From positions 186,001 through 250,000 of the forward strand of contig NZ_CAIJCS010000019.1 in NCBI RefSeq assembly GCF_903819165.1: a DNA stretch of 64,000 bases, given 5' to 3'. This DNA comes from Aedoeadaptatus nemausensis. Lineage in GTDB: Bacteria; Bacillota; Clostridia; Tissierellales; Peptoniphilaceae. Below, piece by piece: positions 1-64,000 of this stretch. Both the position numbers and the translations under genes were made by a program. The notes under the pieces are model-generated. The model searched no databases. It was given only the letters and a program-made list of their open reading frames with translations, and was not told the origin of the DNA. Each line of letters starts with the position of its first letter. Positions within the stretch are counted from its first letter, which is position 1.

Positions 1-673
1 CGCCCACGGCGCCGGGAAGAGCACCGATTCCCAGCTGGAGGGTGGATCCGTCTTCTATCCGCTCCACGACAAAATCGGCGATCTTCTCGTCTACCGTTGT
101 ATAATTTCTCGCAGCGAGGGAAGCCATGGGATATCCCTCCGTTTCAATAATAAAATCTACATCCCGCAAATGGATCTCGCTTTCGCTCCTGCCTACGATC
201 CTCGGCTGATGAGGATTCACTTCCACCACTACGGTTTTCGCTACGCGGGCCTGATCTAAAAAATGGCTGGAATCCAAACCGAAATTAAAATAACCGTGAC
301 TGTCCATTTCGCTTACGGGAAGGACGAGGATATCCGTCCTTACATTTTCCCGAATATAACGGGGCATTTCACTGTAGCGAATGGGAATATGATTCGCCGT
401 TCCCCTTTCGATGGCCCGGCGCACATCGGGGGTGGCGTGCCAGCTTTGCCACTCAAAAGGCTCTCCCGCCTCTAAAAGCTTCGACGGATGGGACAAAATG
501 CCGTTTCGAATCACCACATGGCGAAAATCATTTTTTCTCGCCGCCAGGGCTTCGTCAAATTCCACGGGGAAAATAGCGGCGAAGCCCAGCTCCAAAATAT
601 CCCCGTCCTTTACGAGAGCCGCCCCTTCCTCCGCCGTTATACACTTTTTTCTATATTCTTTTTCTAAATTCAT
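1..673 (-). CDS. Acetyl-CoA hydrolase/CoA-transferase family protein (3' part beyond window)
   Basis: The visible N-terminal 224 residues align throughout with the neighbouring CoA-transferase: both share a glycine-rich start, a [21 protein letters not shown] block, [28 protein letters not shown] and GRSESEIH, and both reach the [22 protein letters not shown] nucleotide-binding loop. The family moves CoA between short-chain acids such as acetate and butyryl-CoA, or hydrolyses acetyl-CoA. The catalytic glutamate, expected just after the last visible residue, lies outside the window. The ATG at 673 is chosen because GAGGA stands about 8 bases upstream. The gene starts about 20 bases after the terminator of the upstream paralogue, so it may depend on read-through. 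Substrate unknown; family call firm. Confidence 0.85.
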   Translation of the reverse strand, partial: MNLEKEYRKKCITAEEGAALVKDGDILELGFAAIFPVEFDEALAARKNDFRHVVIRNGILSHPSKLLEAGEPFEWQSWHATPDVRRAIERGTANHIPIRYSEMPRYIRENVRTDILVLPVSEMDSHGYFNFGLDSSHFLDQARVAKTVVVEVNPHQPRIVGRSESEIHLRDVDFIIETEGYPMASLAARNYTTVDEKIADFVVERIEDGSTLQLGIGALPGAVG

Positions 674-690
674 CAAACATTCCTCACTCT

Positions 691-722
691 AATAAAAAAA
701 GCCGACGATTGTCGGCTCCTTT
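691..722 (-). terminator. Rho-independent terminator of the upstream CoA-transferase gene
   Basis: On the minus strand GCCGAC and GTCGGC pair around a four-base loop and are followed by a run of seven T. It sits just after the stop of the CoA-transferase ending at 723 and only about 20 bases before the next co-directional start codon. Confidence 0.85.
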
Positions 723-2063
723 TTATCGTTTATTGCTCTTACGCCAAATATTCATTTCTTCAGCCTCACGAATCAATTCGTCTCGGAAATCCGGGTGAGC
801 TAAGTTAATAATACCTTCCGTTCTTTCCCAGGTAGATTTGCCCTTGCAGTTGAAGATGCCGTATTCCGTACAAATATAATGAGTATTGGGCCGGGCCACC
901 GTAATGGCGGAACCGGTTTTGAAGTTCGGTAAAATTCTGGATTCCACTTCACCTTGTTTGTTCTTGAAGGTGGAGCTCAAGCAGATAATGCTCTTGCCGC
1001 CCTTGGCGAGGTATGCCCCGAGAGCGAAGTCCAGTTGGCCGCCTGCACCGGAGATGTGTTTTAAGCCCGTAGATTCGGAGGAAACTTGTCCCCAAAGGTC
1101 CACGTTCAATGCATTATTAATGGAAATAAAATTATCGATTTCCTTTACGACTTCGGCGCCATTGGTGTAATTTACAGGCGCTGCCATACATTCCGGGTTT
1201 TCGTCGACAAATTCGTAAAGCTCTTTACTTCCCGCCGCAAAGGCGTAGACTTGGCGATACTTGTCGATGGTCTTTTTAGAACCGTTGACCTTGCCCTTTT
1301 TGGACATTTCCACGAAGGCATCCACATACATTTCCGAGTGAATACCTAAATCCTTTAAATCACTGTCAGCAATTAAGGCACCTACGGCATTGGGCATGCC
1401 GCCGATACCTAATTGGAGGGTAGCGCCGTTGGGGATCTCATCGACGATAAATTCGGCGACGGCGCGGTCCACATCGCCGAAACCTGCGACGGGAATTTCG
1501 AATAAGGGCATGGAGCCCGCTTCTACGATGTAATCCACATTATCGATGTGAATTTCCGATTCACTTCTGCCGTAGCAATAGGGGAAAGCTTCGTTTACTT
1601 CTACGATGACCGTCTTCGCCTTTTCCAGAATCGCCATTTGATGGGATGTATTTAAGCCGAAGTTGAAATAGCCATGCTTATCCATGGGGGTCGTCATCAC
1701 GACGGCCACGTCGATGTCCACTTCGTCGCGATAATATTTGGGGAGTTCCGAATAGCGAAGGGGAATATAAAAAGCCCCCGGGCCCGCGTTAATCGCTCTA
1801 CGTTCCGGTCCCCCTGCGTGCCATGTATTCCAGGTAAAGTGCTTTCCTTCCGGATCCGCCTTCATAACCTCGGGCGTCTCGAATGTAAGACCGCCGTAGA
1901 ATAAAACATCGTCCAATTCATCGACACGCTTGGCAAGCTCTTTATCCACTGCCTTGCTGATGCCGGCGGCCCAGCCCATTTCCACGCGATCGCCGGATTT
2001 AACGACGGCGGCAGCTTCCTTGGCCGACACTAATTTCTCTTTATATCGTTTTGAATAATCCAT
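723..2063 (-). CDS. Butyryl-CoA:acetate-type CoA-transferase / acetyl-CoA hydrolase family
   Basis: Complete protein of 446 residues, the usual length for the family that includes 4-hydroxybutyrate CoA-transferase and butyryl-CoA:acetate CoA-transferase. It carries the glycine loop [11 protein letters not shown] and then GIHSEM, whose glutamate corresponds to the residue that forms the acyl-CoA thioester intermediate in characterised relatives. A C-terminal SGAGGQLDF block is also typical. It is a cytosolic enzyme that probably makes acetyl-CoA or short fatty acids during amino-acid or butyrate fermentation. The ATG at 2063 is preferred over an upstream one because GGAGG lies 6 bases before it. 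A paralogue follows downstream. The exact acyl substrate cannot be read from sequence. Confidence 0.88.
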
Positions 2064-2158
2064 AATTTCCTCCATGAATGCCATGTAGCGAGATAGTCCT
2101 ATAAAAATAATATACACGATACTGTATAAGTTTTCAATTTAATCTGTTACATTACAAT

Positions 2159-2196
2159 AAAAAAACGCCCCGACATTTTTGTCGAGACGTTTTTAA
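2159..2196 (-). terminator. Rho-independent terminator after the LRR/SLH gene
   Basis: Minus-strand hairpin with arms ACGTCTCGAC and GTCGGGGCGT followed by seven T, located just beyond the stop codon at 2202. Confidence 0.85.
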
Positions 2197-2201
2197 AATT
2201 G

Positions 2202-5200
2202 TTAGCGATTTTGATCGGCCAGACGCACCAATTGATCTAATGTGTTGGCCAGTTCCGCTCTGGAGAATTCTTTCTTTCCGTCAATTTTTCCATTGTCGTT
2301 TGCAGAGATCAGACCCAGTTCCGCCATGCGGATCACAGAATCACGACTCCAACCGCCGACATTGGATAAGTCTTCCGGATTGACAGATTTCACTTTCTCA
2401 AATTGAATTCCGTATTCCGTTAAAAGACGATCGAGAAGAGATGCAAATTCTTCATAAGTGAGTTTTTGATTGGGCTTAAAGCTTCCGTCGGGGTAACCTG
2501 CTACCAAGCCGTTGTTGCTCGCCCATTGAACGGGATCGGCAAACCAGTTCTTGGAGCTTACGTCCATAAAGTTTACGGGAGAACCGAGGGTCTTGTCCTT
2601 AGAAACAGTTCTGAAGACTTGGGTTACCATGGCTCTCGTAATGGTGGTGTTGGGTTCGAACTTGCCGTTGCCCATGCCCTTTAACACACCGCGGCTTACC
2701 ATATTGCGCATTGCGTCGCCTTCGACACCTGCGGGGATATCCGTAAGGTTCACGGGGAAATCCGCCTTGGGTACGTAAATGCTGTTGCGTACCTTTGCCT
2801 CGGGTTTTGTTTCCGAAGCTTTCGCTTTAGGAGCTTCAGCTTTATTCATAGGCGTTAAGGTGATATAACCTTTCGACTCGGGAGCGGAAGGCTTCACTTC
2901 CGGTTTCGTTTCGGGTTTTGTTTCGGGTTTAGTTTCGGGCTTCGTTTCCGGTTTGGTTTCTTCTTTTAAAACTAACTTGGAAATGGCTTTTTTAATATTG
3001 TCGATGTGACCTTCCACATAATAAGGAATGGTTTCAGCTTTTTTCAGCTCGTCCTTTCCGCCGGCAATGGCCGTTTTTAAATCTGTCGTGGATTCAGGTT
3101 TATATTTTCCGCTATTAATAAGCTCTTCAGCTTCAGCCATGAGCTTTCTTAAATCATCTCTCAAGTGACGCTTGTCATTATAGCTGACTTCAAAAATATT
3201 TTTCCGTTCGGTATTGTCTTTGGTGCTTAAAATCTCGTATCGATCCTCGAAGACTCTGACATGAATGAGCTCTGGTTCAAATTCCCATTCAAATTGCCCG
3301 TTCTTCGAAACGGTCATAGCGTAGATTCTGCCATCCTCAACGCCCTCTAATTCGAAATGAACATCGCCATTAACATCGGATGTAACGTTGCGATAAGAGC
3401 TTAAATTGGGGTTAATCTGATTGGCGGTAATTTCTACGCCCTTTGCCGGTTTCCCGGTCTTTTTGTCGATGGTCTTGAAATTGACGGATATAGCCTTTTC
3501 CCCTTGCGAACGCTTATCTTCCGCCGTCACAATCATACCGTCCACATAATCGGAAGCTTTATGAGAACCTACAGACCTAATCTTTCCATCTTCATCGGTC
3601 AGAATATCAAACTGATCCGGGTTGAAGCGATATTCTTTCGATCCGAAGATAACCTCATATTTCGCATTCTTATCTAAATTCTTCAACGTAATCATACCGT
3701 TGCTGTCAGTTTTCGGTTGATCAACAATAGAAGGAATGCCATAGCTATCCCATTTATTCAATCTAATTTTAATGCCTTCTTTCGGCTGGCCCTTGTAGAG
3801 CACTTTAATTTTAAGTTCCGAAAGAGCTTTAGATGTTTCCGGTTCCGACGGCGTCGTATGGGTGCGGTCTTTTAATTTTAAAGCCATACCATTATCAGCT
3901 GAAACGGCTTCGTCTTTAGTTTTTAAAAAGTGAACACCTACGTTCCCTTTGTCTTCTACAATTTTTGCAAAAGGTGTTACGAGTTCCAAGTTCTCATTGT
4001 TTTTAATGCGAAGGGTATAGGTCTTTCCTACTTCATATTTTCTAAGAAGACCCATAGAGTTTTCAAGCGTAATAGTATCAAGTACTTTATCGCCATCTAA
4101 GACTTCGATATCAACCGGAGAATTTAAAATATCATTCTCTTTTGAAACCATAAATAGCAAAGGATTTTGAGGTGCTTCCGGCTCAGTCACTTTATCTTTT
4201 ACTTTGATAAAAATATTATCGCCCGTTAATTCTTCATCCTCTTTTTGTAAGAAATGAACGCCTGGGTTTCCTCCGACTTCCACAACTTTTGCGATCGGAG
4301 TAACGAGTTCGTATTCGTCACTTCCCTTGATGCGTAGCTTATAGGTCTTCCCGACTTCATAATCGTTGAGTGAACCTACGCCGCTTTCAAATGAAACTGT
4401 ATCAACAACTCGGTCTCCATCTAATAACTCTATTTCGAATGTCGGTAGAATAGGCTCCTCACCTTTGACGACCATAATTTGTAACGGTTCTTTTGCTTCT
4501 TCTTTTGGGACAACTTTGATATTAATCACTACGAATTTTTTAGAACTGTCGGAAAAAGTAATCTTTACCTGCTGTTGCGTGGTCCCTTCCTTGGACATAT
4601 CGGCATTTTTCAATCCATTTTGAATTTCAACCGTTGCGTCACTTGGCAAATTTTTAATCGCAGGCTTTAATAAATCTGCTGTTAGCTCCGTTCCAACCTC
4701 AAGCTCAATCGTTTGAAGTTGCGGAACAAATTTATCAGATTCAGTTTTGATAACTTGATCATTTTTTCCATTAACATTATTTACGTGGTCAACAGGTGAA
4801 AAATCTTCAATTGCGTTATTGTTCAGAAAAACCGTTCCTAAATCCTTCATGTTTTTTAGAATCGAAATATCCGAAATATCATGTCCTGTCGCGTGAAATT
4901 CTTTTAACTTCGTCAGGTTCTTCAGCGGTTCAATCGAGGTGATCTTCTCGGGAACAAACCCATTCATATAATTAGCCGCTTTATTATTGATATTGAGCAC
5001 TTCCAGATTCACTAACTTGCTAAAATATTTAGCGCTATCGGGCTTAAAATTATTTTTATCTAAGTTTAAATACTTAAGATCGGTCAGATCGCTCAAAGGT
5101 GAAAAATCTGAAATCTCGCAGGAATCGGCATCTAAAAAGTAAAGCTTCTTATAATTTTTAAGTGCGTCGATATTCTTTACTTTCACCATGCGAATATGGA

Positions 5201-5702
5201 GTTCTTCCACATTGACCAGTTTATCTAAAAAACTGAAATCTTGTACTTTTTCGTTGCCGGTAATATTGATGTAGCGAATCTTTGTTAAATTTGCTAATGG
5301 TGAAAGATCTTCTATCGGCTGATAGGGCAATGAAACATATTGGAGATTTTCCGCATACTCCATTCCCTTGATTGATTTACATTTATGAAAATCTTCTCCG
5401 GGATTGTGCGGCAAACATTTTTCCGGACTTAAAGTGACGACGTGTTTCAGCATCTCCTTCGTCACCGGTAGATTGGCTTCACGCTTATAGGACGCGTTGA
5501 TCGCTTCTTGAAGCACGGGATCTTCAATTACATTATCTCCGGAAAAAAGCGTGTCGCTATTGTTCTTAATATACTCTTCGTCAATGTCCAGTATATTGGG
5601 GATCTCCATTTGCCAAGCGTTGTTATCGCCTTGGGCAAATGCGTAGGGTACATTGGCAAATAGCATAGTAAATGCCAATAACATTGCTAATAATTTCTTC
5701 AT
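2202..5702 (-). CDS. Secreted LRR surface protein with three C-terminal S-layer homology domains
   Basis: 1166 residues. A signal peptide (Lys-Lys, hydrophobic core, AFA-Q cleavage near residue 23) leads to an internalin-like leucine-rich repeat region at roughly 105-310. Then come two tandem ~100-residue modules sharing DGDRVVDT/DGDKVLDT, YEVGKTY, LRIK and GVHFL, and two prealbumin/Cna-B-like beta modules. A helical stretch is followed by a KPET repeat spacer near residue 925. Three SLH domains at about 985-1160 (with FPVNL, NFMDV and NGLVAGYPDGSFKP) would anchor the protein to cell-wall polymer. The start has AGGAGGAGAG directly upstream. Likely a cell-surface adhesin or S-layer-associated protein; ligand unknown. 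The modular repeats suggest recombination-driven growth. Confidence 0.88.
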   Translation of the reverse strand: MKKLLAMLLAFTMLFANVPYAFAQGDNNAWQMEIPNILDIDEEYIKNNSDTLFSGDNVIEDPVLQEAINASYKREANLPVTKEMLKHVVTLSPEKCLPHNPGEDFHKCKSIKGMEYAENLQYVSLPYQPIEDLSPLANLTKIRYINITGNEKVQDFSFLDKLVNVEELHIRMVKVKNIDALKNYKKLYFLDADSCEISDFSPLSDLTDLKYLNLDKNNFKPDSAKYFSKLVNLEVLNINNKAANYMNGFVPEKITSIEPLKNLTKLKEFHATGHDISDISILKNMKDLGTVFLNNNAIEDFSPVDHVNNVNGKNDQVIKTESDKFVPQLQTIELEVGTELTADLLKPAIKNLPSDATVEIQNGLKNADMSKEGTTQQQVKITFSDSSKKFVVINIKVVPKEEAKEPLQIMVVKGEEPILPTFEIELLDGDRVVDTVSFESGVGSLNDYEVGKTYKLRIKGSDEYELVTPIAKVVEVGGNPGVHFLQKEDEELTGDNIFIKVKDKVTEPEAPQNPLLFMVSKENDILNSPVDIEVLDGDKVLDTITLENSMGLLRKYEVGKTYTLRIKNNENLELVTPFAKIVEDKGNVGVHFLKTKDEAVSADNGMALKLKDRTHTTPSEPETSKALSELKIKVLYKGQPKEGIKIRLNKWDSYGIPSIVDQPKTDSNGMITLKNLDKNAKYEVIFGSKEYRFNPDQFDILTDEDGKIRSVGSHKASDYVDGMIVTAEDKRSQGEKAISVNFKTIDKKTGKPAKGVEITANQINPNLSSYRNVTSDVNGDVHFELEGVEDGRIYAMTVSKNGQFEWEFEPELIHVRVFEDRYEILSTKDNTERKNIFEVSYNDKRHLRDDLRKLMAEAEELINSGKYKPESTTDLKTAIAGGKDELKKAETIPYYVEGHIDNIKKAISKLVLKEETKPETKPETKPETKPETKPEVKPSAPESKGYITLTPMNKAEAPKAKASETKPEAKVRNSIYVPKADFPVNLTDIPAGVEGDAMRNMVSRGVLKGMGNGKFEPNTTITRAMVTQVFRTVSKDKTLGSPVNFMDVSSKNWFADPVQWASNNGLVAGYPDGSFKPNQKLTYEEFASLLDRLLTEYGIQFEKVKSVNPEDLSNVGGWSRDSVIRMAELGLISANDNGKIDGKKEFSRAELANTLDQLVRLADQNR

Positions 5703-5767
5703 CTCTCCTCCTAAAATATCTTTTTTGTTTTACCTTTGATATTTTAATTGATGAAATATAAATAACA

Positions 5768-5795
5768 CCAATAGGAATTTGCAAATTTCTATTGG
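5768..5795. promoter_or_regulatory. 28-base near-perfect palindrome upstream of the surface-protein gene
   Basis: CCAATAGGAATTTGC meets AAATTTCTATTGG, giving an inverted repeat with one internal mismatch about 65 bases upstream of the start codon. A TATAGA-like -10 element sits just upstream on the minus strand, so the palindrome would lie at or just after the transcription start. No T-run follows, so it is not a terminator. It could be a repressor operator or a 5'-UTR stem. Confidence 0.5.
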
Positions 5796-5918
5796 AATTT
5801 TCTATACCACAGTCTTTTCTGTCGTTTATTATGGTTTTATATATAAGCTTTTCTTTGTTTAATATTTTTCTTTCATCCCTTCGTCGTGCTGATGTATTTT
5901 TACTGAAGTTGAAAATAA

Positions 5919-5945
5919 TAAAAGGACGCTCTATGCGTCCTTTTA
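5919..5945 (-). terminator. Rho-independent terminator overlapping the nitrilase-family stop codon
   Basis: The minus-strand hairpin AAAGGACGC/GCGTCCTTTT begins inside the stop codon region of the gene ending at 5943 and runs into a T-rich tail. Confidence 0.8.
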
Positions 5946-6734
5946 AAATCCGTATTCACGATATAAATCTTTTCTTCTATCTTTTAAAAAGTGTTGCCAC
6001 TTCCGGGCCTCATTCAATGTTTCTTTTTCCACTTTTCCCGTAAACACCCCGGGCTCGCTCTCCGCCTTCAGTATAAAATCGCCGTAAGGTCCCACGATGG
6101 AGGTGCCGCCGCTTCTGTAATTCCCCTCGTCGTCGGACTTACAGAGGCCGGCGCTCGCGACGAAGCATTGATTTTCCAGGGCCCTTGCCTTTTGTACCAT
6201 CTCCAAGTGGTGCATCCACTTGCTGGGCCAGGCGAAGGGAGCGAACATAATATCCACCCCTTGTATGGCGTAGCAGCGAATCCATTCGGGAAAGTCCATA
6301 TCGTAGCAAATAGCCACGCCGCAGGAAATGCCGTCCAGTATAAAGAGACCGATAGAGTCGCCGGCGGCGTAATAATTTTTCTCCTGATCCTGATAGAGGT
6401 GAACCTTGTCGTAAACGTGGATCTCTTCTCCACGGCGGTTAAAGACTCGAGAGGTGTTGTAGAGTTTTCCCTCTCGCTCTTCGATAACGCTTCCGCCGAC
6501 GATGTTCACTTGATGTTTTTTCGCCAGGCGGCTCAATAATCGTTTCGCCTCTTCCCCGTTTTTATCTGCTTGGGCTCGATGGGTGTCCGGATGACCGAAG
6601 GCGTTCCACTTTTCCGGCAAGAGGATGGTGTCGGGATTTTCTTTTGCGGCTTCCTCGATCATTTTTTCTACATAGCCATAGGGATCTCCCTGGGCGGCCA
6701 AGCGAGCGTCTAATTGTATGCAACTTATTTTCAT
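5943..6734 (-). CDS. Carbon-nitrogen hydrolase (nitrilase superfamily)
   Basis: About 263 residues, normal for a single-domain nitrilase-superfamily amidase. The Glu-Lys-Cys catalytic triad is visible: Glu in LLPEKW near residue 40, Lys in YDKVHLY near 110, and Cys in AICYDMDFPEW near 145. The closest well-known relatives by these motifs are omega-amidases (NIT2/YafV), which hydrolyse alpha-ketoglutaramate-type amides, but the substrate is not proven. Cytosolic. Two adjacent ATG codons are possible; the second at 6734 has the better spacing to GGGAG. The lysS terminator lies about 30 bases upstream, leaving little room for a separate promoter. Confidence 0.85.
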   Translation of the reverse strand: MKISCIQLDARLAAQGDPYGYVEKMIEEAAKENPDTILLPEKWNAFGHPDTHRAQADKNGEEAKRLLSRLAKKHQVNIVGGSVIEEREGKLYNTSRVFNRRGEEIHVYDKVHLYQDQEKNYYAAGDSIGLFILDGISCGVAICYDMDFPEWIRCYAIQGVDIMFAPFAWPSKWMHHLEMVQKARALENQCFVASAGLCKSDDEGNYRSGGTSIVGPYGDFILKAESEPGVFTGKVEKETLNEARKWQHFLKDRRKDLYREYGF

Positions 6735-6763
6735 CATGCTCTCCCTTTTTTATTTAGGTAATA

Positions 6764-6789
6764 AAAAAGACCCGCTCGGGTCTTTTTCT
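6764..6789 (-). terminator. Rho-independent terminator of greA-lysS
   Basis: Minus strand: AAAGACCCG, short loop, CGGGTCTTTTTT, immediately after the lysS stop. Confidence 0.85.
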
Positions 6790-8294
6790 TATTCTTCGTC
6801 GTCTTCCCAGCTTTCTTCTTCTCCCTCGCCGAGGGGTTTCATGGTGGGGAAGAACAGGACGTCGCGAATGCTCGATTGATCGGTTAAGAGCATAATCATT
6901 CGATCCACGCCGATGCCGAGACCGCCTGTGGGCGGCAAGCCTACTTCGATGGCGTTAATAAAGTCGTGATCCATGGGGTGGGCTTCGTCGTCGCCTTTTT
7001 CCTGATCTTTAACCTGCTCTTCAAAGCGTTCTCGTTGATCGATGGGGTCGTTCAACTCGCTGAAGGCGTTGGCAAATTCCCAAGTATTGATAAAGGCTTC
7101 GAAGCGGCGGGTAATGCGAGGATCTTCGGGATCTCTCTTCGCCAAGGGGCTCACTTCTACCGGGTGGCCTGTGACGAAGGTCGGTTGCACGAGTTTTTCT
7201 TCGCAGAATTCTTCAAACATTTCGCTGATTACGTGTCCGCGAGTCCAGAAGGGTTGTACATCCAAACCCTTTTCTTTCGCAAGCTCTAAGGCTTCTTCGT
7301 CGGTTTCGATACCGGAAAAATCGATGCCCGCATATTCTTTTACGGCATCTTCCATGCTGATCCGCTTCCAAGGCGGCGTCAAGTCGATTTCCGTACCTTG
7401 GTATTCGATAACGGGGGATCCCAATACTTTTTCGGCGGCATAAGCAAACATGTTTTCCGTGATGACCATCATCTCGTCCATGTCCACATAGGCTTGGTAA
7501 AGCTCGATATTGGTGAACTCGGGATTATGGCGGGAATCCATCCCCTCGTTTCTGAACATTTTACCCATTTCGTAAACTTTGTCGAAGCCACCGACGATCA
7601 GGCGCTTCAGGTAAAGTTCGTTGGCGATGCGCATTTGAAGATCGATATCCAGGGCATTGTGATGGGTTAAGAACGGTCTCGCGTTGGCGCCCCCTGCCAC
7701 ATTGCCGAGGATCGGGGTTTCCACTTCCAGGAAGCCCTTATTATCTAAAAATTCGCGAATGGATCTAATAATGGCACTGCGTTTAAAGAAGGTATCCTTT
7801 ACGTCGGGATCGACGATAAGGTCCACGTAGCGTTGACGATATCTCAGGTCCATATCCTTCAAGCCGTGGAATTTTTCCGGAAGTACTTGAATGCTCTTGG
7901 ATAAAAGTTCCACTTCTTGAGCTTCTACGGAAATAGCGCCGGCTTCCGTGCGAATAACCTTGCCTCTAACGCCCAGGAAGTCGCCTACGTCGGTACCTTT
8001 TACAACCTCGTAGTTTTCTTCCATAATGTTTTTCTTGGCGAAGATTTGCACTTGTCCGTAAGTGTCTTGTAAATCTAAGAAGGCGATCTTTCCGTGGCGA
8101 CGCTTGCTCATAATGCGGCCGGCGACGGAAACTTCCTTACCTTCCATTTCGTCGAAATTGTCTACGATTTCATTGGTGTAGGTATCGACATCGTATTTTT
8201 CCGCGCGGTAAGGGCTGTTGCCTTCGTCGATCAAGCCTTGAACTTTTTCGAGTTTTCTCTGTCTTACTTCACTGCTCTTTTGGCCTTTTGCCAT
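6789..8294 (-). CDS. lysS: Lysyl-tRNA synthetase (class II)
   Basis: About 501 residues, standard for bacterial LysRS. An N-terminal OB-fold anticodon-binding domain (about 55-150, [19 protein letters not shown]) is followed by the class II catalytic core: motif 2 as [14 protein letters not shown] near residue 245 and motif 3 as [12 protein letters not shown] near 460. It charges tRNA-Lys in the cytosol. The start is set at 8294 rather than the ATG two codons upstream, because GGAGG abuts the first ATG and lies 6 bases from the second. It follows greA by 17 bases and is co-transcribed with it. The acidic C-terminal tail ([12 protein letters not shown]) is unremarkable. Confidence 0.96.
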
Positions 8295-8311
8295 TGTCAT
8301 CCTCCTGACTT

Positions 8312-8797
8312 TTATTGGATCGAAATCTTCTTAACTTTCAGTCGAACTTTTCCTTGAGGTACGTCGATTTCGGCGATTTCATCCACTCCCTTGCCCATAA
8401 GACCTGCGCCGATGGGGCTTTCGTTGGAAATTTTGCCTTCCAAGGGATCGGCTTCGGCACTCCCCACGATGCTATAGGTATCTTCGTCGCCGCTATCTAA
8501 ATCTTCTACATCTACTGTAGAGCCGACATTGACTATTTGATCGTTTAATTCGTTGCCCTTAATGACTTTCGCATTGCGCGCCATGTACTCGAGTTTTGCG
8601 ATGCGCTCTTCCACTTGGGCCTGTTCGTTTTTCGCTTCGTCGTATTCGGAGTTTTCCGATAAGTCGCCGTAGCCTAAGGCCACTTTGATTTGCTCCGCCA
8701 CTTCTTTTCGACGGACGGTTTTTAACTGCTCGATCTCGTCCTCGATTTTTTGTAAACCCTCTTCTGTAATTAATACTTCATTATTATTTTCCGGCAT
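8312..8797 (-). CDS. greA: Transcription elongation factor GreA
   Basis: 161 residues, matching GreA. The N-terminal coiled coil carries the acidic tip [17 protein letters not shown], whose Asp and Glu enter the RNA polymerase secondary channel and promote cleavage of backtracked RNA. The C-terminal globular domain shows [10 protein letters not shown] and the typical ending of basic and hydrophobic residues. GGGAG lies about 8 bases before the ATG. It is the first gene of a greA-lysS operon driven by a consensus promoter at 8875-8903, and the leader contains the terminator hairpin of the upstream dusB operon. Confidence 0.95.
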
Positions 8798-8836
8798 AAT
8801 GTCACTCCCTAAATTTGGTTTTTTCTTATTTATTAA

Positions 8837-8858
8837 GAAAGGACCCGCATCGGGTCCG
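8837..8858 (-). terminator. Terminator of the dusB operon, lying inside the greA leader
   Basis: Minus-strand hairpin GGACCCG-ATG-CGGGTCC followed by TTTCTT. It is about 10-25 bases downstream of the start expected from the greA promoter, so it can act both as the dusB terminator and as a barrier in the greA leader. Confidence 0.7.
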
Positions 8859-8874
8859 CATAATCATTCGCCCT

Positions 8875-8903
8875 ATTATATAAAAAATCCCATTCTATGT
8901 CAA
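8875..8903 (-). promoter_or_regulatory. Consensus sigma-A promoter for greA-lysS
   Basis: On the minus strand TTGACA (8898-8903), a 17-base spacer and TATAAT (8875-8880): a perfect match to the vegetative consensus. The -35 box lies just beyond the dusB stop codon at 8906. Confidence 0.9.
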
Positions 8904-8905
8904 TT

Positions 8906-9850
8906 CTAAGGCTGCGGGCTCAGGAGCTCGTCGAGATAAGCTTCGATCTCTGCGGGGTCGGTCAGTTGTAAAAGGGCGCTTCGATGGCGCTTGGCGTGTT
9001 CAAATCCCTTTAAATAGCCGATGAAGTGTTTCCGCATTTCCACAACGCCTAAGTGTTCCCCTTTTTCTTCGATGCTCATTCTCAAATGCTCTTTCGCCAG
9101 GTCGACGATTTCTTCTTCTCTTAAGGGAGTGATCGCTTCGCCTCTCAGGGCCTCTCCCATTTCCCGGAAGATAAAGGGATGGCCGATGGCGCCTCTTCCC
9201 ACGGCAACGCCTAATATTCCCTCTTCCCTAAAGTGCATGGCATCTTCCCCCGTGGTAATGTCGCCGTTGGCAATGACGGGAATGGAAAGACTTTTCGCCA
9301 TGCGACGGATAAAATCCCAGTCCGCCTCGCCGGAATAGTAAGCCTCTCTGCTTCTGCCGTGAACGGTAACAAAGGACGCCCCTTCTTCTTCGGCGATTCT
9401 TGCTATGGCCATGCCCTCTTCGTCTCCTTCTAAAAAGCCTTTTCGAACTTTTACGCTTACGGGAACGGGTGAGGACTTTACGGAAGCGCGAATAATTTTC
9501 CGCGCCTTCTCCGGTTCTTTTAAGAGGGCGCTTCCGCTGCCGGTTTTGACGATTTTCGGCGCCGGACACCCCATATTGATGTCGATGCTTCTATAAATTT
9601 TTAGGGAGTCTCCCAAAGATTCGATTACGGAGGCGAACTGATCGCCGTCGTCTCCGAAAAGCTGTAGCGATACGGGAGCTTCTTCGGGGGAAACGATCAT
9701 CAGGCGCTTAGTTTTTTTATCCCCGTAATAGAGTGCCTTTACGCTTACCATTTCCGTAGTGGAGTAATCCATGCCGAAACGGCTGCAGATCACGCGGAAA
9801 CTTCTGTCGGTGTAGCCCGCCATCGGGGCCAATGCAACTGTAAAATCCAT
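8906..9850 (-). CDS. dusB: tRNA-dihydrouridine synthase
   Basis: 314 residues, typical of bacterial Dus enzymes. A TIM-barrel flavoprotein that uses FMN and NADPH to reduce uridines in the tRNA D-loop. The N-terminus APMAGYTDRSFR and the active-site NMGCPAPKIVKTGSGSALL with catalytic Cys near residue 97 are clear, as is IANGDI of the phosphate-binding region. The ATG overlaps the coaX stop codon as TAATG, which indicates translational coupling. It is the last gene of the P1 peptidase-panT-coaX-dusB operon. The coaX-dusB pairing is common in Firmicutes. The exact Dus subtype is inferred from context. Confidence 0.92.
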   Translation of the reverse strand: MDFTVALAPMAGYTDRSFRVICSRFGMDYSTTEMVSVKALYYGDKKTKRLMIVSPEEAPVSLQLFGDDGDQFASVIESLGDSLKIYRSIDINMGCPAPKIVKTGSGSALLKEPEKARKIIRASVKSSPVPVSVKVRKGFLEGDEEGMAIARIAEEEGASFVTVHGRSREAYYSGEADWDFIRRMAKSLSIPVIANGDITTGEDAMHFREEGILGVAVGRGAIGHPFIFREMGEALRGEAITPLREEEIVDLAKEHLRMSIEEKGEHLGVVEMRKHFIGYLKGFEHAKRHRSALLQLTDPAEIEAYLDELLSPQP

Positions 9851-10623
9851 TAGTTGTTCATATCGTAGACGATGCGGAGGCCGTCCATGGTAAGGTCCCG
9901 ATCGATGATGATATTGTACTCGCTGTCGGAAACGAGGAGATTGGAGAATCCTCCCGTAGCGATAATATGCACATCGGAGGGATCTTTTTCAATCTCTTCG
10001 CAAATATGTTTTACGATGCCGTCGATCATAGTAGAGAAACCGTAGTAGAGGCCGTTTTGCATACTGCTTACTGTAGTCTTGCCGATGACTTTTTCGGGCT
10101 TGATAATTTCGATCTTCGGAAGTTTCGACGTTCTCGACACGAGGGCTTCGGCGGAAATGCTGATGCCCGGCAAAATCAGTCCGCCTAAGTAATTTTTCTT
10201 TTCGTCCACGACGCAAAAGGTAATAGCCGTTCCGAGATCGATAATTATACAGGGTCCGCCGTAACGCTCCACGGCGGCGATGGCATTGACGATGCGATCG
10301 GCGCCTACTTCTTTCGGATTGTCGTAGCGAATATTAATGCCTGTCTTGACGCCGGCGCCGACGATCATCGGGTATTGATGAAAGTATTTGACGATCATGT
10401 TCTGCATGGTATGCATAATGTTCGGCACGACCGAAGACATGATCACCGCTTCAATGTCCACGGGCTTCAATTGTACATTGGCGAGCATCTCCGTCACCAG
10501 CATGCCGAATTCATCGCTGGTCTTTTTTTGATCTGAGGAGATGCGCCAGTCGTGGATCAGTTCCTTACCTTTAAAGGCGCCGAACACAATATTTGTATTT
10601 CCTACATCGATTGCTAATAACAT
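9850..10623 (-). CDS. coaX: Type III pantothenate kinase
   Basis: 257 residues, standard for CoaX, which phosphorylates pantothenate in the first step of CoA synthesis and is not feedback-inhibited by CoA. The ATP-binding DVGNTNIVFG at the N-terminus, GADRIVNAIA in the middle and IDLGTAITF (catalytic Asp/phosphate region) of the ASKHA fold are all present. AGGTGA precedes the ATG at 10623. The PanT-like transporter gene ends 21 bases upstream, which links pantothenate uptake to its first phosphorylation. Confidence 0.94.
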   Translation of the reverse strand: MLLAIDVGNTNIVFGAFKGKELIHDWRISSDQKKTSDEFGMLVTEMLANVQLKPVDIEAVIMSSVVPNIMHTMQNMIVKYFHQYPMIVGAGVKTGINIRYDNPKEVGADRIVNAIAAVERYGGPCIIIDLGTAITFCVVDEKKNYLGGLILPGISISAEALVSRTSKLPKIEIIKPEKVIGKTTVSSMQNGLYYGFSTMIDGIVKHICEEIEKDPSDVHIIATGGFSNLLVSDSEYNIIIDRDLTMDGLRIVYDMNN

Positions 10624-10644
10624 ATTTCACCTGATTCTTTCGAT

Positions 10645-11394
10645 TTATTTTTTAGCATACCACGCGCTCACAACACCTGTGGAGACGATGGTTGCGATAA
10701 TGCCTTCCGGCACGCCCGACGTAGCGATGGTGCCGAAGATCACCGTATTGACGAGCTCCTGAGAAGCGCCCATGGCTTCCACAAAACGCTCGGCAAAGAA
10801 AATATAAATGCCCGTCATCACCATGGCGGAGTGGATCACCGTGGCGAGAAAGGACGCCAGCACCACCGCCGAGCTCTTCGCTTCCGAGCGGGCAAGCAAA
10901 TATAAGAGGCCGAGAGAGAGGAGAAGAAAGGCGATGTTTAATGCAAAGCCCGCGCCCATTTTCTCCGCACCTACGTTTTTTATAATGCCCACTATTAAAA
11001 ATCCGATAACCGCGATCCAGGCGATCATGCCGAGGATTTTCAACCGCTTGCCGTCGATGCGCTTAAAGGCGGCGAAGAGAACATAGGCGATGAGTCCCAG
11101 CAAAATACGGGGCGCGATGGATATCAGGGGATTATAAAACACGAATGAAATAGGTGTAGGCCGCGTAATGGCATTAAAAAGAGAGCTTAAGCCGAATATA
11201 AGCCCGACGAAAGCGCCGACCACGGGCCCTTCGATAAAGGCGGCGATGAGAACAGGAATGTGCATAGTCGTGGCATTTAAGGGCCCGATGGGCACAAAGC
11301 CCAAGGGCGTCATACCGAGTACCACGGTAATGGCGCCGAGGATACCGATGACGACGATCTGACGGGTCGACAGTTTATTAGATTTTTTCTTCAA
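10645..11394 (-). CDS. panT: ECF transporter S component, probably pantothenate (PanT-like)
   Basis: 249 residues with about six hydrophobic membrane segments. The start TRQIVVIGILGAITVVLGMT and the block PTPISFVFYNPLISIAPRI are typical of the ECF S-component family annotated PanT. Such proteins bind the vitamin and dock on a shared EcfA-EcfA'-EcfT module; such a module is at 50.3-52.8 kb. The assignment to pantothenate rests on the family resemblance and on coaX lying 21 bases downstream. The start is a TTG codon at 11394 with GGAGG six bases upstream. Confidence 0.72.
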   Translation of the reverse strand: MKKKSNKLSTRQIVVIGILGAITVVLGMTPLGFVPIGPLNATTMHIPVLIAAFIEGPVVGAFVGLIFGLSSLFNAITRPTPISFVFYNPLISIAPRILLGLIAYVLFAAFKRIDGKRLKILGMIAWIAVIGFLIVGIIKNVGAEKMGAGFALNIAFLLLSLGLLYLLARSEAKSSAVVLASFLATVIHSAMVMTGIYIFFAERFVEAMGASQELVNTVIFGTIATSGVPEGIIATIVSTGVVSAWYAKK

Positions 11395-11428
11395 TTGATA
11401 CCTCCGATCCGGCTCGTTCCGATGCCGG

Positions 11429-12346
11429 TCAATTACTTAATAGGGCGTTTGCCACCGCTCGCGCGACCACTTTCGGCATATATACTTCCGCCAACTGCGG
11501 ATCGCATTCTTTTTCATTAGTCGCTACTGTAAAAATCGTGTCCCCGTCCAGGGATGTGTGTACGGGCACGATGGATCTTGCCAATCCGTTATGGCTTATG
11601 GACGCCAGTTTACAAAGTTCGGTTTTCGAAAATCTTCCGTCCGTAGCCACGACAGCGAGGGTGGTGTTTTGGTGTTTGCCTTTTTCAAAATCTACCCGCC
11701 CTTCGGCGAGAGCTTCTTCCACGGAGAAAGCTTTACCGTCTACTACGGGCTCGGCGAGCCACTTCTCCCCTTCTACATCGTAAATGTTTCCGAAGGCGTT
11801 CAGAGCCACCATGGCCGCAAAGGTAACGCCTCCTACTTTAATCGAGGCGCTTCCCACGCCGGATTTCACGGCGTATTCGACACCCATGCTCTTGGCCACC
11901 GTAGCGCCCGTTCCCGCGCCGACGATGCCCTGCCTCTTTTCGTGCACGCTTGCCCTTTTATATGCGTCGAGCCCCATGGCCCTATCGGGCCAAGCGTCGG
12001 CGGATTTATAGGTGAGGTCGAATAACACGGCCGAGGGCACAATGGGCACGACGCCCACGCCTACATCGAAGCCGATTTTATCTTCTCTCAGACCTCGCAT
12101 GACGCCGCTCGCCGCTTCCAGTCCGTAAGCGGAACCGCCGCTTAAGACGAAAGCGTGAACCTCGTCCACGGCGTAGGTCGGATTTAAGAGCACACACTCC
12201 CGCGTGCCCGGCGCGCCGCCTCGAACGTCGACACCTGCCGTATTGCCTTTCGGCGGTAAGATCACCGTGACCCCCGTTCCCTTTTCGAGATCTTCGGCGT
12301 GTCCCACGGCGATGCCTTTAACGTCGGTAATATACCCACTGTACAT
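11429..12346 (-). CDS. P1 family (S58, DmpA-like) peptidase
   Basis: 305 residues. The S58/DmpA family are self-cleaving N-terminal-nucleophile aminopeptidases or amidases. Visible signatures are TAGVDVRGGAPGTRE near residue 40, FVLSGGSAYGLEAASG near 88, VGAGTGATVAKSMG near 160 and KHQNTTLAVVATDGRF near 235, where cleavage before Thr would release the nucleophile. First gene of the operon that continues with panT, coaX and dusB; GGAGGG lies 7 bases before the ATG. Substrate unknown. In some bacteria relatives act on beta-alanyl peptides; given the pantothenate genes next door, release of beta-alanine is a tempting but unproven role. Confidence 0.85.
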   Translation of the reverse strand: MYSGYITDVKGIAVGHAEDLEKGTGVTVILPPKGNTAGVDVRGGAPGTRECVLLNPTYAVDEVHAFVLSGGSAYGLEAASGVMRGLREDKIGFDVGVGVVPIVPSAVLFDLTYKSADAWPDRAMGLDAYKRASVHEKRQGIVGAGTGATVAKSMGVEYAVKSGVGSASIKVGGVTFAAMVALNAFGNIYDVEGEKWLAEPVVDGKAFSVEEALAEGRVDFEKGKHQNTTLAVVATDGRFSKTELCKLASISHNGLARSIVPVHTSLDGDTIFTVATNEKECDPQLAEVYMPKVVARAVANALLSN

Positions 12347-12365
12347 GGAATCCCTCCAAACGTTT

Positions 12366-12376
12366 AGATTATATCA
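12366..12376 (-). promoter_or_regulatory. Extended -10 promoter of the P1 peptidase-panT-coaX-dusB operon
   Basis: Minus strand TGATATAAT matches the extended -10 consensus (TGn-TATAAT) about 20 bases upstream of the start codon. No good -35 is seen, as is common for extended -10 promoters. Confidence 0.65.
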
Positions 12377-12538
12377 TATTTCTCCTAAACTCCCGGAAAC
12401 TCTTTACGTCACATTTTATTATCTCAGAGATAGGGGATAATTCCCATAATCACCGTGCCATTTTTAAAATGAAAAGTATCTTTTTATCTAAGCTTCAGAT
12501 TTTGTTGGAAACCCCCTACTCTTCAAGGCACCTTTTGG

Positions 12539-12544
12539 TATAAT
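12539..12544 (+). promoter_or_regulatory. -10 element upstream of the PBP1 gene
   Basis: A TATAAT box 24 bases before the ATG, followed by AAAGGAGG. No convincing -35 was found at 16-18 bases. Confidence 0.5.
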
Positions 12545-12567
12545 AAGACATTATAAAGGAGGTTTCT

Positions 12568-14976
12568 ATGCCTAGAAAAAGTGGACAGACGAGGCGCGAA
12601 GATAATACTCTGCGCTGGAGCTCTGCCTTTAAAATCATCTTGTTATTATTTATTATTGCGGGCATTACTTTGGTAGGCATTGCCTTTTCCTATGCCATTA
12701 CCGCCATCAGCGAATCACCGGAAATCGATCCGAAAAATGTTCGTGCCGCCATTGCCGAAACATCGGTGGTGCGGGATAAAGACGGCGAAAATGTGGAACG
12801 GCTCGTTCAAAACGAATACAGTCAATGGGTCTCCATCGATCGTATGCCCGAGCATTTACAAGAGGCTGCCGTCGCCATTGAAGACCAACGCTTCTATGAA
12901 CACGGTGGCGTAGATTTCAGACGCCTTATTTCCGCCACCATCAGAAACCTGCAGGATATGGACTTCAGCCAAGGGGGCTCCACCATTACTATGCAGGTGG
13001 CGAAGAACTTATACACCTCGCCTGTAAAAAGTTACGCGAGAAAGTTCCAAGATATTTACTATGCTTTCCAATTGGAGAGCAATTTGTCGAAAAAGCAAAT
13101 TCTCGAAGCCTATCTTAACTCCGCCGCCTTTTCTAAAGGCACCATCGGCGTAGAGGCAGCGGCCAAATCGTTCTTCAATAAGGATGTAGAGGATCTTACC
13201 CTGGCCGAATCCGCCATGATCGTCGGCATTACCAATCGCCCTTCGGAATACACCCCCTATAATGTGGCGCCCATTGAGGAAGGCGAGGATCTGGAATCTA
13301 TCGATCTCGCCCTGATTCCCGCTACGGAAAAAACGGGAGAGGAAGAGGAAGTAGGCGAAGGTACCCGCGAACTCGCCGACAGACTGGCCGAAGCGGATCT
13401 TATCGATCCCTTTGAAAAGAACCAAATTAAATCCGGCGACATTATTGTGGGCAAGGCCATCCCCAATCCCACCAGTAAAAAACGCCAAGAGCTGATTCTG
13501 CACAAAATGAATTCTCTCGGCATGATCGACGAATCCACGATGAAAGACGCCATTAACGAACCCATCGATTTAAACCTTGGCGTCCGCACGACAAAGGGCA
13601 TTTCATCTTATTATGTGGATGCCGTAAAAGACGAAGTCCTCGCCATTTTACGGGCCCAAGGCCATAAAGAAGAGGATGCTCAAAATATTCTCTATAACGG
13701 CGGCCTCGTCATCGAAACGCCTTTGGATTTAAATGTTCAAAAAATTCTGGAAGATAAAGTGGCACAAAACACGTTCTTCCCCGGTCGCCACACGGATAAA
13801 AACGGTATTATTCAGCCTCAAGTAGGTATTACGGTTATGAATCACCAGACGGGCCAAGTAGTGGCCATTGTCGGCGGACGGGGTATCGGCGGAAATAATA
13901 TTTTAAACCGCGCGAAAAACCCGAGACAACCGGGATCGTCCATTAAGCCCATCGGACCCTACCTCGCCCTTTTAAATGAAGGAGGCACGGCGGGAGATGT
14001 TTACCGCGACCTTCCCCGTCCGGGCGGGTGGCCGAAAAACTCCACGGGTTACCAAGGCTACGCCACGGTACGCAATCTGATTCGTAACTCTTCGAACGTA
14101 GGAGCTGTTCTCGTAGGGAAAGGTTTGGCAAGCGACGAAAATGCGGCAAGCCGCATGATGATCGACAATCTGAAAAAGATGCAGATTTCAACCATCGTCA
14201 CGCCGGAAGATGACGAGCGCTACGTTAATATCGACGCGCAAAAATACAACGACGTGAACCTGGCATCCCTTACCCTGGGCGGCATGACCGTGGGCATCAG
14301 TCCTCTGGAAATGGCTGGCGCCTTCAGCACCTTCCCCAATGGCGGTGAGTTTATTAAGCCTTCTTTCGTCGACAAGATTACGGACAAATCCGGCAAGGTT
14401 ATCTTTGAAAATGAAAGAGAAACCACGGAAATCACCTCGCCGCAAAACGCCTATATCATGACCTCCATGCTCGAGAGCGTCGTTAAAAGAGGTACTGGTA
14501 CCTACGCTAATTTCAGCGGACAGGCCATCGCCGGTAAAACCGGTACGACCAACAGCAAGCGGGACAGCTGGTTTGTAGGCTATACTCCCTACTACACCGC
14601 ATCCGTTTGGATCGGCAACGACGACAATACGCCTCTTTGGGACCACTCCCGTATGGCGGCCAATTTATGGCGTTCCATTATGCGCGATGTCCACAAGGAT
14701 TTGGAATACAAAGACTTTACGGCGCCGGAAGACGGCTTGTATAAAAAGTATATCCCCGTCGCCGGTTATACGGAAATCTTCGCCGAGGGTACTTCTCCCA
14801 AGGGACTTAAAAATCTCTACAGAAATATTCCCCCGAAACCGAAGAAGGTCGAAAAGAAAGAAGACGATCAAGACAAGGACAATAAGAATTCAAGCGGCAA
14901 CAGCTCGAGTAAGACCGGGCAAGGATCCGGAAGTTCCTCAAGCGGCAGCGGCAATTCTTCTAAAAAATCTCAATAA
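12568..14976 (+). CDS. ponA: Class A penicillin-binding protein (transglycosylase/transpeptidase)
   Basis: 802 residues. A short basic cytoplasmic head and one transmembrane segment (about 15-45) precede a GT51 glycosyltransferase domain (EDQRFYEHGGVDFRR near residue 107 with the catalytic Glu; GGSTITMQVAKNL near 136). The transpeptidase domain shows all three motifs: SSIK near 458 (nucleophile Ser), SSN near 512 and KTGTT near 654. It polymerises and cross-links peptidoglycan outside the membrane. A Lys/Glu then Ser/Gly-rich low-complexity tail after about 760 is typical of Firmicutes PBP1. An acidic insertion near 235-270 sits within the GT51-linker region. Monocistronic, with AAAGGAGG before the start. 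Confidence 0.95.
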   Translation: MPRKSGQTRREDNTLRWSSAFKIILLLFIIAGITLVGIAFSYAITAISESPEIDPKNVRAAIAETSVVRDKDGENVERLVQNEYSQWVSIDRMPEHLQEAAVAIEDQRFYEHGGVDFRRLISATIRNLQDMDFSQGGSTITMQVAKNLYTSPVKSYARKFQDIYYAFQLESNLSKKQILEAYLNSAAFSKGTIGVEAAAKSFFNKDVEDLTLAESAMIVGITNRPSEYTPYNVAPIEEGEDLESIDLALIPATEKTGEEEEVGEGTRELADRLAEADLIDPFEKNQIKSGDIIVGKAIPNPTSKKRQELILHKMNSLGMIDESTMKDAINEPIDLNLGVRTTKGISSYYVDAVKDEVLAILRAQGHKEEDAQNILYNGGLVIETPLDLNVQKILEDKVAQNTFFPGRHTDKNGIIQPQVGITVMNHQTGQVVAIVGGRGIGGNNILNRAKNPRQPGSSIKPIGPYLALLNEGGTAGDVYRDLPRPGGWPKNSTGYQGYATVRNLIRNSSNVGAVLVGKGLASDENAASRMMIDNLKKMQISTIVTPEDDERYVNIDAQKYNDVNLASLTLGGMTVGISPLEMAGAFSTFPNGGEFIKPSFVDKITDKSGKVIFENERETTEITSPQNAYIMTSMLESVVKRGTGTYANFSGQAIAGKTGTTNSKRDSWFVGYTPYYTASVWIGNDDNTPLWDHSRMAANLWRSIMRDVHKDLEYKDFTAPEDGLYKKYIPVAGYTEIFAEGTSPKGLKNLYRNIPPKPKKVEKKEDDQDKDNKNSSGNSSSKTGQGSGSSSSGSGNSSKKSQ

Positions 14977-15064
14977 TCAAAAAAGGAGTTTCCTTCGGGG
15001 ATTTCACTTAAGGATTTTCTGAAAAACGATTATTTTTGAGCGAAGGCTTCAAATGGAAACGAAA

Positions 15065-15113
15065 ACAACCGACTACACAAGAGTAAAAATGCTCCTGCGT
15101 AGTCGGTTTTTCT
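15065..15113 (+). terminator. Rho-independent terminator downstream of the PBP1 gene
   Basis: AACCGACTAC and GTAGTCGGTT form a ten-base-pair stem followed by TTTCTTT. It marks the end of the PBP1 unit and the left edge of the AT-richer accessory island. Confidence 0.75.
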
Positions 15114-15201
15114 TTGTCACTATTATGTGGTTTAATAACTTGCTATTCTGTAGCTTTAGAGTGATATATGTACATACCAAAATTAAGGAGGTACATAAAC
15201 C

Positions 15202-15821
15202 ATGATGATAAAATATAACATCAAAGACAGAAAGTCTTTTGTAAAGGCACTTGAAGAAATTACTGGGGCGAAGGCAAAATACCTTTATGTGCCTTCCTTG
15301 CTTTTGAGATGGGCATTTTCACCGTAACCCGTGAAGGTAACCTTGACTATGACGATGAAGCCAACACAGCTGATATGGAACGTGTGCTTGAAAAACTCGC
15401 TCAGAAGGGCTACCACGCAGAACAGCCGGAAGGCACAGAACTTACCATTACCTTACCTAGCGATTGTGTGAACACTGATATCTTTAACAACCTGTTTACG
15501 GCCAAGAGTAGCCTTATCAAAAATGCTCTAGATAACGCCAGCCTTCCGATTGAGGTAACCAAGGATAAGGTTTTATTTCCTTGGTTTGCCACAATACCTG
15601 AGCCTGATAAGGTGACAGCATACACACAGTTGATTTCTGCCCTTTGTAAAATAAGCAGGGAACAGAAACGCATATTGGCAAAGGAAAAGCCTGTGAATAA
15701 TGAGAAGTACGCTTTCCGGTGCTTTCTATTGAGGCTTGGTTTTATCGGTGACGAGTTCAAAACCACAAGGAAAATCCTCCTACAGAACCTTTCCGACAAC
15801 GGAGCATGGAAATCCCAATAA
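15202..15821 (+). pseudogene. Frameshifted small mobile-element protein (virulence-related-protein-like)
   Basis: A good ribosome-binding site (AAGGAGG) and ATG at 15202 open a frame of 41 codons that ends soon after KAKYLYVPS. The next frame picks up at about 15309 with MGIFTVTREGNLDYDDEAN and continues for 170 codons to 15821. Joining them needs a one-base insertion near 15300. I recall the joined product as a family often called virulence-related protein in conjugative elements of Firmicutes; that naming is from memory and says little about function. A single sequencing error could also explain the break. Confidence 0.6.
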
Positions 15822-15866
15822 ACTTGCTTCTCAAAAATGGGTAGCAAGCTATATCTTAAAAACGAG

Positions 15867-15906
15867 AAACAGTCCCAAACCAGTTGATTCGCTTGGGGCT
15901 GTTTGT
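15867..15906 (+). terminator. Probable terminator after the frameshifted gene
   Basis: ACAGTCCCAA and TTGGGGCTGT pair around a loop and are followed by TTGTTGTT. Confidence 0.55.
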
Positions 15907-15908
15907 TG

Positions 15909-17440
15909 TTATTCCATAGGTTGAACTTGTGTATCAATAAAAGCTATTTCTTCTGCGGAAAGTTTATATCTTGAGAAGGATTGTTTATCGATACTTGCAA
16001 TAGAGTCAGTCCAATCGATGTCGGATTTAGAAGTAAAATCTTGAATTGGAATATATGACCAATTACCGACAGGGTTATGCTGTGTTTTCTTGCAAAGACC
16101 CAGTAGGGCTCTAGTAAATTTAGTTTTTTACATATTTCAAAAGGTTCTGAGCTGCTAGCTCCGTATCTAGGCATCCAATACTAATAAATGTTGGTGTTGC
16201 AGATTCTCCCAGAATAGCAACTCCTGAGGTGCTAAGTGTTTCACCAAAAGCACCAGAGCCGTTTGATTTAGGAACAAAAACTTTGAATTTATCGATATTA
16301 TTATTTTCTAGATATCTAGGAGTCTTATACTTTCTTTCAATACATCGATATACTCGTTTTCCTTCTAATAAACTTAAAAGCTTGTAATGGCTTACGCAAG
16401 CTTTGGACTTATCGGAAAAGGCAAAATCAATCACATCAAATGAAGAAGATTTAAGTTCAAATTCTTCATTAGTAGATAAAGAAGTTACATCAGGATATTT
16501 TTTCTGAATTGCCCTAATTCTTGCATCAGCCGAATCAGGATGAGCCTTTAAGAAACAATCATTAAATTTGAGGTCTGAACGACCTCCATACATAATAGAC
16601 GATAGGTTGTATTTAACATTTTATGGAAATGCTGTGAAAACGATCTTAGCAATTCATTAGGAATGAACTTTTTAATAGATCCATAATCAGTATAGTCATC
16701 GCTTAAAAGAATAGCTACACCGCCTTTGATACCAACAGATGGGAATACATCCTTTGAATCACCAAAATAACCTATCACTGTTAAATGCGAGTCATCTAGC
16801 ATTTTCTTGTTCCAAATTTTAGCTATTTGACCAGCATAAAACAAGAAACGAGCCGGCATAATTAAAGACACCACTTTAGATATAGCAGTAGCGCCATCCC
16901 AGAAATAAGGATAGATAGGAGCTTTCTTATTATTGTTTGCTCCTTCTTCCTAATATGACAGATTTCCAACTACGGCATCAAATTCATTTCACCTACTCCT
17001 TTCCCCAGAAGTTTCCACGGAGCACACGTTTGCGGAACTGATCGGGTTTATTTCTTATAGTATTTGATAGGTCATCAAAGCAATGGGCATTTACCTTTTA
17101 CTTGCTATACCCTGTAAGTGTTCTGTTGGTGATTGCCTTCGATATTGGTGTTTTACAGATGACAAATACATTCTCTTCAACAGCCTTGTTCCAGAGTGCC
17201 TGCTTTTTTTCAAGAGACAGCTTTTTATCCCCCAATGCATCAAGCTTTGTTCTGTAGCAGCTATATGTGACATAAAGAGGATAAAGACCTGTTTTACTGT
17301 TGATTTCAAGAATCTGTGCATCCTTCTTGCCAAAGGTTCTCTTTGTCACTTCACCTCGGTTTACGAAACGAGTTGTGTCCGAGGTTTCATTATACTGTTC
17401 ATCCCAGAAGTCCCATCCACCGAGTGTGTCGCTCATGTGC
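15909..17440 (-). pseudogene. Ruined N6-adenine DNA methylase (Eco57I-type) fragment
   Basis: The translated pieces line up as one methylase-like protein: SDTLGGWDFWDEQYN at the N-terminal end, ITNRTLTGYSK, then (after frameshifts near 17010 and 16990) FDAVVGN, then MPARFLFYAGQIAKIWN, KVFVPKSNGSGAFGETLS and, after another shift near 16130, the C-terminal EEIAFIDTQVQPME. The catalytic NPPY motif expected after VVGN reads Asn-Leu-Ser-Tyr-stop (16951-16965). The N-terminal part of a normal enzyme is missing. With at least four frame breaks, a stop and a destroyed active site, it cannot be functional. It was probably the methylase of a restriction-modification system carried by a mobile element. 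Confidence 0.75.
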
Positions 17441-17564
17441 ATATTCACGAGAACAAAACAATAAATTTTATACATTTTAACGGCACAGCCGCTTAGGGTA
17501 CGAAACTCATACTCAGAGTTACGAAAATGAACAAGAGGTACGAAAACTAATGCGCTAACCCTAA

Positions 17565-17618
17565 AACAAAAGGGACTGACTGCAAACATGAGCATGCAGG
17601 AGTCCCCCTTTTAATAAT
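17565..17618 (-). terminator. Terminator of the island ABC/ECF operon
   Basis: On the minus strand GGGACTCCTGCA and TGCAGTCAGTCCC pair, followed by TTTTGTTTT, about 35-80 bases after the stop of the last ABC gene. Confidence 0.65.
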
Positions 17619-17649
17619 AATTGAAGTTGCTAAATTAAAATAAATTTGT

Positions 17650-19398
17650 TCAACTGAGTTGCCAGTTACTTGTCTTATTGAGTATTTTCTGGAAATCTTT
17701 ATATATTCCTTCTTCTTCTATTAACTGTTCATGCGTTCCCTGCTGTACCAGCTTTCCTTGGTCTATAACTAAAATATTGTCAGCGAACTGTATTGTGTTT
17801 AGCCTGTGGGCAATAACGATCAATGTTTTTCCTTTGACCAAAGCGGATATGGCTTGTTGAATTAAATGCTCGTTTTCAGGATCAACACTGGCAGTTGCTT
17901 CATCTAATATAACAATAGGTGCATCTTTTAGTATTGCACGAGCAATGGATAAGCGTTGTTTTTCTCCTCCTGAAAGTGTCGATCCGCCTTCGCCAAGCAT
18001 CGTGTTATAGCCGTTTGGTAAATTCTCAATAAATTCATGACAAGCGGCCTTTTTGGCAGCTTCCTTAATCTCCTCGATGCTGGCTTCCGGTCTGCCGAAA
18101 CGAATGTTGTTCAATATCGTGTCATGAAACAGATAGACATGCTGAAAAACGATCGAAATATATTGCAGCAGAGTATCACAAGTCATTTCTCTGATATCAT
18201 GTCCATCGATAGAAATAGACCCATGATTGACATCATAGAATCTGGCAAGCAAATTACAGAGTGTTGTTTTACCGGAACCGGAGGGTCCCACGATGGCTAA
18301 AGTTGAATTTTCGGGAAGAGAAAAGCTCACATTCTCGATAACATTTTTGTGATCGTAAGCGAAAGATACGTTCTGATAAGAAATATCAAAATTGTTTAAA
18401 ACGATGTCTTTTGAATCTTCGTCGATATAGTTTGCCGTCTTAATTGTTTGAAGTTTGTCCAGCGCTGCTCGCATCATTTCCAAGGTGTGAGAAGCATCGG
18501 TTACCGTTTCCAAACGAGCAAACATAACAAATGAAAAGATCACTATCATGAGCATGATAGGCAGAGAAATTTCACCGTGAATGGTTTGAAGGCATACCAT
18601 AAAAGCGATTGCTACGGAGGTCAATTTTAGGCTTAACTGATAAAGACCGTTCGTCCACATGTAAGCATTTTCTATTTTGATGTTGATGTCACGTTGATCG
18701 GAAAAAGATTTTTGTAGTTCCGCAACGGCGCTTCCTGATCTCCCATATGATTTAATAACCGTTATTCCACGGATAAATTGGAGTGTTGCGTTAATCATGC
18801 TATCATTGGCTTTCTGGCGCACCGCTGTGTTTGCCCGGCTATCTTTCACCAGTCGGCGCTGGAAAAATGCAGAGCATAATACACCCACTAAAGCAACAGC
18901 TGCCACTTTCCATGAGAAAAAAAGGATGCATAGAATCATGGCAAGAGTCTGCAAACAAGCTCCGATAACCGTATCCGTCATCTTCATGGCATACAATTCT
19001 AAAACAGATAAGTCGGTTGTAACTGCTCCCGCAATTTCACCGGTCTTGTGACGATCAAAAAAGCCAAGGGAAACTCGCTTTAATATATCGCCTATCTCGA
19101 TGCGCTCCTCGGCTGTTTTTTCATAAGCAATGCTTTCTTGAAAAACAGCCCGCAGAAAGGAGAAGAAGAAACGACCTAAAACACAGAAAACCATAAACAA
19201 AAGCGCCCATAAAGCTTCCTTTGTGTGCAAACTCCTGAGCCCTGCCGTATCCTGCAGCATAAGGTTCAGAACATAAGCCGCTCCCATCAAGGGAAACGCA
19301 ATAAAGAAATTCTCTAATAACGACCAGACGATGCCCCAGTAAAATCTTTTTTTATAAGAACCTGTCCAATCAACGATACGTTTGATCATGGTAAACAT
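17650..19398 (-). CDS. ABC exporter half-transporter (permease-ATPase), second subunit
   Basis: 582 residues: an N-terminal six-helix type IV exporter membrane domain (about 15-300) and a C-terminal ATPase with Walker A GPSGSGKTT near 370, signature LSGGEKQR near 472, Walker B VILDEATASVD and the H-loop IAHRLNT. The stop codon of the preceding ABC gene touches this ATG, so the two probably form a heterodimer. Relatives with this gene order (AraC regulator plus two half-exporters) include YbtP/YbtQ-like transporters, tied to metal-chelator traffic, but the substrate here is unknown. Last gene of the six-gene island operon. Confidence 0.88.
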   Translation of the reverse strand: MFTMIKRIVDWTGSYKKRFYWGIVWSLLENFFIAFPLMGAAYVLNLMLQDTAGLRSLHTKEALWALLFMVFCVLGRFFFSFLRAVFQESIAYEKTAEERIEIGDILKRVSLGFFDRHKTGEIAGAVTTDLSVLELYAMKMTDTVIGACLQTLAMILCILFFSWKVAAVALVGVLCSAFFQRRLVKDSRANTAVRQKANDSMINATLQFIRGITVIKSYGRSGSAVAELQKSFSDQRDINIKIENAYMWTNGLYQLSLKLTSVAIAFMVCLQTIHGEISLPIMLMIVIFSFVMFARLETVTDASHTLEMMRAALDKLQTIKTANYIDEDSKDIVLNNFDISYQNVSFAYDHKNVIENVSFSLPENSTLAIVGPSGSGKTTLCNLLARFYDVNHGSISIDGHDIREMTCDTLLQYISIVFQHVYLFHDTILNNIRFGRPEASIEEIKEAAKKAACHEFIENLPNGYNTMLGEGGSTLSGGEKQRLSIARAILKDAPIVILDEATASVDPENEHLIQQAISALVKGKTLIVIAHRLNTIQFADNILVIDQGKLVQQGTHEQLIEEEGIYKDFQKILNKTSNWQLS

Positions 19399-21186
19399 TT
19401 ATTTATCCGCTCCTTTCTCTTGATTGGATGCCGCCCATGCTTTGGCCCCAACATGTGCTTCCCACATGGAGCGGTAAAGCGAGCAAGCCTTCAGAAGTTC
19501 ATTCTGCGTTCCTTCCGCCACTTTTGTGCCTTCCTGCAAAACAACGATTTTGTCGGCATTTTTTATGGTAGAAAGCCTATGGGCAATCACTAACAGCGTC
19601 TTGCCACGCGTTAGTTCATTAATCGATTTTTGGAGTTGAAGTTCATTTTCCGGATCAGTAAATGCGGTTGCTTCATCCAAAACAACGATAGGGGCATCTT
19701 TTAGTATTGCTCTGGCAATCGCTAAACGCTGTTTTTCACCGCCCGACAGTTTATCCCCCGCTTCTCCAGCCGGCGTGTCCCAACCTTGTTCTAAACGTGA
19801 AATAAACTCTTCACATTGTGCCATATGAGCAGCCTGAAACACCTCTTCTTTTTTTGCGGCCGGATTGCCTAAGCGGATATTTTCAAAAAGGGACATATTG
19901 AAAAGAAAATTATCCTGAGAAACATAGCTGATGAGTCCTGAGAGCTGTTCAAGTGGCAAAGAGCGTATATCCTTTCCTCCGATACAAATACATCCCTGAT
20001 TCACATCCCAAAAACGCAAAAGCAATCGAGATAAGGTAGATTTTCCTCCGCCGGAAGGACCTACCAAAGCTACGAAAGATTCCTCGGGTATTTCTAAAGA
20101 AAAATCTTTAACGATAGGTGCTTGAGCCTCTTCATAAGAAAATGTGACATCCTTATATGAAATGTCATAACCGGACAGTTCTTTCGATTCTTTTTCTTCC
20201 GGAAGCTCTTGCAAGTCTAAGATTTTCTGAACATCCAGCAGAGCGTATTCAATGGATTTATAGCTGTTGACAGCTGTCGTAAAGTATGAAACGGGGCCTA
20301 CCAGACTTAAGGAAAGGATGATGGTAAGCGTTAGTTCAGCAGGTGTTAGATTTCCTGTAGCATAAAGCAAGATACCTGCCGGAAGAATGCCTAACAGTGT
20401 GCTCGGCAGTATCGCCGCTGCAAAATTCATCAGCGGCCAAGTGGAGCGAAACCAATCTAAAGTAAAATCTTTAAAGGACGTAATCGCATTCGTATATTTT
20501 TTATAGGATTTACTGGATTGATTAAAAGCCTTGACAACCTCAATGCCTTCCACATATTCCACAATCACACTGTCCACTTTTTTAGAAGCTTTCATATAGC
20601 TGTCATATTTGCTGTTAAATGTCTTCATGACGATCGCATAGGCGAGCACGCCAAAAGGAATGCAGGCAACAGATGCCAATGCGACTTTCCAATTCCATAC
20701 CAGCATGAAAATAAATACGATAACAGGAAAAATCAGATTCGATAAGCCTTCCGGAATCAAGTGTGCCAAAGGTAATTCAATCGTTTCTACACGGTCAACA
20801 ATAATGCTCTTGAGTTCACCGGCGGTTTTTCCTGTTACAGTTCCAAGCGGCAATCGCATTAATTTATCGGTCAGTCGGCTTCGTATATTTTTAAGAATAT
20901 GGTAGGCGGCATGATGAGACCGATTCGTTGAGATTGTGTGAAACAAGACTTTAAGGCCATATCCTACGACGCACAAAAGGAACCAAGGGACAAGTGAATG
21001 CACAGAAATTTGACTGCTATCTTGTACTTTTGAAAAAAACACAAGAAGGACTTGATAGATCCCAAAATAAGGCAAAAAACCACAGAAAACGCTTAGCACG
21101 GCAAATAGAATAGATAGTATAAACTGTGGTTTCGCACTGTCTGCAAAAGACAGAATAATCGGCAATATTCTTTTTTTGCTTTTCAA
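19399..21186 (-). CDS. ABC exporter half-transporter (permease-ATPase), first subunit
   Basis: 595 residues with the same layout as its neighbour: membrane domain (about 15-310), Walker A GPSGGGKST near 375, signature LSGGEKQR near 485, Walker B VVLDEATAFTD and IAHRLST. Both ATPase sites look intact, including the catalytic Glu. The start is a TTG at 21186 with GAGGTG about 8 bases upstream. An AraC-family gene lies upstream, separated by a 117-base gap that holds a long inverted repeat. Cytoplasmic membrane; probably pairs with the next product. Confidence 0.87.
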   Translation of the reverse strand: MKSKKRILPIILSFADSAKPQFILSILFAVLSVFCGFLPYFGIYQVLLVFFSKVQDSSQISVHSLVPWFLLCVVGYGLKVLFHTISTNRSHHAAYHILKNIRSRLTDKLMRLPLGTVTGKTAGELKSIIVDRVETIELPLAHLIPEGLSNLIFPVIVFIFMLVWNWKVALASVACIPFGVLAYAIVMKTFNSKYDSYMKASKKVDSVIVEYVEGIEVVKAFNQSSKSYKKYTNAITSFKDFTLDWFRSTWPLMNFAAAILPSTLLGILPAGILLYATGNLTPAELTLTIILSLSLVGPVSYFTTAVNSYKSIEYALLDVQKILDLQELPEEKESKELSGYDISYKDVTFSYEEAQAPIVKDFSLEIPEESFVALVGPSGGGKSTLSRLLLRFWDVNQGCICIGGKDIRSLPLEQLSGLISYVSQDNFLFNMSLFENIRLGNPAAKKEEVFQAAHMAQCEEFISRLEQGWDTPAGEAGDKLSGGEKQRLAIARAILKDAPIVVLDEATAFTDPENELQLQKSINELTRGKTLLVIAHRLSTIKNADKIVVLQEGTKVAEGTQNELLKACSLYRSMWEAHVGAKAWAASNQEKGADK

Positions 21187-21199
21187 AATAAAAACACCT

Positions 21200-21260
21200 C
21201 ATTTCAAAACTGTTTTGGTCGAAGAGAATTCAACGTATTCTCTACAACAGTTTATGAAAT
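21200..21260. repeat. Long imperfect inverted repeat between araC-type gene and ABC genes
   Basis: Three nested arm pairs can be seen on the plus strand: ATTTCA/TGAAAT at the outside, AAACTGTT/AACAGTTT in the middle and AGAGAAT/ATTCTCT inside. It lies in the 5' leader of the two ABC genes. There is no T-run, so it is more likely a leader RNA stem or a dyad operator than a terminator. Confidence 0.6.
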
Positions 21261-21303
21261 AAGGTGTGGTCCGTTCCACCCTCTAATGGGAAAACAACCC
21301 CGT

Positions 21304-22266
21304 TCAGACAAGAGTTTTTCTATAGTCTCGTGGCGTTAATCCACGAAGGGACTTGAAGGCAGCTGAAAACTTGGATGGGTTTTGGTAGCCTAAATCATTC
21401 GCAATTTCAAGTATGCTCTTCGATGAATCTTGTAAGAGCAAAGCCGCTACATTAACGCGATACTCTTTCATATAGGCATAAATCGATTTTCCATAAATAA
21501 TTTTGAACGCTTTTTTCATAGATGTGAGTGGCATATCAATGAAACTCGAGCATTCGGTTAACGTATAAAATCGGTCAAGATGTGAAGTCAACCTTTTTTC
21601 CAAAGATTTGATCTTAGTTACTTGAGCGAAATTTAAAAAGTCGTTTTGTTGTTTTGCCAAAGAAATATCCATACCATCCAAATTAAGAAGAAGTTCTAAT
21701 ACCTTAATTTTCAGATAAGGCACTCTATCTTTTTCAGGAATTTGATAAATTTCGGCTAAGATATGGTTCGTTTGTGGATTGGACCGCATAATAAAGGTTT
21801 CATAGCCTTTTGATGTTCTACAGAATTTGTTTTTCAAATTTTCCACATCTACCGGAAATCCGTTTAATAATGTCCTTATCGTCTCAGAACCCTGTGGAAA
21901 TAGAATGCTGATTGTGATTCCGTGATAGTGTTTAAGTGGAAAGTAAAACTCTCCGTAATGCTGGGTGCGTACTTCCATCTGCAAATCACCAGCACTGATA
22001 TAAGTGTACTTTTCCGGATGAATGCTATTTTCTATTCTTCCTTCTTTACAGTAATCAATGGTGAACATCGATTGATGTGGCTTGAAAGCTGAGTAACAAG
22101 TTTTGAGATGAAAGTCATTAAAAAGTACAAAGACGCCTTCGAAAAGGGAGTAGCAAGTCATCGTCCCCGAGCCGGTTTCATCATGCAAAAAAAAGATCGA
22201 ACTGCCATCTTCTCGTTTCTGCATTTTGATATTATCTCCCATATTGCCTAGGGCGTTCATTGTCAT
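21304..22266 (-). CDS. AraC-family transcriptional regulator
   Basis: 320 residues. The C-terminal ~100 residues form the double helix-turn-helix, with SILEIANDLGYQNPSKFSAAF and the closing LTPRDYRK of the AraC/XylS family. The N-terminal ~200 residues are a ligand or sensing domain of no recognised type. The start overlaps the stop of the upstream ECF ATPase gene as ATGA, with GGAGGAG ahead of it. Lying inside the operon between the ECF importer and the ABC exporter genes, it most likely controls this operon, perhaps sensing the transported molecule, as YbtA does for yersiniabactin. The analogy is an inference. Confidence 0.85.
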   Translation of the reverse strand: MTMNALGNMGDNIKMQKREDGSSIFFLHDETGSGTMTCYSLFEGVFVLFNDFHLKTCYSAFKPHQSMFTIDYCKEGRIENSIHPEKYTYISAGDLQMEVRTQHYGEFYFPLKHYHGITISILFPQGSETIRTLLNGFPVDVENLKNKFCRTSKGYETFIMRSNPQTNHILAEIYQIPEKDRVPYLKIKVLELLLNLDGMDISLAKQQNDFLNFAQVTKIKSLEKRLTSHLDRFYTLTECSSFIDMPLTSMKKAFKIIYGKSIYAYMKEYRVNVAALLLQDSSKSILEIANDLGYQNPSKFSAAFKSLRGLTPRDYRKTLV

Positions 22267-23732
22267 GACTCCTCCTCTCTAAAAAAAATCTGCAATTTCT
22301 GCACTGTCGTCTGGTTCAAATCATATTGCTCCTTAATTCGCCCATCCTTCATTTCAACAATATGCTGACAGGCAAGAGCGATAAACTCCGGATCATGAGT
22401 AATAATTAAGCATGTTTTTCCTAAAAGAATTATCCTCTTTATAATTTGTGCAAAACGCTGCATGTTTTCCAAATCAAGACCACTGGTCGGCTCATCAAAG
22501 ATTAAAACATCTCGATTACTCATCAGAGCGGAGGCTACTGCAACACGCTGCTTTTGCCCTCCTGAAAGAGACATGGGATGTTCATCTTTAAAGCCATCCA
22601 GATGGAGTTCTTGGAGTATTGCCTCGGCTGCAGAATGATTTTCTTCTTCCTGAGAAATCAAAAGCTCTTCCATAACCGTTTCTGTAAACAACTGATGATT
22701 CACTTCCTGTTGCACAAGATAGGTCAGATCACGTCTTCTTTTAGGTGGAAAAGTCTTGTTTTTATAGATCAGTTTGCTTTTATCTTTTTTCACCAGTCCG
22801 CAAAGAAGTTTGGCAAAAGTGGACTTGCCGGCACCGTTTGAACCTATGAGAGCTGTTGCCCTTCCCAGAGGAAGTTGAAACTTCGGAATATTCAATACGC
22901 TTTGCGTATTGTGGTAGGAAAAATTCACATCGTAAAGCTCTAAAAAATCTTTCGTCGGCGATAATGGATCAGAAGCTCCAAATGAAAGCTGTTTTATGTC
23001 CGGAATACGTATCCCATGCGTTTCATAAAACGAACTCGGTAACTCGAAAAACTTAACGCCTTGATAGTCTCCGATCATCTCGCCGGCATCAAGCAATACC
23101 ACACGATCCACTAAATTTTTTAAATAATGGATGCGATGCTCGGCAATAACGATTGTTTTTCCCTCATCTTTCCAAAATTGTATCATCCCTTGCAAATTTG
23201 CGATAGCGGAAAAATCAAGATTAGCACTTGGCTCATCCATAAGAACAAGATTGGGAGAAAGCACAGCCACAGAGGCACAAGCAATTTTTTGTTTTTCTCC
23301 GGAAGAAAGATGAAACAAACTCTTTCCCATCAATCTCTCAACATGCAAAGAGGATACGATTTTGTTAAAGCGCAATCGAATATCTTCTTTTGACATACCT
23401 AAATTTTCACAGGCAAAAACCAGTTCACTATCCGTATCTACATTAAAAAACTGGCTGCGGGGATTTTGAAATACGCAGCCAACAATCGGCGCGAGTTCAT
23501 ACAGAGCAAGCGTTTGTGGACTTTTACCAAAAACAGATACACTTCCCAAACTTTTCCCTTCATAGTAATGAGGAATAAGTCCATTTAAAGCTCGTATTAT
23601 GGTCGTCTTACCACATCCGGACATTCCCGTTAAAAGAACGCATTGACCGTCAGGGATTCTCAGATTGATATTTTTAACTGTACTTTGGTCAGAGGATGTA
23701 TAGGAAAAAGAAAAATTTCTTATTTCTATCAT
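22263..23732 (-). CDS. ECF transporter double ATPase (A-A' fused)
   Basis: 489 residues with two complete ATPase domains: the first with Walker A GMSGCGKTT near 36 and signature LSSGEKQK near 141, the second with GSNGAGKST near 300 and LSGGQKQR near 390, each with a Walker B ending in DEP. The fusion of the two ATPases and the adjacent T and S genes mark a dedicated (group I-like) ECF importer. It powers uptake of an unknown small molecule by the S component at 24464-25054. Its start overlaps the T gene by four bases. Confidence 0.88.
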   Translation of the reverse strand: MIEIRNFSFSYTSSDQSTVKNINLRIPDGQCVLLTGMSGCGKTTIIRALNGLIPHYYEGKSLGSVSVFGKSPQTLALYELAPIVGCVFQNPRSQFFNVDTDSELVFACENLGMSKEDIRLRFNKIVSSLHVERLMGKSLFHLSSGEKQKIACASVAVLSPNLVLMDEPSANLDFSAIANLQGMIQFWKDEGKTIVIAEHRIHYLKNLVDRVVLLDAGEMIGDYQGVKFFELPSSFYETHGIRIPDIKQLSFGASDPLSPTKDFLELYDVNFSYHNTQSVLNIPKFQLPLGRATALIGSNGAGKSTFAKLLCGLVKKDKSKLIYKNKTFPPKRRRDLTYLVQQEVNHQLFTETVMEELLISQEEENHSAAEAILQELHLDGFKDEHPMSLSGGQKQRVAVASALMSNRDVLIFDEPTSGLDLENMQRFAQIIKRIILLGKTCLIITHDPEFIALACQHIVEMKDGRIKEQYDLNQTTVQKLQIFFREEES

Positions 23733-24457
23733 GACGAACCTCCAATCTTATAAAAGATAAGTACACACAAGCTAACCAGGCAAAGCATCAGAAATAGTAT
23801 ATCCTGCAAATGGAATCCAATTTTACAGACATTGGTGCGCCTAATCGGCGCGCCTAAGCCACGTGTTAAAGCAGATGCGGAAAGTTCGTCACCGATTTTT
23901 ACGCAGGACACCATCAGCGGAACCAGACGATATTCCACAGTTTTCCACGGTTTTGAACCATCTAAAGAGATGCCTCTCATTTTCATTGCATCGGCTATGG
24001 CGTGATACTCTTCCAAGATGGTAGGAAAAAAGCGAAAAACAACGGAAAGTGGAATCGTAATCTGGGCAGGTACACGCATGCGTTCCATTGCTGCCATAAA
24101 CTCGCTGATTTTCGTTGAGCTGAGCAAATAGGTACCCATGGCAAGCCCCGGCATCATGCGAACAAAAATACCGCAAAAAGCCACCAACAGAAAACCTAAA
24201 AATCCGGTAACGAGCGGCAAAAGATATATCTGCCCTACATAGGCCGCTATGAATAAAATGGCATATATGGAGGCATATTTCCACCTGCTTTCAATAAGAA
24301 ACAGTATAAAGGGAACGGATATAAGGAGTATTCGAATCGGAGCCAGCCAATATCCATGTCCTCCTCCCACAACGACAGCAGCGATGGTAAAAACAAGAAG
24401 TATTTTTGTTCGAGGATCAAGAAATTCTTTTTTTGATCGCGTTTGAATAGGCTGCAT
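23729..24457 (-). CDS. ECF transporter T component (EcfT/CbiQ family)
   Basis: 242 residues with five to six membrane segments. Near the C-terminus, MRGISLD and LTRGLGAP stand where EcfT/CbiQ proteins have their two Ala-Arg-Gly-type coupling motifs that bind the ATPase grooves. It couples the S component to the fused ATPase. The neighbouring genes overlap or nearly touch (4-base overlap downstream, 6-base gap upstream), so the three are made together. Confidence 0.82.
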   Translation of the reverse strand: MQPIQTRSKKEFLDPRTKILLVFTIAAVVVGGGHGYWLAPIRILLISVPFILFLIESRWKYASIYAILFIAAYVGQIYLLPLVTGFLGFLLVAFCGIFVRMMPGLAMGTYLLSSTKISEFMAAMERMRVPAQITIPLSVVFRFFPTILEEYHAIADAMKMRGISLDGSKPWKTVEYRLVPLMVSCVKIGDELSASALTRGLGAPIRRTNVCKIGFHLQDILFLMLCLVSLCVLIFYKIGGSS

Positions 24458-24463
24458 GATAGA

Positions 24464-25054
24464 TTAAACAATCCCGGCGCGTTCGAACTGTTTTTTTAGA
24501 AGGGAACGTCCAATCAAAGCACCAAGGATGCCCGCGATAAACATGCCTACAAGTAATGGGATCAAACTCCAGTCCGGGATAAGCTTCATAAGTGCATCCG
24601 CATATGCCTTTCCGTAACCGCCTTGTGCTAAATTTTGATAATAAGCATCACGGCTAATAACAATAGGAATATAGTTGCCGATCAGCCATATTGAAAAAAT
24701 ACCTTTGCTGAGAATTACTTTTTTTGCACTGGAATAATCCGAGGATTTTAATAACAAATCCGCTAAAAGGCCTGCGATAAGTCCGGTGAAAGGTGCATAT
24801 ACGCCCATTCCCATGACCCCGATTAGTAGTCCAAGCAAAAATCCCATAATGGTTATAAGCCCAAACTTTTTCGTTTTGCTCACAAACAACACATACGGAA
24901 TACCGTCAATAAGCGGCACGATGATGCCTAAAAGCGGAATAAATATTGGTATGTAACCCAGCATTGCTACTGACATGCAAAGAGCAAACATAATGGCAGT
25001 AAAAATACCTGTAGTGATCAAATCTTTTGCTTTAATGCCAGATGATTTTTTCAT
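24464..25054 (-). CDS. ECF S component, MptD/Trep_Strep-type family
   Basis: 196 residues with about five to six membrane helices. It starts with a short basic head and ITTGIFTAIMFALCMSVAML, followed by IPLLGIIVPLIDGIPYVLF. It resembles the TIGR02185/MptD family of predicted ECF substrate-binding subunits that accompany AraC regulators and two ABC exporters in Firmicutes and treponemes; this is recalled, not searched. The substrate is not known. First gene of the island operon, with AAAGGAGG seven bases before the ATG. Confidence 0.75.
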   Translation of the reverse strand: MKKSSGIKAKDLITTGIFTAIMFALCMSVAMLGYIPIFIPLLGIIVPLIDGIPYVLFVSKTKKFGLITIMGFLLGLLIGVMGMGVYAPFTGLIAGLLADLLLKSSDYSSAKKVILSKGIFSIWLIGNYIPIVISRDAYYQNLAQGGYGKAYADALMKLIPDWSLIPLLVGMFIAGILGALIGRSLLKKQFERAGIV

Positions 25055-25164
25055 ACGATTAACCTCCTTTGAGTTAGAATAAGCTGACTTAGCACATTTG
25101 ATTAAACCTCTTTAAGGGCATTTCATTCAACCCTGATTAAAATAAAAAGCTCCATTCGGACATT

Positions 25165-26747
25165 TTATAGAGCCTTGATTTCTGAGCCGTTTCTAAATAT
25201 CACGCGGATATCGTCTTTTCCATACACCGTGATATGATCTACAAGAGCACAGAAGCTCTGTTCATCGAATGTTTGCAGAAGCCTGTCTTGTTTTTGTAGC
25301 TGCTTCAGGCAGAACTTGATATCGGCTTTTGTCGCCTGCATCTTTTTGAGCTTTCCTTCGTCCTTCGCTAAGGCCGCCTTTTTTTCATTGTAGAAGCATT
25401 CCATATCCTCGTACTTTGCTCGGTACTCGCTCTTGTCTTGCGGGATGGAGGCATTTTGGCGGATGAAGTCTTCAATCATCTTGGCACAGACATCCATCTC
25501 ACTTTCCAGCTTGGCTTTTTCGCCTTCCAAGGTACGAGTATCATAAACGCCTCCGACAATCTCATGAAAGCTATTAAGAATCTCATCTTTATTCTCTATG
25601 AGCTTGTTGGCCACAGAAAGGACGGCGGCTTTTAGCTCCTCATCGGTAAGATGCACGCCGTTTTTTACAGGGGGAGTTTTTCTTGCAGTGCCTGTTGCAT
25701 TGCCAAATGACCTGCTTGTATTTGTCGTTGGAATGCCAGACTTTTGAACCGAGCCTTGTACAGCATTCTCGGCAGTAGACCTTACCGGAGAAAAGTCTCA
25801 TGCCACTGTGTCTTCCTTTTTCGTTTTTGCGTCTTTCCATCTCGCGTTGTACGAGTTCCCACACCTCCGGTTCAATGATGGCTTCGTGGTTTCCGGAAAC
25901 ATAGTACTGCGGAATTTCGCCTTCGTTTGTCTTGTGCTCTTTGGTAAGAAAGTTCATGGTAAAGGACTTTTGCAGGAGCGCATCGCCTTTGTATTTTTCG
26001 TTGGTAAGGATGGATTTGATGTTACTTGGGTTCCAGCGAGGTTCTCCTGCAGGTGACGGAATACCGACTTCGGTCAGAGCCTTTCCATTGAGGTGGTAGG
26101 TTTTTCCCTGCAAGTACATCGCATAGATGCGTTTGACGATTTTTGCCTGTTTGGGATTGACGACGAGGTTTTCGTCTTTTCCGCGGTCATAGCCTAAGAA
26201 ACGTTTGAAGGGCACGGTCACTTTGCCGCCAGCAAAGCGCTTCCTTTGACCCCAGGTGCAGTTCTCGGATATTGAGCGAGACTCTTCCTGAGCAAGGCTG
26301 CTTATGATGATAATCAAAGCTCGCCTTTGGAGTCAAAGGTCCATATATTCTCTTTTCAAAGAAGCACTCGGTGCCGTGCTCTTTAAGCTTTCGGATAATG
26401 GTTAAGCTGTCCACGGTATTTCTGGCAAAACGCGAGGCCGATTTGGTGACGATAAGATCTATTTTTCCGTCAAGGGCATCTTTGACCATGCGTTTGCAGC
26501 CCTCTCGCTTTTTGGTATTGGTACCGGTGATCCCTTCGTCGGTGTAGACACCCGCAAATTGCCAGTCATTTCTGGCTTTAATGTAATTTGTGTAGCAGTC
26601 TACCTATGGCTCGTAGCTGGTAAACTGCTCATCGGAGTCCGTTGAGACGCGGGTATAGGCTGCCATGCGGCGTTTGCGTGAAGTGGTGAGCGGTGTTTTG
26701 GAGAAAGGTTTGATGCTGTCGGGTATCGTGGTTACATGTTTGGCCAT
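25165..26747 (-). pseudogene. Large serine recombinase, broken (copy C)
   Basis: Pieces of one large serine recombinase can be joined: start at 26747 with AAAGGAG, then RRMAAYTRVSTDSDEQF carrying the catalytic Ser. An in-frame TAG follows TSYEP (near 26602). DLIVTKSASRFARNTVDS continues, a frameshift near 26350 interrupts, then SSLAQEESRSISENCTWG and the recombinase/zinc-ribbon region FSGKVYCREC. A final shift near 25660 leads to a coiled-coil C-terminus ending at 25165. Intact, it would excise or integrate a conjugative or mobilisable element. Third of three tandem recombinases. Confidence 0.82.
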
Positions 26748-27137
26748 AGCTTCTCCTTTCGTATCGGTTTGTGCCGCTCTGACGCGTGGCATTCTTTGAT
26801 GGATGCTTCGTATGCTGTTCCTCTTCCCACTTGTGTCCTTCGTGCGTGGGTTGGATCAGCTTGCGAGCAATTTCCTTTCCATCATAAAAATGAAAGATAT
26901 GGTCTTCTCGGCTAAGGACGCTGATATAGTTGATCTTCGAAAGAAAAATAGCGTCATCGAATGCATCAAGACCTAATACCTCTGCGGTAAGTGAGCGCAA
27001 AAAGTCGTCTCTGAATCCTTTGGTGTCACAGCCGTTATGTTCGGCACATCGCCAGTATGTGCGTTTTCGCTGGGAGATGTTGAACAGTTTTGTGTTTGTG
27101 CGCAAAAATTGCATCCGCAATGTTCGCGTCGGATTTT
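26748..27137 (-). pseudogene. Large serine recombinase, C-terminal remnant (copy B)
   Basis: Only the C-terminal end is left: KRTYWRCAEHNGCDTKGF (zinc-ribbon end), FLRSLTAEVLGLDAFDDAIF and ISVLSREDHIFHFYDGKEI, which parallel LGLEDFDDAVF and ILIFHFKDGHS-type ends of its neighbour. The catalytic domain and most of the DNA-binding region are absent, and the last residues run out of frame into the start of the next recombinase. Confidence 0.6.
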
Positions 27138-27158
27138 AGTTGAAAAGCAGGTGACGTC

Positions 27159-28036
27159 CTAGCGTTTCATGGCATGAGTGCGCCTATATTCTGAGGCGCG
27201 TTTGCGCGCCACATCATCCCACGATCCTTTTTTAGCGTTATTTTCCCAAGTTTCGGTGACGCTGTGACCGTCTTTGAAATGAAAAATGAGAACCCTTTGT
27301 TTGGGTACCGTGATTTTATCGATTTGCTCATTAAAAACAGCATCATCAAAATCCTCAAGACCGAGCACTTTGGCACAGCAAGTTTTAAGGATTCGATCCG
27401 GGATGGCTTTTGCCGAGCACGTACTGTACTTTTTCTTGCTGATGCCGCATACCCAGCTGATGACTTTATCCCCAAGATTGGAGTGCTTGGCACGGTTGTT
27501 TCGGACGTTTCGCATATAGCTTTTCCCGCACAGCTCACATTTGATTTTTCCGGTTAAGCAGTAGATATTCAGGCTCTTGTTTGCCCGAGGTCCCAGAGCA
27601 CGTCTTCTTGCTATCTCTTCTTGCACATAGTCGAAAGTTTCCTTGTCGATAATCGCTTCATGGATGTTTGCGATGAAATACTGAGGAAGCTCACCGTGGT
27701 TTTCTTGCGCTTCTTGGTAATGGGATCTTCGACAAACTCTTTTTGACAAAGCAAATTTCCCGTATAAGTGACATTGATCAGAACAACCTTAATATTGGAG
27801 TCCGTCCAGCGGTTGCTCTTTCTGGTTGTAATGCCTTCCTCTGCAAATTCACACTCGGTATCAAGGCGGGATTTTCCATCACGGAAGTTTTGAAAGATGC
27901 GCCGTACGATCTTTGCTTCTTCAGGAATAACAACCAGGGTGTCATCCTTCCAGCCGTAGCCATAGATGCTATTTCGCGCGTTCGGGTTTCCTTCGGACAT
28001 GCGTTTTCGGTTGGTCCATTTAACGTTGCGCTCTAG
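27159..28036 (-). pseudogene. Large serine recombinase, truncated and frameshifted (copy A)
   Basis: The remaining part begins at VKWTNRKRMSEGNPNARNS, just after the catalytic domain, and runs through the recombinase domain (KSRLDTECEFAEEGITTRK). It shifts frame near 27695 and continues with HGELPQYFIANIHEAI, the CELCGK zinc ribbon and the end FDDAVFNEQIDKITVPKQ to 27159. The catalytic N-terminal third is replaced by the IS3-family element, so this copy was broken by that insertion or an associated deletion. Confidence 0.72.
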
Positions 28037-28043
28037 AAATAAA

Positions 28044-28454
28044 CGTGCGTACAGTGTAGAGTTTAAGTTAGAAGCCATTACACGCTACGAAACGAGCGAA
28101 TGCAGTTTCCAACAATTGGCCCTTGAGCTCGGTTTAACGAATCCATCCATGATCGTTAACTGGCGTAGGCAGTACCGAGAGGAGGGTCTTGAGGGTCTGC
28201 GACCACATAAGCGAGGGAGACCTGTGACGAAGAATAAAGATCGCAAACAGACCAGAAAACCCTTAAACGAGAGCGAACCTCTTGATGCATCCACACGGGA
28301 AGCATTGGAAAACCGCATCAAGGAATTAGAAGCAGAAAATCGGAAACTTACCATCCAAAAGATGTTCTGGGAACAGCTAAGGAGTTTGGAACGGGAAGAA
28401 GCAATGAACAAAAGGCGAGGATCGTCGCCAAACTCTGAGAACAATTCCAACTAA
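28044..28454 (+). pseudogene. IS3-family OrfA remnant
   Basis: The reading frame lacks its own start: it opens in the joined recombinase sequence and becomes recognisable at NKRAYSVEFKLEAITRYE. A helix-turn-helix (LALELGLTNPSMIVNWRRQY) and a leucine-rich coiled coil (ENRIKELEAENRKL) follow, as in OrfA of the IS150 group. Intact OrfA binds the IS ends and is joined to OrfB by a programmed shift. Missing the first few residues and the promoter. Confidence 0.7.
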
Positions 28455-29296
28455 CCGAGATCCTCGTCGCCATCAACTTTCCCAAATCCACCTTTATGTA
28501 CTGGCAGAAAAAGTGGTGCGCAGAAGATAAAAACCAAGCTTTAAAAGATGAAATCTCGTCTATCCGGCGCGAACACAAAGACTACGGCTACCGAAGGATC
28601 CACCTGGAGTTGAAGAACCGGGGTTGGGCGGTCAACAAAAAGAAAGTCCAGCGACTGGTTCAGGTGATGGACCTTCAAGTCCACTCCTATGGAAGAAAAT
28701 ACAAGAAGTACAACTCGTACAAAGGCGTCATCGGCAACATCAAAAAGAATCGAATCAATCGACGCTTTAATACCTCCATCCCCTACCAAAAAATTACCAC
28801 CGACACCACAGAATTTAAATACTACGAAGAAGATCAAACCGGGAAACTTCAAACAAAGAAACTCTACCTCGATCCGTACATGGACCTGTACAATCTGGAA
28901 ATCATCAGCTACGTCCTCTCCGATCAGCCCAACGGCGACACCATGCTACGAGGCTTAGAAGAAGCCATTGAACGGACGAGCAGCTGCCCCTACCGACGCA
29001 CCTTCCACTCCGATCGCGGGTGGGGCTACCAAATGACCGCCTATCAAGCCATGTTGGAAGAACACCACATCTTCCAAAGCATGTCCAGAAAAGGCAACTG
29101 CTACGACAACGCACCCATGAAAAACTTCTTTAGCGTCTTGAAAAGAGAAATCTATGACGGCTATGTCTACCGAAGCCGGAGAGAACTCGTCCGGTCCATC
29201 GAGTGCTTTATTCGCTACTACAACAACGATCGAATCAAAGAAAAGTTAGGAGGTTTGAGTCCGAAACAATACCGTGAAGGCATGCAATCCGCATAG
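28413..29296 (+). pseudogene. IS3-family OrfB transposase, inactivated
   Basis: The integrase core shows the first two catalytic aspartates (ITTDTTEF and FHSDRGWGYQ), but at the third position the usual Met-Glu-Ser/Asn-Phe-Phe reads MKNFF: the catalytic Glu is Lys (AAA codon near 29118). In addition the frame carries a TGA at 28436-28438 before the first internal ATG at 28496, where related proteins have Arg. Either change should abolish transposition. The C-terminal YNNDRIKEKLGGLSP block is normal. Confidence 0.75.
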
Positions 29297-29387
29297 AAAA
29301 TAAGTTATGTAAAACAAAATCGAGCAAGCGAAATGCTTACTCGATTAAGTCCAACTTTATGGGGTCACTCTATCCTTTTCGGTCTCT

Positions 29388-30689
29388 TTACAGAATATCT
29401 ACTTCTTCTCCGGCGAGGGCCTTGTTCATGCTGCGAACGGCGCAGAATTTACCGCACATGGAGCAGGTTTCTTCTACTTCCGGGGAGCGGTCGTCCCGTA
29501 CGGCCTTGGCATGTTCGGGATCCATAGCTTCTTTAAACATGGCATCCCAATCCAATTCTCGACGGGCCTTGCCCATGCGGTCGTCGGCATCACGGGCGCC
29601 GGGAATACCCTTGGCGATATCGGCGGCATGAGCGGCGATCTTCGACGCCATAATGCCTTGTTTAACATCGTCCGCATTGGGAAGAGCCAAGTGTTCCGCC
29701 GGGGTTACGTAGCAGAGGAATGCGGCGCCGCTCATAGCTGCCACAGCCCCGCCGATGGCGGCGGTAATGTGGTCGTAGCCCGGAGCGATATCGGTAACGA
29801 TGGGCCCGAGTACGTAGAAGGGAGCGCCGTGGCATAGGCTTTGTTGAATTTCCATATTGGCCTTTACTTGATCGAGGGGCACGTGTCCCGGACCTTCCAC
29901 CATGACCTGTACATCTTTTTCCCATGCGCGGAGGGTCAATTCGCCTAAACGCACGAGCTCTTCGATTTGAAGAATATCCCCCGCATCGGCGAGACATCCG
30001 GGGCGCGCCCCGTCGCCCAGGGAGATGGTCATGTCGTATTCTCTACAAATATCTAAAATTTCGTCGTAATACTCGAAGAAGGGGTTTTCGTTCCCGGTCA
30101 TGCTCATCCATGCAAAGACTAAGGAACCGCCGCGGGAGACGATATTAGTCGTACGGCCGAAACGCTTTAATTGTTCCACCGTGCGCTTTGTAAGACCGCA
30201 GTGAAGGGTTACAAAGTCCACGCCGTCTTCCCCGTGCGCGCGAATAACATCGAGGAAATCTTGTGCCGTCAGTTGGCCCAGGTCTTTTTGGTGGTAGATG
30301 ACGGAGTCGTAAATAGGCACGGTGCCGATCATGGCAGGGCATTCCGAGGTCAATTTGCGGCGGAAGATTTTCGTATCGCCGTGAGTGGAAAGGTCCATAA
30401 TGGCGTCGCCACCGAGATCGACGGCGTATTGCACTTTCTTCAGTTCTTCGTCGAGATCGGAGACGTCTTTGGATACGCCGAGATTAACATTGATCTTCGT
30501 CTTTAACATGCTGCCGATGCCCGTAGGCTTAATGCATTTGTGGTTCTTGTTGGCGGGAATGGCTACCTTACCTTCCGCCACCCAGCGACGAATATCTTCT
30601 ACATCGCGGTTTTCGTATTCAGCAACGGCTTTCATTTCCTCGGTAATAATACCTTTTCTTGCGGCGTCCATTTGTGTCGCGTAGTTCAT
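29388..30689 (-). CDS. thiC: Phosphomethylpyrimidine synthase ThiC
   Basis: 433 residues, the shorter form found in anaerobes and archaea. A radical-SAM enzyme that rearranges aminoimidazole ribotide into HMP-phosphate. Motifs include SLGDGARPG, MVEGPGHVPLDQ and the C-terminal CSMCGKFC (Cys-x2-Cys-x4-Cys) that binds the 4Fe-4S cluster. Last gene of thiM-thiE-thiD-thiC, starting 2 bases after thiD. No terminator of its own is visible; the IS3 remnant begins within about 15 bases of its stop and may have removed it. Confidence 0.96.
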   Translation of the reverse strand: MNYATQMDAARKGIITEEMKAVAEYENRDVEDIRRWVAEGKVAIPANKNHKCIKPTGIGSMLKTKINVNLGVSKDVSDLDEELKKVQYAVDLGGDAIMDLSTHGDTKIFRRKLTSECPAMIGTVPIYDSVIYHQKDLGQLTAQDFLDVIRAHGEDGVDFVTLHCGLTKRTVEQLKRFGRTTNIVSRGGSLVFAWMSMTGNENPFFEYYDEILDICREYDMTISLGDGARPGCLADAGDILQIEELVRLGELTLRAWEKDVQVMVEGPGHVPLDQVKANMEIQQSLCHGAPFYVLGPIVTDIAPGYDHITAAIGGAVAAMSGAAFLCYVTPAEHLALPNADDVKQGIMASKIAAHAADIAKGIPGARDADDRMGKARRELDWDAMFKEAMDPEHAKAVRDDRSPEVEETCSMCGKFCAVRSMNKALAGEEVDIL

Positions 30690-30691
30690 TT

Positions 30692-31465
30692 TTATCTCCT
30701 TACCATGTGATTAATGGGTCCGTGCCCATGTCCTAAATTTAAGCCATCGGCGATGGCGTCGAAAACGTACTCTTTGCTCAGCTTCACGGCTTCCTCAGGC
30801 GAATAGCCTAAGGCTAAATGGGATGTGATGGCCGAAGACAGGGTGCATCCCGTACCGTGCGTATTGGGATTGTCCAGCATAGGCTTTTTGAAGCGGTGTA
30901 CTTCCCCGTCGTAGAGAATGTCCACGGCATCTCCCAGCCCGTGGCCCCCTTTTACGAGAGCCGCCACGTCGTAATCTTCGGCGATTTTTTTCGCCGCCTC
31001 GATCTGTTCGTCGATGGTGGTGATTTTTTTTGAAATAAGCCGCTCCGCCTCGGGAATATTGGGCGTTACCAAGGTGGCGATGGGCATTAAAACTTCCTTC
31101 AGCGTGGCTTCCGCCTCTTCTTTTAAAAGAGGAGATCCGCTGGTTGCCACCATGACCGGGTCCAGTACTACGGGGCCTTCATAATCTTTTAAATTGTCGG
31201 CAATGGTTTTTATAATCTTTTCCGAAGACACCATGCCGATTTTTACGGCATCCGGGGGAATGTCTTCCATAATCGCCGTCATTTGCGAGGCCACCGCTTC
31301 AGGAGACAGGTCGTAAACAGCTTTTACCCCCGTGGTATTTTGTGCAGTTATGGATGTAATGGCCGATGTGGCGAAGACGCCCAGGACCGTCGCCGTCTTT
31401 ATATCGGCCTGAATTCCCGCGCCGCCTGAGGAATCGCTTCCTGCAATGGTCATCATGGTCTTCAT
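30692..31465 (-). CDS. thiD: Hydroxymethylpyrimidine/phosphomethylpyrimidine kinase ThiD
   Basis: 257 residues, ribokinase fold. The N-terminal AGSDSSGGAGIQADIKT binds HMP and the C-terminal NTHGTGCTLSSAI is the anion-hole/catalytic Asp region expected for ThiD. It makes HMP-P and then HMP-PP, the substrate of ThiE and the likely ligand of the leader at 37364-37420. The ATG overlaps the thiE stop as ATGA. Confidence 0.95.
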   Translation of the reverse strand: MKTMMTIAGSDSSGGAGIQADIKTATVLGVFATSAITSITAQNTTGVKAVYDLSPEAVASQMTAIMEDIPPDAVKIGMVSSEKIIKTIADNLKDYEGPVVLDPVMVATSGSPLLKEEAEATLKEVLMPIATLVTPNIPEAERLISKKITTIDEQIEAAKKIAEDYDVAALVKGGHGLGDAVDILYDGEVHRFKKPMLDNPNTHGTGCTLSSAITSHLALGYSPEEAVKLSKEYVFDAIADGLNLGHGHGPINHMVRR

Positions 31466-32148
31466 TTGGCAACCTCCCAGCGTCTTACTAATTCTTCCGC
31501 CGCGGCTTTCGGGTCTTCCGCCGATGCAATGGCGGAGACGACGAAAAATCCGTCGACGCCGGTTTCCACTAAGGATTTCATATCTTCCGCCTTGACGCCG
31601 CCCCCGATGGTAATGGGCAGGGGCGAAATGGAAACGAGTTTTTTAATTTCATCGAGGGTGCGGTAAATGATATTGCCCTCATCGTCCAAGCCGCAATCTC
31701 TCTTGGTCGCCGTTTCGTGGAGAGGGCCGGCGCCGAAGTAATCCACGTCTTTAAAATTCCCCTCCCGAACATAGCGGGTCAGATCGCCGGTAGGAGCGGA
31801 AAGGCCGATCACCGCGTCTTCTCCCAGATATTTTCTGCAGACCGACACGGGAATATCCGTCTGACCCACGTGGATGCCGTCCACTTTCGCCCCGGCTTCC
31901 CGAGCGGCGAGAGCCACGTCCAAGCGGTCGTTGATCAGGAGAGTTACCTCGTCGGATTTTCCCATGGTCTTCAGAAGATCCGATACTTTCACGGCGAGGG
32001 CGATCATTTCTTTTGCGCTGGCTACCTTACTTCTGATTTGCACGCAGGTAAAGCCCGCTTCCACGGCGTCCCGCACAATGTCCGATACCGGGCGGCCCAA
32101 TGTATTTTCCGGGCCGACGACGAGATATTTTTCGATGCTGAAGGCCAT
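31462..32148 (-). CDS. thiE: Thiamine-phosphate synthase ThiE (copy 1)
   Basis: 228 residues, TIM barrel. CVQIRSK near residue 35, LINDRLDVALA near 76, DGIHVGQTDIPV near 98 and DYFGAGPLHETATK near 142 form the HMP-PP and thiazole-phosphate sites. It joins HMP-PP with thiazole phosphate to give thiamine phosphate. Coupled to thiM upstream by TAATG and to thiD downstream by ATGA. A second ThiE-like protein is encoded at 34016-34630 in the thiazole operon; this copy, beside thiM and thiD, may serve salvage as well as synthesis. Confidence 0.93.
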   Translation of the reverse strand: MAFSIEKYLVVGPENTLGRPVSDIVRDAVEAGFTCVQIRSKVASAKEMIALAVKVSDLLKTMGKSDEVTLLINDRLDVALAAREAGAKVDGIHVGQTDIPVSVCRKYLGEDAVIGLSAPTGDLTRYVREGNFKDVDYFGAGPLHETATKRDCGLDDEGNIIYRTLDEIKKLVSISPLPITIGGGVKAEDMKSLVETGVDGFFVVSAIASAEDPKAAAEELVRRWEVAK

Positions 32149-32963
32149 TACAATACCTCCATTTCGCAGTTTGCAATGTCCTCTCCCGCTAAATTGGAAA
32201 GGGCGTCGAGGAAGGCTACTTTAAAGCTTGCCGTTCCCTTCGCCTCCCTTTCTGCTATTTTCCCCGCCACATTATAGGCGTTGGTTGCGGCGAGGGCGGC
32301 GGTAAAGGGATCGGTTACCGATGCATAAACGGCACACACGCCCCCTAGGGAACAGCCGCTTCCCGTAATGCGGGCGAAATATTCGCTTCCGCCGAAGGAG
32401 CGCACCGTACGTTCGCCGTCGGTTACGATATCTTCTTTCCCCGAAACGCAAACGGCGCCGCCTGTGAATTTAGCCAAGGCTTCCGCCGAGGCTTTGGCAC
32501 TTTCCACCGTATCCGTGGAGTCCACGCCGCGAACAGAGCCTTTATCGGAATCGATAAGACCCCACATTTTCGCGAGACTGATAATTTCCGAGGCATTGCC
32601 CCGCACGATTTTCGGCGGATACTCCTTCATATCCGACAATAGCTTCGTGCGCAGCTCGCCGACGCCGATGGCGACGGGATCCAGTACATAGGCGGATTTT
32701 TCGTAGGCTCGCTTGGCCGCGGCGGCCATGGTGTCGCCGTGAGAAGGCATGAGCGTACCTACATTGATGTAAATACAGTTTGCGATTTCGGCCATTACTT
32801 CCCCTTCATCGGGCATGTAGACCATGGCGGCGGAACCGCCTACGGCGATCTGCGCATTGGCGACGAAATCGATGGTGACAAAATTCGTAATCGAAGGGGC
32901 CATGGGCCCGGTGGCTCGTACATCGTCTCCCGCTTTGACGAGAGCTTGTTTGATTTCTTTCAT
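32148..32963 (-). CDS. thiM: Hydroxyethylthiazole kinase ThiM
   Basis: 271 residues. Phosphorylates salvaged 4-methyl-5-hydroxyethylthiazole. Typical motifs are VTIDFVANA near the N-terminus, AAAKRAYEKSAYVLDPVAIG in the middle and RITGSGCSLGGVCA at the active site. The ATG at 32963 is chosen for AGGAAGG seven bases upstream; the longer frame would run into the riboswitch terminator. First gene of the TPP-controlled operon. Confidence 0.94.
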   Translation of the reverse strand: MKEIKQALVKAGDDVRATGPMAPSITNFVTIDFVANAQIAVGGSAAMVYMPDEGEVMAEIANCIYINVGTLMPSHGDTMAAAAKRAYEKSAYVLDPVAIGVGELRTKLLSDMKEYPPKIVRGNASEIISLAKMWGLIDSDKGSVRGVDSTDTVESAKASAEALAKFTGGAVCVSGKEDIVTDGERTVRSFGGSEYFARITGSGCSLGGVCAVYASVTDPFTAALAATNAYNVAGKIAEREAKGTASFKVAFLDALSNLAGEDIANCEMEVL

Positions 32964-32981
32964 TTTGAACCTTCCTAGCAC

Positions 32982-33020
32982 AAAAAAAGAAGTACCTTCT
33001 CCGTTGAGAAGATACTTCTT
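32982..33020 (-). terminator. Expression-platform terminator of the TPP riboswitch
   Basis: Minus strand AAGAAGTATCTTCTC and GAGAAGGTACTTCTT pair around AACG, followed by seven T, just before the thiM ribosome-binding site. Ten bases of its left arm and loop (CTTCTCAACG) are exactly complementary to CGTTGAGAAG in the aptamer, which gives a clear antiterminator. Confidence 0.9.
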
Positions 33021-33041
33021 GCCATGTTCATATCATATTCC

Positions 33042-33120
33042 ACGCATTCCTACGCGAGTATTAACTCACAGGTTCATAGGGTCAGGTTCTACCTTCTCAA
33101 CGTCAAAGTCCCCCTTGCAT
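33042..33120 (-). ncRNA. TPP riboswitch (THI box) controlling thiM-thiE-thiD-thiC
   Basis: Read on the minus strand the segment holds the THI-box landmarks in order: AAGGGGGAC, then GTTGAGAAG (a variant of the CUGAGA pyrimidine-sensor loop), ACCTGACCC, ATGAACCTG and TAATACTCGCGTAGGAA. ATGCA at 33116-33120 and TGCGT at 33042-33046 can close P1. Directly followed by a terminator and thiM. TPP binding should favour termination, an OFF switch. Confidence 0.93.
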
Positions 33121-33136
33121 ATATTCGATTAAGGAA

Positions 33137-33165
33137 ACCTTACCACCGAGAAAGTACTTTGTCAA
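33137..33165 (-). promoter_or_regulatory. Promoter of the TPP-riboswitch operon
   Basis: Minus strand TTGACA (33160-33165), 17-base spacer and TAAGGT (33137-33142). The -35 is perfect and the -10 weak. It would start transcription about ten bases before the aptamer. Confidence 0.6.
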
Positions 33166-33237
33166 TAAAGGGCCACTGATTTTGAACACGCCAAATAGGC
33201 AACGGATATTCAAAAATACCTCTTCGTCGCCTTAATT

Positions 33238-33984
33238 TTATTTTTCTTTCACCTTTTCAAATGTGTAGCGGAAACGGCCTTCGCTTTTCTTTCCGTATTC
33301 GATAGCTTCCACCGGGCAGTAATTGATGCAGGCCATACAGTGGGTGCAGCAATCGAGCCAAGTCGGCCGCCCTTCTTCCATAACTACATTGGCGAGGGCG
33401 CATCGCCTTTCACATTCGCCGCAGCCGATGCAATTGTCTTTTGCGTAAAATTTATCCGCCTTTACGAAAAGACTGTAATAGATTCCGTTAATAGAGGACA
33501 ATACTTTGCCCGTCCACGATGAAGAATTTTTTTGATTCTCCCCTTTTTCTATTGTGTGGGCCACGTCCCGGATTTTGTTCTCCGCCTTTTGAATAATTTC
33601 TCGCGATTCTTCCGCCCCGGGCGCATCGAACATGGCGATGTAATTTTCAGGCATCGCCACGGAAAAGGTCCCTCCGTAGGGCACGCCGAGTTTTTCGGAA
33701 AGTTTCTCGGCATAATGGGCGGCGTTTCCGGGTGTCGTGCCGTAGGTCAATACAAAGTACGCTTTCTTCGCCGAAATAGAAACTCCGCACAGATAGTCTT
33801 CCACGATCCGCGGCATGCGATAACAATAGGTCGGCGTCACCACGATCATGGCGTCGTCTTGAATACCGTCCATATCTCCGGTTTTTATTTTTTTGCCGAG
33901 ATCCACCACGCTCATTCCCAGTTTTTCGCCGAGCACTTCCGCCACGTGGCGACTGTTTCCCGTGCCGCTGAAATAATAAATCAT
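33238..33984 (-). CDS. EFR1-type flavodoxin-ferredoxin fusion protein
   Basis: 248 residues. The N-terminal YFSGTGNSRHVAE is a flavodoxin FMN-phosphate loop; the C-terminal 70 residues hold two 4Fe-4S motifs, CIGCGECERRC near 185 and CTHCMACINYCPVEAIEYG near 210. Such EFR1-family proteins shuttle single electrons in anaerobes. It starts 31 bases after thiE copy 2 with GGGGGAG upstream and no terminator in between, so it appears to be the last gene of thiS-F-G-H-E. Feeding electrons to radical-SAM ThiH (and perhaps ThiC) is a sensible inference. A weak hairpin (about 33194-33235) follows the stop. Confidence 0.85.
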   Translation of the reverse strand: MIYYFSGTGNSRHVAEVLGEKLGMSVVDLGKKIKTGDMDGIQDDAMIVVTPTYCYRMPRIVEDYLCGVSISAKKAYFVLTYGTTPGNAAHYAEKLSEKLGVPYGGTFSVAMPENYIAMFDAPGAEESREIIQKAENKIRDVAHTIEKGENQKNSSSWTGKVLSSINGIYYSLFVKADKFYAKDNCIGCGECERRCALANVVMEEGRPTWLDCCTHCMACINYCPVEAIEYGKKSEGRFRYTFEKVKEK

Positions 33985-34015
33985 TCCACTCCCCCTTTAC
34001 AAGGAGTATAGCATA

Positions 34016-34630
34016 TTACACGGTTTCCAGGAGCTTTCGAAGTTCTTTTACTGCCCGCTCCGGATCTTCCGCATATTGAATGGCCGACACGACGCAGATT
34101 CCGTCCATGGGAAGGCCCTTTAATTTCGGGAGCGTCTCTTCGTTAATGCCGCCGATGGCGAAGACCGGCACCTCCACGGCACTCTTAATGGCCCTGAAAG
34201 TTTCGAGACTCGTAGGCCTGGTGATGACCTTCGTCTTCGTGGGGAAGAGCGCCCCTGTACCGAAATAATCCGCCCCTTCCTCGGCCGCTTCGCGGGCCCG
34301 CTCCACACTTTTAACGGAGGCGCCGATAATGGCGTCGTTCTCTAGAATTTCTCGGGCTACGGAAATGGGTAAATCATCCGCCCCGAGGTGAACGCCGCAC
34401 CCGGCGGCGAAGGCCACATCGATGCGATCGTCGACGATAAGGGGCGTGTCATATTCGTCCGCCATGGCTTTTAATTCCCTTGCCAAGCGGAGCACCTCTT
34501 TATCGCTTCTGTTTTTTTCCCGGAGTTGAATGTAGTCCACGCCTCCTTTAAGAGCCGATTCCACGGATCGGAAGAAGTCTTTCTCCTCTTCGAAGGCTTC
34601 TGAGTTTGTTACAAAATAGAGCTTCTTCAT
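34016..34630 (-). CDS. thiE: Thiamine-phosphate synthase / TenI-like protein (copy 2)
   Basis: 204 residues, same barrel as copy 1. DYIQLREKNRSDKEV near 33, LIVDDRIDVAFAAGCGVHLGADD near 65-90, DYFGTGALFPTKTK near 125 and FAIGGINEETLP near 158 are seen. The Arg/Lys and Asp residues used by ThiE are present (QLREK, DDR, HLGADD), so it may be an active synthase; TenI-type thiazole isomerase activity is an alternative. The start overlaps the thiH stop as ATGA. Confidence 0.85.
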   Translation of the reverse strand: MKKLYFVTNSEAFEEEKDFFRSVESALKGGVDYIQLREKNRSDKEVLRLARELKAMADEYDTPLIVDDRIDVAFAAGCGVHLGADDLPISVAREILENDAIIGASVKSVERAREAAEEGADYFGTGALFPTKTKVITRPTSLETFRAIKSAVEVPVFAIGGINEETLPKLKGLPMDGICVVSAIQYAEDPERAVKELRKLLETV

Positions 34631-35793
34631 AGGCGAATATAATCGTTCCGGAGGACGTAGAGCCCTTCCTCCGCCAAATCTTTTTCGATTTCATCCAGGG
34701 TACGATTGTCGGCGATGACAAATTGCTCTTCCCCTTCGTCTTCTTCGTGCTCTTCCGTGCGGCGGCCGATACCCGTGTCCACAGAAGCGGAAATTTTCGT
34801 GGCGCCGTAATACATGGCCTTGTCCCTAAATTCCTTCCGCTCCCTCGTAGAGATAGTCATAGAGGCGAAGGGCATAAAGATTCGAATGGCCAAAATGAAT
34901 TGCATGAGCTTTTTCTCGTCGATGCGATTAGTATTGTCCACATCTTCCGCACCGTGGGTGGGGCGAATTCTCGGGAGGCTGATGGCGATTTCCAGATGGG
35001 GATACTTTCTCTGAAGTAAGAAAGCGTGAAGCCCCATAGAGTAGGCGTCTCTCAAAGGATCGCTCAGCCCGAAGAGAGCGCCGAATCCTACGCCGCGCAT
35101 GCCGCCCATGGCCGCCCGCTCCTGAGTGTTCATGCGGTAGATCATGCTCCGCTTGTGGCCGTGGGGATGGTAGTAGGAGTAGCTCTCCGGATCGTAGGTT
35201 TCCTGAAAGACGGTGACGAAATCTGCCCCCGCCTTTTGAAGACGCTCATAGTCTTTAACATTGGCGGGATAGATTTCAAGACTTACGACGCGGAAATATT
35301 TTCTCGCCAGCCGAACGGCCATTTCGATGTATTCGATGGGAGAAAATTTATCCGATTCACCGGTTAAGATCAGAACATCTTCGATGCCTTCGGCGGCCAG
35401 GGCCTTCATTTCGTTTTCGATCTCTTCTTCCGTAAGCATGGCCCGTTTAATGCCGCTTTTCGAATTAAAGCCGCAGTAACGGCAGCCGTTTTCGCAGTAA
35501 TTGGCGATGTAAAGGGGGGAGAAAGAGTTCACATTGTCGCCGAAATATTGGCGGCGCAGCATGCGCGCCTTGACGGCCATTTCGTCTAAAAATTCTTCCG
35601 CCACATCGCTCAGTAAGACATAGTAGTCGTCGGGGGTGAGGCGATCTTTTTGGAGCACGGCCCGCACATCGGCCGGCGTAACGGTCCGCTCCCGTTGTTC
35701 TCTATAAGATGCTTCGATTTTGTCAGGGATCTCTTCGGAAATTTGATCCATGTCGGGAAGATAATCCCGCACGTCTTTTCCATTAGTAGGCAT
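34627..35793 (-). CDS. thiH: 2-iminoacetate synthase ThiH
   Basis: 388 residues. Radical-SAM enzyme with the Cys-x3-Cys-x2-Cys cluster motif CENGCRYCGF near residue 83; it cleaves tyrosine to dehydroglycine for thiazole assembly. GVGFGALFGLSD and IRPTHGAEDVDNTN are typical downstream blocks. Use of ThiH instead of the oxygen-dependent ThiO fits an anaerobe. It follows thiG by 10 bases and overlaps thiE copy 2 by four bases. Confidence 0.95.
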   Translation of the reverse strand: MPTNGKDVRDYLPDMDQISEEIPDKIEASYREQRERTVTPADVRAVLQKDRLTPDDYYVLLSDVAEEFLDEMAVKARMLRRQYFGDNVNSFSPLYIANYCENGCRYCGFNSKSGIKRAMLTEEEIENEMKALAAEGIEDVLILTGESDKFSPIEYIEMAVRLARKYFRVVSLEIYPANVKDYERLQKAGADFVTVFQETYDPESYSYYHPHGHKRSMIYRMNTQERAAMGGMRGVGFGALFGLSDPLRDAYSMGLHAFLLQRKYPHLEIAISLPRIRPTHGAEDVDNTNRIDEKKLMQFILAIRIFMPFASMTISTRERKEFRDKAMYYGATKISASVDTGIGRRTEEHEEDEGEEQFVIADNRTLDEIEKDLAEEGLYVLRNDYIRL

Positions 35794-35803
35794 AGTCCAC
35801 CTC

Positions 35804-36565
35804 TTATTCGAAGAAATCTCTCAAGGGAGAAGAGGGATCGGCGCCGCGATCCAAAACGCGACCGGGTTTGGAAAGATATCCCAAACGGCCCGCTTCAATT
35901 CCCTTTTTAAATGCTTCCGCCATTAAAGTAATATTCGATGCCGTGGCGATGCCGGTATTGGCCATAATGGCGGCGACGCCCATTTCCATGGCTTCCGCCG
36001 CTTGAGAAGGTCTGCCGATGCCGGCGTCCACAATGACGGGAAGGTCGATTTCATCGACGATGATTTGAATGAAATCTTTCGTGGAAAGTCCTTTATTACT
36101 CCCGATGGGGGCGGCCAGGGGCATAATGGATGCGGCGCCGGCGTCGCGCATATCTCGGGCGTAGTTCAGGTCGGGATACATATAGGGCAGGACGACGAAG
36201 CCTTCTTTTGCGAGAACTTCCGTGGCCTTTAAGGTTTCCGCATTGTCGGGAAGGAGGTATTTGGAATCCCGCATAATTTCGATCTTTACGAAATTTCCGC
36301 AGCCCATTTCCTTGGCGAGACGGGCGATGCGAATGGCTTCATCGGCATTTCTCGCGCCGCTGGTATTGGGGATGATCGTTACCTCTTCAGGTATGTAGTC
36401 TAAAATATTTTTAACATCGGCGGTGTTGGCCCGTCTTAAGGCCACGGTAATCATTTCGGCGCCGGCACATTCTACGGCGGCGTCGATTAATTCCGGCGCA
36501 TATTTTCCCGATCCTAAAATAAAGCGAGAGGTAAATTCCTTATTGCCTAATGTCCACTTATCCAT
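35804..36565 (-). CDS. thiG: Thiazole synthase ThiG
   Basis: 253 residues. [10 protein letters not shown] near the start, [20 protein letters not shown] near 75, FVKIEIM carrying the Schiff-base Lys near 96, and [18 protein letters not shown] near 183 match ThiG. It condenses deoxyxylulose phosphate, dehydroglycine and ThiS-thiocarboxylate into the thiazole. Next to thiF (1 base apart) and thiH. Confidence 0.95.
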
Positions 36566-36566
36566 T

Positions 36567-37193
36567 TTAATACTCCTTTTTAAGAATTAATTCCAGTACT
36601 ACGCTGCATTCCATGGCGGCGATGGCCATAACCTTCGGAATGTAGCAATCATTTCTGTCTTCTCCCTGAAAATCGCCCACAACATGTATATGCCCGAGAT
36701 CTCGTCTCGAGAGTTCGCCGGAGGGGCCGGCCACGCCGGTGGTGCAGATGTAGGGTTTCTCTCTTCCCGCGAAAAAATCGTAGGCCATTACTTTCGACGA
36801 CACCGTGTCGAAAGCTTCGATAAAAATATCCCCTTCTTCATAAACCGACGAAAGGACATTTTCGTCTACCAATTCATTGCGGGGCTCGATATCAACATAA
36901 GGTAGAAGCTCTTTAATACGCTCCGCCGTGGTTTCGGCCTTCATCTTTCCGATGTCACTTACGCCGTAATGTTGGCGATTGAGATTCGACGGCTCCACGA
37001 TGTCGAAGTCGTAGATTATAAGACTACCCACGCCCAGGCGGGCGAGCATATGGGCCGCATTGCTCCCGAGGCCTCCGGCGCCTAAGATCACCACTTTTAC
37101 ATTTTCAAGTTTGTCGTTAATCTCTTCAGATTGGCGCTGAAGCACCGCCTCCCGTTTAACCTCCACCGGTAAAAGAAAACACCTCCAAAACAT
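36567..37193 (-). CDS. thiF: Sulfur-carrier protein adenylyltransferase ThiF
   Basis: Up to 208 residues. E1-like fold: [17 protein letters not shown] binds ATP, with [14 protein letters not shown] (Arg for adenylation) after it. It activates the C-terminal glycine of ThiS. The start is uncertain: the ATG at 37193 overlaps the last 38 bases of thiS in another frame and has a close-set GAGG; GTG codons at 37166 or 37145 are alternatives. The protein is short, as in the clostridial ThiF subfamily (TIGR02354-like). Confidence 0.9.
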
Positions 37194-37350
37194 CCTCGTC
37201 TTCCACCGTCGTGGCGTCGAAATCCACGCGGCGAATTAATTCCTTATTTTTTTCCAGGGCTACCGCTTCGGGATCGAATCCCGCTTCTAAAAGCACCCGG
37301 CGCAAAGGCTGTGGGCCATTTAATTTAAAGGTCTTGCCGTTGATCTTCAT
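37156..37350 (-). CDS. thiS: Sulfur carrier protein ThiS
   Basis: 64 residues, ubiquitin-like, ending Thr-Gly-Gly-Gly as needed for thiocarboxylate formation. [19 protein letters not shown] is typical. The ATG at 37350 has GGAGG five bases upstream; an upstream in-frame GTG overlaps that site and is unlikely. First gene of the thiazole operon, 14 bases downstream of the leader terminator. Confidence 0.92.
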   Translation of the reverse strand: MKINGKTFKLNGPQPLRRVLLEAGFDPEAVALEKNKELIRRVDFDATTVEDEDVLEVFSFTGGG

Positions 37351-37363
37351 GGTCACCTCCTTA

Positions 37364-37420
37364 TAAAAAAAAGCACGAAGAAACTACACCCGCGGTGGTG
37401 TACCCCTTCGTGCTTTGCAC
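37364..37420 (-). ncRNA. Probable HMP-PP riboswitch (thiS motif), terminator-embedded
   Basis: On the minus strand a leader of only about 60 bases is almost entirely one hairpin: outer arms AAGCACGAAG and CTTCGTGCTT followed by eight T, enclosing an internal element GGGGTACACCACCGCGGGTG and TAGTTT. This matches the known HMP-PP riboswitch class in position (directly before thiS), small size and architecture (aptamer within the terminator stem). I could not align it to the consensus model. No Stem I, specifier or canonical T-box sequence is present. Confidence 0.75.
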
Positions 37421-37430
37421 TCTGTATAAG

Positions 37431-37458
37431 AGTCTACCATATATTTTGCTGTCGTCAA
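37431..37458 (-). promoter_or_regulatory. Promoter of the thiS-F-G-H-E operon
   Basis: Minus strand TTGACG (37453-37458), 16-base spacer, TAGACT (37431-37436). Transcription would begin about 5 bases before the leader hairpin. Confidence 0.6.
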
Positions 37459-37820
37459 GAGTGATTTATTTTCGTCCCCAACCTCGTATCCTTCCAACTG
37501 TCGGTTGATGCGAGATTTGCTCCACGGATTCCTCGTCTTCTTCGGATCCTCAAAATTATTATAAATTGAAAAACTCTCTGTCAATTTGGACTGAGAGTTT
37601 TTTATTTTACACCGTGCCCTTCTGTACAATAAAGTCGTAAAATGAAATTCTTTTTCCCATGATTGTTTAATAAAAAATAATCTTTTCCTTTTTCTTTTTC
37701 CCTCCGAAATTATTTTTAAAATAACGAAGATTTTTTGCAAAAATCTCTTCCTTTTTTCTTTCATAGAGGTATAATGTATGCAATAGAAATAATATTATAT
37801 TTTGATATTGGAGGTGGCTT
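37459..37820. other. Intergenic region between divergent thiS and alanine symporter genes
   Basis: No convincing gene. It holds the arms AAACTCTC/GAGAGTTT with T-runs on both sides (37568-37606, a possible two-way terminator). For the plus strand there is a TATAAT box at 37770-37775 about 45 bases before the symporter ATG. The stretch 37480-37560 has higher GC and could be a remnant, but I recognise nothing in it. Confidence 0.5.
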
Positions 37821-39197
37821 ATGTCATTGATGGATTTATTAGTGAAGGTGGATACTTTCCTGTGGGGCGTTCCCCTTATGGTCTTGTTGCTCGGCGCAGG
37901 TATTATTTTAACTATTCGCACCCGCTGTGTTCAGTTGAGACAGTTCCCTTACATTATGAAAAATACCCTCGGGAGAATGTTTCACCGAGGAGAAATTGAA
38001 GAGGGAGCCATCTCCCCGTTCCAAGCTCTTTCTACCGCTCTCGCCGCTACGGTCGGCACAGGTAATATCGTCGGCGTATCCGTCGCTATTTTAGGCGGTG
38101 GCCCCGGCGCCGTATTCTGGATGTGGTTCGCCGCGTTCTTCGGAATGTGTACGAAGTTTTCCGAAGTTAACCTTTCCATTGCCTATCGCGTGAAAACCGA
38201 TGTAGGCTATGCCGGCGGCCCCATGTACTACATAGACCGCGGTCTTCATAAACCTTGGCTCGGCAAGATCTTCGCATTTTTAGCTGCCGTAGCTACTTTC
38301 GGACTCGGCTGCTCGGTACAATCTAACGCCATCGCCGGTACGCTGAAATCTTCTTTCAACATTCCCCCATTCTTAACCGCCGTCGTCATTACCATTTTAA
38401 CTGCTGTCGTCGTTATCGGCGGTATCAAGTCCATATCGAGAGTAACTGAAAAACTCGTTCCCTTTATGGCGGCATTTTACATTCTCGGCGGACTTTTCAT
38501 TATCTTTTCAAACATTGGCAATCTGCCCGGCGCTATCCGCGATATCTTCGTCGGAGCTTTTAATCCTCGTGCAGTGGGTGGCGGCGCCATCGGTTTTACC
38601 ATTATGACAGCTATGCGAAGCGGTATCAGCCGCGGCGTCTTCACAAATGAAGCCGGCCTAGGTTCTTCGCCTATCGCCCACGCTACGGCATCCACCGACC
38701 ACCCGACCCGTCAAGGTCTTTGGGGCGTCACGGAAGTTTTCCTCGATACCTTTGTCGTATGTACCATTACCGCTCTCGTTATCTTAACTTCCGGCGTTAT
38801 GGAACTTGGAGAAGTAGATGCTTCCGCCCTCGTCGCAGAAGCCTTCTCCTTGCACTTCGGATTCGGACGCTACATCATCTCCATAGGTCTTTTGCTCTTC
38901 GCTTTCTCCACCATTTTAGGTTGGGAGTTCTACGGCGAAACTTCGGCCCGCTATTTAGTCGGCAAACGCATCGGCGCTCCCTACAAAGTCCTGTTCCTCA
39001 TCTTGGTCTTCTTAGGTTGCACCATTAAATTAGACATGGCATGGGAAGTTGCCAATATCTTAAACGCCTTAATGGCTATTCCTAACTTAATCGGCTTAAT
39101 CGGCCTTTCCGGCGTCGTCGTCGCACTTCAAAAAGACTTCTTCAGAGACGATCGTATCCGCAAATCTCACGACGAATACAAACACTTAATAAAATAA
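37821..39197 (+). CDS. Sodium:alanine/glycine symporter (AGCS family)
   Basis: 458 residues with about 9-11 membrane segments. The family signature ALAATVGTGNIVGVSVAI near residue 80 and NEAGLGSSPIAHATA near 275 are clear, as is GGPMYYI. It imports alanine or glycine with Na+ or H+ across the cytoplasmic membrane. GGAGG lies six bases before the ATG. Monocistronic, ended by a strong terminator shared with the convergent LysR gene. The exact amino acid is not determined. Confidence 0.93.
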   Translation: MSLMDLLVKVDTFLWGVPLMVLLLGAGIILTIRTRCVQLRQFPYIMKNTLGRMFHRGEIEEGAISPFQALSTALAATVGTGNIVGVSVAILGGGPGAVFWMWFAAFFGMCTKFSEVNLSIAYRVKTDVGYAGGPMYYIDRGLHKPWLGKIFAFLAAVATFGLGCSVQSNAIAGTLKSSFNIPPFLTAVVITILTAVVVIGGIKSISRVTEKLVPFMAAFYILGGLFIIFSNIGNLPGAIRDIFVGAFNPRAVGGGAIGFTIMTAMRSGISRGVFTNEAGLGSSPIAHATASTDHPTRQGLWGVTEVFLDTFVVCTITALVILTSGVMELGEVDASALVAEAFSLHFGFGRYIISIGLLLFAFSTILGWEFYGETSARYLVGKRIGAPYKVLFLILVFLGCTIKLDMAWEVANILNALMAIPNLIGLIGLSGVVVALQKDFFRDDRIRKSHDEYKHLIK

Positions 39198-39206
39198 GCC
39201 CTTATT

Positions 39207-39252
39207 AAGGCTTAAACCCCTCCTTCCCAAATGGGCGGAGGGGTTTTTTATT
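39207..39252. terminator. Bidirectional terminator between symporter and LysR gene
   Basis: AAACCCCTCC and GGAGGGGTTT pair around TTCCCAAATGGGC, with a T-run on the plus side and A-rich sequence on the other. The convergent genes end at 39197 and 39248. Confidence 0.85.
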
Positions 39253-40090
39253 GCAGTTCGTAATAGAGATCCAGCCCACCCGTTCCCTTTAAGGCCACGA
39301 GGGAAAATTCGTGGCGATCGCTTATACCGCGCACGTGAAAGGTGGCGAGGTTTGGCTCTTCTTTCAAAATGCTTTCGTAGCCGAAGGTAATGCCTACGCC
39401 GCGTTCCACGAGCTTTGTAATAAGGGGCAAACTGGAGCAAGTAATAATGCGCTTAAAATCGGCGACATCGTAGCCTTTATAGCGGAGCTTTTGCTCCAAG
39501 ATTTCTCTGGAGCCGGAGCCCGGTTCCCGAAGGAGCAAACAACTTTTACCTAATTCTTCGATATCCATAACGGTTCCCGCCAAAGGATCGTCGGGAGCGC
39601 AAAGGCCCGTAAAAAGGTCTTCTGTCAATACCTCGTAATCGAATTCGCTTTTCGAAAAGCGCCCCTCGACAATGAGAAAGTCCAAGTGGGCGTTCCTGAG
39701 CTGATCCAATAACATTTCCGTATTGTCGATAATGATGGCGAAATCATTGCCTCTCCCCTTCATCATGCGGCTCAACTCTTCTACATAGGCATAATTTCCG
39801 ATGGTTTTCGTAAGGCCGATGCGGATCTTTTTTAGGGGCGAGGCGCGAAACCCGTCTACTAAATCCCGATAGTTTTTTTGAAGTGCCCGTGCGTAGCTTT
39901 CCAGCCTCTCCGCCTCTTTCGTCATAGAAAATTTTTTACCGTCGTAGCGAAAGAGTTTGACCTCGAATTCTTCTTCCAGGGAATGGATATGCTTCGTAAC
40001 GGCGGGCTGGGTAATGTGAAGATTTTTAGACGCTTTGGTGTAATTGCGCGTATCGATAACCTCTAAAAAGGTGGTAAGTCGCGTGTCCAT
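39248..40090 (-). CDS. LysR-family transcriptional regulator
   Basis: 280 residues. The N-terminal winged helix-turn-helix (TRNYTKASKNLHITQPAVTKHIHSLEEEF) and a periplasmic-binding-protein-like effector domain are typical, with SREILEQKLRYKGY near 200. It is divergent from the YeiH-like gene 103 bases away, the usual position for a LysR regulator and its target. CysL/YeiE-type regulators next to YeiH homologues suggest it senses a sulfur or other small anion; the ligand is inferred only. GGAGGA before the ATG. Confidence 0.9.
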   Translation of the reverse strand: MDTRLTTFLEVIDTRNYTKASKNLHITQPAVTKHIHSLEEEFEVKLFRYDGKKFSMTKEAERLESYARALQKNYRDLVDGFRASPLKKIRIGLTKTIGNYAYVEELSRMMKGRGNDFAIIIDNTEMLLDQLRNAHLDFLIVEGRFSKSEFDYEVLTEDLFTGLCAPDDPLAGTVMDIEELGKSCLLLREPGSGSREILEQKLRYKGYDVADFKRIITCSSLPLITKLVERGVGITFGYESILKEEPNLATFHVRGISDRHEFSLVALKGTGGLDLYYELQ

Positions 40091-40193
40091 AGTTCCTCCA
40101 TAACGTTTTGTTATTACAATATAATAATTGATAATTTTATTTTATTTTAACCCTATGGGATAATAATGACAACAACGAAAGGAGTATTACTTA
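40091..40193. promoter_or_regulatory. Divergent promoter/operator region for lysR and yeiH
   Basis: A 103-base, very AT-rich spacer. For yeiH there is an extended -10 (TGGGATAAT at 40156-40164) and AAAGGAG. The dyad-rich AATAATTGATAATT stretch around 40120-40140 is a plausible LysR site, but no single T-N11-A motif stands out. Confidence 0.45.
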
Positions 40194-41207
40194 ATGAAAA
40201 CTATCCGCTCTATTTTCCCCGGGGTCTTACTTACCCTTCTGATCGCCATTATCGCGCGATTCCTCGAAAGCCTTTTGCCCATGCCTTTGATCAGCGCGTC
40301 GGTTATCGCCCTCTTTATCGGCATGATCTGCAATCATTTTATCGGCGACGACCACGTCGTGCATAAAGGCGCTACCTTCACTTCGAAAAAATTGCTCAAG
40401 CTGGGCATTATTTTGCTGGGCGCCTCCCTCAATATCGCTACAGTCTTCCACGTCGGCCGCCTATCCTTGTCGGTTATGGTCTTTACTCTTCTCACCTGCT
40501 TCGGCCTGGGCCATTTTTCCGGTAAATTCTTCGGCCTGAACTGGAAGATGTCCAATCTTATCTCCGCCGGTACGGGGATTTGCGGCGGAAGCGCCATCGC
40601 CTCCATCGCACCGGTTATCGACGCCGACGATTTAGATGTCGCCTACGCCATGAGCGCCACCTTTATTTTCGACATGGCCATGATCATCGCCTTCCCCTTA
40701 ATGGGTAGAGCCCTCGGCCTTTCCGACATGGCATACGGTCTCTGGGCAGGTACCGCCGTCAACGACACCTCTTCCGTCGTGGCTGCAGGGTTCGCTTTCT
40801 CAGACGCCGCCGGCGATTTCGCAACCATGGTCAAACTCACCCGTACCCTCGTCATTATTCCTACAGTTTTAATCTTCGCCGTTATCGGTGCCCGGGAAAA
40901 GGCGAAACAAAATATTCAAGACGGTGGAAAAAAAGTTTCCATCACCAGCGTCTTCCCCTGGTTTATCCTAGGCTTCTTAGCCTTTACCGCCATTAATTCC
41001 CTGGGCTTTATCCCCGAAAATGTAAGCCAAGGTATGAAATTCGTAAGTAAATTCTTAATGGTCATGGCTCTTGCGGGTATCGGCCTGAAGACATCTTTAA
41101 AAGACATGAAAAATTCGGGTACCGGCCCCATGCTTCACGGCTTCGTCATCTCCGCCCTGGTGGTTATCGTCGCCATTACCGTGGAATACTTCATGGGACT
41201 CGTTTAA
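40194..41207 (+). CDS. yeiH: YeiH-family putative anion (sulfate/sulfite) exporter
   Basis: 337 residues with about ten membrane helices. The blocks KLLKLGIILLGASLNI, SAGTGICGGSAIASIAPVI and GTAVNDTSSVVAAGFAFSD identify the UPF0324/YeiH (PSE) family. Members are described as putative sulfate or sulfite exporters; direct evidence is thin and the substrate here is unknown. Divergent from a LysR gene, ended by a terminator. Confidence 0.88.
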   Translation: MKTIRSIFPGVLLTLLIAIIARFLESLLPMPLISASVIALFIGMICNHFIGDDHVVHKGATFTSKKLLKLGIILLGASLNIATVFHVGRLSLSVMVFTLLTCFGLGHFSGKFFGLNWKMSNLISAGTGICGGSAIASIAPVIDADDLDVAYAMSATFIFDMAMIIAFPLMGRALGLSDMAYGLWAGTAVNDTSSVVAAGFAFSDAAGDFATMVKLTRTLVIIPTVLIFAVIGAREKAKQNIQDGGKKVSITSVFPWFILGFLAFTAINSLGFIPENVSQGMKFVSKFLMVMALAGIGLKTSLKDMKNSGTGPMLHGFVISALVVIVAITVEYFMGLV

Positions 41208-41218
41208 ATTTTATGTAA

Positions 41219-41252
41219 AAATCGAGAGAGGTTAACACCCTCTCTCTTTTTA
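41219..41252 (+). terminator. Terminator of yeiH
   Basis: GAGAGAGG and CCCTCTCTC pair around TTAACA, followed by five T. Confidence 0.85.
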
Positions 41253-41296
41253 TGCGATAATAGAAGCAGTAACTGTAATAAGAGAGGAGATTCATT

Positions 41297-42646
41297 TTGA
41301 AACAACATTTTGACTACATCGTCATCGGCGGCGGCAGCGGCGGAAGCGCCACGGCCAATCGCGCCGCCCAATACGGCGCCAAAGTCGCCATCGTGGAAGA
41401 AAAAGATTTCGGCGGCACCTGCGTCAACAGAGGCTGCGTGCCGAAAAAAATCTTCTGGTATGCATCGGATATTCGCAGAACCCTGGAAAAAGAATCGGGT
41501 AATTACGGCTACAATCTAGGCGACTGGAGCTTCGATTTTAAGACCTTGAGGGATTCCCAACAAGGCTATGTAGGCCGCGCACGAAACAGTTTCGAATCGG
41601 GACTTGAAAATAACGGCGTCACCAAACTTCTCGGCAAGGCGCAGTTTAAAGACGGCCACACGATTATCGTCGAGGGCGAAGAATACACCGCCGATCACAT
41701 TACCATCGCAAGCGGCGCCCACCCGAACCCCTGTAAACTTCCCGGGGCGGAACTCGTAGAGTATTCCGACGATTTCTTTACATGGGAAGAACTTCCGAAG
41801 ACCCTGGCCATTATCGGCGGCGGCTATATCGGCACGGAACTTTCCGGCTTTTTGGCGGGTATGGGCGTGGAAACCCATCTCCTCGTGCGGAAAAATCGTA
41901 TCCTCAGAAAATTCGATCCCTTTATTACCGACGCCGTTACGGAAGAACTTGAAAAAGGCGGCGTCAACATTCACTTCAACACCTCGTCTAAAAGCTTTAA
42001 GCGTGTAGAGGGCGGCATCGAGATCACCTACCAAGACGACACCACCGCCGTCTTCGAGAAGGTCCTTTGGGTCGCCGGCGTCAAGCCGAATATTGAAGGG
42101 CTCGGCCTGGAAAACACGAAAGTGGAAGTAGACGAAAAGGGCCGTATCGTAAGCGACGCCTTTGAATGTACGAAGGAAGAAGGGGTTTACGCCATCGGCG
42201 ATGTAACGGGCAAATTAGATTTAACCCCCGTGGCCATCGCCGCCGGCCGTCGCCTTTCCGATCGCCTCTTCGGCGGGAAAAAAGACGCCCACTTGGACTA
42301 TGACAATGTGCCTACGGTCGTCTTCAGCCACCCGCCCATGGGCACCGTGGGCCTCACCTTAAAAGATGCACAGGAAAAATACGGAGAAGACGCCATTAAA
42401 AGCTACACCTCCTCCTTTACGGATATGCGCTCCTCCGTGTCGGGGAATCCTCAACAATGTAAAATGCTCCTCGTCTGTGCGGGAGAAGAGGAAAAAATCG
42501 TCGGCGTTCACGCCATGGGCTTCGGCGTAGACGAAATGATGCAGGGCTTCGGTGTCGCCGTTAAAATGGGCGCCACAAAAGCCGACTTCGACTCCACCGT
42601 GGCCATCCATCCCACCAGCGCGGAAGAAATGGTTACTATGCGCTAA
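41297..42646 (+). CDS. gor: Glutathione-disulfide reductase-like FAD oxidoreductase
   Basis: 449 residues, class I pyridine-nucleotide disulfide reductase. The FAD loop [14 protein letters not shown], redox pair [13 protein letters not shown] near residue 45, NAD(P)H loop [17 protein letters not shown] near 175, YAIGDVT near 295 and C-terminal [12 protein letters not shown] (His-Glu pair) are all present. GGSGG and the C-terminus favour glutathione reductase over mercuric reductase or lipoamide dehydrogenase. No glutathione-synthesis gene is in the window, so the disulfide could be imported glutathione or another thiol. The start is a TTG at 41297 with GGAGA six bases upstream. Confidence 0.88.
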
Positions 42647-42658
42647 TTTACAAAAACA

Positions 42659-42694
42659 AAACGCTTCTATCGAATGAGGTAGAGGCGTTTTTTC
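42659..42694 (+). terminator. Terminator of the glutathione reductase-like gene
   Basis: AACGCTTCTA and TAGAGGCGTT pair around TCGAATGAGG-type loop sequence, followed by TTTTTC. Confidence 0.8.
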
Positions 42695-42705
42695 TTTGGA
42701 AATAA

Positions 42706-42742
42706 AAAATCCCATCGGCACTTTCGCCGACGAGATTCTCCC
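42706..42742 (-). terminator. Terminator of the truncated gene at 42747
   Basis: Minus strand ATCTCGTCGGC and GCCGATGGGAT pair around a GAAAGT loop, followed by TTTTTTATT. Confidence 0.75.
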
Positions 42743-42746
42743 TTTA

Positions 42747-43006
42747 TTATTTTCCTACACGGACCGTCATCAGAATGTCGTCGATGCGGTCGTGGGCCTT
42801 TTCAAATTTTGCCTTCAATACCTCGTCTTGAATCATCGCCGGGTCGCCCCTGAAATCCGCACCGTAGTAGAGGCCGTCTTTATAGGTGAGGATGACGGGC
42901 CAATTATTCCACTCCGTCCGCGGATTTTCCACCCGGGAGAGGGAGAAGAGGAAGCCGTCGCCGCCCGCATCGTCATTGAATTTTTCGTAGAAGCAAAGGG
43001 TTTTCT
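42747..43006 (-). pseudogene. C-terminal remnant of an unidentified gene
   Basis: An open frame of about 85 codons with no start codon: it follows an in-frame TAG directly after the terminator of the upstream gene, reads CFYEKFNDDAGGDGFLFSLS and LTYKDGLYYGADFRGD, and ends DDILMTVRVGK before its own terminator. A GTG at 42932 without a ribosome-binding site could begin a 61-residue peptide. The sequence looks like the end of a small alpha-beta domain; I do not recognise the family. The intact 3' terminator and clean frame suggest loss of the 5' part rather than chance. Confidence 0.45.
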
Positions 43007-43012
43007 AATGCA

Positions 43013-43043
43013 AAAAAGCATCTCTTCATCGAGATGCTTTCGC
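43013..43043 (-). terminator. Terminator of the copper-amine-oxidase-domain gene
   Basis: Minus strand AAAGCATCTC, GATGAA loop, GAGATGCTTT, then TTTT. Confidence 0.85.
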
Positions 43044-43069
43044 CCTTTGTCGTGTACTTGATTTTAATT

Positions 43070-44164
43070 TTACATCTTCACCGAGGTCAAGACAGACATA
43101 ATGCCGTCGATGGCATAGGAGCGGCGGCTCGGTACCTCGCCCTGTTTTCGCGGTTCTTTTTCTTTCAATGTGGCCACCAAATAGTTTCCGTCTTTCGCGC
43201 CTAAGAGGAGCTGATCTTTTTTCGGAAACTCTTTGGGGTTTTCTTCCATGGTGCCTAAGATTTCGCCGGTGGCTTTAAACTTAAAAGCGATGCTGCCTTT
43301 GCCCTTTACCACTTCCACCCCTTCAATGCCGTCTTCCGGCCAATCCCAGGTAATGGCGGGATCGCTTAGGGTTTCTTTTTGGGTGATATCGCTGTATGCC
43401 AAGTCCTTCCGGTCGAAGGTGCCTAAGATGAGAAGATGTTTCTCTTCATCGTAGCAGACGGTTTTTTTCTGCGACTCAAAGACCTCTTCCATGTTTACAT
43501 AGCGCTTTTCGCCTTGGCGAAGCAGGGTATCCTTTCGAATGGGAATTTGAATGATTTTTCCCGATATGGTTTTAAAGGACACATTGTCTTTGTCTTTCAC
43601 GGGAAGGTAGCATGCCTTTTCCATGACCACCTCTTCGTCGATAAATGACTTGCCGTTTTTTTCGATGTAGTCCGACGCGTCCAAGAGTTGCCCGCAAAAA
43701 ATCACCCGGTCCACGGTTCGCGATGTCGGCGCGTCTTTTTGGGGATAGCTTCCCACGGTGACGATGCGCGCCTTCGGCATCCATTGAACAGGAAGGCCCG
43801 TGGCCTCGCCCAGGTAGCGGATCGGAATAAAGGTACTATTCTTCTCAAGATAGGGAGCTACGTCCATGGCCGCCTCCTTGCCGCCCATGCGGTAAGCTTT
43901 CTTTCCGATGGTCATGACCACGGCTGAATCACCCTTCGTTAAGGTGACTTCTTTTTTGTCCCCGTTCCATGCCACGGTGTAGCCCAACTCTTCAGTGACC
44001 GCGCGCAGAGGCAGGAAGGTGCGATTGTAGCGAATGGTGGGCGCCGCCTCTTCAGTAAAAAGCTCCCGGCCGTTGACGTAAATCGCGATGGGATCCGGCC
44101 CCTTCGCCAGAGCCACCGAGGGAAGGAGCAGGATGCAGAGTAACAATGTGGCTAACTTTTTCAT
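43070..44164 (-). CDS. Secreted protein with copper amine oxidase N-terminal-like domain
   Basis: 364 residues. Signal peptide (MKKLATLLLCILLLPSVALA). Residues about 25-130 form the copper amine oxidase N-domain-like fold: IYVNGRELFTEEAAPTIRYN, FLPLRAVTEELGYTVAWNG and the repeat FIPIRYLGEATGLPVQW. These occur as extracellular stalk or wall-binding modules in clostridia; no oxidase domain follows. The remaining two thirds are beta-rich and unrecognised. The ATG at 44164 has AAGGAGG six bases upstream; an earlier in-frame start would put 12 residues before the signal. Function unknown; a surface or envelope role is likely. Confidence 0.8.
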   Translation of the reverse strand: MKKLATLLLCILLLPSVALAKGPDPIAIYVNGRELFTEEAAPTIRYNRTFLPLRAVTEELGYTVAWNGDKKEVTLTKGDSAVVMTIGKKAYRMGGKEAAMDVAPYLEKNSTFIPIRYLGEATGLPVQWMPKARIVTVGSYPQKDAPTSRTVDRVIFCGQLLDASDYIEKNGKSFIDEEVVMEKACYLPVKDKDNVSFKTISGKIIQIPIRKDTLLRQGEKRYVNMEEVFESQKKTVCYDEEKHLLILGTFDRKDLAYSDITQKETLSDPAITWDWPEDGIEGVEVVKGKGSIAFKFKATGEILGTMEENPKEFPKKDQLLLGAKDGNYLVATLKEKEPRKQGEVPSRRSYAIDGIMSVLTSVKM

Positions 44165-44387
44165 AAATGCCTCCTTAAATAATTCTACGCGAGAGCGCAC
44201 GTCATTCTACACTTCACGTAATCTCTTTGTTCTGACGGATGTTTTCGACAATTCATTCGAATCACCGGTCCAAAACAGAAAAATTTAGGGTTATCTGTAT
44301 TTTATTATACCCCCCCAATAATTTTTCAATGCTTTTACGTGTAGGACATTGTTCGCCGCGGTCTTATGGAATTTTTTCCTTCCAAAC

Positions 44388-44416
44388 AAAAAAGCGCCGG
44401 TTTCCCGACGCTTCAT
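44388..44416 (-). terminator. Terminator of fprA
   Basis: Minus strand AAGCGTCGGG, AA, CCGGCGCTT then six T. Confidence 0.8.
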
Positions 44417-44426
44417 ATTTGTTTCC

Positions 44427-45629
44427 TTATTTCTTTAAAGCTTCCGCCATTTCTTTTGCCATTTGACGGCATTTTTCGAAGTCTTCGTCGCCGGGAAGTC
44501 CCATGACGTCGACGGTAGTGGGAAGGACTTCCCATTTACTTTGTTCGGCGAATTCCGCAAATTTCTTTTCGGCGCCGCCGCCCCAGGTGTAGTTGGTGAA
44601 GGTGCCGAGAACGTGGTTTTTCATCTTTTGTTTCTTAAGCACTTCTACGAGGTTTTCCATGGGAGGGAAAAGGCCTACATTGTAAGTGGGGCAACCTAAG
44701 ATAATGCCCTTATAGTTCCAGGTTTCGCTGATAAGGTAGCTGAGGTGGGTCTTGGAAATGTCGCGAATGCGAATATTGCGCACGCCTTCGTCGGCAAGAG
44801 CACGGGCGATGGATTCAGCGACAAATTCAGAGTTGCCGTACATGGAACCGTAGACGATGAGGACGCCGTCTTCTGTTTTTTGTTCGCTTAAATCGCTGTA
44901 TAAGCCGACAATGCGGCCGATGTTTTCGCGCCAAACCGGTCCGTGGTCCGGGCAGATCATTTTAATGTCCAGGCCTTCGAGCTTTTTAAGGGCGCGGATA
45001 ACTTGTACGCTGTACTTGCCGACGATGTTGGTGTAATAGCGAATGGTTTCTTCGCGGTATACTTCCCAATCTAATTGATCGTCGAAGATGGCGCCGTCTA
45101 ATGTGCCGAAGCCGCCAAAAGCGTCTTGGCTGAAAAGAATGCCCGTCTCTTCTTCGAAGCAGACCATGGATTCCGGCCAGTGGACCATGGGAGTGGTGTA
45201 GAAGGTAAGTTTACGTTCGCCGATTTCCACGGTTTCGCCGTCTTCTACGAGAACGACATTTTCTTCGCCGATGTTGTAGAAGTTGCTCATCATCTTGACG
45301 GCTTTTTTATTGGTAATGATTTTGATCTCAGGGAAACGTTCCACAACCGACTTCAAGGAAGAGGTATGGTCGGGCTCCATGTGGTTGACGACGACGTAAT
45401 CTAAGGGACGTCCGTCTAACACTTCGGAAATATTATCCATAAATTCGCGAACGGAGTCGATTCTTACGCAGTCGATAAGGCAGGTTTTGCTGCCGCCATC
45501 GAAGAGATAGGAGTTGTAGCTGATGCCGTCGGGCAGGGGCCACATGGCTTCAAATAAGTGGGTGTAGCGATCGTTGACACCGATGTAGTGCAAGTGATCA
45601 TTAATCTTAACAATTCTCAAATTTCCCAT
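44427..45629 (-). CDS. fprA: FprA-family A-type flavodiiron protein
   Basis: 400 residues. A metallo-beta-lactamase-like N-terminal domain with the di-iron ligands (NHMEPDHTSS near 83, VHW near 148, SQDAFG near 168 and CPDHGPVW near 227) and a C-terminal flavodoxin domain (VYGSMYGNSEFVAESIA near 262) binding FMN. In anaerobes it reduces O2 to water or NO to N2O in the cytosol, using reduced rubredoxin or F420-like donors. A rubredoxin gene is not nearby. AAAGGTGAT precedes the ATG. Confidence 0.94.
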   Translation of the reverse strand: MGNLRIVKINDHLHYIGVNDRYTHLFEAMWPLPDGISYNSYLFDGGSKTCLIDCVRIDSVREFMDNISEVLDGRPLDYVVVNHMEPDHTSSLKSVVERFPEIKIITNKKAVKMMSNFYNIGEENVVLVEDGETVEIGERKLTFYTTPMVHWPESMVCFEEETGILFSQDAFGGFGTLDGAIFDDQLDWEVYREETIRYYTNIVGKYSVQVIRALKKLEGLDIKMICPDHGPVWRENIGRIVGLYSDLSEQKTEDGVLIVYGSMYGNSEFVAESIARALADEGVRNIRIRDISKTHLSYLISETWNYKGIILGCPTYNVGLFPPMENLVEVLKKQKMKNHVLGTFTNYTWGGGAEKKFAEFAEQSKWEVLPTTVDVMGLPGDEDFEKCRQMAKEMAEALKK

Positions 45630-45668
45630 AATATCACCTTTCTTTTAGTTTATTTTATCTCACTTTAA

Positions 45669-45697
45669 AGTTTAACCTGTCCCGGATATATTTTCAA
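45669..45697 (-). promoter_or_regulatory. Promoter of fprA
   Basis: Minus strand TTGAAA (45692-45697), 17-base spacer, TAAACT (45669-45674), about 40 bases before the ATG. Confidence 0.6.
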
Positions 45698-45707
45698 TAA
45701 GGAAGCT

Positions 45708-46463
45708 TTAAATATCCAGTTCGAGAGTAACCGGACAGTGATCCGATCCTAAAATATCGTCGCGGATGTCCGCTTCTATAATAGCGTCGTTTAAATCGTC
45801 GCTTACGACGAAGTAATCGATACGCCAACCGGCATTGCGATCTCTGGCCTTGGTAATATAACTCCACCAGCTGTAACGATCCTCCGCATCCGGGTAGAGA
45901 TGGCGGAAGGTATCGGTGTAGCCCGCATCCAAGAGATTTTGGAACTGGGTGCGTTCCTCTTCCGTAAACCCGGCGTTCTTTTTATTGGAGGACGGGTTTT
46001 TCAGGTCGATCTCCTTGTGTGCCACATTTAAATCGCCGCAGAGCACCACAGGTTTTACGTTCTTGAGCATATTGAGATAATCTCTGAAATCATCTTCCCA
46101 CGTCATGCGATAGTCCAGACGGGCGAGGCCACGCTGAGAATTGGGCGTGTAGCAGGTGACGAGGAAGAAATCCTCGTATTCGCAGGTAATGACCCTCCCC
46201 TCATTGTCGTGTTCTTCCATGTCGATGCCGTAGGAAACGTGGAGAGGTTCTTCTTTTGTAAACACCGCCGTGCCGCTATAGCCTTTTTTCTCCGCATAGT
46301 TCCAGTATTGGTAATAGCCATCCAGTTCCAGATCCAGTTGACCTTCCGAAAGCTTAATTTCCTGCAGACAGAAAACATCTGCATCTATGTCGTTGAAAAA
46401 ATCCATAAAGCCCTTTTTCAGGGCGGCTCGAATGCCGTTGACATTCCAAGATACGAGTTTCAT
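45708..46463 (-). CDS. xth: Exodeoxyribonuclease III (ExoA)
   Basis: 251 residues. AP endonuclease/3' exonuclease of base-excision repair. [14 protein letters not shown] at the N-terminus, CLQEIKL (metal-binding Glu near 34), [15 protein letters not shown] near 110, [13 protein letters not shown] near 148 and [12 protein letters not shown] at the C-terminus (catalytic His) match ExoIII. One base separates it from ttcA upstream, so the two are co-transcribed. Confidence 0.95.
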
Positions 46464-46464
46464 T

Positions 46465-47289
46465 TTATTCTCCTTTGTCGTAACGATCTAAAAAGCTCAC
46501 CTGTTTCCCGTCGTAATCTTTGTAGCCCAGCAAAGCGCCGAGCTCCACATTTTGCGCCGAACGAAAAATGGACATGGCCACATTGGGATTTTCCTCGGCG
46601 ATTTCTTCGATAAGATTCTTCACATAGGCGCGGGCGCCGAAATTTTCTTTTTGGGTCACGGTGCAGGCACAGTCGATGGGGGTGAGATCATTGGCGCGCA
46701 CGAAGCGCCGAATATCTTCTTCCCGAATGTAGACCATGGGCCGAATAAGCTCCATATCCTCGAAATTGGTGGCGTGAAGTTTGGGCATCATAGTCTTGTA
46801 GCTGCCGCCGAAGAGCACGTTCATCAGCACGGTTTCGATCACATCGTCGAAGTGATGGCCTAAAGCGAGTTTGTTAGCGCCTAATGACTGTGCCTTGTCG
46901 TAGAGGCTTCCCCGTCGCATACGGGCGCAAATATAGCAGGGCTTCTCGCCGCCCATATCCTCTGCCACTTCGAATACATTGCTGTCGTACATTTGCAGAG
47001 GGATCCCCATGGCCTCCGCCGTCACCTTCACCTGCTCCTGAATGGAGGGGAGATACCCCGGGTTCATGCAGATAAATAAAAGTTCGAACTGCTTTTTGCC
47101 GTGGCGCTTCAACTCCTGCAAAAGTTTAGCCAAAAGAAGGGAATCCTTTCCCCCGCTAATGGCCACGGCGATCACGTCTCCGTCGTCGATCATATCGAAG
47201 TCGTTGATGCCCTTTACAAAACGGCGCCAAATTTGTTTTCTATACCGTTTAATAATACTGCGTTCTATTTCCGCTACTGTCGCTGTCAT
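46465..47289 (-). CDS. ttcA: tRNA 2-thiocytidine biosynthesis protein TtcA-like
   Basis: 274 residues. The N-type ATP pyrophosphatase PP-loop [13 protein letters not shown] near residue 45 and [10 protein letters not shown] near 117 (Cys-x2-Cys for the Fe-S cluster) match TtcA, which thiolates C32 of certain tRNAs. [14 protein letters not shown] follows. Other members of this PP-loop family act on different tRNA bases, so the exact target is unproven. A terminator-like hairpin lies 18 bases before the start. Confidence 0.87.
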
Positions 47290-47306
47290 ATCCTAGCCTC
47301 TCTATT

Positions 47307-47333
47307 AAAAAATCCCGCCGGGCGGGATAGTCT
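47307..47333 (-). terminator. Hairpin with T-run in the ttcA leader (possible attenuator)
   Basis: Minus strand TATCCCGCC, CGGCGGGAT then six T, ending 18 bases before the ttcA start. The nearest upstream minus-strand gene has its own terminator 350 bases away and only the tRNA lies between, on the other strand. So this one appears to act on the ttcA transcript itself. Confidence 0.6.
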
Positions 47334-47432
47334 TACTTATTTATACTACTATAAATGAGGATATCTTTCAATAAAGCCCCTTCCCGCAGTTGCGGAAACA
47401 TGGCCGCCTGGTAAATCTTTTATAAGATTCTC

Positions 47433-47461
47433 TTGCATTTTCTCTCTACTTGGCCTAAAAT
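47433..47461 (+). promoter_or_regulatory. Promoter of tRNA-Thr
   Basis: TTGCAT (47433-47438), 17-base spacer, TAAAAT (47456-47461), 13 bases before the mature tRNA 5' end. Confidence 0.65.
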
Positions 47462-47474
47462 AATAGGAGTATTC

Positions 47475-47550
47475 GCTAACGTGGCTCAGATGGTAGAGCA
47501 GCTGATTCGTAATCAGCAGGTCAGGGGTTCAAGTCCCCTCGTTAGCTCCA
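47475..47550 (+). tRNA. tRNA-Thr (anticodon CGU)
   Basis: 76 bases including an encoded CCA end. Acceptor arms GCTAACG/CGTTAGC, D-arm GCTCAGATGGTAGAGC, anticodon stem GCTGA/TCAGC with loop TTCGTAA (anticodon CGT), and T-arm AGGGG-TTCAAGT-CCCCT all fold. It reads ACG threonine codons. It stands alone with its own promoter and terminator. Confidence 0.95.
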
Positions 47551-47552
47551 AA

Positions 47553-47578
47553 TTGACGCCTGCGGGCGTCTTTTTTTA
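47553..47578 (+). terminator. Terminator of tRNA-Thr
   Basis: GACGCC, TGC, GGGCGTC then seven T, directly after the tRNA. Confidence 0.85.
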
Positions 47579-47665
47579 TGGTTTGAATTGTCGGGCTAAG
47601 TGCAACTCCACTGAAATAAAAATAGTTTTTTATCATTTCTCTTGATTAGTTTTCGTCTACTGCAA

Positions 47666-47702
47666 AAATAAAAGGCAGCAAATTAAATACCATTGCTGCC
47701 TC
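47666..47702 (-). terminator. Terminator of the secreted protein gene at 47723
   Basis: Minus strand GGCAGCAATGG and AATTTGCTGCC pair, then TTTTATTTTT. Confidence 0.8.
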
Positions 47703-47722
47703 TATAAGATACATCGTCACCA

Positions 47723-48547
47723 TTAGTTGTTGAGTAAATAAGACCTTAATTCATTCGCTCTAATCCATGTCGTCTTGTCGAGATACCACTGTAACTTTTC
47801 TCCTGGGAAATTGCGATGATCCGCATCCTTTTTCTTCTCATCTACAGATTCTTCAATGGTACTTTCTTTCGCTTCAACTAATGCTTTCTTTACTTGTTCT
47901 AAACTATGATAATGTACGTCGCCATTTTCATAATCAGTTTTATTAGATTGCATCTTCACTGCTTTTTGTTGCCCAAGTCCTGACCGAAGGTCAAACGTCT
48001 CTACGACGACATCGCCCATTAAATTCCCCGATGCTAAATCATCCGAAATAGCGGCAACCACCTTATATGTGTCGCCTTGTTTTTGAACAATGAGTTTATA
48101 AGTGAACACTGCCCCCGAATTAATTGCACCGCCATCTCTTATATCATCATATTGATAAAATATTCTGGCTAGTACCTCATACTGACTTCCTCCTAAGGGA
48201 GTCACTGTCATATCTTGAATGTTCCAGTGTTTTACTTTATATTGCAGGTTAAATATTTCTTGCTGATATTTAATAACTTCTTTTTTATCCCGTATATAAC
48301 GAATCAAATCCTTAGATTGCGGATCGACATCTTTTAAATCATAGTGATCCAAGTCGGCGAAATCTGAAAAAACATTTATTATGAAGTCACATGCAAAATC
48401 TTTTATCGGTTCATTCGCCCTTTGTTGGCGTACAGTATTACTTCCGGTATTGGCGATTCTTGTCGCTGACACACTATTCGGACAAATGGCTAAGGCTAAA
48501 AATAAAATGCCCACTGTTAGCCATTGTTTGTATTTCCTATTTTTCAT
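47723..48547 (-). CDS. Secreted protein of unknown function
   Basis: About 274 residues. A basic N-terminus (MKNRKYKQW), a hydrophobic core and a VSA-TR-type signal cleavage site near residue 28 mark export. The body has a helical start (PIKDFACDFIINVFSDFADL), a beta-rich middle resembling the domain that precedes amidase regions in some Firmicutes proteins (YEVLARIFYQYDD, FTYKLIVQKQGDTYKVVAAISDD), and a charged coiled tail ending in RANELRSYLLNN. No catalytic domain is recognised. The ATG at 48547 has AGGAG six bases upstream. Base composition is AT-richer than its neighbours. Confidence 0.7.
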   Translation of the reverse strand: MKNRKYKQWLTVGILFLALAICPNSVSATRIANTGSNTVRQQRANEPIKDFACDFIINVFSDFADLDHYDLKDVDPQSKDLIRYIRDKKEVIKYQQEIFNLQYKVKHWNIQDMTVTPLGGSQYEVLARIFYQYDDIRDGGAINSGAVFTYKLIVQKQGDTYKVVAAISDDLASGNLMGDVVVETFDLRSGLGQQKAVKMQSNKTDYENGDVHYHSLEQVKKALVEAKESTIEESVDEKKKDADHRNFPGEKLQWYLDKTTWIRANELRSYLLNN

Positions 48548-48657
48548 TTCCATCTCCTTTCATCAATCTAACATATACTAGGAAATCCTTTTCTGCCTAA
48601 AGTATAATTTATCTTTTTGCCCATTTCAATATTATTTCTCATTTCATGATTGCACTT

Positions 48658-48690
48658 CAAAAAAGGAAGTCCGTTTGCCGAACTTCCCGA
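48658..48690 (-). terminator. Terminator of rarD
   Basis: Minus strand GGAAGTTCGG, CAAA, CGGACTTCC then six T. Confidence 0.85.
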
Positions 48691-48705
48691 TTTTCAAATA
48701 GATAT

Positions 48706-49566
48706 TTAATTTTCCACGGGCTTTCCTCGATATTTCAAGCTGTCCCACAAAAAGAGCGCCACACCGACCCAGACGAAGGCAAACATAATGCCGTGTACTT
48801 TCGTAAATGCTTCTCCGTAAAAGAAGACACCGATTAAAAGTTGGATCGTCGGGTTAATATACATTAAGATACCCGCCAGGGAAAGGCTCGTGGTCTTCAT
48901 TCCCATGGCAAACAGGATGAGGGGCACGCTGGTGGCGATGCCTGTCGTGGGGAGCATCCACCATTGAAAGGATGTTATATTGGAAAGATCGCTTACCAGG
49001 AAAAGATAGACCAGGGCGATCGGCGTGACCCACATGGTTTCCACAAAAATGCTCGTAATCCCCGGCGCCGTCACTTTCTTTTTTATGGCGCCATAAACTG
49101 AAAAGCTAACGCCGATAAAAATGGCGAAGAGAGGTAACTCGCCGTAGGCCACCATTGACACGATAACGCCTATAAGGGCGAGGGCGAAGGCAAGCCATTG
49201 CAGGGGCCTGAGCTTTTCTCCGTAAACGAAAGAACCGATGACGATGGAAAACAAGGGATACATGTAGTAAGCCAGGGATGCATCCAGTACTCTTCCCGTC
49301 ATAACGGCGGTAATGTAGCCGCCCCAGTTCAAACTCACCACGATGCCCGCGGCGAGCAATGTGAGCATTTGCTTTTTATCTTTCAGTACTTTTTTAAGCA
49401 CATCCGTCTGCTTCCCGAGGACGACTAAGATCAGACAAAAAACCATGGACCAGGCGATGCGAAAGGCGAGCACGGCCATGGGATCAATAGTTGAAAACAT
49501 GCTCCAGTAGGCGGCGATAAGCCCCCACATAATGTAGCACGCCAGAACTAAAAGACTTCCGGTCAT
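48706..49566 (-). CDS. rarD: RarD-type EamA-family transporter
   Basis: 286 residues with about ten membrane helices. The start GSLLVLACYIMWGLIAAYW and the blocks SLNWGGYITAV, SLAYYMYPLFSIVIGSFVYGEKL and SLAGILMYINPTIQLLIGVFFYGE are typical of RarD within the drug/metabolite transporter superfamily. Substrate unknown; the chloramphenicol link in the family name is historic. It starts 23 bases after truA and may belong to the ecfA1-ecfA2-ecfT-truA transcript. Confidence 0.88.
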   Translation of the reverse strand: MTGSLLVLACYIMWGLIAAYWSMFSTIDPMAVLAFRIAWSMVFCLILVVLGKQTDVLKKVLKDKKQMLTLLAAGIVVSLNWGGYITAVMTGRVLDASLAYYMYPLFSIVIGSFVYGEKLRPLQWLAFALALIGVIVSMVAYGELPLFAIFIGVSFSVYGAIKKKVTAPGITSIFVETMWVTPIALVYLFLVSDLSNITSFQWWMLPTTGIATSVPLILFAMGMKTTSLSLAGILMYINPTIQLLIGVFFYGEAFTKVHGIMFAFVWVGVALFLWDSLKYRGKPVEN

Positions 49567-49589
49567 GTCCCCTCACTCCTTTACTGTTC

Positions 49590-50336
49590 TTATCCCGAAT
49601 AATCGATGGACATTAAGATCAAGCCTTCCGATGGCGCTGTGGGCCCGAGATCCCCGCGATCTAAGGTCTTTGTCGCCTTAAAAAGCTGATCCACAGGTTT
49701 CATGCCCCTTCCGATTTCGATAGCACAGCCCATAATAATGCGGATCTGATTTTTTAAAAAGCTCATGGCGTAAAAGTCTACGTCGATAAAGTCGCCTTCC
49801 CGCTTAAGCTCGATGCGATCGATGGCCCGCTTCGGATTTCCCGGAGAGGCGTAGCGACCGATAAAGGCGGAAAAATCATGAAAGCCCTGAATCATAGAGA
49901 GGGCCTCTGCCATTTTTTCGTGATCCAGAGGATAGGGCACGTGGGTGTAGGCCCGATCTAAAAAACCGTTTCGATGCTTACTGTTGTAAATGCGGTATTT
50001 ATAGTGCTTGCTCTTGGCACTGTAGCGGGAATGAAACTCCTCCGGCACTTCCTCTGCATAGGTAATGCTTACATCTTTCGGCAAATACTGATTGATGACC
50101 CGAGGAAGATTCCCGAGGTCGATGGGCGTGTCGGAATGAAAATTCGCCCGCTGGCCCATGGCATGGACGCCTTTATCCGTTCGCCCCGCCGATTGCAGAT
50201 TCACGGGATGCTTTACCGCTTCTTCCACGGCTTTTTTTAAATGAGCTTCGATGGTGCGCAGGGTCTTCGGCGACTGATCCTGGTAGCCGTAAAAATCCGT
50301 GCCGTCGTAGGCGATGGTGAGTAAAATATTTCTCAT
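49590..50336 (-). CDS. truA: tRNA pseudouridine(38-40) synthase TruA
   Basis: About 248 residues. TIAYDGTDFYGYQDQ at the N-terminus and AGRTDKGVHAMGQ near 52, with the catalytic Asp, are diagnostic. FLKNQIRIIMG is near the C-terminus. It isomerises U38-40 in tRNA anticodon arms. The ATG at 50336 overlaps the ecfT stop as ATGA; longer in-frame starts would run deep into ecfT and are not used. ecfA-ecfA-ecfT-truA is a conserved Firmicutes order. Confidence 0.94.
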   Translation of the reverse strand: MRNILLTIAYDGTDFYGYQDQSPKTLRTIEAHLKKAVEEAVKHPVNLQSAGRTDKGVHAMGQRANFHSDTPIDLGNLPRVINQYLPKDVSITYAEEVPEEFHSRYSAKSKHYKYRIYNSKHRNGFLDRAYTHVPYPLDHEKMAEALSMIQGFHDFSAFIGRYASPGNPKRAIDRIELKREGDFIDVDFYAMSFLKNQIRIIMGCAIEIGRGMKPVDQLFKATKTLDRGDLGPTAPSEGLILMSIDYSG

Positions 50337-51145
50337 GGCAGGGGCACAGCCATCCAACGGGTAGCGCATACGACGATGAGAAAGATCAGATTTCCCGCAA
50401 AGTAGACCTTGTCTTGGGAAGTTACCACCAGGGGATTGAGTTTCGTGCGGTGATCGTCTCCCCGGTAACATCTGCTCTCCATGGCCGTAGCCAACTCTTC
50501 TGCACGGCGAAGGGCGTTTAAAATTAAGGGCACGAGAAGAGGCACCAGGTTTTTCGCCCGGTTCAACACATTTCCCGATTCGAAATCGGCGCCTCTTGCC
50601 ATTTGCGCCTTCATAATTTTATCCGTCTCGTCGATTAAGGTGGGGATAAAGCGAAGGGCGATGGTGATCATCATGGCAATGGCGTGGGCGGGAAAGCCCA
50701 CGGCCTTCAGAGGTGAGAGCAATTTCTCGATCCCTTCGGTTAATGCCAAGGGCGAGGTGGTAAGGGTTAAAAGGCTCGTTCCCACAACGAGGAGCACGAG
50801 GCGAATGCCCATAAAGACTGCCTGATGGAGCCCTTCATTTGAAATGCTCAAGATCCCGAGGCGGAAAATTTCTTCCCCGGGGATGAAGAACAGGTTCATC
50901 AAAAAGGTAAAGATCAAAATGAGGCGTAGAGGTTTCAGTCCTTTAATCACCATATTGGCGGGAATCTTCGCCGCGTAGATAATTAAAAACAACCAGACGA
51001 AAATAAGAAGATAGGGCCAGAAGGAATTGATGAAAAACAAGCTCGCAATAAAGATCATCATGATTAAAATTTTAAAGCGAGGATCCAATTCATGTACCGG
51101 CGATTCCGCCGGAAAGTATTGGCCGATGGTAATATCTTTAAGCAT
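50333..51145 (-). CDS. ecfT: General ECF transporter T component EcfT
   Basis: 270 residues with about five to six membrane helices. IGQYFPAESPVHELDPRFKI at the start and the two coupling motifs AQMARGADF and ATAMESRCY (Ala-Arg-Gly-type positions) near 190-235 identify EcfT. It links the two ATPases to exchangeable S components in the membrane. Its start overlaps ecfA2 by eight bases. The PanT-like protein at 10.6 kb and perhaps others would use this module. Confidence 0.93.
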   Translation of the reverse strand: MLKDITIGQYFPAESPVHELDPRFKILIMMIFIASLFFINSFWPYLLIFVWLFLIIYAAKIPANMVIKGLKPLRLILIFTFLMNLFFIPGEEIFRLGILSISNEGLHQAVFMGIRLVLLVVGTSLLTLTTSPLALTEGIEKLLSPLKAVGFPAHAIAMMITIALRFIPTLIDETDKIMKAQMARGADFESGNVLNRAKNLVPLLVPLILNALRRAEELATAMESRCYRGDDHRTKLNPLVVTSQDKVYFAGNLIFLIVVCATRWMAVPLP

Positions 51146-52001
51146 GGCGAGCCTCCCACCAGTTCGTAAGTTCTTTAAGGGCTTCGTCGACGGTGATGCA
51201 GTTTTCTTCCACGTCCAGTCCCTTTTCCTTGAGCATGGTCATGGCGCTGCGCACTTGGGGCACGCCGAGGCCGATGGATTCCAGCTCTTTTTCCCGCTTA
51301 AAAATTTCCCGCGGCGTATCGTCCATGCGCACTTCCCCGTTGTCCATAACGATCATGCGGGTTGCCAATTGGGCCACCTCTTCCATGCTGTGGCTTACGA
51401 GGACGATGGTGGTGTCGGTGGTGTCGTAAATTCCCTTGATCTCCCGTAAAATTTCGCGGCTCCCGTGGGGATCCAGGCCCGCCGTCGGTTCGTCCAAAAC
51501 GAGGACCTCCGGCTCCATGGCGAGGATTCCCGCAATGGCCACTCTTCGCTTCTGCCCGCCGGAAAGAGAGAAGGGACTCTCTTCCCCGATGTCGTCGTAA
51601 GAAAGGCCCACCCGTTCCATGGCGCGGCGTACTCTAAGGTCTACCTCTTCTTCAGAAAGTCCCTGGTTTACCGCTCCGAAGGCGATGTCTTTAATCACAG
51701 TCTCTTCAAACAATTGGTACTCCGGGTATTGAAACACGAGGCCCACTTTTTGGCGAAGAGTAGCGATTTTGTTGCCCTTTTCCCTGTAATTGATGCCGTC
51801 GTATAAAATCTCGCCGCTAGTCGGCTCGTTTAATCCGTTTAAATGCTGAACGAGGGTCGATTTTCCACTCCCGGTGTGGCCGATAAGGGCGATAAATTCT
51901 CCGGCCTCGATCTCAAGATTAATATTGTTTAACGCCTTTTTTTCAAAAGGCATTCCTTCATTGTAAATGTAGCTTACATTTCGGATGCTGATGCGCGACA
52001 T
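51138..52001 (-). CDS. ecfA2: ECF transporter ATPase EcfA2
   Basis: 287 residues. Walker [10 protein letters not shown] near 41, Q-loop [13 protein letters not shown] near 92, signature [13 protein letters not shown] near 146, Walker [14 protein letters not shown] and the H-loop SHSMEE are intact. The EYQLF in the Q-loop region is typical of the second ECF ATPase. It forms a heterodimer with EcfA1. The start lies 28 bases inside the ecfA1 end. Confidence 0.94.
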
Positions 52002-52807
52002 AAGGCGTTGACAAACTCCTCTCTGTTTAAAATTCCCTCAGGCAGGGGCACGCCGATTTTTCTCAGGCGATAGGCGAGTTCCGTAACCTGGGGCACGTCC
52101 AGGCCGATCCGCTTCATGGTCTCTACTTGATTGAAGACCTCTCTCGGCTCGCCCTCTAAAAGAACGGAGCCCTTTTCCATTACCACCACCCGGTCCGCCT
52201 GCACGGCTTCGTTCATAAAGTGGGTAATGAGGAGCACAGTTTTATTTTCCTCGCGATTTAATTTTAAAATCGTCTTCATAACTTCTTTTCGCCCCACAGG
52301 ATCCAGCATGGCTGTGGGTTCGTCCATGACGATGTAATCGGGATTCATCGCAAGGATGCCTGCAATGGCCACTCTCTGCTTTTGCCCGCCGGAAAGCTTA
52401 TGAGGCTCCGCATCTTTATAATCCGTCATTTCCACGGCGTCCAATGCGTAGTCCACTCGTCTCCGAATTTCTTCCTGGGGAAGTCCCAGGTTTTCCGCTC
52501 CGAATGCCACGTCCTCTTCCACAATGGTGGCGACGATTTGATTGTCCGGATTTTGGAATACCATACCGGCGCGGCCACGAATGTTCCAAATATCCTCTTC
52601 ATTTTTTGTGTTCATCTCATCAACGAGGACATCTCCCTCCAGGGGTTGGTAAAGCCCGTTGATGCACTTCGCCAAGGTGGATTTTCCGCTACCGTTGTGA
52701 CCTAATATAGCGACGAATTCACCCTTCTCCACTTTAAGATTCACGCCGTCCACGGCATTTCGCTCGCCGTCGTCATAGCGATAGACTAAATTTTTTATCT
52801 CTAACAT
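51974..52807 (-). CDS. ecfA1: ECF transporter ATPase EcfA1
   Basis: 277 residues. Walker [10 protein letters not shown] near 37, Q-loop [20 protein letters not shown] near 88 (typical of EcfA1), signature [13 protein letters not shown] near 140, Walker [14 protein letters not shown] and THFMNEA are present. First gene of ecfA1-ecfA2-ecfT-truA. An extended -10 lies about 45 bases upstream. Confidence 0.94.
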
Positions 52808-52849
52808 AAAAGCTCCTTAAAAGCTCAAAAGCTTGTAATCAACCTATAT

Positions 52850-52858
52850 AGTATACCA
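52850..52858 (-). promoter_or_regulatory. Extended -10 promoter of the ecf-truA operon
   Basis: Minus strand TGGTATACT fits TGn-TATAAT with one mismatch, about 45 bases upstream of the ecfA1 ATG. Confidence 0.55.
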
Positions 52859-52902
52859 TAGAGAAGCCGTAAAATTACTTCCGATACTCTGTGAATATGA
52901 AA

Positions 52903-52924
52903 AAGGGACGCGCGCGGCGTCCTC
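52903..52924 (-). terminator. Terminator of the tryptophan transporter gene
   Basis: Minus strand AGGACGC, CGCGC, GCGTCC then five T, right after the stop at 52927. Confidence 0.75.
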
Positions 52925-52926
52925 CT

Positions 52927-53436
52927 TTATCGGGTAAGTGCTCGTGATAAATGTTTGCCGAGAAGTTTGTCGAAGGCGAGGCCCAAGACGCCGCTCAGTG
53001 CCGCTGTGGGAAGCACAATGGTTAAAAACATGGCGCTGAACGGTGCGCCGCCGGGAAGTCCTACAAGAAGCATGGCTACACCCAAAAAGAGTGAACCGCT
53101 TACGACGGTTGCGAGGAAGTAAAGAACGGCTTTTTTAACGGCGCCGCCGTTTAATAAATAACGATAAGCGTAAAGTGTAAAGAGAGCCGTAATGGGCTTG
53201 TCGATCATATTGGCCACCTGTCCCCCGGGGAAAGAGGTGCTGATCGCAGACATAATTCCCATGGCCACGCCGATGGCCAGCGCGTTTTTAATATTCGGAT
53301 AAATCAAAATATACGTCACCATAAAAAACAGCAGGAAATCCGGCTTCATTCCGAAGAAAAATCCGGGAATAATATAGTGGAAAATAAAACCTAATGCGAT
53401 AAAAATTGCCCCATGTACTAACGACTTCGTGTTCAT
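52927..53436 (-). CDS. trpP: Tryptophan transporter (TrpP family)
   Basis: 169 residues with about five membrane helices. HYIIPGFFFGMKPDFLLFFM and TSFPGGQVANMIDKPITA are characteristic of TrpP, the tryptophan uptake protein of Bacillus, whose fold resembles ECF S components. The start at 53436 has AAAGGAG eight bases upstream. The gene is preceded by a T-box leader with a UGG specifier, which independently supports tryptophan. Confidence 0.9.
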   Translation of the reverse strand: MNTKSLVHGAIFIALGFIFHYIIPGFFFGMKPDFLLFFMVTYILIYPNIKNALAIGVAMGIMSAISTSFPGGQVANMIDKPITALFTLYAYRYLLNGGAVKKAVLYFLATVVSGSLFLGVAMLLVGLPGGAPFSAMFLTIVLPTAALSGVLGLAFDKLLGKHLSRALTR

Positions 53437-53457
53437 AATAACTCCTTTTCTCGGCAC

Positions 53458-53722
53458 AAAAAAACCATTTGCTTCCCAATAGGAGCAAATGGTGTATTCG
53501 CGGTGCCATCCTAGTTACGCCGAAAAGGCGCATCTCAATTTAGATACTAACATATCCTATCTCTGTAACGGGAGATCCGGCTCGGGTACTTTATTCGCCT
53601 CGCACTCACAGATCCATTCATCTTAGTTCGCTTCATCGGTTCGCACCAACCACCGACTCTCTGAGAAGACTCCCTAACACTACTTACTTCTGCTCGACGT
53701 TTTCATATATTTATTAGGATTA
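53458..53722 (-). ncRNA. T-box leader (tRNA-Trp specific) upstream of trpP
   Basis: On the minus strand the diagnostic AGGATGGCACCGCG lies at 53499-53512, followed by a terminator (CCATTTGCT...AGCAAATGG then seven T, 53458-53492). Upstream are a Stem I with GGTGCGAACC-type distal loop and, on its 3' side, a TGG triplet (53614-53616) within GAATGGATC that fits a tryptophan specifier. Uncharged tRNA-Trp would stabilise the antiterminator and switch on trpP. Confidence 0.9.
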
Positions 53723-53727
53723 AGAAT

Positions 53728-53755
53728 ATTATAGCAAAACTTTTTGATTTTGCAA
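53728..53755 (-). promoter_or_regulatory. Promoter of the trpP T-box transcript
   Basis: Minus strand TTGCAA (53750-53755), 16-base spacer, TATAAT (53728-53733). Confidence 0.7.
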
Positions 53756-53803
53756 TCTCTTTTACACGCTTTCAATGAATTTATTTTCGGTCGTTTACAT
53801 CCT

Positions 53804-54046
53804 CTATAATTCGTCTACGGAAAAGACGACTCTTCCGTCTTCTTTTAAAAAGGCGGGAACACCGATCTGTCCCTTATTCTTAATCTCATCGAATGCCGCG
53901 TTCTCATCTCTTAGCTTCATAAATTCCTTTAAATTAGTGATGGTTTCGGTGATATTGATCTGCTCGCAGACTATTTTCTTTTCTTTCAGCTTCTTTTCGG
54001 CCTCAATACAATCGGGGCAAAGGGGCGTTTCATATAGTCGAATCAT
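53804..54046 (-). CDS. Glutaredoxin-like protein
   Basis: 80 residues, thioredoxin fold. Redox pair Cys-Pro-Asp-Cys near residues 10-13 (ETPLCPDCIEAEKKL), and a cis-Pro block IGVPAFLKEDGRVVF near 62. A small thiol-disulfide carrier of the glutaredoxin/NrdH type; partner unknown. GGAGG is five bases before the ATG, but the terminator of the upstream gene ends only about ten bases before the ATG, so expression seems to depend on read-through. The glutathione reductase-like enzyme at 41.3 kb could be a partner. Confidence 0.82.
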   Translation of the reverse strand: MIRLYETPLCPDCIEAEKKLKEKKIVCEQINITETITNLKEFMKLRDENAAFDEIKNKGQIGVPAFLKEDGRVVFSVDEL

Positions 54047-54055
54047 ATTTCCTCC

Positions 54056-54083
54056 AAAGAAAAAGCCGGCTTGCGCCGGCTCA
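54056..54083 (-). terminator. Terminator between the ATP-grasp-like gene and the glutaredoxin gene
   Basis: Minus strand AGCCGGC, GCAA, GCCGGCT then TTTTCTTT, a strong hairpin that abuts the ribosome-binding site of the next gene. Confidence 0.85.
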
Positions 54084-54085
54084 TT

Positions 54086-55627
54086 TTATCTGTTTTCAAG
54101 TAATCTTAAGCGTTCTTCCAGTGCGTGGACTCGGCGTTCCAGTGCGCGGTAACGTGCATCGGCAGATCCTCCGTTCACGGCGCCGTAAACAGCGTTGTCG
54201 TTTACTTCGGGAGCGTCGTTTTCTCGCCTTTCAGCCTCTTCCGCTTCTTCTGCATAGCGAACTAAATAATCCACGGTATCGTCCTTTTTCTGAGCGGCGC
54301 GGCGTTTAAATTCTTCCGCTTTATTTTTAGCATCTTGTGCCGTAGCTTCGGCGCTATCTTTCAGTTCATAGGCTTTGTCTTCGGCCCGGTCGCGCCACTC
54401 GTAAGCTTTCGTCTCCGCATCGTCCATTGCATCCGATGCGCGATCGCGCCATTCGTAGGCCTTCGCTTCGGCACTATCCATGGCGGATTGAGCATTGTCT
54501 TTAAAGCGGTCCGATTCCCGAGATGCCTTCGCCTTGTATTCCGCGCTCTTGCGCTTGGCTTCGTCTTGGAAATCATCAATGGAGCGCTTGGCTTCTTGTT
54601 TCATACGATGGCGATAATCTTCCCGCGCTTTCTTCCGAGCCTCTTCCTGCTCCTTATGGCGCTTTTCGCGAAGGGCGTCCACATCGCCTTTTTTTCCGTC
54701 GTTCTTCAAGCCTTCTCGTTTGACGGCAATATCCACGATCTTTTGAATGAGCTCGTCGTAGTTCTTACCCTCTTCTTTTGCTGCGGCCGCCAAGGGGCCG
54801 TCGGGATGGAAGTCCGGGGCACTGTCTACGCCGTAAACATAAACCTTTTTATCATTGACGCGCATGGCGATAATACCGTAATCCCGCAGTTGCAGGAGAT
54901 CGAACACCTTCGCCGCAACGGCTTTCGCCTCGTTTACAGGGGTATCTTTAAGATCTGCAGGTGCGGCATAAATGCCCTCTCCTCTTTCGGGAGCTTCCAC
55001 AAGGGCAAGGGGCGGCAATACTTCTTTTTCGTCTCCGTTACCGAGAACGGCTACTAAGACGTCCTGCCCCTCTAAAGATTCCATAACGAGGAGCTCTTCC
55101 CCTTTTGCAAAGCGGGGAGTCGCTTCTTCAAACAGCTCTTCCCCGCTTACAACGAGGCTGCCCTCTTCTCGGGAGTCGAGCAGGTCGGAAGAGTTATTCA
55201 TCACAACAGACGGATACTCGACGGAAAGGCCGGAGAGGGCCACGGGATTTTCCGCCACGCCCATCTTGGGATGGGGAATATCGTTTCTTGTAAGGATCGC
55301 CGTTAAAAGACTCACATCCGATGCGATACCCATGCCCATGGCATTACTTCCGGCGTAGGCAATGTCCAGAGAATTAAGCAAACTCGGAAGTTCCCCGTCG
55401 TCGTTCGGATCTAAGTTTCCCTTGGCCAAATTTAGGACCAAATCAATTTTATCTTCCTTCAATTTGTCCCCGAGATGCTCATCGAAAATATAATCGATGA
55501 CGTCATATTCGCTCAGTGCCTCTTCCATGGCCCGAGCCACTTTCTCCTGTTCCTTTTCTTTCTGTTTTAAAAGATCTTCCGATAAACTGTCGATTCTGTA
55601 GTTATCCTTAATGATGCCGATTCGCAT
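54086..55627 (-). CDS. Degenerate ATP-grasp (D-Ala ligase-like) domain fused to a long helical repeat
   Basis: 513 residues. Positions about 1-300 resemble D-alanine-D-alanine ligase: VLNLAKGNLDPNDDG, IAYAGSNAMGMGIASDVSLLT and NDIPHPKMGV follow the order of that family. But the lysine-containing VKP strand reads VVMNNSS and the metal-binding Asn-Pro-Asn region reads VDSAPDFHPDG, so catalysis is doubtful. Residues about 320-455 are charged amphipathic helix with 11-13-residue repeats (two exact copies of AYEWRDRA), like LEA or apolipoprotein helices. The C-terminal YRALERRVHALEERLRLLE is a short coiled coil. No signal peptide. It lies 56 bases after carB with no terminator between. Function unknown; perhaps membrane-surface or stress related. 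Confidence 0.7.
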   Translation of the reverse strand: MRIGIIKDNYRIDSLSEDLLKQKEKEQEKVARAMEEALSEYDVIDYIFDEHLGDKLKEDKIDLVLNLAKGNLDPNDDGELPSLLNSLDIAYAGSNAMGMGIASDVSLLTAILTRNDIPHPKMGVAENPVALSGLSVEYPSVVMNNSSDLLDSREEGSLVVSGEELFEEATPRFAKGEELLVMESLEGQDVLVAVLGNGDEKEVLPPLALVEAPERGEGIYAAPADLKDTPVNEAKAVAAKVFDLLQLRDYGIIAMRVNDKKVYVYGVDSAPDFHPDGPLAAAAKEEGKNYDELIQKIVDIAVKREGLKNDGKKGDVDALREKRHKEQEEARKKAREDYRHRMKQEAKRSIDDFQDEAKRKSAEYKAKASRESDRFKDNAQSAMDSAEAKAYEWRDRASDAMDDAETKAYEWRDRAEDKAYELKDSAEATAQDAKNKAEEFKRRAAQKKDDTVDYLVRYAEEAEEAERRENDAPEVNDNAVYGAVNGGSADARYRALERRVHALEERLRLLENR

Positions 55628-55683
55628 AATTCACGCTCCTTTGTATATCTATGGGTTATCTACCCGATTTCAGGAGCTGTAAA

Positions 55684-58600
55684 TCACATCTCTTCGGAAT
55701 AGGAGTCCAGTTCGTAAATTTTCACACTGTCTTCCAGAGGATTATTTTGAAGCGTCTCAACATACACTTTCGCCTTGTCTAAATTAGTGAAAAGTTCCAC
55801 ATCACACTCGATGGCATTTCGGCGAATGAGGAATCCGTCCCGCTTGGAGTCGTTGCCCTTTGTCGGCGTGTTGAATACCATGTCGATCTCCCCTTCTTGA
55901 ATCAGGTCGATCATCGTAGGCGATTCTTCGCCAATACGGCGCACTTCTTCGGCGGCAATGCCGTTTTCTTCCAAAAACGCCTTGGTTCCCTTTGTGGCAA
56001 GGAAGTGAACGCCGACGGATTCTAAGTTTTTCGCAATGGGAAGGAATTCATCTTTGTCCCGATCGCGAATGGTGCAGAGCACGTTACGGGAACGCTTGGA
56101 AATGTCTGTTCCGGCGGCCATAAAGCCCTTGGCCATGGCTTCTTCTTCTGTTGCGCCGACTCCTAAAACTTCCCCTGTAGAGCGCATTTCCGGCCCGAGG
56201 GAGGCTTCTACTCTGTGGAGTTTTTCCGTGGAGAACACGGGAATCTTGACGCAGGTCAGTTTGCTGCGCTCACCGATACCTGTGGAGTATCCCATGGATT
56301 TCAAGGTGTTACCGAGCATAACTTTCGTGGCAAGCTCCGTAATATTGGTTCCCGTAACTTTCGAGAGATAGGGGACAGTTCTCGAGCTTCTCGGATTCAC
56401 CTCGATCATATAAAGTGTTTCATCTTTTATGATGTATTGAATATTGATCATGCCGATGACATCGAGAGCGAGAGCCACTTTTTTCGTGGCATCCAGGATT
56501 TCCTCTTCCATTTTTTGGCTGATGTTGCGACTGGGGTAGATGCTGATAGAGTCGCCGCTGTGGACGCCGGCCCGCTCCAAGTGTTCCATCACACCGGGAA
56601 GATAGACGTCGGTGCCGTCGGAGATAGCGTCAACTTCACATTCCATTCCCTCGATGTATTGGTCAATCAGCACCGTGCGATCCGGTTCCATTTCAAAGGA
56701 TTCTTCCAGATAGTAGCGAAGATCTTCATCATTCATGCAGATTTCCATACCTTGGCCGCCGAGAACGTAAGAGGGACGCACGAGGACAGGATAGCCGATG
56801 GATTTTGCGCCTTCCATTCCCTCTTCCACACCGTGAACGCCGATGCCTTTCGGGCGGCGTAGATGTAATTCTTCCAGCATAGCATCGAATTTTTCCCGAT
56901 CTTCCGCCCGGTCGATGGCGGTGGGATCGGTACCTAAAATGGGCACGCCCTTTTCCTTAAAGACGCCGGCGAGTTTGATAGCCGTTTGGCCGCCGAATTG
57001 AAGGATGACGCCGTCGGGATTTTCTTTTTCAATAATGTTCAGGGTATCTTCCGCCGTCAAGGGCTCGAAGTATAATTTATCGGAAATGTCGAAGTCTGTG
57101 GACACGGTTTCGGGATTGTTGTTGATGATAATGGTTTCGTAGCCTTCTTTTCGGAGAGTCTTGACGCAGTGGACCGAGGCGTAGTCGAATTCAACCCCTT
57201 GCCCGATACGAATCGGGCCGCTGCCGATAACGATGATCCGTTTTTTATCTTTCGTTACAGGGGATTCGTCGTCCCCTTCGTAGACCGAATAGAGGTAATT
57301 GACTTGAGCATTGGCAAGACCCCCTTGTGTATCCACCTTGCGGTAGCGAGCGTGGATACCGAAGAGTTTGCGAAGTTCTCTTACGAAGTTTTCGCTTACA
57401 TTCAGGCGGGAGGCGATAATTTCGTCGCTGAAGCCCATTTGTTTCATTTCACGAAGCTTGTCTTCGTTTAAGTCTTCCTTCTTCATGGATTCAAGTTCCG
57501 CCTCTACATCGACAATGTGTTTGATAATGCGGAGGAAGTAGGCGTCCATTCCCGTTTCTCTGGAGAGGCGGGCGATGTCGTAGCCCGTGTTAAAAAGTGC
57601 TGCCAAATAGAACAGGCGCTCGTCGTTAGGGCGTTTGACATTTTCTTTAAGCGTGGCGATATCCATATTTCTGAAACGGGGATGGAGCAAGCTGAAAGCG
57701 CCGATTTCGAGGGAACGCAGACCCTTTAAAAGAGCCACTTCGAAGGTAGAGCCGATGGCCATGACTTCTCCCGTCGCCATCATCTTTGTGCCTAGATTTC
57801 TATCGGCGTTAAAGAATTTATCGAAGGGCCATTTCGGAAGCTTCACGACCACATAGTCGATGGAAGGTTCAAAGGCCATGGAGGAGTTACCTGTCACTTT
57901 GTTTTCGATTTCATCGAGTCCCATCCCCAATGCGATTTTTGCTGCAACCCGGGCGATGGGATAGCCCGTAGCTTTAGAAGCGAGAGCCGAGGAGCGGCTT
58001 ACCCGGGGATTGATTTCGATAACGGCATATTGCAAACTGTTGGGCTCCACGGCGAACTGCACATTGCAGCCCCCTTCGATCCCCACTTCTTCAATAATTC
58101 TGAATGCGGAGTTTCTGAGCATGCCGTGCTCGATATCCGTCAGGGTTTGTGTGGGCGCCACGACAATGGAATCTCCGGTGTGGACGCCGACGGGGTCGAT
58201 GTTTTCCATATTGCAGACGCAAATGCAGGTGCCCTTGGAGTCGCGAATCACTTCGTATTCAATTTCTTTCCAGCCCGTAATACATTTTTCAATCAAGACC
58301 TGACCGACTCGAGAAAGGTGAATGCCTGCGTGAGCAATGGTGTGCAGTTCTTCTTCCGTTTCGCAAATGCCGCCGCCGGTTCCCCCGAGGGTAAAAGCAG
58401 GGCGCACGACGACAGGGTATCCGATGTGTTTAGCGTAGGCGACGGCATCTTCCACCGTCTCCACGGTTTTCGATTCGATAACGGGCTCGCCGATTTTTTC
58501 CATCAATTGGCGGAACTCTTCTCTGTCTTCTCCTCGCTTAATGGAAGGGATGGAAGTACCGATGATTTCCACACCGTATTTTTCCAAGACGCCGGAATCG

Positions 58601-58908
58601 TAGAGTTCGATGGAAAGATTCAAACCGGTTTGGCCGCCCATGCCGGCGATCAGGGCATCGGGCCGTTCTTCGGCGATAATTTTTTCAATAACCTCTGCAT
58701 TTAAAGGTTCGATATAGACTTTATCCGCCACTTCTCTGTCGGTCATAATCGTGGCGGGATTGGAGTTTACGAGAACGACCTCTATCCCTTCTTCTCTCAG
58801 GGATTCGCAGGCTTGGGTACCGGAGTAGTCAAACTCGGCGGCCTGTCCGATGACAATGGGACCGCTACCGATAACGAGTACTTTATGAATATCTTTTCCG
58901 TTAAGCAT
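55684..58908 (-). CDS. carB: Carbamoyl-phosphate synthase large subunit
   Basis: 1074 residues, full length. Two homologous halves each start with [17 protein letters not shown] or [17 protein letters not shown]. The ATP-grasp loops [13 protein letters not shown] and [13 protein letters not shown] and both NPRxSRSSAL/[10 protein letters not shown] metal sites are intact. The C-terminal ~150 residues are the allosteric domain ([20 protein letters not shown]). It makes carbamoyl phosphate from bicarbonate, ATP and ammonia for pyrimidines and arginine. Eight bases after carA. All synthetase motifs look functional although the partner CarA has lost its glutaminase site. Confidence 0.96.
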
Positions 58909-58916
58909 AATTCCTC

Positions 58917-59957
58917 CTAAGCCAGCTCTTTTAATTGTTTCAATTGTTCGTCGAGTAAATCCGTCGCCCCCGGAAGACCGAAGGGATCGAATAAGACGCC
59001 GTAGGCTTTTTGTTCTTTGTCCCAGAAACCTTCCACGCTGCCGTCTCCTAAATGAGTGTAGGTAATGTCTACAGATTCCGGAAGGGTTTCGATATAAAAT
59101 TCATGGTTTTGGCTCGTCATGTAGATGCGCTCGTCGTCACCTTTTACGGGAATCGATGCGCCGGCGTGGGGTTTATCCAATTTTTGCAAGGTGCCGCCGA
59201 GAGCGAGGCCTAAAAATTCCGCGCCGAGGCCGATGCCGTAAATGGGCAGTTTTCCGATCATCTGCCCGACATCGTGAACGATGTCTAAATAGTGGGCGGC
59301 AAAGCCCGGTCCGGAGCTTAGGAATAAAACGTCGGGTTTATCTTCCAAAATATCTTCGTAATTGGTCATGGCCGGGTAGACAATAATGCGGTAGCCTTCT
59401 TCGCTGAGTTTTTCCAAAATGCCGTCTTTTACGCCGAAGTCCCAAAGGGCGACTGTCTTCCCTTCCCCTTCAATTTCCGTCACCTCGATGGTAGACACGG
59501 CCTCGATGGTATTGGGATTTTGTTCGTCGAAAAATTCTTCCATTTCAGAGGGCGTCAAAAGGCGCTCGGTAATGACCGCCCTTTGGGCGCCGTTTTCATT
59601 TAAGTGGCGCACGAGACCGCGAGTATCTACTTCCTCGATTCCCGGAATATCGTAGTAGTCTAAGTATTCTTTTAAATTCATTTCGCTTCTGAAATTCGTC
59701 GCATCATCCATGGCGCGGCGGCAGATAAAAGCGGAAATGGTGGGGCCGTCGGCTTGATTGTCCTCAAAGTTCATGCCGTATCCGCCTATAAGGGGATAGG
59801 TAAAGATCAGAATACGCCCTAAATTACTGGGGTCGGTCATCACTTCTTCGTGGCCGATCATGGCGGAGTAGACCATAAGCTTTCCGCCTACCGATTCCTT
59901 ACTTCCGCTGAATTGCTTGCCTTTAAAGACCGCTCCGTCTTCTAATTGGATATACAT
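58917..59957 (-). CDS. carA: Carbamoyl-phosphate synthase small subunit, glutaminase site lost
   Basis: 346 residues, the usual length. The N-terminal CarA domain is well kept ([30 protein letters not shown]), and the class I amidotransferase fold is recognisable ([22 protein letters not shown]). At the nucleophile, however, where the family has GICLGHQ, this protein has GIGLGAE: residue 243 is Gly (GGC codon 59229-59231) and the following His and Gln are Ala and Glu. At the C-terminus the catalytic His-Pro-Glu is Asp-Pro-Phe (residues 324-326). Without Cys, His and Glu it cannot hydrolyse glutamine; it may remain as a structural partner of CarB. AAAGGAG precedes the ATG. Confidence 0.93.
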
Positions 59958-59968
59958 TTGCCGCTCCT

Positions 59969-60865
59969 TTAAATGATTCCGCGAATGGCATCGAGAGATT
60001 CGATACCTTCTTCTTTCATATACGCTTCAAGTTCGCCGATAAGCCGGGCCATGATACCGGGCTCGATCAAGTTCATCGTCCCGATTTCCACGGCCTGTGC
60101 CCCTGCCATGATCATGGCGAGCACATCTTCTGCCGAGGCAATGCCGCCGATCCCGATAACGGGAATCTTCACCGCCCGGGCCGCTTCCCGCACCATTCTA
60201 AGGGCGATGGGGAAAATGGCAGGCCCTGACAGACCGGCATAGACATTGTCAAACATAGGCTTTTTATTTTTTACATCAATGGTCAGGGCTTGAAAAGTGT
60301 TGACGAGGCTCACGCCGTCTGCCCCCGCCTCTTCGCACGCCCGGGCGAGATCGGCCACATTATCCCCGTTGGGCGAAAGCTTGACGATCACCGGATGGTG
60401 AGTTTTCTTCTTCACCTCTTTTGTAATGGCAGCTGCATCTTGGCAGTGAAGGCCGAAGGCCATGCCGCCGCTTTTCACATTGGGGCAGGAAATATTGAGT
60501 TCGATCATGTCGATATCCGCTTCGTCTAATTTTTCTGTTGCGATTAAATAATCGTCTAAACTATGACCGCCTAAATTCGCCATAATCACCGTGTCCCGTT
60601 CCCGCATCATAGGCAAAATGTCCTCGATAAACGCATCCACCCCGGGGTTTTCCAAACCGATGGAGTTCATAATCCCTGAAGGCGTCTCCACAATGCGAAT
60701 ACCCGTATTGCCCGGACGGGGATTCAGGGTAAGTCCCTTCGTTGAAATGACGCCTGTAAGAGCCGGATCGTAAAAGGGGGCGTACTCTTCGCCGAAACCG
60801 AAGGTTCCCGATGCACCGATCAGAGGATTTTTAAGCGTCTTGCCGCATAGTGTGGTCGTGAGCAT
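59969..60865 (-). CDS. pyrD: Dihydroorotate dehydrogenase B, catalytic subunit
   Basis: 298 residues, FMN barrel. GASGTFGFGEEY near the start, NISCPNVKSGGMAFG near 125 (catalytic Cys), KLSPNGDNVADLA near 163 and GIGGIASAEDVL near 235 match class 1B PyrD. It oxidises dihydroorotate to orotate and passes electrons to NAD+ through PyrK. The ATG at 60865 has GGGAGAT upstream and lies inside the pyrK end. Confidence 0.95.
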   Translation of the reverse strand: MLTTTLCGKTLKNPLIGASGTFGFGEEYAPFYDPALTGVISTKGLTLNPRPGNTGIRIVETPSGIMNSIGLENPGVDAFIEDILPMMRERDTVIMANLGGHSLDDYLIATEKLDEADIDMIELNISCPNVKSGGMAFGLHCQDAAAITKEVKKKTHHPVIVKLSPNGDNVADLARACEEAGADGVSLVNTFQALTIDVKNKKPMFDNVYAGLSGPAIFPIALRMVREAARAVKIPVIGIGGIASAEDVLAMIMAGAQAVEIGTMNLIEPGIMARLIGELEAYMKEEGIESLDAIRGII

Positions 60866-61535
60866 ACACTGATCTCCCTTCAAATATAGGTCCGTCTTTA
60901 CAAATACGTTTTCGCTCGCCTCCCGCTTCGCAGGTACAGGCGAGGCAGGCGCCGAATCCGCAACCCATTCGGGATTCTAAAGACACATACACTTCGCCCT
61001 TCGCCCACTCGACGGCCCCTTCCATCATGGGGCGCGGCCCGCAGGTAAAGATTACTTCATCTTCTATGATTAGATCGTCGAAAATATTGTTTCCGATGTA
61101 AAACGTAACCCGATCATCGTAAGGGGCGTAGAGTTCTTCAAGTTTTAAATTTCGCTCCCTCAGGCCAATAGCTACTTTCAGTTTTTTCTCGTGATCTTGC
61201 TCCAATAATTGGAGGGAGGGGGCAATCCCCGTGCCGCCTCCGATATAAAGGGTGTTCTCTCGAATTTGGGGGAAGCCGTTTCCGAAAGGCCCTTCCACTT
61301 TTATATCATCTCCCGGAAGGAGCTTTTTTAAAGAATCCGTACCGCCGCCCACGATCTTAATCAAGAAAGAGAGAACCCCCTCTTTTAGTGAAAACACGGA
61401 AATGGGGCGACCCAATAATTTCGAATGATCTTTCGGTCTCAGCATAAAAAACTGGCCGGGCTTCGCTTCTCCGTCATAGGCGAAGCGCAGCACGTAAAGG
61501 CCGTCGCCTAAATCATTATTTTCCAGCAGTTTCAT
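60831..61535 (-). CDS. pyrK: Dihydroorotate dehydrogenase B, electron-transfer subunit
   Basis: 234 residues. FAD-binding GRPISVFS near 40, NAD-binding GGGTGIAPSLQLLEQ near 105, and the 2Fe-2S cluster cysteines in CGFGACLACTCEAGG with a later CKDGPIFEG. It links PyrD to NAD+. It overlaps pyrB by 20 bases at its start and pyrD by 35 at its end. Confidence 0.95.
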   Translation of the reverse strand: MKLLENNDLGDGLYVLRFAYDGEAKPGQFFMLRPKDHSKLLGRPISVFSLKEGVLSFLIKIVGGGTDSLKKLLPGDDIKVEGPFGNGFPQIRENTLYIGGGTGIAPSLQLLEQDHEKKLKVAIGLRERNLKLEELYAPYDDRVTFYIGNNIFDDLIIEDEVIFTCGPRPMMEGAVEWAKGEVYVSLESRMGCGFGACLACTCEAGGERKRICKDGPIFEGRSVYAHDHTMRQDA

Positions 61536-62439
61536 TTTTTGCCTCCAGTAGGGTGAGAATCAGAGCCATGCGCATATACATTCCGTTGCGCGCCTGTTCA
61601 AAATAAAGAGCTCTCGGATCGTCATCGATACTTGCGTCGATTTCATCCACTCTCGGAAGGGGATGGAGCACGATTAAATCCTCCGAGGCACTTTCCATAA
61701 CCTCGGGATTCAGGAAGTAGCTTCCCTTATAGCGCTCCGCCTCTTGATCGCTTGAGAAGCGTTCTCTTTGCACTCGGGTCATGTAGAGCACATCGAGATC
61801 GCCGATCTCCGCCTTTAAATCGTCCACTTCTTTATAAGGGCATTTGGCGTGATCTAAATAAATCGTCGGCATCTCCAGCCCTTCCGGCGCAATAAAGACA
61901 AATTCATTGTCGTAATCGTTTAAGAAGTCGTAGAGGGAATGCACCGCCCGGCCGTAACGTAAATCGCCGCAAAAGCCAACCTTTAGGCCAGACCACTTGC
62001 CCTTTTGATCGCGTATGGTAAAGATATCCGCCAGAGTTTGTGTGGGGTGAGCATGATCACCGTCCCCTGCGTTAATAAGGGGCATATTTTTAAGAACGCC
62101 TACGGTCTCCGATTGAGTGTAGGGCACGGGATGGCGCATAGCACAAATATCGGCATATTGATCCACAATATGGAGCGTGTCCCTTACAGTTTCGCCCTTC
62201 GCCATAGACGATACCTTCACATCGCCTAAATGAAGCACCTGCCCGCCTAAGCGGTACATGGCAGCATCGAAGGACATACGGGTCCTGGTCGAGGGCTCAA
62301 AAAAAAGACTGGCTAAAATCTTTCCATCACACGCATGGGCATAGGACGATGGATTTTTTGCAATATCTGCTGCCAGTCTGAATAAATCATCATACTCTCT
62401 TTCGTTGAAGTCACTCGGTTCTATAAAATGTCTGAGCAT
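61516..62439 (-). CDS. pyrB: Aspartate carbamoyltransferase catalytic subunit
   Basis: 307 residues. Carbamoyl-phosphate site STRTRMSFDAAMYRLGG near 53, the SMAKGETVRDT loop near 80, HPTQTLADIF near 133 and LHPLPRVDEI near 265 identify PyrB. It condenses carbamoyl phosphate with aspartate. The ATG at 62439 is chosen for AGGAGG six bases upstream; longer frames run back through the attenuator. No pyrI partner is seen. First gene of pyrB-K-D-carA-carB. Confidence 0.95.
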   Translation of the reverse strand: MLRHFIEPSDFNEREYDDLFRLAADIAKNPSSYAHACDGKILASLFFEPSTRTRMSFDAAMYRLGGQVLHLGDVKVSSMAKGETVRDTLHIVDQYADICAMRHPVPYTQSETVGVLKNMPLINAGDGDHAHPTQTLADIFTIRDQKGKWSGLKVGFCGDLRYGRAVHSLYDFLNDYDNEFVFIAPEGLEMPTIYLDHAKCPYKEVDDLKAEIGDLDVLYMTRVQRERFSSDQEAERYKGSYFLNPEVMESASEDLIVLHPLPRVDEIDASIDDDPRALYFEQARNGMYMRMALILTLLEAKNETAGK

Positions 62440-62451
62440 ACGGCCTCCTAT

Positions 62452-62558
62452 AAAAAAAGCTTTTATCGTCGATAAAAGGCACAAAGAGAGACCTCTCCCC
62501 TCGGGGAAAGGTATATTCTGTTTTGCAACCTTTTTAGTGTCTCGCACTAAATTAAAAG
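62452..62558 (-). promoter_or_regulatory. pyr attenuator leader with PyrR-type binding hairpin
   Basis: Read on the minus strand three exclusive structures can be drawn. A PyrR-loop-like hairpin (62529-62558) has stem TTTAGTG/CACTAAA around CGAGA, with a CTT/AAG lower stem across a bulge. An antiterminator pairs AAAAGGTTGCAAA with TTTGTGCCTTTT. A terminator has stem CTTTTATC/GATAAAAG and seven T (62452-62478). A GC-rich hairpin (62491-62512) lies in the antiterminator loop. The apical stem differs from the usual PyrR consensus by swapped pairs. Confidence 0.65.
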
Positions 62559-62575
62559 TATCATTTCTAAAACAT

Positions 62576-62604
62576 AGTTTACGCTTAATCCCTTCGTTCG
62601 TCAA
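62576..62604 (-). promoter_or_regulatory. Promoter of the pyr operon
   Basis: Minus strand TTGACG (62599-62604), 17-base spacer, TAAACT (62576-62581), starting just ahead of the PyrR-like hairpin. Confidence 0.65.
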
Positions 62605-62637
62605 GAACGAGAGGCCTTTTCTTTAAAAATTGCGCAT

Positions 62638-62847
62638 AAAAAAAGATCCGGCGAACCGGATCTTGGAATCCCGCCCGGCCGGACTTCGTATAATTCAGAC
62701 CCGCCCTTACTGTAAGGTGGGTAATCTGTTAACTACTTCTAACTTCCACTCGGTGGAGGCTTGTTATAGGTAACTAAACACGATTTCCCGTGTCTGATTT
62801 GTCGGTTGAATTAACAGAAGTAATCGAACCGGGCAGGAAAATTTCTT
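62638..62847 (-). ncRNA. Structured small RNA gene, possibly 6S RNA
   Basis: A ~210-base transcription unit with its own promoter and terminator (GATCCGG-CGAACC-type hairpin then seven T, 62638-62662) and no open frame of note. The RNA closes on itself: CCTGCCCGG near the 5' end pairs with CCGGGCGGG near the 3' end, extended by TTCG/CGAA. Inside are TCTGTTAA/TTAACAGA, two small hairpins (ACACG/CGTGT and CTCCAC/GTGGAG) and a side hairpin CCACCTTAC/GTAAGGGCGG. Size, closing stem, open centre with a 3'-side hairpin and long terminal stem fit 6S RNA, but no sequence consensus confirms it. Confidence 0.5.
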
Positions 62848-62853
62848 ATCTAC

Positions 62854-62882
62854 ATTATAATACGACGTCTCTTAATTATCAA
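62854..62882 (-). promoter_or_regulatory. Strong promoter of the small RNA gene
   Basis: Minus strand TTGATA (62877-62882), 17-base spacer, TATAAT (62854-62859). Confidence 0.8.
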
Positions 62883-62909
62883 GGCGATGGATTTTCTCCG
62901 CCCTCAATC

Positions 62910-63416
62910 TTAGAGCACCCATTCAATAAGAAGCTCCACAGGCCTTGCATCGGAAACCAGCCGGTAAATAGGATTGGCTTCCTGTGCCCCTCGAATCATT
63001 TCGTTCATTTCCTCGGGATCACCGTCTCCGTAATAAAATAATTTTACCTGAATCTCCTCAATATCGGCGGGATCGTCGTAGCCCCTCACGGGAATCATGC
63101 GCAAGGGATTGGTGATCTTTGCGCGCACGAGCCCTTCTATTTCGTCGAGAAGGATCCCTTTTGATTTAAGCTCTTTTACCGATGTAAAGAGAATGGATGA
63201 GAGAAAGCTCCCTAAAAAATAGGATATACTCGTCACTTTTTCGTATTCATTGTCGAAACTTACCGTATCACCTACGGAAAGTTCCACACGATCCGTATAG
63301 AGTTTCACATCTTTTAAATCGGGATAGGTTCCCCGCATGCTCATTTCAAAATAACGGGCCTCCGCCGGTTTTTCTTCTCGCTTTGCCACAGAAGAGAGAA
63401 TCTCCTTATTTTTCAT
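62910..63416 (-). CDS. OsmC-like protein of uncertain function
   Basis: 168 residues. The middle part YFLGSFLSSILFTSVKELKSKGI followed by a beta strand, and a late EEMNEMIRGAQEANPIYRLV helix and VELLIEWV strand, follow the OsmC/Ohr fold order. The cysteines that make Ohr/OsmC peroxidases are absent, so a peroxidase role is unlikely. The start overlaps the end of the MetE-like gene by 11 bases, which implies co-translation and a shared task, perhaps in methyl or sulfur metabolism. Fold assignment is by eye. Confidence 0.55.
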   Translation of the reverse strand: MKNKEILSSVAKREEKPAEARYFEMSMRGTYPDLKDVKLYTDRVELSVGDTVSFDNEYEKVTSISYFLGSFLSSILFTSVKELKSKGILLDEIEGLVRAKITNPLRMIPVRGYDDPADIEEIQVKLFYYGDGDPEEMNEMIRGAQEANPIYRLVSDARPVELLIEWVL

Positions 63417-64000
63417 AACAACTTCTCAATTCCTTTTTCACCGATTGTAAAACGGAAAGTTTTTCCTCAATATGGGCGAGTTCATTTACCGGCTTTTTAG
63501 CGAATGTGGCGAAGCCGCAATCGGGATTGAGCATAATCTGCTCAGGCGGCAGATAATTCATAACCTCTTCCACGCGCTCGATAATAGCTTCTTCCGATTC
63601 CGTGGCGTCTTGCCTCGGGTTCATTACGCCGAGGCCCAGTGTAGCCCGCTCGAAGATCTTCTTATTCTCGAAAAGGGAGGCAATGTCCCCTGCCCGATCC
63701 GTAGAATATTCCAGGAAATAAATATCCGCCTTCACCGCCTCGAAAAGTTCGAGAAGGGGGGTATAAGATCCCGTCAAGAGAATGGTCTCATCCTTGCTCC
63801 AGTTACCGCGGCAAACGTGGAGGGCGGCGCGGGATTTTTCCCGATCCACCGACGCCAAGACTTCCTTAATTAATCCCGTGGCGAAAATAAGCTCTTCCGT
63901 CGGGTCCTTCTTTTCCGAAAGAGAGGCGCACATAAAGGTGCGGGTATGGGCCGGAGAAAAGACAACTTCTGTGAGGACCGGCTCGTCGAATTGGATAATG
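63406..64000 (-). CDS. MetE-like (cobalamin-independent) methyltransferase, C-terminal part
   Basis: The visible 197 residues run into the window edge without a start. IIQFDEPVL at the edge, HVCRGNWSKDE (His-x-Cys zinc ligands) and LNPDCGFATFAKKPVNE (third Cys) are the zinc-binding and C-terminal motifs of the MetE/UROD-like methyltransferase family, which moves methyl groups to a thiol such as homocysteine. Short single-domain relatives without the MetE N-terminal half are common in anaerobes, some with other methyl donors. Substrate unknown. Overlaps the OsmC-like gene downstream. Confidence 0.8.
   Translation of the reverse strand, partial: IIQFDEPVLTEVVFSPAHTRTFMCASLSEKKDPTEELIFATGLIKEVLASVDREKSRAALHVCRGNWSKDETILLTGSYTPLLELFEAVKADIYFLEYSTDRAGDIASLFENKKIFERATLGLGVMNPRQDATESEEAIIERVEEVMNYLPPEQIMLNPDCGFATFAKKPVNELAHIEEKLSVLQSVKKELRSCYEK

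Follow-up and report, generated by a model that had tools for sequence, protein, structure and literature searches.

Loss of the glutaminase triad from the carbamoyl-phosphate synthase small subunit of Aedoeadaptatus nemausensis and its probable recurrence across Clostridia

In the pyrimidine gene cluster of Aedoeadaptatus nemausensis, the small subunit of carbamoyl-phosphate synthase (CPS), CarA, carries none of the three residues of the glutaminase triad, and the large subunit, CarB, is intact. We consider it very probable that this CarAB pair supplies the pyrimidine pathway with carbamoyl phosphate, using bicarbonate, ATP and free ammonia as substrates. The window that we analyzed is a 64,000-nt stretch of contig NZ_CAIJCS010000019.1, and its features are listed in Table 1. 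A comparison with other genomes makes it probable, with somewhat less assurance, that many Clostridia have abandoned glutamine for carbamoyl phosphate, the CarA glutaminase having died repeatedly (Cys, then His and Glu), carA having been lost in several lineages to leave a single-subunit, ammonia-fed CarB in pyr and even arg clusters, and CarB having changed in step at a probable CarA-contact patch.

Table 1. Genes of the cluster and altered glutaminase positions of CarA (window coordinates; residue numbers of replaced residues are those of E. coli CarA)
Feature	Coordinates	Strand	Remarks
pyrB (aspartate carbamoyltransferase)	61516..62442	-	sole transcarbamylase match in genome; listed ORF starts at TTG at 62604
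pyrK (dihydroorotate dehydrogenase electron transfer subunit)	60831..61535	-	best NCBIfam match at 188.2 bits (cut-off 219); Pfam DHODB_Fe-S_bind above cut-off
pyrD (dihydroorotate dehydrogenase)	59969..60865	-	listed ORF starts at TTG at 60883
carA (CPS small subunit with dead glutaminase site)	58917..59957	-	346 aa; PF00988, PF00117 and NF009475 over cut-off
SSGPGFA replacing the SNGPGDP loop	59298..59318	-	alignment; coordinates derived from residue numbers
Gly243 (codon GGC) at the column of nucleophile Cys269	59229..59231	-	alignment
Ala246-Glu247 replacing His272-Gln273	59217..59222	-	alignment
Asp324-Pro325-Phe326 replacing His353-Pro354-Glu355	58980..58988	-	alignment
carB (large subunit)	55684..58908	-	1074 aa; begins 8 bases downstream of carA; no change at catalytic or gate residues

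The cluster is transcribed in the order pyrB-pyrK-pyrD-carA-carB, with gaps of 11 bases on the pyrD side and 8 bases on the carB side of carA, and a Shine-Dalgarno-like sequence precedes both carA and carB. The original prediction had described carA as full length and in an operon, and this description holds: the protein has both domains, carB adjoins the gene, and the clean frame has a single stop, the terminal one. Specifically, the CPSase_sm_chain domain (PF00988, 124.2 bits) is followed by a class I amidotransferase domain (PF00117, 71.4 bits), both above cut-off, and the NF009475 model scores 286.9 bits against a cut-off of 221. TIGR01368, the model for the glutamine-hydrolysing CPS small subunit, falls below its cut-off (267.9 against 307.35 bits), but the triad cannot be judged by this cut-off, which was passed by all 80 mid-scoring class genomes although 13 of the 70 CarAs read there lack the Cys. 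An AlphaFold model of CarA built from a 7-row alignment (mean pLDDT 54.3, with residues 1–159 under 50) had E. coli CarA as its best fold match, over the amidotransferase part. In CarB, CPSase_L_D2 matches two stretches, the two synthetase halves, and an MGS-like domain is present. CarA (346 aa) and CarB (1074 aa) are encoded by two ORFs, and so the pair is not CPS1 proper, which is one chain. The genome is 99.47% complete, and the closest named genome found was that of Aedoeadaptatus coxii, whose CarA is 92% identical. The gene that follows carB (54086–55627, minus strand) encodes a 513-aa protein in which an ATP-grasp part, with a weak match to the D-Ala ligase C-terminal domain, is fused to a long charged tail of repeated AYEWRDRA-type units. 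Elsewhere in the window (2202–5702, minus strand), an 1166-aa protein weakly matches a NEAT/leucine-rich-repeat protein model, far under cut-off.

An active class I glutamine amidotransferase has Cys-His-Glu at its triad; in the window CarA the corresponding E. coli residues, Cys269-His353-Glu355, align to Gly-Asp-Phe, and the nucleophile Cys is absent as in ammonia-type CPS. The complete loss that had been predicted is thereby confirmed, on a gene that we place on the minus strand, a detail missing from the earlier claim, and the alignment likewise bears out the proposed change of the SNGPGDP loop. The only Cys of CarA, by eye, is residue 79 in the N-terminal domain, and so the amidotransferase domain holds no replacement Cys, although the QN of the SQNH motif and much of the domain are retained. 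All eight genus genomes examined (G000–G007) have Gly-Asp-Phe at the three triad columns, which rules out a sequencing error. Six named isolates, whose CarAs are 66–92% identical, match the same genus, with Gly243, Asp324 and Phe326 invariant.

The same loss extends through the family. Against 130 family genomes the window protein gave matches in 32, near full-length CarAs in 18 and partial-query matches in the other 14. In an alignment of the 18, made without six additional rows that were named duplicates (L032–L037), the Cys column is Gly throughout, the His column is D in 11, Q in 4 and H, Y and K in one each, and the Glu column is F in 9, E in 4, L in 2 and K, C and V in one each. Close relatives with an intact triad, which would have pointed away from the original prediction, were thus not found among these family CarAs, all 18 being Cys-less. 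The prediction had also read the changes as several coordinated losses, and here it needs amending: the losses are real, but their order is better read as stepwise. Because Gly is constant at the Cys column while the His and Glu columns vary, the alignment suggests that Cys was probably lost first and His and Glu later. CarB was over cut-off in 34 of the 130 genomes, namely the 18 CarA-bearing ones and another 16 in which CarA had no match (G108–G121, G018 and G021), and a working glutaminase subunit was found in none of these 34. At seven of the CarA-less family carB loci, the stretch examined held no relative of the window CarA, PyrB, PyrK or PyrD. Across the order, 55 of 249 genomes had a PF00988 match and yielded 61 CarAs, of which 21 are Cys-less (the 18 of the family plus those of G244, G145 and G146), 39 have Cys-His-Glu and one (G136) is too short to tell.

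At the level of the class, PF00988 matched in 277 of the 393 Clostridia genomes sampled. We drew CarAs from 60 loci (30 best and 30 among the lowest scoring) and from 80 mid-scoring genomes, with 70 of their 85 matches in the sample and 15 outside it; three loci (L148, L164 and L177) were too short to read. Among the 127 readable CarAs 28 are Cys-less (0/29 top, 15/28 low and 13/70 mid scoring), counts that were picked by score and hence give no frequency. A second, Cys-bearing CarA occurs in three of the 28 Cys-less genomes (G287, G504 and G554); L231, L236 and L244 mark the two-CarA genomes G287, G554 and G504, respectively, each with one Cys-less and one Cys-bearing copy. In another genome (G310), the CarA at L146 has Cys and Glu with Gln at the His353 column, and this could be an early step or another route to glutaminase loss.

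Mapping the Cys, His and Glu columns on a tree, a check proposed with the original prediction, places the loss family-wide and as recurrent across Clostridia on CarA and CarB trees alike. A quick CarA tree (n=109, active-site columns omitted) requires 15 trait changes, at least 8 of them forced by starred branches, and a quick CarB tree (n=76, Cys-less and CarA-less against intact) has 19, at least 15 of them forced by well-supported branches, where a change may be a gain or a loss, several rows have long branches, and quick-tree stars are less trustworthy with long rows. Three genera (g220, g158 and g103) contain both Cys-less and intact CarAs among the genomes read, a mixture that leaves little room for a reading without recurrence. 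On the CarA tree the window genus belongs to a clade of 10 CarAs, all Cys-less, that carries a star. Because three family members (G056, G058 and G067) fall elsewhere on that tree, there is probably more than one Cys-less lineage within the family; the placement of a further member, G060, is unsure. In this genome (loci L018 and L198), the branch of CarA is much longer than any other, and CarB is divergent too.

In other lineages the searches turned up no small subunit. CarB passed its cut-off in 33 of 80 PF00988-negative class genomes, drawn from about 96 inferred to be without a PF00988 match. A tblastn search with 16 varied CarAs found no CarA in 20 wider CarA-less loci (17 genomes) or in a set of 10 carB loci, and the same queries recovered CarA in all 40 control loci. 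By eye, 11 of the 20 loci are pyr-like, with carB followed by pyrK and pyrD; five are arg-like, in the order argD, carB, argF, with argC and argB close upstream in four; and in the other four carB stands apart from such clusters. Profile annotation confirmed one pyr-like and one arg-like cluster without carA, both in G308. An assembly gap is hard to blame for the absence of carA from an otherwise full cluster, and may be the cause where carB stands alone. The arg-like clusters without carA (L323, L324, L326, L328 and L329, in G511, G308, G373, G539 and G390) lie in genomes that each have a second carB match. Arginine synthesis in those five genomes may also run on ammonia.

The CarBs retain the catalytic residues for carbamoyl phosphate synthesis. 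At 19 positions that we take to be catalytic, the readable rows of 76 CarBs are unchanged (one truncated row lacks six of the positions), as are the 20 CarA-less CarBs; positions 210 and 754 vary, in intact enzymes too, and were excluded from this list. The ammonia gate, presumably Cys232-Ala251-Ala314 in E. coli numbering and read off the alignment, is retained in the window CarB, and its sole difference in the 20 CarA-less CarBs is Ala251Val, in four of them. The gate itself was defined on human residues, as described in PMC4655335.

At columns that are conserved with intact CarA, the 20 CarA-less CarBs depart at F536 in 19 and E552 in 17, and further at E260 and E535 (15 each) and at R265 and F348 (14 each). 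Of the 18 columns with at least two departures in Cys-less lineages, 10 overlap the CarA-less set of 24 (p 8e-8), and the reverse control at those thresholds overlaps at 6 of 43 (p 0.05). Across six threshold pairs the overlap p values were 8e-8, 6e-5, 1e-3, 1e-4, 0.16 and 0.10, the strictest carrying no signal, against 0.05, 0.74, 0.21, 0.52, 0.54 and 0.28 for the reverse control, and the overlap p values are too small because rows share ancestry. The window CarB itself has M346, R527, L535 and A536. A scan of 280 conserved CarB columns reached at most 6 of 21 lineages departing, at F536, and its reverse control reached 7. Matched tree pairs at 12 post-hoc sites gave median p values of 0.002 for Q262, 0.016 for D258 and 0.031 for Y261, and of 0.125 to 1 for the other nine, all of them weak because the sites were picked from some thousand columns. 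At individual CarB columns convergence is no more than suggested by these alignments, and the shared set of changing columns hints that CarB has become less tightly coupled to CarA. These columns probably lie at a predicted contact with CarA.

Despite the lost triad, carA is under selection. The original prediction had argued for selection rather than decay, and the dN/dS comparison that it called for agrees, with omega across seven genus genomes of 0.086 for CarA (purifying), 0.054 for CarB, 0.087 for PyrD, 0.117 for PyrK and 0.095 for PyrB. Values this far below 1 rule out a pseudogene. Within CarA, omega is 0.057 for the N-domain and 0.106 for the amidotransferase domain, and fixing it at 1 for the latter (kappa 2) costs 166 log-likelihood units. 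In seven intact CarAs of another genus, omega is 0.071 overall, and the two parts stand at 0.073 and 0.071. In the Cys-less CarA the amidotransferase domain is slightly relaxed and still strongly constrained, and a structural role alone would account only in part for a constraint so little below that of the rest.

The possibility that the CarAB pair is out of use, with pyrimidine salvage sufficing and carA decaying, has to be weighed against these values. The higher omega of the amidotransferase domain, relative both to the N-domain and to the two parts of the intact CarAs, speaks for such decay, but both CarA domains and CarB lie far below 1, none of the 18 family CarA matches has an internal stop, and the gaps of 8 and 11 bases keep carA tightly packed in its cluster. 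PyrB, moreover, is over cut-off in all 37 genomes tested (the 34 CarB-bearing family genomes plus G244, G145 and G146) and is the only transcarbamylase match in the window genome (G000). We therefore regard disuse as very unlikely. Other sources of carbamoyl phosphate fared no better as candidates. A second CarA serving pyrimidines, which would have undercut the original prediction, was not found in the genome search (one PF00988 match). Carbamate kinase was over cut-off in two of the 37 genomes (G021 and G088), and it was rejected as a source because a profile search gave no match in the eight genus genomes.

An enzyme that still depends on glutamine could also arise if another amidotransferase or glutaminase bound CarA-CarB and fed it glutamine-derived ammonia in trans. 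Glutamine is probably made and used in this organism: GuaA and PyrG (510 and 535 aa) retain Cys-His-Glu, so that only CarA is affected by the triad loss, and within a few kilobases on the same contig there is a match to glutamine synthetase. Together these rule out a general loss of glutamine use for the window genome. Glutamine synthetase (PF00120) matches 30 of the 37 genomes, G000 included, and leaves seven without a match; in G000 the match is partial and lies in a 711-aa frame, which we take to be as expected for the GlnN type. On contig C16 of this genome (16217–21167), guaA, pyrG and the glutamine synthetase match fall within about 5 kb on one strand. Feeding in trans is nonetheless highly improbable, as a search for class I amidotransferases (PF00117) gave three matches in the genome, CarA, GuaA and PyrG, the latter two with synthetase parts of their own, and no such partner stood out near the CarA-less carB genes, where profile annotation covered two loci.

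CarA might instead cut glutamine through different residues, or its former pocket might now catalyse another reaction or bind another ligand, and the retained QN of SQNH, much of the domain and the invariance of Gly243, Asp324 and Phe326 within the genus would fit such a pocket. The window CarA, however, has no Cys in its amidotransferase domain, and four columns that we take to be the glutamine contacts of CarA (Ser47, Lys202, Asn240 and Gln273) vary widely in 43 Cys-less CarAs and hardly at all in 66 intact ones, although the window CarA itself keeps Ser47 and Lys202. Other lineages retain CarB with no CarA found, and we give an altered but working pocket only a very slim chance.

Synthesis from free ammonia, as the original prediction had it, is the reading that the genomes support, since neither a second CarA in the genome nor a close relative with an intact triad was found; the use of ammonia itself is what we infer from this. 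The organism is presumably an ammonia-rich amino-acid fermenter. Ammonia would then be the actual nitrogen donor, provided by the surrounding medium or by metabolism inside the cell, and it would reach CarB from outside and not through the old glutaminase pocket. It would meet carboxyphosphate in the first half of CarB, and the carbamate would pass to the second half as usual. Such a route has precedents: PMC4655335 describes, for human CPS1, a proposed path on which external ammonia avoids the former glutaminase site, and reports that E. coli variants remained active with ammonia from outside when their tunnels were blocked or perforated; and the title of a paper cited in PMC6245113 has carbamoyl phosphate formed from NH3 in vivo by the large subunit of the E. 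coli enzyme. CarA may be kept as a non-catalytic partner for the folding, stability or allosteric control of CarB; of its two domains, the N-domain is the more strongly constrained.

CPS1, in humans a liver enzyme, is one long chain that requires N-acetylglutamate and serves the urea cycle. The human enzyme, which has Ser294 at the position of the nucleophile Cys and takes free ammonia as nitrogen donor (PMC4655335), was among the matches by sequence and by fold. Like the window CarA, the CPS1 of land vertebrates has retained its amidotransferase domain without the nucleophile Cys. The enzyme here differs from CPS1 in being divided between two bacterial subunits encoded in a pyrimidine cluster, in having lost the whole triad, and in having relatives for which no small subunit was found. 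E. coli CarAB (CPS II) has the same subunits, domain order and CarB catalytic residues at the positions checked, but the triad Cys269-His353-Glu355 is intact in its CarA, which supplies CarB from glutamine, and laboratory Cys269 mutants of E. coli (PDB 1c30, titled C269S) resemble the natural state in the window. An independent shift towards ammonia is described for CPS III of Alcolapia fish, in which, unlike in the window CarA, the triad is kept and a glutamine-binding residue has changed (PMC7657897). Single-domain NAD synthetase is likewise a bacterial amidating family with glutamine and ammonia forms (PMC3376133), in another pathway and with the ammonia form thought to be ancestral, whereas here the ammonia form looks derived from the glutamine form. 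The small CPS of Methanobrevibacter smithii performs CPS chemistry in one 41-kDa protein that forms a dimer (PMC6022934), whereas CarB here is full length with both halves. The same review assigns the bacterial enzyme to CPS II, which uses glutamine, and treats CPS I, which takes only ammonia, as mitochondrial, and a 2026 paper on Thermococcus (PMC13260591) has ammonia supplied to CPS either free or from glutamine. By title and start of abstract, the open-access literature gave no description of a bacterial CarA without the Cys or of a two-subunit ammonia-type CPS. Ammonia-only CPS is already known as CPS1, and the two-subunit bacterial form is apparently new, on evidence that is weak because most subscription journals lie outside the literature search.

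If this interpretation is true, the annotation of these enzymes as glutamine-hydrolysing, and the metabolic models built on it, would be wrong for these species. Ammonia-fed carbamoyl phosphate synthesis would be widespread in Clostridia, with many origins, and intact, Cys-less and subunit-less CPS would form a graded set of natural variants, in which the role of the small subunit besides glutamine cutting and the entry route of outside ammonia become testable.
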